Below, one piece after another: positions 1 to 21,933 of a DNA stretch of 21,933 nt. Made by a program: the position numbers and the translations under genes. Below the pieces are notes generated by a model. The model was not told where the DNA came from, ran no database searches, and saw only the letters and a program-made list of their open reading frames with translations. Where the stretch lies: NCBI GenBank assembly GCA_023150835.1, contig JAKLKB010000122.1, positions 1 to 21,933 on the forward strand, written 5' to 3'. Source of the stretch: Myxococcota bacterium. Lineage in GTDB: Bacteria; Myxococcota_C; UBA6777. The number at the start of each line of letters is the position of its first letter. Position 1 is the stretch's first letter.

Positions 1-175
1 CCCCCCCTCAATCCCCCCGTGAACGGGGGGAAGTTGGAACGGGCAGCGTCTGCGCGTCGTGCATACAGCGTGCGTCATGAAAAAACAAAATCCCCGATGC
101 TTCCGACTTTCGCTCCCTCCCCTGTTCACGGGGGAGGGCGGGGTGGGGGGCTTTCCTCCGCTTCACCTAACGCCT
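1..175. repeat. Inverted-repeat element with two G/C-rich hairpins
   Basis: The left end (about 1-40) has a near-perfect hairpin at 13-30, CCCCCCGT/ACGGGGGG around GA, followed by AAGTTGGAA. The right end (about 107-165), read on the other strand, has the same order: C-rich run, CCCCCGTGAAC, G-run, then GAAAGTCGGAA. The two ends therefore look like imperfect terminal inverted repeats of a ~160-bp non-coding element. Short elements with a GTTCAC core inside C/G runs are common between genes in many Proteobacteria. A further small hairpin, TGGGGT-GAT-ACCCCA (177-191), lies 33 bp beyond the slipin stop codon and could help end that transcript, although it has no T-run. No open frame here is convincing. 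Confidence 0.5.
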
Positions 176-223
176 ATGGGGTGATACCCCACAGATCGAC
201 CCAATCGCAGCAAGGTTGGGGTG

Positions 224-1330
224 TTATTCGTCGTTGGATTCGTTGTTGGGGGAGAGGGAGAGCAGGTTGGAGAGTTCGTTGGTGTTGGCGATGAGTGTGA
301 GTTTTTGGACTTTGCCAGCGATCTCTTTCCACGTTTCGAGCTCTTTGAGGCGCAGGAGGGTGGGGTTGCGTTCCAACATCTTGGCGGTGTTTGCGAGAGA
401 GCGTGTGGCAGCGGTCTCTTCGCGGCGGAGGATGTTGTTGGCGGATGCCTCTTTTTCGGCTTCGATGACGCGGTTGAGAAGCTGTTTCATCTCGCCGGGA
501 AGAACGACATCTTTGATATCGGTGCGCATGATCTGGACGCCCCATTCGAGGGCGCGGGGGCTGAGTTCGTTGCGCATGGAGATGGCGATCTCGGTGCGGT
601 TTTCGAGCAGTTCGTCGACGGTGTGTCCAGCGATAAAGGCGCGAGCGATCATTTGGGTTTCGCTGTAGAGGGCGTTGGTGAGGTTATCGACGCTTTCGAC
701 GCTGCGTTGGGCATCTTGGATCTTGTACTTGATGATCAAGTTGAGTCGAAGAGAGACTTTGTCGCGGGTCATGACTTCTTGGCCGACGATCTGGATCTCT
801 TGTTCGCGTAGATCGATCAGTCGGATGTCGAGTTTGCGCCGCCAGACGCTGAGGGAGTAGTTTCCGCCTTCGAGACGTTGCTCGAACTTTCCGTTGACGT
901 AGAGCAGGCCGTGTTGGTAAGCCATGACGCCTTGGTTGAAGAGCAGATCGGCGGGGATCAAACGCCGATGATCTTCGGGGACATCTTGGAACAAGGTGTT
1001 GAGGTCGTAGCGACGGATATCGACAGGGAGCCGCCCTTTCCAGAGGATGTAGCGTCCCGGGCGCAAAAGCGCGTGGCTACGGTAGTTGAGGATCAAGATG
1101 CCGATCTCGTGGCTTTGGAGTTCGATGCAATCGCCGGCTTCTTTGGGGAGGATGCGTTCGAGTTCGGGTGTCAGGGCGGTATAGCCTTCATCCAGATTGA
1201 GTTTGCGGACATCAAAGGTGGCTCCGAAATTCCACCATGTGTGGCGGCCTGTGTCGAGCCAGCGGGTGAGTTTGCCGTCTTTGTAGAGCAGCCCGCGTTC
1301 GTTTTCTTGGATGAGGACTTCGGTACGCAT
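224..1330 (-). CDS. Slipin / SPFH (band 7) domain protein
   Basis: 368 aa. The ATG at 1330 is chosen because AAGGAG lies 6 nt upstream; the frame stays open further upstream but without a ribosome-binding site. The SPFH/band-7 domain spans about residues 140-330 and has typical slipin segments (IVGQEVMTRDKVSLRLNL near 181-198; IKDVVLPGEMKQ near 272-283), followed by an Ala/Glu-rich helical stretch. I see no N-terminal membrane segment, unlike classical stomatins, but this matches the ~370-aa bacterial slipins. The N-terminal part holds three related beta-type segments: GLLYKDGKL (13-21), IGILILNYRSH (76-86) and GLLYVNGKF (141-149), each followed by a Gly-containing turn and a Trp. SPFH proteins form oligomeric membrane-associated scaffolds; the partner here is unknown. 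It is divergent from the amine oxidase gene and alone on its strand. Family sure, role not. Confidence 0.9.
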   Translation of the reverse strand: MRTEVLIQENERGLLYKDGKLTRWLDTGRHTWWNFGATFDVRKLNLDEGYTALTPELERILPKEAGDCIELQSHEIGILILNYRSHALLRPGRYILWKGRLPVDIRRYDLNTLFQDVPEDHRRLIPADLLFNQGVMAYQHGLLYVNGKFEQRLEGGNYSLSVWRRKLDIRLIDLREQEIQIVGQEVMTRDKVSLRLNLIIKYKIQDAQRSVESVDNLTNALYSETQMIARAFIAGHTVDELLENRTEIAISMRNELSPRALEWGVQIMRTDIKDVVLPGEMKQLLNRVIEAEKEASANNILRREETAATRSLANTAKMLERNPTLLRLKELETWKEIAGKVQKLTLIANTNELSNLLSLSPNNESNDE

Positions 1331-1354
1331 CAAGATCTCCTTTTGAGGTGACGA

Positions 1355-1377
1355 CTTTTCCCTTGACAAGGGGAAAG
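1355..1377. promoter_or_regulatory. 10-bp inverted repeat in the slipin/oxidase divergent region
   Basis: CTTTTCCCTT and AAGGGGAAAG form a 10-bp inverted repeat with one G-T mismatch and a 3-nt centre. It sits 25 bp upstream of the slipin start codon in the 154-bp gap between two divergent genes. A TTGACA hexamer lies inside it on the plus strand (1363-1368), but I see no good -10 box at the right spacing. It could be an operator or a 5'-UTR hairpin; function is inferred from position only. Confidence 0.3.
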
Positions 1378-1484
1378 AAGGGGGTGACAAAATCGCGTGG
1401 GGTGCCTTACGGAGGATCGGGTGATCGGGTTCATCCTGCGGCATAAGAATATCGATCGAAGCGCAGAGAGCGGAGAGTGCAGGG

Positions 1485-2879
1485 ATGTTGCGAGAAAAAC
1501 AAGAGTCGTCAGAAGTCGCGGGTGTGGATGTGGTGGTGGTAGGGGCCGGGATGGCGGGTCTTTGCGCTGCTTGGGAACTGATGCAACAAGGTTTGTCGGT
1601 GTGTGTGTTGGAGGCGAGAGAGCGGGTGGGAGGCAGAGTAAAGACTTCGTATGGATGGCGAGGTGGCCAATATGCCGAGGCAGGGGCGGAGTACGTCAGC
1701 ACCGAGCATGAGGCGGTGGCGCATTATCTCGATGTATTCGGCATCTCGCGTGTCGCAGTAGGGCGTCCGTATGATCGCGTGCAGTTTTTGGGGAAGACGA
1801 CATCGTTTCTTCGCCCGAAGCGTGGGGATCTTCCGAAGTCCGTGAGCCAGCTATTGTCGGGTAATTTCTTTAGTGTGGATTTAGAAGAGTCGTGTTTGAT
1901 GCCGTTGTTTGGGGCGATCGATGCGCAGAGCGAAGAAGATGCAGCGGAGCGCGGCGGATTGTTGAATGTGGAGACGGCGCTGCGTTTGATCGAAGCATAT
2001 CCCGAGCAGGTGCAGTATGTACGGATGCGGCTGATCCCGTTTGAGGGGGTGGAGTTGGATGCGATCAATGCGTTGGATCTGGGTCAAGAAGGATGGCCGA
2101 GCGATTACCATGAGGAGTTGTATCGGATAGAAGGGGGGAATCAGCGGCTGCCCGATGCCTTTGCGGAGAGCTTGGGAGAGCAGGTGATCTTGAGAGCGGA
2201 GGTGCGGGAGATCGCGCAGGATCAGGAGGGCGTTTCGGTGTCGTATCTGTGCGATGGCGAGACGCGCACGATCTCAGGGAAAGCGGTGATCTTGGCGGTC
2301 CCTGCGCTGTCATTGCGCACGATTCAAAGCGACCCTGCGTGGCCCGATGCGTTGCAAAAGGCGATCGATCGGGTGGCATACGGAAAGGTGTTGAAGCTGA
2401 ATGTGCAGTTTGCTCGTCGCTTTTGGGAGGCCGCAGGTTGGAATGGCGGGTTGATCTCGGATCATCCGCTGTGTGTGTGGCACGCAACAGAACAACAACA
2501 AGGAGAATCCGGGATCTTGACCTTTTATGTCACAGGAGCACTCGTCGAAACGGTCCGTCAGATGGACAAAGAAGTGTTGTGTACGCATCTGTTGTCGTTG
2601 GTCGAACCGACGCTCAAGGCCGATGGTGAGGAGATCTTGAGCGTTGAGGTGGAAGATTGGACAGGCGATCGCTGGAGCGGCGGAGGATGGGCGGTGTATC
2701 CTGTGGGTTCCGAAGAGACGGTCTTCGATGGGTTCTTAACCAAGCATGGACGTTGTTTCTTGGCAGGAGAACACCTTGCAAGCGAGTTCGAGTCGACGAT
2801 GGAAGGGGCGCTGTGTTCGGCCCAAGAAGTTGTCGAGATCTTGCTCGAAAAGTATTGGGGTGGCCGCAACAAAGAATAG
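1485..2879 (+). CDS. FAD-dependent amine oxidase-family protein
   Basis: 464 aa. It has the N-terminal Rossmann dinucleotide motif VVVVGAGMAGL (GxGxxG at 20-25), an acidic ribose-binding residue in VLEARERVGGR (41-51), and the C-terminal FAD-binding signature FLAGEH...STMEGA (425-442) typical of flavin monoamine oxidases, polyamine oxidases and related desaturases. The Cys that carries covalent FAD in mammalian MAO is not seen (local sequence GGGWAVYPVG), so FAD is probably bound non-covalently. The reaction would be oxidation of an amine or C-C bond with O2 or another acceptor; the substrate cannot be read from the sequence. There is no signal peptide. The start has a purine-rich stretch (GGAGAGTGCAGGG) directly upstream. 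It is divergent from slipin, converges on the pseudokinase with a 50-bp gap, and is likely monocistronic. Confidence 0.85.
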   Translation: MLREKQESSEVAGVDVVVVGAGMAGLCAAWELMQQGLSVCVLEARERVGGRVKTSYGWRGGQYAEAGAEYVSTEHEAVAHYLDVFGISRVAVGRPYDRVQFLGKTTSFLRPKRGDLPKSVSQLLSGNFFSVDLEESCLMPLFGAIDAQSEEDAAERGGLLNVETALRLIEAYPEQVQYVRMRLIPFEGVELDAINALDLGQEGWPSDYHEELYRIEGGNQRLPDAFAESLGEQVILRAEVREIAQDQEGVSVSYLCDGETRTISGKAVILAVPALSLRTIQSDPAWPDALQKAIDRVAYGKVLKLNVQFARRFWEAAGWNGGLISDHPLCVWHATEQQQGESGILTFYVTGALVETVRQMDKEVLCTHLLSLVEPTLKADGEEILSVEVEDWTGDRWSGGGWAVYPVGSEETVFDGFLTKHGRCFLAGEHLASEFESTMEGALCSAQEVVEILLEKYWGGRNKE

Positions 2880-2905
2880 TCCACGGACAACACGGAAAGG
2901 GGCAC
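2878..2905 (+). repeat. CACGGA-type repeat at the 3' end of the oxidase gene
   Basis: The 21 bp at 2878-2898 begin inside the TAG stop codon of the oxidase gene and match 15266-15286, inside the secA reading frame, at 19 of 21 positions. Both contain the core AACACGGAAA. Short CACGGA/CACAGA-rich repeats occur between genes in many environmental bacteria. It occupies most of the 50-bp convergent gap and shows no terminator-like stem. Confidence 0.45.
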
Positions 2906-2929
2906 GAAAAGGGAAGGGGAGAGGCAAGT

Positions 2930-4753
2930 TCAGCGGTGGAACCATCCGAGCCACCAAGCGACAGCAGCCAAGGCCGAGAGCGAAAGGCCGATGGCAAGGG
3001 AGAGAACGAGGGGGGACGGAGAGCGGGAGGGTGGAGAGGAGAAGGTGTCGTCGAGGCTCGGCGAAGAAGTGGGGGCGGAGAGGGTCTCTTTGGGGGGGGT
3101 GGAGTGAGGGAGGGGCTTGACGGTGCTGATCTCGGCATCGGTGGAGAAGTCGGACTCAGCGAGGAGATGGGGAGGTGGCGAAGGATGAGGGACGCCGGGT
3201 TGTGTTTGGGCATCGGGCGGATCGAGGGGCGGGGGTGTGTGAGGGGCGTGTGGGCGGCGAAGCGTTTCGGGAGGGGGGAGTGTTTTGGAGGCGGATGGAG
3301 GTGGAGTTTGGGAGAGGAAGATATCGATTTCGGCGGAGGTGGCTTCGCTGATGGCGGGAGTGATGGGGGCGTTGGTTTCGTGGCTGGGGGGGGCGGGTGT
3401 GCTGTTGGAGGAGAGGACTTGGGGGAGGGTGCCGGGTTCGGGTGTAAACAGCGGAGAGAAGCGGGAAGTCACTTCGTCGAGGAAGACGACGTTCATTTGT
3501 GCGCCGTCATCTTCGTCGAACGCGACGGGTAGATCGGGGAGATGAACAGCGGTGATGTCATCTTTGGGGGCGTTTTTGGCGATGGTTGCGTCATCATCGA
3601 AGGCGTTAGGAAGTTGGGAAGGGGAGAGCAGACTGGCTCCAGCGGAGGCGTAGGCGTCAAGCGCGGGATTGAAGGGTCGGGTTTGATCGTCGGCGAGTCC
3701 TTCGATCTTGATCTTGAGGACGCCGTGGGAATTGGGGACTTGATCGTCGAAGAATTGGGAGGCTTCGTCGAGATCGAGTTCGTTGTCTTTGTGGAAGGGG
3801 TCATCGGAGATCTGGACACGTTGGACCCATTGAGCGAGGGTTTGGTCGTTGTGTTGGGGGGCTTCTTCTTCGAGGACGCGCAGGAGGGCGCGTTGGAGGG
3901 CAGCGGGCGAGGCGAAGCGGTCGTCGGGGTGTTTTTCGAGCAGGCAGAGGGAGATTTCTTGGAGGAGGACGGGGATGGCTTGTTTTTCGGAGATCATGGG
4001 AGGGGGAGGTTCGATCTGGATGGCGCGAAGGGTTTCGACAAGAGAGACACGGGGATAAGGAGGTTGTCCGACACACATCTCGAAGAGGATGGTGCCGAGG
4101 GCGAACATCTCGGAAGCAGGACTGCGTTCGTGAGTTGTCACTTGTTCGGGGGAGAGGTAGGTGGGATGTCCTTCGAGCAAGCCGTTTTCGGTTTCGTAGC
4201 GAGGGCGAAAGATCTTGGCGACCCCAAAGTCGAGAAGGCAGGTGGAACCGTCTTTATCGATGCCGATGTGTTCGGGGGTGAGGTTGCCGTGTAAGAAGAT
4301 CTCGGTGGGATCGGCATAAGCGGAGCGTTTTTCATTTTTGCTGTAGGCGTATTGAAGGGCGTCACAGAGTCCAAGGAGGATGCGCGCTGCGTGGTGCCAA
4401 GGGATGGGGAGATCATACTGAGCGAGGTGAGAGAACATGATCTGGCGCAGGGTGTGCCCCGAAAAGAAGGGCGTGACGAGGTAGAAAAAATCGTCGGAGA
4501 CACCGTGAAGAATGGGAAGATAAAGGGTGGGATGGTGGAGCGTTGCGAGGCGTTCGAGTTCGTTGTTGAGGGCGTTGTGGAGCTTGGCGTCTTGGAGATG
4601 CTCGCGCAAGATTAAGCGAAGCAAGACCTCGACAGGAGGGGCGTCGGGTTGGAAGTATTGGGCAACCCACAATTGGATTTGATTTTTGGGAGCGAGGGGC
4701 TTTCCCAAGATCAGGCAGCCGTCTGCAAGGGCATCTCCAGCTTTTAGGGTCAT
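2930..4753 (-). CDS. Tail-anchored Ser/Thr pseudokinase
   Basis: 607 aa. Residues ~10-295 have the protein-kinase fold: LLDFGVAK (DFG 175-177), an activation-segment equivalent PTYLSPEQ (197-204), and the helix segments FALGTILFEMCVGQPPYP and HPDDRF of PknB-type kinases. The catalytic core is degenerate. HRDLKPEN reads HGNLTPEH (155-162), so the catalytic Asp is Asn, the following Lys is Thr and the metal-binding Asn is His. There is no glycine-rich loop near 15-25, and the usual VAIK lysine region reads EVLLRLI (Arg at 46). A Pro/Ser/Thr-rich linker (~300-575) leads to one C-terminal membrane helix (~582-604) ending GWFHR. The ATG lies 4 bp past the upstream kinase stop, and its GGTGAGG ribosome-binding site overlaps that stop, so the two are probably translationally coupled. 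I infer a scaffold or allosteric partner of that kinase. Confidence 0.85.
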   Translation of the reverse strand: MTLKAGDALADGCLILGKPLAPKNQIQLWVAQYFQPDAPPVEVLLRLILREHLQDAKLHNALNNELERLATLHHPTLYLPILHGVSDDFFYLVTPFFSGHTLRQIMFSHLAQYDLPIPWHHAARILLGLCDALQYAYSKNEKRSAYADPTEIFLHGNLTPEHIGIDKDGSTCLLDFGVAKIFRPRYETENGLLEGHPTYLSPEQVTTHERSPASEMFALGTILFEMCVGQPPYPRVSLVETLRAIQIEPPPPMISEKQAIPVLLQEISLCLLEKHPDDRFASPAALQRALLRVLEEEAPQHNDQTLAQWVQRVQISDDPFHKDNELDLDEASQFFDDQVPNSHGVLKIKIEGLADDQTRPFNPALDAYASAGASLLSPSQLPNAFDDDATIAKNAPKDDITAVHLPDLPVAFDEDDGAQMNVVFLDEVTSRFSPLFTPEPGTLPQVLSSNSTPAPPSHETNAPITPAISEATSAEIDIFLSQTPPPSASKTLPPPETLRRPHAPHTPPPLDPPDAQTQPGVPHPSPPPHLLAESDFSTDAEISTVKPLPHSTPPKETLSAPTSSPSLDDTFSSPPSRSPSPLVLSLAIGLSLSALAAVAWWLGWFHR

Positions 4754-4757
4754 ATCC

Positions 4758-7700
4758 TCACCGCAATGTCAGAAAAAGAATGATACCCACAAGAATCAAG
4801 ATCACAAGGATGTTCCCGCCGATCCAGAGCATTTTGATGCGTTGTTTTCTTCGTTGGATCGCCTCGATAAGTCGAACATCCAATACGGTGTGTTCTCCAC
4901 CGCTATCGCGGAGATCATCGGGATCGCGTGGTTTGGGGAGGGGAAGGTTTTGGGGGGCGACGCGGGGAGGAGCGGTTTGCGTCAAACGGTAGTATTCAGG
5001 CGGGGGTTGGTTGGGATCGTAAGCAGCTCCTGCGAGCGGGGAAACTCCTTGTCGGATGGTTGCGGCTTCTTCGTCTGCGCGGGAGGGAGCGGGCGATTCT
5101 GCAAAATGGAAAGAGAGCGCAGGGAGTTCGCCTTGGGACATGAAAGCGATATCGCTAAAGATCACTTCGTCTTGGGGATCTTCGTAGGGGGAGGGGAGCT
5201 TGGGGGACAGGGAGATGTTGGTGGGGGCTTCGTCGGGATCGTCGTCTTCGCCATTTTGTTGTGGGGTGTTGGCTTGTGGGGCGCGTTGGATATTGGTGGA
5301 TTCGCCTGCGAGGTCGTGCTCTTCATCTTCTGCTTCGTAGTCTGCTTCGTAGTCTGCTTCGTAGTCTTTGTTCTCAAAAAGGCTGGAAAAGGCGGAGGGT
5401 GAAGGGTTTTTTGAAGAAGTGTGGGCGTTGTTTTGGGAGGGATGGATGTGTGTGATGTGGTAAGCTGCGGAGATATCGATGCCATGAGAGGGAGGGGAGG
5501 TGTTGGGTGCGAGGAGAGCAGCAGCGACTTCGGGAGAGATACCTTCGATGAGCGGTGCGGTACTTTGGAAGGCAAGCTCGGTGGCGATATTTGGGCGTGG
5601 TTCGGGGTTTACGGGTGAGGGGCGGGGCGAGAGAAGCTCCGCAGAACCGAGCGAAGGAAGAGAAGTGGGGCTTACAGCGGAGTCGAGCGAAGGGCGGGGC
5701 GAGGGAAGTTCAGGGGAGCCGAGTTTGTGGAGGGGTGCGGGAAGTTCAGGGGAGCCGAGAGAAGGAAGGGAAGTGGGAAGTTCAGCAGAGCCGAGTTTGT
5801 GAAGCGGGGATTGTGTGAGCGTCGAGGCGAGGAGGTGGGAATGGCTTTGTGTGAGGGGATTTGGGAGAGCGGGAGCGGAATAACGCGGTACATCGGACGT
5901 GTCGGCGAGAGGGTCGGGCGTTTTTGCGGAAGGAGCAAGGGTTGGCGGATCGGTGTCGGGTGCTGCGAGGACAGACGTGAGGGTCGGGTCGTTTGGGGTT
6001 GATTCTTGCGGATCTTGCGCTGCTTGTGCGGGGGGATCGATGGGATCGATGGGATCGATGGGACCGATGGGGCCGATGGGGAGGGGCGACAGGGGGATGG
6101 AAGAAAGCGCTGTATGGGCAGCGTTTGGAGAAGCAAGAGAGAGGTCGAAGTCGAGGGCGTCGGGTGGTGCGGGCGGTTGCAAGAAAGGGTCGGAAAAGTC
6201 ATCAAGAAACGAGAGTGGATCGTTGGAGGGTTTGACGTTCATGGAGAGGGCGTCAAGCAGGGAAGAGGAAGGCGAATTGGTTTTTGGGGGAGGGGCGCCA
6301 AAGAGCGAAGAGGACGAGCGAGTTGGTGCAGTGGGCGGGAGTGCGGGTGCAGTGGGCGGGAGTGCGGGTGCAGTGGGCGGAAGTGCGGGTGCAGTGGGCG
6401 GGAGTGCCGAAGTGAGGGGCGATGCGGGCGGAGCGGGTGGGAGTGCCGAAGTGAGGGGCGATGCGAGCGGAGAGGGCGGGAGTGCCGAAGTGAGGGTCGA
6501 TGCGAGCGGAGAGGGCGGGAGTGCCGAAGTGAGGGTCGATGCGAGCGGAGAGGGTGGGAGAGGGAGTTGCGCGTCGGAAGATTGGGCGTCGGTGATGTAT
6601 TCGGTGTCTTCGGAGGTAAAGTTGGGGAGTGCGACGTTGGGGTCGGTGGGGCGGGAGTGTTCGTATTTGGGGAGTAGATGAGGCGGAAGTGCCGAGACAG
6701 CGATGATCTTGGAGATGATCGAGGAAGGTGTCGAGGATTCGGATTCGGCGGAGGGTTGGTTGGTTGGTGCGGAGTTCGACACGGAGGGAGGGGAGGATGG
6801 GTTGATTTCTTTGGCGTAGTTGCGCAAGACATGTCGCAACTGGTCTTTTTCAGCGGAAGGAAGTACGGAATCGCGGAGGGTTTGATCGGTGGGGATGCCG
6901 ATGACCGCGCCTGGGGGGAGATGAGAAGGGAGGTTGATCTTGGCTTCTTTGGAGGGGGTTGTGCGATGCTCTTCGGAAGAGGGTCGTTTTTGTGCGGCTT
7001 TGCGGAGTTCTTCGAGAGGTGCAGCCATGGTGGGTTCGATGGCGGCGTCATCTTCGGGGAAGAGGCTTTCAAGGGGTGCGGGTGGTTGGCGCATGGGGTT
7101 GGGAGTGTGGGAGTCGAACAAGCGCATGGGTGCGGGAGAAGGGGTGTAGGAGGGTCGGGTGGCGTCGGTGGCGATCAGGGGTTCGCTTGGGGAGGTATCG
7201 GCGGGAGGGGCGGGGAGAGGGTTGGGCTGTGCGTATCGTTGAGCGAATTGGAGGAGGCTATCGCGGTGAAAGCCGGCGGGGGCGTCTTGTCGGATGATCT
7301 GTTCGAGTGCGCGTAGAACTTGTCGAGCGTCTTGAAAGCGGTCGTCGGGTTTTTTTTCGAGGAGCTTGAGGACCAATTGGTCGAAGGAAGCGGGGATACG
7401 GGGGGAGCGTTTTCGGAGGGGTTCGGGCTGATTTTCGAGGATGGCGTAGATCAGGGTGGGGAGCATATCACCGAGAAAAGGGCGTTGTCCGGTGCAGAGT
7501 TCGTACATGATGATGCCAAGGGCGAAGAGGTCGGAGCGGAGGTCTTGGGGGCGTGCGGTGATCTGTTCGGGGGACATATAGGAAGGGGTGCCTTTGATGA
7601 CGCCCGTTTGGGTTTTATGTTGGACGCTGGAGGCTTTGGCCATACCGAAGTCGATGATCTTGATGAAGCCATCGACGGTGAGGAGCATATTTTCGGGTTT

Positions 7701-8162
7701 GAGGTCGCGGTGGATCAGGTCAAGAGGTTTGCCATCGCGCCCGACGCTGGTGTGCGCGTAGAAGAGGCCCTTGCAGACGCCGATCATCATTTGTGCGACA
7801 AGTGTCCAAGGAAGAGGTTGTCCTGTTTTTTGGACGTGATCTTCGAGGATGCGCCCGAGGTCTTGGCCTCGGATGAGTTCCATGACGATGTAGTCGAGTT
7901 CGTTGTGTTGGCCGATGTCGTAGATCTCGACGATGTTGGGGTGTTGGAGTTGTGCGGCGAGGTGGGCTTCGTTGAGGAAGATCTCGTGAAGTTTGGGGGT
8001 TTCGAGGGCTTTGGCGTGGACGATCTTGATGACGACGTCTTTGGAGAATCCACCGACTCCAAGTTGCTGTGCCTTCCAGACCTCGGCCTGTCCACCTTTT
8101 CCAAGGCGCGCTTCGACGATGTATTTTCCGCCTGCGATGGATGTGCCTTCTTTGACGATCAT
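4758..8162 (-). CDS. PknB-type Ser/Thr protein kinase, tail-anchored
   Basis: 1134 aa from the ATG at 8162, the first residue of a normal kinase N-terminus; a longer frame to 8348 has no supported start. The kinase domain (~14-290) has all key residues: glycine loop GKGGQAEV (21-28), VVIK with Lys46, Glu65 of helix C, HRDLKPEN (151-158), DFGMAK (171-176) and GTPSYMSPEQ (191-200). Then come ~800 residues of low-complexity Pro/Ser/Thr-rich linker with tandem repeats. A single hydrophobic segment (WIGGNILVILILVGIILF) lies at the extreme C-terminus, preceded by RRKQRIK. The kinase is therefore expected in the cytoplasm on a long tether. Substrates are unknown; many linker TP and SP sites could be autophosphorylated. 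It is the first gene of a two-gene operon with the pseudokinase. The ribosome-binding site (AGAAG) is weak. Confidence 0.92.
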   Translation of the reverse strand: MIVKEGTSIAGGKYIVEARLGKGGQAEVWKAQQLGVGGFSKDVVIKIVHAKALETPKLHEIFLNEAHLAAQLQHPNIVEIYDIGQHNELDYIVMELIRGQDLGRILEDHVQKTGQPLPWTLVAQMMIGVCKGLFYAHTSVGRDGKPLDLIHRDLKPENMLLTVDGFIKIIDFGMAKASSVQHKTQTGVIKGTPSYMSPEQITARPQDLRSDLFALGIIMYELCTGQRPFLGDMLPTLIYAILENQPEPLRKRSPRIPASFDQLVLKLLEKKPDDRFQDARQVLRALEQIIRQDAPAGFHRDSLLQFAQRYAQPNPLPAPPADTSPSEPLIATDATRPSYTPSPAPMRLFDSHTPNPMRQPPAPLESLFPEDDAAIEPTMAAPLEELRKAAQKRPSSEEHRTTPSKEAKINLPSHLPPGAVIGIPTDQTLRDSVLPSAEKDQLRHVLRNYAKEINPSSPPSVSNSAPTNQPSAESESSTPSSIISKIIAVSALPPHLLPKYEHSRPTDPNVALPNFTSEDTEYITDAQSSDAQLPLPPSPLASTLTSALPPSPLASTLTSALPPSPLASPLTSALPPAPPASPLTSALPPTAPALPPTAPALPPTAPALPPTAPTRSSSSLFGAPPPKTNSPSSSLLDALSMNVKPSNDPLSFLDDFSDPFLQPPAPPDALDFDLSLASPNAAHTALSSIPLSPLPIGPIGPIDPIDPIDPPAQAAQDPQESTPNDPTLTSVLAAPDTDPPTLAPSAKTPDPLADTSDVPRYSAPALPNPLTQSHSHLLASTLTQSPLHKLGSAELPTSLPSLGSPELPAPLHKLGSPELPSPRPSLDSAVSPTSLPSLGSAELLSPRPSPVNPEPRPNIATELAFQSTAPLIEGISPEVAAALLAPNTSPPSHGIDISAAYHITHIHPSQNNAHTSSKNPSPSAFSSLFENKDYEADYEADYEAEDEEHDLAGESTNIQRAPQANTPQQNGEDDDPDEAPTNISLSPKLPSPYEDPQDEVIFSDIAFMSQGELPALSFHFAESPAPSRADEEAATIRQGVSPLAGAAYDPNQPPPEYYRLTQTAPPRVAPQNLPLPKPRDPDDLRDSGGEHTVLDVRLIEAIQRRKQRIKMLWIGGNILVILILVGIILFLTLR
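5331..5368 (-). repeat. 12-bp tandem repeat in the kinase linker (YEAD)
   Basis: About three copies of a 12-bp unit encode YEADYEADYEAE, a short acidic patch in the kinase linker. The period is a multiple of three, so copy-number change would not break the frame. Confidence 0.8.
6038..6081 (-). repeat. 9-bp tandem repeat in the kinase linker
   Basis: Five near-identical 9-bp units (GGGATCGAT and variants) encode alternating Pro-Ile-Asp and Pro-Ile-Gly triplets in the Pro-rich linker of the kinase. Confidence 0.8.
6325..6560 (-). repeat. 21-bp and 39-bp tandem repeats in the kinase linker
   Basis: Four copies of a 21-bp unit (starts 6325, 6346, 6367, 6388) encode LPPTAPA. They abut four copies of a 39-bp unit (starts 6408, 6447, 6486, 6525) encoding LPPSPLASTLTSA and variants. 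Units are nearly identical at DNA level, which indicates recent expansion. All periods are multiples of three. Confidence 0.9.
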
Positions 8163-8286
8163 GGCGTTGCTTCTTTTTGGGCTACAGCAAGGAGACTCTT
8201 GCGAAGTGATGGCAGAATCAAGCAACAAGCGGCATGGGTTGATGATGGTCGGGGGTGGCGCTGGTCTGGGCCGCATGTTCTTTGAC

Positions 8287-8314
8287 AGGGTACTGATGCG
8301 CGGTTTTCTGTCAA
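8287..8314 (-). promoter_or_regulatory. Candidate sigma70-like promoter with inverted repeat upstream of the kinase operon
   Basis: On the minus strand a perfect TTGACA (8314-8309) is followed after 16 bp by TACCCT (8292-8287), a weak -10. The two ends of this region form a perfect inverted repeat, TTGACAG (8282-8288) and CTGTCAA (8308-8314). It lies in the 233-bp gap between tonB and the kinase gene. I see no strong terminator after tonB, so read-through from the exbB-exbD-tonB genes is also possible. Confidence 0.35.
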
Positions 8315-8395
8315 GAGAACAGACCGCCTTGAGCCGAGTACACCGCATCGAATCAAGAGAGGGCTAACGCGGTTGGGTTTGTTTTGTGGGCTGGG

Positions 8396-9166
8396 TTAAT
8401 TTTCGAGAGCGAAGCGGACGGGGATACGGAATTCGGCCCAAGGTCGGCGAAAGCCTGTGGGGAGGATGGGCAGAGGGAGGGCCGCGCTGACCATGCGAAC
8501 GGCTTCTTGATCAAGGACACCATAACCGCTGGAACGTTCGATGGATGGGGGTGTTGCGAGGCTTCCTTGGGAAGTGATGCGCAAGCGCAAAACGACGAGT
8601 CCTTCGAGGCCCATGCGTTGAGCCATGGGGGGATAGCGCTTGTGGCGCTCGATGGCGTGTCCAAGGACGCGTCGATAAGGGCCGAGATCGACGGGAGGTG
8701 TGGGGGGTGTGGGAGGTGTGGGAGGTGTGGGAGGTGTGGGAGGTGTGGCCCGTAGGGCTTGAAGAGGTGTGGGAGGTGAGACGGGGACGGCTTGGGGGCG
8801 AGGGGCCGAGGTGGTGATGGGGCGAGGGAGCGGAGGAGGAGGGACGGCTGGACGTTGGGGGATGGGTCGGCTCTGGCGTTTGGGGGGGCGTTGTGGGCGG
8901 CGGCTCTTGCGCTTGGGGGCTGGTTTGGGAGGGGTGATGGGGCGTGGAAGCGTGCGAGGACGCGGCGGGGGGGGCGGAGGGGGCGGAGGGACGGGGCGTG
9001 CAACGATCTGAATTCGCAGCGGCGGAGGTGGCGGGGGTGGGATGTCCATCGAAAGCGGGAGCCAACCGAGAAGCCCGTGGACAAGCAAGGCAAAGATCAA
9101 CGAAGTCGCCCAAGAGTGGGCGCGTTTATGAGGTGGTGTGGAGGGGATGTGTGTGGATGGAGGCAT
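8396..9166 (-). CDS. tonB: TonB-family energy transducer
   Basis: 256 aa. A short cytoplasmic N-terminus precedes one membrane helix (about 19-38). A very Pro-rich spacer (~43-160) contains runs of prolines, Pro-Arg/Lys stretches and six TPP triplets. The C-terminal TonB domain (~165-256) contains YPPMAQRMGLEGLVVLRLRI (178-197), SSGYGVLDQEAV (212-223) and a final beta-strand region. TonB spans the periplasm and passes ExbB-ExbD energy to outer-membrane receptors. It follows exbD by 21 bp on the same strand, as expected for a Ton complex. No TonB-dependent receptor is in the window, so the cargo is unknown. The ribosome-binding site is poor (AAAGAAG, 2 nt before ATG), which suggests coupling to exbD. 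A TolA-like or gliding-related role is possible. Confidence 0.92.
   Translation of the reverse strand: MPPSTHIPSTPPHKRAHSWATSLIFALLVHGLLGWLPLSMDIPPPPPPPLRIQIVARPVPPPPPPPPPRPRTLPRPITPPKPAPKRKSRRPQRPPKRQSRPIPQRPAVPPPPLPRPITTSAPRPQAVPVSPPTPLQALRATPPTPPTPPTPPTPPTPPVDLGPYRRVLGHAIERHKRYPPMAQRMGLEGLVVLRLRITSQGSLATPPSIERSSGYGVLDQEAVRMVSAALPLPILPTGFRRPWAEFRIPVRFALEN
8693..8748 (-). repeat. 9-bp tandem repeat in tonB (TPP)
   Basis: Six nearly perfect copies of a 9-bp unit (GGGAGGTGT on the plus strand) encode the TPP array just before the TonB C-terminal domain. Copy-number changes would alter spacer length in frame. Confidence 0.88.
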
Positions 9167-9187
9167 GACTTCTTTCCGAAGGGAGGT

Positions 9188-9595
9188 CTAGGGGGTTTGT
9201 GTGGGTTTGATATCGGCGGCGGCGAGCGAAACCGATTGGAACTGGAGTTTGGCGGCGAGGTCGAGTACGAAGACAGCGTGTTGGAGCGCGACTTTGCTAT
9301 CGGCGCGGATGACGAGGTCTTTGTGCTGTTTGCGGAGTTTTTCAAGGGCCGAAGGCAGGGCTTGTTTGGTGATGTCTTGGCCGTCGACTTGGTATTGGCC
9401 GCGTTTTCCGACGGTAAGGATCAGGGGTTTTTTGGGACTCGATTGCGCGCTTTCAGCGGTGGGTAGTTCGACTTTGAGGCCACGTATGCGTTCAAAGTTG
9501 GCCGCGAGGACGACGAAGATCAGCAAGATAAACACGATATCGATCAGAGGCGTGAGTCCGACTTCTGGGGCCGGTCGTTTGGGGGCATCAAACAT
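9188..9595 (-). CDS. exbD: ExbD/TolR biopolymer transport protein
   Basis: 135 aa from the ATG at 9595; a longer frame reaches 9766 but overlaps exbB deeply and lacks the family N-terminus. The N-terminus has the signature VGLTPLIDIVFILLIFVVL (12-30): one membrane helix with the essential proton-pathway Asp (residue 19). A periplasmic domain with VDGQDIT and LVIRADSKVALQHAVFVLD follows, a typical ExbD pattern. ExbD dimers sit in the ExbB pentamer pore and couple proton flow to TonB motion. Its first 8 bp overlap the end of exbB, implying translational coupling. The family is certain; an ExbD rather than TolR assignment rests on the adjacent tonB. Confidence 0.93.
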   Translation of the reverse strand: MFDAPKRPAPEVGLTPLIDIVFILLIFVVLAANFERIRGLKVELPTAESAQSSPKKPLILTVGKRGQYQVDGQDITKQALPSALEKLRKQHKDLVIRADSKVALQHAVFVLDLAAKLQFQSVSLAAADIKPTQTP

Positions 9596-10313
9596 GGCTG
9601 GACTCGATCGGTGGCTGGGCAGAGCGCGCTGGGTGAATTTCGAGGTTTTGGGCGGTGGCCGGCTTGTTTGAACGGGCGGCCTCATCGGGCCAAGGCTCTT
9701 CGATCGGTGGCAAGACATGAAGCATCCGCTCGACGGTATCGCGCATTTGGAGGCGTAGGTTTTCAAGGCGACCTGTGAGGTAATGATGCCCTGCGAGTGT
9801 GGGGGCGGCGACCACGAGACCTGCCGCAGTTGTCAACAGCGCTTGCCAGATCCCCGAAGATAGGGCGGCTGCGTTGACATTGGACATCCCTGCGCCTTGG
9901 AGACCAAAGAATAGCTGCACCATCCCAACCACCGTTCCCAAAAGGCCCAACAAGGGGGCGATCTGTGATATCAGCGCGAGCAGAGGCAGGTTGTGATCAT
10001 GTTGGCTTAGCTCTAACATCCCGACACGTTGGGCTTCCGCAGCCACTCGATCTGGGCGCGTTCTCGCAAGGCGCGCAGAGGCCGCAAGGATCCGTGCAAC
10101 AGGATGGTCGATCTTTTCTGCCGCTTCGGCGGCTTCGTTGTAGTGCATCGCTCCGATCCGTTGCAAGAGCGGATCGACCCAAGGCAGGCGGTTTGCGCGG
10201 ATCTTTCGATACAGCCAAAGCCGCTGTCCAAAGATCGTGAGCGCAAGCACCGAACACAGGTAGATCGGCCACATCGCCCATCCGCCTTGCGCCAAAAGGT
10301 TTGCTACCGTCAT
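9588..10313 (-). CDS. exbB: ExbB/TolQ/MotA proton channel protein
   Basis: 241 aa from the ATG at 10313; an upstream extension to 10442 would be encoded by a dispersed repeat and is rejected. Three membrane helices are visible: about 12-34, 107-135 (APLLGLLGTVVGMVQLF) and 150-180 (GIWQALLTTAAGLVVAAPTLAG). The last two are the canonical ExbB/TolQ pore helices. A cytoplasmic segment (~40-105) lies between helices 1 and 2. With ExbD it forms the inner-membrane motor that energises TonB. It is the first gene of exbB-exbD-tonB. The ~25-residue Pro/Ser-rich C-terminal tail is longer than usual. No strong -35/-10 pair is obvious upstream. Confidence 0.93.
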   Translation of the reverse strand: MTVANLLAQGGWAMWPIYLCSVLALTIFGQRLWLYRKIRANRLPWVDPLLQRIGAMHYNEAAEAAEKIDHPVARILAASARLARTRPDRVAAEAQRVGMLELSQHDHNLPLLALISQIAPLLGLLGTVVGMVQLFFGLQGAGMSNVNAAALSSGIWQALLTTAAGLVVAAPTLAGHHYLTGRLENLRLQMRDTVERMLHVLPPIEEPWPDEAARSNKPATAQNLEIHPARSAQPPIESSHV

Positions 10314-10372
10314 CGCCAAAATCTTTCTTTCTGTAGGTGTCGCTTCGTGTGGGTATCGCTTGTTCGGAGTAT

Positions 10373-10500
10373 GTTGTGGGGCTTTGCCCCACGCCCCACA
10401 AGGGAGCGCGGCCCCCTTGACCCCGTGAGGGGCGGGAAGCACAGACGTTGTTCAAACCAACGACGGCTCCGCTTGAAAGTCCGCGAACACGGGATTTGTT
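10373..10500 (+). repeat. Dispersed intergenic repeat, copy 1 (full length)
   Basis: This copy starts with a 28-bp hairpin unit (GTGGGGCTTTGCCCCAC core) and continues with CCCCTTGACCCC, a GGCGGG block, TTCAAAC, CGCTTGAA and CGCGAACACGGG. The same order is found at 18958-19095 and, without the 28-bp part, at 16692-16779. All three are in the same orientation and lie between genes. TTCAA/TTGAA and CCCC/GGGG pairs could form a folded RNA or DNA structure. No coding capacity is seen. Confidence 0.8.
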
Positions 10501-10558
10501 GTCAATTGCGGCAATTCTTTCTTCGCCACACTAAATTTTGTTGAGTGATTGGGCTGAA

Positions 10559-10580
10559 AACAAAGGATTTTTCCTTTGTT
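10559..10580 (-). terminator. Rho-independent-like terminator after trmK
   Basis: AACAAAGGA and TCCTTTGTT form a perfect 9-bp stem around a 4-nt loop. On the minus strand the stem is followed by a short TTTT. It lies 117 bp past the trmK stop codon, before exbB. The stem is AT-rich for a terminator, so strength is uncertain. Nearby at 10504-10516 is a separate small palindrome, AATTGC-G-GCAATT. Confidence 0.5.
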
Positions 10581-10696
10581 CCACTCAAAAGAGCCACAAC
10601 ATGCGAGAGGGGGGGACGAGTTGTCAAGATCTAAATCTTCTTGAAATCGAAGCGAGGGGATTGCTCGGTGTGTTTGGTGTGTCCGATGAGGTGAGA

Positions 10697-11758
10697 TTAT
10701 TCGGTGCGTTCGATGTGTTCGATGTGAGGGGATTGTTCGATGTGTTCGATGTGATGGGATTGTTCGATGTGTTCGATGTGATGGGATTGTTCGATGTGTT
10801 CGATGTGATGGGATTGTTCGATGTGTTCGATGTGTTCGATGTGTTCGATGTGTTCGATGTGAGGGGATTGTTCGATGTGATGGGATTGTTCGATGTGTTC
10901 GATGTGTTCGAGGAGAGCGCGTAGGTAGGCATGGGGAGGGAGCCATCCTTTTTCAAGGGGCGGATCGAGGGGTTTCAGGGCGCATTGTTTTTCAAGCCAA
11001 GAGCATTTGTGGGCAAAGAAGCGTTTGAGCAGAGCGGGTGGATGTTGTAGGAGAGCATGGCTAAACAGCCATCGGTCGGGCGGGAGCGGTTCGGAGAGCG
11101 GGGAGGCGTCGGTGATCTCGACGAGATGGCCGAGATAGAAGAGGTGTTGATCTTCGACCAAGAATTCGTCTAGTAAACGCCATCCCCATTGTAGGAGCGT
11201 GCGGCGCAGCAGTTCTTCTTGGGTGTTGCTTTGGAGAAGAGCGTAGCGCAGGCCCATTTTGTGAAGATCGCGAGAACTCAAAAGCCGTTCGATGGTGTTT
11301 CGCCCCATCCCTGCGAGGATAACAGCATCGACCTCGTCGTCTTGGAGCGGAGACAGACCATCGCCACGGCGTATCTGCAAGGGGGCTTCGGGGAGATAAA
11401 GTTGGTGGTTGGCTTGTACCAAGGCGATGGGACCGGGGTTTTTGTCGCAAGCGATCACCGTTTTCGGGTGTCCTTGGGCGAGCAGGTGCAGCGGAAGCAA
11501 GCCGTGATCCGTTCCGATATCTGCGATACGCCATTCAGGGCGAACCCATCGACGAAGCGCATCAAGGCGTGCCCCCAACAACGGTAGCGGGTTGTGTTCT
11601 CGGTCAGTCGGCAAAAAAGAAGGTGTTGGGGAGGACATCGGTGTTGAGGTGGACATCGGTGTTGGGGATGGGGGTGTTGAGGAGGACATCGGTGTTGTGG
11701 AGGACATCGGTGTTGTGGAGGACATCGGTGTTGGGGATGGGGGCGTTGTGGAGGACAT
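10697..11758 (-). CDS. trmK: TrmK-family tRNA (adenine-N1) methyltransferase with repeat extensions
   Basis: Up to 353 aa. The core (~52-282) is a class I SAM methyltransferase of the COG2384/TrmK type: motif I ADIGTDHGLLPL (79-90), ACDKNPGPI (103-111), RRGDGL (130-135), the family signature ILAGMGRNTI (147-156) and LLQSNTQEELLRRTL (174-188). TrmK makes m1A22 in tRNA in Bacillus; that activity is assumed by family. Both ends are unusual. The first ~46 residues are a Met/Ser/Thr/Pro repeat, and the last ~70 are a tandem EHI/EQSHH array rich in His and Glu. Six in-frame ATGs lie in the N-terminal repeat (11758 to 11638), none with a ribosome-binding site, so the start is uncertain. It follows the cyclic-nucleotide-binding gene by 105 bp on the same strand. 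Confidence 0.82.
   Translation of the reverse strand: MSSTTPPSPTPMSSTTPMSSTTPMSSSTPPSPTPMSTSTPMSSPTPSFLPTDREHNPLPLLGARLDALRRWVRPEWRIADIGTDHGLLPLHLLAQGHPKTVIACDKNPGPIALVQANHQLYLPEAPLQIRRGDGLSPLQDDEVDAVILAGMGRNTIERLLSSRDLHKMGLRYALLQSNTQEELLRRTLLQWGWRLLDEFLVEDQHLFYLGHLVEITDASPLSEPLPPDRWLFSHALLQHPPALLKRFFAHKCSWLEKQCALKPLDPPLEKGWLPPHAYLRALLEHIEHIEQSHHIEQSPHIEHIEHIEHIEHIEQSHHIEHIEQSHHIEHIEQSHHIEHIEQSPHIEHIERTE
10704..10911 (-). repeat. 9-bp-based tandem array encoding the TrmK C-terminal tail
   Basis: About 200 bp are built from the 9-mer GTGTTCGAT (EHI) interspersed with GTGATGGGATT- or GTGAGGGGATT-type segments (EQSHH or EQSPH), giving a higher-order 27-bp period. The array is in frame and ends a few codons before the stop. 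All three minus frames are open through it, as expected for a multiple-of-three repeat, so openness alone does not prove translation. Confidence 0.9.
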
Positions 11759-11769
11759 CGGTGTTGGGG
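11621..11769 (-). repeat. Tandem array encoding the TrmK N-terminal extension
   Basis: Repeated GAGGACATCGGTGTTG-like units with 15-, 18- and 33-bp spacings encode MSSTTP-type repeats upstream of the methyltransferase core. Each unit carries an ATG in the trmK frame, so the start codon itself is multiplied. Imperfect GTTCGTATGCG repeats continue in the 105-bp gap to the next gene (about 11770-11850). Confidence 0.85.
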
Positions 11770-11863
11770 TGCGCTCGCGTGCGTTGGTGTGGGGTTGCGT
11801 TCGTATGCGTTCGTGGGTGTTTGTTGCGTTCGTATGCGTCAGTGGGTGTTTGTGGAAAGGGAG

Positions 11864-13174
11864 CTACTCTCCGATGGGGATACCTTTTCCGTCTTCGCTA
11901 TCGTTGCGACCGGAGGGGCCTTTTTCGTTGTTTTCGCCAAACAGCAGCCAAGCGGGGGCTTCGAGATCTTCGAATTGTTGGGGGACGGATTGGAAGAGGT
12001 TGTGCATGGCTTGGCTGCGCAGATCCATGAGTTGACGGAGAGCGCGTTCGAGATTGGGTTCAAAGCGTCGGATCAAGCGATACGATTCGATGGGCAGATG
12101 AAGCAAGATGCCGCCGTCGGGCATCCAGACGGAGGCTGTGGTGGGTTCGTTGTTGAGCAGAGAGAACTCGCCAAAGGTGTCGCCTTCGGACAAGGTCGCG
12201 AGGTGAATCCTCCGACCATCGGGAGTTTGGGCCATGACGACAGCTTCGCCGTGTAAGATCACGAACAGTCCGGGGGGTTCGACACCTTGTTCAAAGACTT
12301 TTTCGTCCACTTCGATCACGCGCAAGCGAAAAGCACGCAACAAGCTGTCTTTGGTTTCGACTTGGGAAAAGACATCGCTGAGTTTGAACAGGTTTTCGAG
12401 GTTGCGGCGTTTGATCAGTTGTTGGAGGGAGTGGATGAGTTGAGGGTGTCTGTGGGCGAGGGCGGACATCAGGGCGGCATCGACACACCAAGCGACGCCC
12501 GCTCCTTGAGAGACCACCGAAGCGCGGCGGGCCACCGTGGTCAAGAGCGACATCTCGCCGATGAATGTAGGGGCTTGGAGGGTGGCGAGTTTGATCACTT
12601 CCTTGTTGGGGCGGCGTTGTTGGATCTCGACGCTGCCATGCGAGAGCAGGTAAAAGGTGCGGTCGGTGTTGCCTTGTTCGATCAGGATCTTTCCGGGAAA
12701 AAGCTGGACAGGCTGCACCATCAAGGCCAGTTCGTAGAGATCGTTTGCGTTGAGATCACCGAATAGCGCGGGAGAGGGAAGCGGCGAATGGGGTGGAAGG
12801 CCGATGCCTCCGAGATCAAGCGCCAAGGAGTAGGCTTCTTGGATCTGTCCGTCTTCGTCGGGAGGGAGTGTGAGATTGCGGGGGGCCGCTGGCTGGGGGC
12901 TTTGGGGGAGGCCGGGGAGGCGTCGATCGATCGCAAAGCGTTCTGCAAGCTCCCGCACAAGAGGGGGTTGTGCAGCTTTGGGCAAGTGCATTCGCACCAA
13001 GGCGAGCGCGCTAAAGAACTCGCCCCGCAACGAGGCCACACGCACCGCAGAAGTCAGCATCGCAGCGGCCAGATCGGCCTCTCCACGACTGGCAAGGTCA
13101 TTCGCAAGAAATACCCGTGCTTTGACAGCGTCAGGTTGTTGTGCAACGGCGCGGATCTTTTCTCCTAAGCTCAT
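11864..13174 (-). CDS. Protein with two cyclic-nucleotide-binding (CNMP) domains
   Basis: 436 aa. The start has a good ribosome-binding site (AAGGGA, 7 nt upstream). Residues ~1-85 look like a helical TPR-type repeat (ARVFLANDLASRGEADLAAAML). A Pro-rich linker leads to CNMP domain 1 (~139-255), with phosphate-binding cassette FIGEMSLLTTVARRAS (204-219), and CNMP domain 2 (~266-380), with FGEFSLLNNEPTTAS (334-348). Domain 1 keeps the cassette Arg that contacts cyclic-nucleotide phosphate; domain 2 has Thr there and may not bind. No DNA-binding helix-turn-helix, kinase or channel domain is attached, and the C-terminus is short and acidic. It may be a regulatory subunit or effector-binding protein. 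It is transcribed toward trmK, and its upstream region is shared with secA. Confidence 0.88.
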   Translation of the reverse strand: MSLGEKIRAVAQQPDAVKARVFLANDLASRGEADLAAAMLTSAVRVASLRGEFFSALALVRMHLPKAAQPPLVRELAERFAIDRRLPGLPQSPQPAAPRNLTLPPDEDGQIQEAYSLALDLGGIGLPPHSPLPSPALFGDLNANDLYELALMVQPVQLFPGKILIEQGNTDRTFYLLSHGSVEIQQRRPNKEVIKLATLQAPTFIGEMSLLTTVARRASVVSQGAGVAWCVDAALMSALAHRHPQLIHSLQQLIKRRNLENLFKLSDVFSQVETKDSLLRAFRLRVIEVDEKVFEQGVEPPGLFVILHGEAVVMAQTPDGRRIHLATLSEGDTFGEFSLLNNEPTTASVWMPDGGILLHLPIESYRLIRRFEPNLERALRQLMDLRSQAMHNLFQSVPQQFEDLEAPAWLLFGENNEKGPSGRNDSEDGKGIPIGE

Positions 13175-13262
13175 GATCGTCCCTTTCTTCGGTGCCTTGA
13201 GGGGGCTTGGTGCGTGGGATCTTTGCGAAAGGCCCGTACTGTGTGGGCTTGTTGTCGTACAT

Positions 13263-13363
13263 AAACGCTTGTGGGGCGTTTGGACTCCGTCAAAGCGCTG
13301 CGTCTAGCCTTGTGGTACACCAACGCAGGACTCGTCGCAAGCCTCTTCTGTGGGGCGTTGGTG
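13263..13363. repeat. Paired hairpin sequences in the CNMP-secA divergent region
   Basis: AAACGC/GCGTTT (13263-13281) is a perfect 6-bp stem with a TTGTGGG loop. CACCAACGC (13318-13326) and GCGTTGGTG (13355-13363) are a perfect 9-bp inverted repeat spaced 28 bp apart. Both contain TGTGGGGCGTT, also resembling the 28-bp hairpin unit elsewhere in the window. No gene is convincing in 13175-13394. Confidence 0.45.
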
Positions 13364-13394
13364 AAAGCCTGTTGACTCTTGAGGGGGGGGCCAT

Positions 13395-13659
13395 CAACAA
13401 CGTATTACGAGATCTGCCCATTGCGTGTAAACGTCAACGACGTATTACGAGATCTGCCCATTGCGTGTAAAACGTAGGGGCTGCCCCCTGTGGCTGCCCA
13501 AGAACAGGGCAAACACCATTCAACGACGTATTACGAGATCTGCCCATCGTGTGTCCGTGAAACGCAGGGGCTGCCCCCTGTGGCTGCCCAAGAACAGGGC
13601 AATTACATCAGCGAATCGCATCGACATTGCGAGCACACACGGCTCAGATATCGTATGAC
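13395..13659 (+). repeat. Composite repeat cluster upstream of secA
   Basis: Three copies of a block starting CAACRACGTATTACGAGATC (13395, 13435, 13521) occur. The last two continue into a G/C block, GGGGCTGCCCCCTGTGGCTG (13477 and 13567), ending CCCAAGAACAGGGCA, giving a unit of ~86-90 bp. The segment 13611-13659 (GCGAATCGCA to ATATCGTATGAC) follows. All these parts recur, diverged, downstream of secA at 16408-16695. An ATG at 13655 inside this cluster is in frame with secA. Confidence 0.85.
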
Positions 13660-13717
13660 TTCCATCGGATACAACATAGAGCGAAGCGAAGTGCGTAGAG
13701 AGGAAAAGGGTGAAACT

Positions 13718-16384
13718 GTGTTAGAAGGTTTGCGAGCGTGGTGGAGTCGTTTTTTGCATCCGGGGAGTGCGTTGGCGTACCGACCGATCTTGCGCCATGT
13801 CAACGCGCTAGAGGCGAAGATGCAGGGGATGTCGGCATCGGATCTTGCGGCACAAACAGCGGTGTTTCGTGGGCGGCTAGAGCGAGGTGCGCCGCTGTTG
13901 TCTTTGATCCCTGAGGCTTATGCGACGGTGCGTGAAGTGGCGCGGCGCGAGTTGGGGATGCGTCACTTTGATGTGCAGATCTTGGGTGGTGTGGCGCTGG
14001 CACACGGTAGCATCGCAGAGATGAAAACGGGTGAAGGAAAGACGTTGGTGGCGACCTTGCCTGCGTACCTGTATGCTTTGCAAGGAAAAGGCGTGCATGT
14101 GATCACGGTCAACGATTATCTTGCGGCGCGAGATGCCGAATGGATGGGAAAGATCTATCGCTTTCTTGGCCTTGAGGTGGGGGTGGTGTTGGAGGATATG
14201 GGCGAAGGTTCGGCGGAGACAGAACGCAGACAAGCCGCGTATCGCGCTGATATCACGTATGTCACCAACCACGAAGTGGTTTTTGATTATCTGCGCGATC
14301 ATCTTGCGACAAGCCCCGATGAGCTGGTTCAACGCCCACCGCATTTTGCGATCGTGGACGAAGTCGATCTGTTGTTGATCGATGAGGTCCGTACGCCCTT
14401 GATTATCAGCGGCCCTGCGCACGAAGATGTGTCCTTGTTTGCGGAAGTCGATAAGGTCGTGCGCAAGCTACAGATGGGTCCTGATATCCGCTTTCATGCA
14501 CGCACCAAGACCGCCACATTGACAGAAGTCGGGCAAGAAAAGGTCGAGTCGATGTTGGGGCGCAATCTCAGCGAACCGAGCCAGCTTCCGTGGTTTCATG
14601 CGATCCACCAATCGGTCCAAGCACATGGGGCCTACAAGAGAGACGTCGATTACATCGTCAAAGGCGGAGAAGTCCAACTGATCGATGAGCATACAGGCCG
14701 CGTCTCTCCTGATAAGCGGTTTTCAGATGGCCTGCACCAAGCCCTCGAAGCCAAAGAACGCTTGCGCGTACAGGCCGAAGATCGGACCTTTGCGCGGATG
14801 AGTTATCAACAGTACTTTCGGTTGTATCCGCGCCTTTGTGGGATGACGGGAACGGCAGCTTCGGAGAAACAAGAGTTTCAACAAACCTATGGTCTGCAAG
14901 TCGTGACGGTCCCCACCAACCAGCCCGTTCAACGCAAGGATTTTATGGACGCGATCTATGCGACCAAGCGCGAAAAACACGAAGCTGTCGTCGCAAGCAT
15001 CGAAGAGATCCACAAAAGCGGGCAGCCGATCTTGGTGGGGACGACTTCGGTCGAAGAATCCGAGCAGCTTGCGCGGCTTTTGCGAAAGAGCGGCCTTTCT
15101 TGCGAGATCCTCAACGCCAAAGATCACGACCGCGAAGCCGAGATCATTGCACAGGCCGGACGGCGCGGCGCGATCACCATCTCCACCAATATGGCGGGGC
15201 GCGGAACCGATATCTTGCTCGGCGGAAACCCCGAAGCGAGTCAAGCCACTGACTCTCCCAAAAAGAGTCCACAGAAAACACGGAAAACACGGAAAGAAGA
15301 AGGGAAGCCGTTGAAAGCAGAAGGAGCGATGGGAGAGGCGGCATCGAAAGAACGCGACACAAAGTACGAGGAACACGCAGCGGTAGTCCAAGCAGGGGGC
15401 CTCTTTGTGATCGGAACAGCGCTCCACGAGTCTCCGCGCCTTGACAACCAGCTTCGCGGTCGTGCAGGCCGCCAAGGTGATCCCGGGGCCTCGCAGTTCT
15501 TTGTCTCTCTCGAAGACGAGATATTCGAAAAGTACGGAGAGACCGAGATATCCGCCATCCATCTCGATCTCGAAGAACGAGAGCACCCCGAAGGCGAAGA
15601 GATCGAAGACCGAAATGTCCGCGCTATCCTCTATGCCTTGCGCGACAAAGTCGCCTTTGAACACCGCTCCGAACGCGCCGAAACCCTCAAATACGATACC
15701 GTTGTCCACCAACAGCGCGAGCAGATCTATCTGTGGCGGCAATCCATCCTGCTCGGCGCTCCGACCCTCGACGAACACCGCGCTCAGGCTCACGCCATCC
15801 TCGCCGAAGTCCTCGCCGATCAAGTCCATCTCGCTCTCCACGATCTCCAGCCCGACGAAGATCTCCAAGCCATCTATGCCGAACTCCAAGATATCTTGCG
15901 CGAGATCTTCCGCACCCCCCTCACCGTCCCACGACTCCCCGAAAGCCGCGACCTTCCATCCTCCGTCACACAATCCCTACTCCCCGCCGTCCAAGAAGCC
16001 TTTGAGCAGCGTTTCACAGGCAAGGATGCCCAACCGCGCGCTACCATCGATCTCCAAAACACCCTTCTTCTCGAAAGTATCGACGACGCTTGGATCGATC
16101 ACCTTAACGCCATCGAACGCCTCGAAGACAACGTCAGTCTCTACGGCTACGCCGAACAAGACCCGATCGTGATCTTTCGCAAAGCCGCAGGACTCCAATT
16201 CGGCGAACTCTTGGCCGAGATCCGCTTGCGTGCCGTCAGCCTCTGGTTCGCCCTTGAACTCGATTCCTCCGACCATTCCGCTTCTTCCACATCCGTATCT
16301 CCCTCCAAGAAAAAGGCCGATAAGCCCAAGCATCCGCTCCTCCACCCCTCCAACCGCAAACGCCGCAAACGCAAAATGGCCTAA
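13718..16384 (+). CDS. secA: SecA preprotein translocase ATPase
   Basis: 888 aa from GTG 13718, chosen because AGGAAAAGGG precedes it by 7 nt; ATG 13655 (909 aa) would start in repeat DNA. SecA drives proteins through SecYEG. Visible: Walker A MKTGEGKT (102-109), DEVD Walker B (214-217) followed by LIDEVRTPLIISG, the preprotein cross-linking region, TNMAGRGTDILLGG (490-503) and arginine-finger GRAGRQGDPG (581-590). Several motifs deviate from the norm: DEVDLLLIDEV rather than DEVDSILIDEA, and GTALHESPRLDNQ rather than GTERHESRRIDNQ. A Lys-rich insert (~509-548), partly made of a CACGGA repeat, sits in a naturally variable loop. The C-terminus is basic (KRRKRKMA) and lacks the zinc-binding CxC...CH tail. 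Codon usage changes from G-ending to C-ending towards the 3' end. It could be a second, divergent SecA. Confidence 0.93.
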   Translation: MLEGLRAWWSRFLHPGSALAYRPILRHVNALEAKMQGMSASDLAAQTAVFRGRLERGAPLLSLIPEAYATVREVARRELGMRHFDVQILGGVALAHGSIAEMKTGEGKTLVATLPAYLYALQGKGVHVITVNDYLAARDAEWMGKIYRFLGLEVGVVLEDMGEGSAETERRQAAYRADITYVTNHEVVFDYLRDHLATSPDELVQRPPHFAIVDEVDLLLIDEVRTPLIISGPAHEDVSLFAEVDKVVRKLQMGPDIRFHARTKTATLTEVGQEKVESMLGRNLSEPSQLPWFHAIHQSVQAHGAYKRDVDYIVKGGEVQLIDEHTGRVSPDKRFSDGLHQALEAKERLRVQAEDRTFARMSYQQYFRLYPRLCGMTGTAASEKQEFQQTYGLQVVTVPTNQPVQRKDFMDAIYATKREKHEAVVASIEEIHKSGQPILVGTTSVEESEQLARLLRKSGLSCEILNAKDHDREAEIIAQAGRRGAITISTNMAGRGTDILLGGNPEASQATDSPKKSPQKTRKTRKEEGKPLKAEGAMGEAASKERDTKYEEHAAVVQAGGLFVIGTALHESPRLDNQLRGRAGRQGDPGASQFFVSLEDEIFEKYGETEISAIHLDLEEREHPEGEEIEDRNVRAILYALRDKVAFEHRSERAETLKYDTVVHQQREQIYLWRQSILLGAPTLDEHRAQAHAILAEVLADQVHLALHDLQPDEDLQAIYAELQDILREIFRTPLTVPRLPESRDLPSSVTQSLLPAVQEAFEQRFTGKDAQPRATIDLQNTLLLESIDDAWIDHLNAIERLEDNVSLYGYAEQDPIVIFRKAAGLQFGELLAEIRLRAVSLWFALELDSSDHSASSTSVSPSKKKADKPKHPLLHPSNRKRRKRKMA
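15266..15293 (+). repeat. CACGGA-type repeat inside the secA reading frame
   Basis: The 21 bp at 15266-15286 match 2878-2898 at 19 of 21 positions, followed by another ACACGGAAAG. In frame it encodes a Lys/Thr/Arg-rich stretch (SPQKTRKTRKEEGK) in the loop between the GGNPEA and AAVVQAGGL segments. Confidence 0.5.
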
Positions 16385-16407
16385 TCTCCATCCGCCCGTA
16401 GTACGAT

Positions 16408-16524
16408 CGTCAAAGATGTAGGGGCAGCCCCCTGTGGCTGCCCAACCGTCAAAGATGTAGGGGCAGCCCCCTGTGGCTGCCCAACCGTCAAAGATGTAGG
16501 GGCAGCCCCCTGTGGCTGCCCAAC
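16408..16524. repeat. Three 39-bp direct repeats, each a perfect hairpin
   Basis: Three identical 39-bp units start at 16408, 16447 and 16486. Each contains GGGCAGCC-CCCTGT-GGCTGCCC, an 8-bp perfect stem with a 6-nt loop. The array starts 24 bp after the secA stop and lies between convergent genes, so it could act as a bidirectional transcription block, although no T-run follows. The core matches the G/C block upstream of secA with one base change per stem. Confidence 0.9.
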
Positions 16525-16691
16525 AATCGGGCAATGACAGCGAATCGCACCGACCCTTGCGATCACACATCTCTCGGATATCGTATCATAAGAAATCCGC
16601 CCGTCGTGTGATTGTCAAACGTAGGCGCAGGCTGCCCAACAATCGGGCGTCTGTGTACTCTCCCTCGATCACAGATTACTCGGATATCGTA
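16525..16691. repeat. Degenerate composite repeat downstream of secA
   Basis: 16540-16587 parallels 13611-13658 (GCGAATCGCA, TTGCGA, CACACA, GATATCGTAT). It is followed by a diverged copy of the ATTACGAGATCTGCCC block (about 16583-16612) and of the AGG..GCTGCCCAACA block (16615-16648). A second partial ACTCGGATATCGTATGAC copy lies at 16677-16694. No gene is supported between 16385 and 16779. Confidence 0.75.
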
Positions 16692-16779
16692 TGACCCCTT
16701 GACCCCGTATTGGCGGGGCACACAGGCGTTTTTCAAACGAACACCTGCGCCGCTTGAACATCCGCAAACACGGGGGGTC
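16692..16779 (+). repeat. Dispersed intergenic repeat, copy 2 (lacks the 28-bp head)
   Basis: It contains CCCCTTGACCCCGTATTGG, CGGGG, TTTTTCAAAC, GCGCCGCTTGAA and CGCAAACACGGGG in the order of copies 1 and 3. It directly abuts the composite repeat on the left and ends at the stop codon of the 16780-18819 gene on the right. Confidence 0.8.
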
Positions 16780-18819
16780 TTAGCTGTAGAGGGCTTCTTG
16801 GAGGCGGGTGGAGTAATCGAGCAATGTTTCGTAGGGGGCGAGGTTGAGCAGCCGCTCGCACAATCCGTCGAGGGTGTGTCGCATCGAGAAAAGGGCAGGA
16901 TCGCTGTGGCAATTCAGGATCTTGAAATGGTTGCGCATTCGTTGCCACAGGACGCGCCAGACTTCGGGCTGTAGCACACCGTGTGCCTGTGGATCGAGCA
17001 GCATCCCATTCAACAAACGACCCGCCTTTCGCAAGTGCAAAAAGGTTCCCATGGTACGAGCGCTCTGCGTCAACCTACGCTTTACCGTGTGTGCTTTTTG
17101 TTCGCCCCAAAAAAGCAGTAAGAGCCTATCTTCCGCCGACAACGGATCGGATGAAACCGCTTGGTCCGAAAAAGACAGACAAGAAAGCGCATAGCGCCAA
17201 TTCAGCGCCCGCAGAGAAGAAGGGCGAAAATTCAGCAGCAATGTTTCCACGCGGGGAATGAAGATCGAGGCTGCGTAGCCCATCTCTTCCACCACCGTCG
17301 ACGGGTAGAAAAGCAAGGGGTCGTGGGCATCCGTTGGCCCGAATAGTCGTCGCGGCTGGTCTCGAAACAAGCGCTCCATCCATTCGGCACACAAGGGGCT
17401 TTTCAAACAAGCCAGACTCCACAAGGTCTCCCACGTCGGCTCGGCTTCTTTGGGCAGCAGCCAGATATAGGTTTCGAGCGATTCCAACATCTCGACGACT
17501 CCACCGCATCCGACGGTGAGGAGCAGTCTGTTGAGCCATGCTTCGTTGTTTTGCTGTCGCGCCCACCGCCACAAAGGTTCGAATCCCTCTGGATGGCGTT
17601 GTGCATCCATCAACAATGCCTTGAACGCCTCTTCTTCTTCCACGCGATCTTGTTTGTGCAAGATCGACCACAAAAATCCGCGTATCTTGTCGTTTGCACA
17701 CGACGCCATCGGCAAAAACAGATGTCGGCGAAAGGCATCATACGCATGATGGTGGGCTTGTTTGTAGAGTTCTTCGCACTCAGGCAGCGAAAGCCCTTGC
17801 CAATGCGACAAAGCCATCGCTGCACAAGTGGATGTCTTGCCATCGGTATGCTCCAAACGCTGCAACATCCGATGCAACTGTTCTTTGTCGAGGGCTGTCG
17901 GTTCGATCTCAGCGAGGGCTTGTACAGCCATCGGCCAAAGCTCAGGTAGCGGTCCTTCGAGCGCATCGATCCATCGGTCCACCAGTTCGCCTCCCGCGCT
18001 ACCCAAGCTGCCCAACAGGCCATACAAACCTTCCCATGCTTCGCATTCCTTGCGGTTTTTTTGGCTTCGCACAGGGATCTGTTGGCCTAGGCGCACAAAA
18101 GCCGCCTCAAGCAACGCAGGCGCACGAAGGGATTCTTGATCAATGACACCCCGTAAGGTCGCTTCTTGGAGTCCGAATGGCAGGTCTTCTTGCAAACATT
18201 CGCCCAACACTTCGATGGCTTGGGGATGATCGACTCTTGCGATCTGGTGCAATATCTCGCTGCGGATGCGTACCGCTGTTTGTGTACCCAATGCTTCTTT
18301 CATCAACGGCAATGCTTCACGCCATCTCCGATCAACGGGATGAGATACGTCTGTGGGTACTCGCGCAACCATCGCCCCTTGCCTGACTTGTAGCTGTTCT
18401 AAAGTCCATGCGGTCGCTTGGATTTGGGCTTGCTGCTTTTGAAGCTGAAGCATCAGCAGGATCGCTGCATTGTTGCGATGTTTGCCTTTCGCAGACAAAA
18501 AGCGTGCAAAGGGCGAAGTGCCTTCGTTGTCGGGATGAGGGCCTTCTTGCTCCCATCCTTGCCAATCCTGCGCACCTGCTCGACGCAGCCATCCGACGGG
18601 TTCTTCCAATCCTTGCGGATCGAGGTGCGCCAAGCTCCTCACCAACGCCGTCGGTTCGATATCTTTGTCTTCCATCAGTTCCGCCCACGCCCGTTTTTGC
18701 GAGGACGTCCACGCCCCTCCTGCCGCAAGATACCGCTCCAACAACAGCGGAAACGCTCGCGGTGCGATGTCTGGCACTCCCTCCAACAGCCTCCACCGAA
18801 ACGATGCCCAAGCTTCCAT
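16780..18819 (-). CDS. Uncharacterised 679-aa helical-repeat-like protein
   Basis: 679 aa. ATG 18819 has a strong ribosome-binding site (GGAGGG, 7 nt upstream). I do not recognise a family. The sequence is almost entirely predicted alpha-helical, rich in Leu, Glu, Ala and Trp. Recurring helix-pair patterns (for example AVRIRSEILHQIARVDHPQAIEV; LWPMAVQALAEIEPTAL; ALLMDAQRHPEGFEPLWRWA) suggest a HEAT/ARM-like solenoid used for protein contacts. There is no signal peptide, membrane segment or catalytic motif. Ten or so Cys residues are scattered without metal-site spacing. It is alone on its strand, convergent with secA and divergent from the receptor kinase gene. Codons are mainly G-ending on the minus strand, the opposite of the other minus-strand genes here. 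Confidence 0.8.
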   Translation of the reverse strand: MEAWASFRWRLLEGVPDIAPRAFPLLLERYLAAGGAWTSSQKRAWAELMEDKDIEPTALVRSLAHLDPQGLEEPVGWLRRAGAQDWQGWEQEGPHPDNEGTSPFARFLSAKGKHRNNAAILLMLQLQKQQAQIQATAWTLEQLQVRQGAMVARVPTDVSHPVDRRWREALPLMKEALGTQTAVRIRSEILHQIARVDHPQAIEVLGECLQEDLPFGLQEATLRGVIDQESLRAPALLEAAFVRLGQQIPVRSQKNRKECEAWEGLYGLLGSLGSAGGELVDRWIDALEGPLPELWPMAVQALAEIEPTALDKEQLHRMLQRLEHTDGKTSTCAAMALSHWQGLSLPECEELYKQAHHHAYDAFRRHLFLPMASCANDKIRGFLWSILHKQDRVEEEEAFKALLMDAQRHPEGFEPLWRWARQQNNEAWLNRLLLTVGCGGVVEMLESLETYIWLLPKEAEPTWETLWSLACLKSPLCAEWMERLFRDQPRRLFGPTDAHDPLLFYPSTVVEEMGYAASIFIPRVETLLLNFRPSSLRALNWRYALSCLSFSDQAVSSDPLSAEDRLLLLFWGEQKAHTVKRRLTQSARTMGTFLHLRKAGRLLNGMLLDPQAHGVLQPEVWRVLWQRMRNHFKILNCHSDPALFSMRHTLDGLCERLLNLAPYETLLDYSTRLQEALYS

Positions 18820-18845
18820 CTTTCACCCTCCATTTGTCGCACAAT

Positions 18846-18985
18846 GTTGTGGGGTTCCACTCCACGCTCTGTCGTTGTGGGGTTCCATCTCACGCTCCAT
18901 AGCTGTGGGGTTCCACTCCACGCTCTGTCGTTGTGGGGTTCCACCTCACGCTCCATAGTTGTGGGGTTCCACCCCACGCCCCGCA
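18846..18985. repeat. Five contiguous 28-bp tandem repeats with alternating A/B units
   Basis: Units start at 18846, 18874, 18902, 18930 and 18958, exactly 28 bp apart with no spacer. Units 1 and 3 share the ending CACGCTCTGTC; units 2 and 4 share CACGCTCCATA; unit 5 ends CACGCCCCGCA and is the head of dispersed repeat copy 3. Each carries a GTGGGG-TTCCA-CCCCAC-type stem, perfect in unit 5 and wobble-paired in the others. The A/B alternation indicates a 56-bp duplication. It lies 27 bp upstream of the 679-aa protein's ATG. Confidence 0.92.
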
Positions 18986-19095
18986 AGGGGTCGCAGCCCC
19001 CTTGACCCCATATTGGCGGGGTGGGCGGTTGTATTTCAAACCAACAGCCCTGCCGCTTGAAGGTTTGCGAACACGAGGGTTTTTGACGTTTCCGC
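18958..19095 (+). repeat. Dispersed intergenic repeat, copy 3 (full length)
   Basis: It starts with the fifth 28-bp unit and continues CCCCTTGACCCC, TATTGGCGGGG, TTTCAAACCAACAG, GCCGCTTGAA and GCGAACACGAGGG. It aligns with copy 1 (10373) over its whole length. It lies in the divergent region between the 679-aa protein gene and the receptor kinase gene. Confidence 0.8.
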
Positions 19096-19114
19096 TACGA
19101 CCTTTCTTTGTGGC

Positions 19115-19150
19115 TTGACCGCATTGGTGAACCTCGCGCATATTTGCGAG
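19115..19150 (+). promoter_or_regulatory. Candidate promoter with inverted repeat for the receptor kinase gene
   Basis: TTGACC (19115-19120) and CATATT (19139-19144) are spaced 18 bp apart and resemble -35/-10 boxes. The -10 is enclosed by CTCGC (19133-19137) and GCGAG (19146-19150), a possible operator. The GTG start is 95 bp downstream of the -10. This is pattern-based only. Confidence 0.35.
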
Positions 19151-19238
19151 AGATCAGAACGTGCCTACAGATTCAGACCCGTGTTGTTAAGGGGGAAAAC
19201 CTCGGGTGTTGAGGCAAAAAACGCAATGGAGGACAGTC

Positions 19239-21509
19239 GTGGAGAAAAAAGGACTGATGGAAGAATTAGAGCAGTTGGGCAAGCTGCACCAAGCAGGTGT
19301 GCTTTCGGCTGCGGAGTTCGAGGCCGAGAAAACGGGGATCTTGTCGCGATTGCGTGCGTTGCGAGAAAAGAGCCATCCCGCAGGCGAGAGCAGCGGTGTT
19401 CACGGCGGAGATGCTTTTCGGACGGGTGCTGCGGAGGTTCAGCCAGCAAGAACACCTGCACCGTTGTTTTCTCCCGACCCAGCGGGATCAGGGGTTTGTG
19501 GGGTGATCGGGGAGCGGTATCGATTGGTGAGGATGCTCGGTCGGGGCGGCATGGGTGAAGTGTGGTTGGTCGAAAACTTCCGATTGGCGCGAGTTTTTGC
19601 GCTGAAGTTTCTGGCAAGTGAATTGGTGGGATCGTCGGAAGCTTTAGCGCGGATGCATCGAGAATACGAAGTGCTTGAAAAGTTGTCGCACCCAAATATC
19701 GTGCGCGTGTTCGATATGGATCAAGACAAAGAGAGCAGCCGGTGGTATCTGCGGATGGAATATGTGGAAGGCGAAGACTTGGGGAAAAAAATCGCTTTGG
19801 CTTCGAAACAAGGGCAGAAGCCGTTGTTTGCGATGCAGCAGATCGTGGGTTGGTTGGGGCAACTTGCAGAGGCGCTGGATTATGCCCATCAGCGGGGGAT
19901 CTTGCATCGCGATATCAAACCCGCGAATCTGATGCTTACAGCCGATCAGCATCTAAAAGTGATGGACTTTGGGATCGCACGCGTCGTCAGTGGAACGCAT
20001 ACGACCCAACACACCGCGATGATGGGGTCGATGTATTACACCGCCCCTGAGTTGCTGCGTGGTCAAGCAGCCACCCCGTCAACGGATATCTATTCGTTTG
20101 GCGTGTTGGTGTACGAGCTGCTAACGGGCAATTTGCCTGTGGGACGGTTTGCACTGCCATCTTCGTTGGTGGCGGGGTTGCCGAAGCGTGTCGATGATGC
20201 TGTCGAACGAATGTTGATGATGGAGCCTAAACAGCGGGGAGAATCGCTGCGCGAAGTGTGGTTGCCTTTGCGGGACGCGCTTGGTGGACAGCCCACGCAA
20301 TCCGTTGTTCTGCAAAAAACAGATCCACCACCGACGAAGACGGAGGCGACTACGCCGCCACCCGCGAAGCCGACGCTCGGGAAGAAAGGGGTGGTAGAGG
20401 AAAAGTCGGAAGAGAAAAAGAATCGGGAACTTGCGGAGGAGCGACGCGAAGCGAATGCCTCGCAAGAGCGCACGGGGCGGAAAAAGAGCGGCTGGGGGCG
20501 GTGGGTGGCTGCGTTCGTGGTGTTGGGGTTATGTGGCTGGGGCGTGGTGTGGGGTGTGGGCGTGTACCAAGAAGCGCAAAGACGGGAAGAAGCGCAAAGA
20601 CGGGAAGAAGCGCAAAGACGGGAAGAAGCGCAAAGACGGGAAGAAGCGCAAAGACGGCAACGAAATTCGCGGAGTGATGGCAAGGTCAAGCGTGTGTTTC
20701 AAATCGGGGATGCGGAGTACAAGACGCGATGGATTCCAGCAGGGGAATTTGTGATGGGGAGTCCGTCGAATGAGCCGAATCGAAGCTCAAACGAAGGGCC
20801 ACAGCGGACGGTGCGGATCAGTGAGGGATATTGGATGATGGAGAACGAAGTGACGCAGGGGCAATGGAAAGCAGTGATGGGAGCGGCGAATAACCCACCG
20901 AGTTTTTCATCGTGTGGGGACAAGTGCCCGATGGAAAGCGTGTCGTGGCATCAAGCCGCAGCGTATGCGAACAAGCTGTCGAAGAAGCAAGGCGTGGAAG
21001 AGTGCTTTACGTGTCGTGGCGAGGGAAAGGGCATACGGTGTGACGGATTGGGAAACAAGGGGAGAGATTATGTGAAGTGCAAGGGATGGAGGTTGCCAAC
21101 CGAGGCGGAGTGGGAATACGCAGCGCGAGCAGGAACAACGAAGGCGTATCACACAGGGGATTGTATCTCGGCAGCACAAGCGAACTACAACGGGAACTAC
21201 CCCGAAACGAATTGCGAGAAGGGAGAGTACCGGAAACAGACGATAGAGGTGTGCGGCTTGGTGCGGAACGCATGGGGGTTGTGCGATATGCACGGAAATG
21301 TGTGGGAGTGGGTGTATGATGGGTACAAGGACACAGCCTATCAGGAGCTAGGAGCCGTTGATCCAGTCTACGTAGCAGCGGCGTCGTACCGCGTCTTACG
21401 GGGCGGTAGTTGGTACTACTACGCGCAGTTCTTGCGGTCAGCGTATCGCTCCTGGTTCGCGCCTACGGACGCCAGCAACTTTCTCGGTTTTCGGTTGCTC
21501 AGGCATTGA
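19239..21509 (+). CDS. Receptor-like SHOCT-Ser/Thr kinase-TM-SUMF1 (FGE-sulfatase) protein
   Basis: 756 aa from GTG 19239, chosen for GGAGG 6 nt upstream; ATG 19257 and GTG 19206 are alternatives. Domains in order: a SHOCT-like helix pair (ELEQLGKLHQAGVLSAAEFE, 9-28); a Ser/Thr kinase (~94-350) with GRGGMGEV (101-108), Lys123, HRDIKPAN (223-230), DFGIAR (243-248) and YYTAPE (266-271), all catalytic residues kept; a charged linker; one membrane helix (~421-443) after RKK; an EAQRRE array (446-472); and an FGE-sulfatase domain (~490-756) with IPAGEFVMGS, WRLPTEAEWEYAARAG, MHGNVWEW and RGGSW...LGFR. A Cys-rich insert (560-615) is present. Positive-inside topology puts the kinase in the cytoplasm and the SUMF1 domain outside. 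It is probably a ligand-sensing domain rather than an active formylglycine enzyme. The last ~35 codons resemble a DGR variable region. No partner gene is seen. Confidence 0.93.
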   Translation: MEKKGLMEELEQLGKLHQAGVLSAAEFEAEKTGILSRLRALREKSHPAGESSGVHGGDAFRTGAAEVQPARTPAPLFSPDPAGSGVCGVIGERYRLVRMLGRGGMGEVWLVENFRLARVFALKFLASELVGSSEALARMHREYEVLEKLSHPNIVRVFDMDQDKESSRWYLRMEYVEGEDLGKKIALASKQGQKPLFAMQQIVGWLGQLAEALDYAHQRGILHRDIKPANLMLTADQHLKVMDFGIARVVSGTHTTQHTAMMGSMYYTAPELLRGQAATPSTDIYSFGVLVYELLTGNLPVGRFALPSSLVAGLPKRVDDAVERMLMMEPKQRGESLREVWLPLRDALGGQPTQSVVLQKTDPPPTKTEATTPPPAKPTLGKKGVVEEKSEEKKNRELAEERREANASQERTGRKKSGWGRWVAAFVVLGLCGWGVVWGVGVYQEAQRREEAQRREEAQRREEAQRREEAQRRQRNSRSDGKVKRVFQIGDAEYKTRWIPAGEFVMGSPSNEPNRSSNEGPQRTVRISEGYWMMENEVTQGQWKAVMGAANNPPSFSSCGDKCPMESVSWHQAAAYANKLSKKQGVEECFTCRGEGKGIRCDGLGNKGRDYVKCKGWRLPTEAEWEYAARAGTTKAYHTGDCISAAQANYNGNYPETNCEKGEYRKQTIEVCGLVRNAWGLCDMHGNVWEWVYDGYKDTAYQELGAVDPVYVAAASYRVLRGGSWYYYAQFLRSAYRSWFAPTDASNFLGFRLLRH
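20571..20657 (+). repeat. 18-bp tandem repeat in the juxtamembrane segment (EAQRRE)
   Basis: Units start at 20571, 20589, 20607, 20625 and 20643; they are identical at DNA level. They encode a strongly charged, probably helical segment directly after the membrane helix of the receptor kinase. Copy-number change would lengthen the stalk in frame. Confidence 0.92.
21399..21506 (+). other. Candidate DGR-type variable region at the 3' end of the receptor kinase gene
   Basis: The end of the SUMF1 domain keeps the usual frame RGGSW (721-725), LRSA (732-735) and LGFR (749-752). The 11 positions I take as usually Asn in DGR-diversified members (726, 727, 728, 731, 736, 738, 740, 744, 746, 747, 748) carry Y, Y, Y, F, Y, S, F, D, S, N, F. 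Their codons all end in C or T and are reachable from AAC/AAT by changing the first two bases. Both Ser codons here are TCC or AGC. The expected Asn positions are recalled family knowledge, not an alignment made here. No template repeat or reverse transcriptase is present in the window. Confidence 0.45.
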
Positions 21510-21764
21510 GGTTTGGCGTTTTACCGTTTCAGGGTTTGCGAGGACTTAGGGGATGGAAAGGGGAGGTGGTAGGGAAGAAGAAACGGAGCGAAGGCGGAGT
21601 AGCGCGAAGAAGCGAAGCCTGAAGCGCACGGAGACGGAGCGGAGCGGTCGGGGAAGGGGGGTTTGGGGGGGGGTCCCCCCCAAGCGGGCGGGAAACGGTG
21701 AAGTGATTGCGGACAGGCAGAGGGTTTGGGGGGAGAGATGCGGACAAGAAGGAGTGTGGGAAGG
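21510..21764. other. Purine-rich intergenic stretch, no gene seen
   Basis: The stretch after the receptor kinase stop is very G/A-rich and low in complexity (repeated GGAG, GAAG and CGGAG), with a GGGGGG-TCCCCCC palindrome near 21667-21679. Open frames in it are compositional and I support none. If the preceding gene is a DGR target, homing-related sequence could start here, but I cannot identify it. Confidence 0.5.
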
Positions 21765-21933
21765 TGATGACGAGTTTTTTGGGTGGTGTGGAGTACCAAA
21801 ATAGGTTGATGACAGGTTTTTTGGGTGGTGTGGAGTGCCAAAATAGGCTGATGACAAGTTCGTTTGGGTGGTGTGGAGTGCCAAAATAGGCTGACGACAG
21901 GTTTTTTGGGTGGTGTGGAGTGCCAAAATAGGC
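21765..21933. repeat. 42-bp tandem repeat array running off the window end
   Basis: Four units start at 21765, 21807, 21849 (43 bp) and 21892, reading TGATGACAGG, T-run, GGGTGGTGTGGAGTGCC, AAAATAGG. The last unit is complete at the window edge, so the array probably continues. Open frames through it on either strand have no start or domain evidence. Confidence 0.9.

Follow-up and report, generated by a model that had tools for sequence, protein, structure and literature searches.

The window, that is, the whole 21,933-nucleotide stretch of DNA that was analysed, makes up the whole of contig C62 in a 7.56 Mb genome assembled into 239 contigs and estimated to be 93% complete. Its last gene, at 19239..21509 on the forward strand, encodes a receptor kinase; a GTG start at 19239 follows a GGAGG motif, and the mechanically called open reading frame begins at 19206. 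The protein runs from a SHOCT-like N-terminus through a Ser/Thr kinase domain, a linker, a hydrophobic helix and an EAQRRE stalk to a C-terminal FGE domain, all features being given here on the forward strand. The kinase domain (19518..20141; residues 105-312 of the 19206 frame) matches PF00069 with an E value of 7.5e-50 and carries GRGGMG, HRDIKPAN, DFG and APE motifs, the P-loop, HRD and DFG of a Hanks-type Ser/Thr kinase thus all being present. A single hydrophobic, putative membrane helix (20493..20570; residues 430-455, Kyte-Doolittle 1.99), the only one in the protein by Kyte-Doolittle analysis, is followed by a charged stalk of short tandem EAQRRE repeats, read directly from the sequence (20571..20657), and by the FGE-sulfatase or C-type-lectin-fold domain (20730..21503; PF03781, E 4.2e-50). 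The layout of kinase, single membrane helix and FGE domain proposed in the first-pass annotation is thus confirmed by the Pfam matches, the hydropathy and the motifs. The same annotation placed an RGGSW...LRSA...LGFR frame at the end of this open kinase-FGE gene, where it does lie, but began the suspected variable region at 21399, and our comparison moves that start to 21387. Beyond the gene, the contig ends in tandem repeats of approximately 50 bp (21760-21933) which have relatives on contigs C90, C29 and C56; following the contig end through these repeats to the three contigs yielded no template-bearing neighbour.

The variable region (VR; 21387..21500, forward strand), at the 3' end of the gene, was delimited by comparing the window gene with a paralogue on contig C147 and placing their differences against the adenines of template repeats found on contigs C63 and C185. 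The FGE regions of the two paralogues share 83% DNA identity overall. Within the VR 25 of the 114 columns differ, at 15, eight and two first, second and third codon positions respectively, and outside it, over 314 aligned codons, the differences split 90/86/120. Adenines of the C63 template account for 21 of the 25 differences (Fisher 1.5e-10) and adenines of the C185 template for 22 (Fisher 1.2e-11); when codon position was held fixed, none of 100,000 permutations reached 21 adenine hits (mean 10.2). The variation is thus largely confined to template adenines, as judged from related templates rather than from the exact one. The observed variable columns span 21387-21483, followed by a constant end at about 21486-21500, and the non-adenine positions of the VR are almost identical between the paralogues, as is the 3' flank (21486..21538, forward strand), the expected place of the initiation-of-homing region, in which the alignment with C147 holds one difference (TGA/TAA). 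Immediately 3' of the window VR no prominent hairpin was seen (z 0.36). The codon argument with which the VR had first been proposed was weak, as the annotation itself said, and the paralogue comparison, a better test, gives an adenine-restricted result. A point on the other side is that these same columns fall on exposed residues, where ordinary selection could also produce variation.

The FGE domain was further examined at the level of its fold. Its AlphaFold model (pLDDT 87.9) has as its best PDB match the DGR variable protein TvpA of Treponema denticola (2y3c), over 251 residues with an rmsd of 2.1 A, a Z score of 33.6 and a Foldseek E value of 1.9e-21; TvpA is also the top PDB match by sequence, with the two VRs aligned to each other; the DGR proteins TaqVP (Z 14.1) and Mtd (Z 12.9) follow as more distant matches. 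On the predicted model, the VR is therefore carried on a C-type-lectin fold, of the same FGE subtype and in the same position as in TvpA. Ordinary FGE enzymes also match in fold, so this likeness is no proof of a DGR, and the comparison concerns the fold itself rather than the catalytic features of a formylglycine-generating enzyme. The two proteins differ in that TvpA is a surface lipoprotein without a kinase.

Searches of the genome contigs, on which all genome-wide statements here are based, recovered two DGR cassettes, both of them damaged. On C63 a bAvd gene (18677-18964, reverse strand; E 1.8e-14) adjoins a DGR-type reverse transcriptase (RT) gene bearing the IGNLTSQ motif (18662-17669, reverse strand), behind which lies a template repeat with AAC/AAT runs (17543-17668, reverse strand). 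On C185 the order is an HRDC gene (10304-10495; E 1e-17), an RT remnant and a second template repeat with AAC/AAT runs (9762-9870), so that an accessory gene accompanies RT and template at both loci. As assembled, both RT genes are frameshifted or truncated: in comparison with the C185 gene, that on C63 lacks approximately 17 nt immediately before MDD, and the C185 remnant starts just before YMDD, with everything upstream missing. Assembly error, recent decay, or an RT acting in trans from unassembled DNA are all possible accounts of this damage. The nearest relatives of the C63 RT are DGR RTs, 65 of 80 loci having a nearby template/variable repeat pair with adenine-only differences, in a scan of other genomes for near-repeats whose differences lie almost entirely at adenines, a scan from which the window's own records were left out. 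The first-pass annotation had looked to the rest of the genome for a near-copy with AAC/AAT codons beside a DGR RT, and held that the absence of any RT or template would speak against its proposal; two templates and two damaged DGR-type RTs were found, the C63 template lying behind bAvd and RT genes.

No further DGR RT was detected in this genome and none in four relatives, the motifs being judged by eye. On this basis the RTs on C183 and C85 were set aside as not DGR-type, as were all RTs of the four family members. The C85 gene (4353-6014) belongs to a set of proteins of 720-723 aa with two tandem RT domains, present in all five family genomes (the others being at G001:C386, G002:C709, G003:C35 and G004:C7), whilst the C183 RT domain (40847-41464) lies in a 904-aa open frame with a long, primase-like-looking C-terminal extension, similar to one on G002:C804. 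Just downstream of the C63 template, an FGE gene (C63:16252-16935) reads TGA where RGGSW has its Trp codon, and misread adenines in a TGG template codon cannot produce this change. In the sister species (genome G001) a C185-type template is retained (C506:444-538) with a short internal loss, and the HRDC and RT genes are absent upstream.

Neither template appears to have been copied directly into the window gene. Of 80 non-adenine sites, 18 separate its VR from the C63 template, the mismatch to the C185 template is larger still, and searches of the assembly brought up no closer match; neither is thus its direct template, and the backbone shared by C62 and C147 implies a third template class. 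A template-like sequence inferred from these two, which served solely as a search query, retrieved no third template from either this genome or the sister genome. As the assembly is 93% complete and in 239 contigs, the absence of the exact template is no proof that it does not exist; it is lost or unassembled. The difference in class also explains why both template repeats escaped a DNA search that used the unmodified window VR; they were found by reading the neighbourhoods of the RT genes together with the AAY pattern. No cassette is present on C62, in agreement with the earlier remark that neither template nor RT was visible there, and the machinery consequently worked either in trans or from a cassette lying past the end of the contig.

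Counting the window gene, this genome holds at least eleven targets, which together require at least three template classes: those of C63 and C185 and the third of C62 and C147. The further targets, at least nine in number, comprise four kinases (kinase-FGE proteins on C118, C120, C13 and C9), one caspase (caspase-FGE, C182), FGE-only proteins and fragments; on C99 and C211 the FGE domain alone was detected. C221' fits the C185 template (20 of 35 adenines and none of 79 other bases changed), as do C221 (13/35 and 1/79) and C118 (14/35 and 2/79), whilst C182 follows the C63 template (23/34 adenines, 3/80 others). C9, C211, C99, C120 and C13 also fit the templates, with more background. Between C182 and its orthologue in the sister species (G001:C12) the VR differs at 29 of 34 template adenines and at one of 80 other sites (p 8e-21), in genes with 93.6% identity in their upstream DNA. 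By comparison, three orthologue pairs of ordinary FGE proteins in these two genomes show 11, 8 and 2 differences, mostly at third codon positions. Adenine-restricted diversification thus occurs in this genus, as far as can be read from the sequences of this sibling target. Homologous variation spread beyond template adenines had been named beforehand as evidence against a DGR, and both the paralogues and the C182 pair instead proved adenine-restricted. The strain comparison that had been suggested was thus made across species with C182 and not with the window gene, for which no orthologue was identified in G001. FGE-sulfatase domain matches number about 50 in this genome and about 40 in the sister.

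Taken together, the adenine-restricted variation, the template repeats, the bAvd and HRDC genes, the RT remnants and the fold support the original proposal of a DGR variable region in a receptor kinase, and we are confident that the end of the FGE domain in the window gene is such a region. In the most likely mechanism, an error-prone DGR RT has copied a template repeat and misread its adenines, after which the mutagenized cDNA took the place of the 3' stretch of the FGE domain by mutagenic retrohoming; some 15 residues were so randomised on the presumed ligand face of the C-type-lectin fold, with the scaffold left constant. Of these steps, the retrohoming that rewrites the lectin-fold surface is supported by the sequence comparisons. 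As the lectin domain and the kinase are predicted to lie on opposite sides of one membrane helix, the diversified face would most plausibly serve as a sensor, in which binding on one side gates phosphorylation on the other; we infer the topology, the ligand sensing and the gating alike.

Within the DGR interpretation there is a question as to whether the window gene is now frozen, having been diversified in the past by RTs which have since decayed to leave a fixed repertoire. We consider this a serious possibility, if somewhat short of an even chance. Both RTs are broken in the assembly, no DGR RT is found in the four relatives, the C185-type template of the sister species has lost its HRDC and RT neighbours, and the VR-like lectin end of C128 and G001:C136 is nearly unchanged between species. 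However, C221' is still identical to the C185 template at each of the 79 non-adenine sites, and C182 has diverged from its orthologue at 29 of 34 adenine columns, which places homing as recent on the scale of the genus; the failure to find a third template points to gaps in the assembly where the DGR system is concerned, and in Thiohalocapsa PB-PSB1 broken loci exist alongside intact variants in the population (PMC10907252). A broader scenario, in which a few templates acting in trans have diversified kinase and caspase sensors dispersed across the genome, and in which the cassettes are decaying so that a fixed, germline-like receptor family is left, the last active cassette being unassembled or gone, is put forward tentatively and seems to us rather unlikely to hold in full.

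A DGR might be dispensed with altogether if this were an ordinary FGE-sulfatase C-terminus in which the family motif (RGGSW / RSA / GFR) had undergone the usual drift or selection. Many FGE proteins do carry the frame as a signature of the family, and FGE domain matches abound in this genome. Against this, the differences between C62 and C147 fall mainly on template adenines and include only two third codon positions among 25, the backbone outside those adenines and the 3' flank have hardly changed although the rest of the domain has diverged, and the ordinary FGE orthologue pairs look quite different, which together make this explanation very improbable. Exchange of the C62 and C147 3' ends by gene conversion followed by selection, with no mutagenic homing, would account for the near-identical flanks of otherwise diverged paralogues but leaves unexplained why the sites of change are the adenines of template repeats lying elsewhere, beside bAvd/RT and HRDC/RT genes, and it is the least credible of the alternatives.

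The diversified receptor kinase has precedents. Cyanobacterial DGR targets include kinases and orthocaspases joined to C-type-lectin domains, many of them remote, and ligand-gated kinases have been proposed among them (Vallota-Eastman et al., 2020, PMC7517822). As in this genome, the cyanobacterial proteins combine a kinase or caspase with a C-terminal lectin fold and a VR at the 3' end, and each genome holds many dispersed targets. They differ in lineage, in that no intact RT is seen here, and in that most are predicted to be cytosolic, whereas in the window protein a clear helix separates the kinase from the lectin domain. Thiohalocapsa PB-PSB1 resembles the present genome in its several template/variable repeat classes, incomplete loci, FGE-type and Pkinase-bearing targets, and targets without a template in the reference assembly (PMC10907252); its diversification has been observed in populations through metagenomes (PMC10907252), whereas the evidence here comes from comparing genomes.

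A membrane-spanning receptor kinase, a caspase and several more kinases thus extend the short list of cellular DGR targets resembling signalling or conflict sensors, in a host lineage with large genomes and few sequenced relatives. The system also offers a clean test case: two sister species hold orthologues of one target with VRs that diverge at almost nothing but template adenines, and the cassettes are in visible stages of decay. The size of the network, its membrane-spanning member and the decaying cassettes make the system worth following.

The bases found at the variable columns also differ between the paralogues. At template-adenine columns within 21387-21485, the window VR carries mostly T (15 T, 3 G) and that of C147 mostly G (1 T, 16 G; p 4e-6). 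The bias of the RT in BPP-1 depends on context (PMC12875486), and the T-rich and G-rich VRs may each reflect the base bias of an individual homing event or a history of selection.
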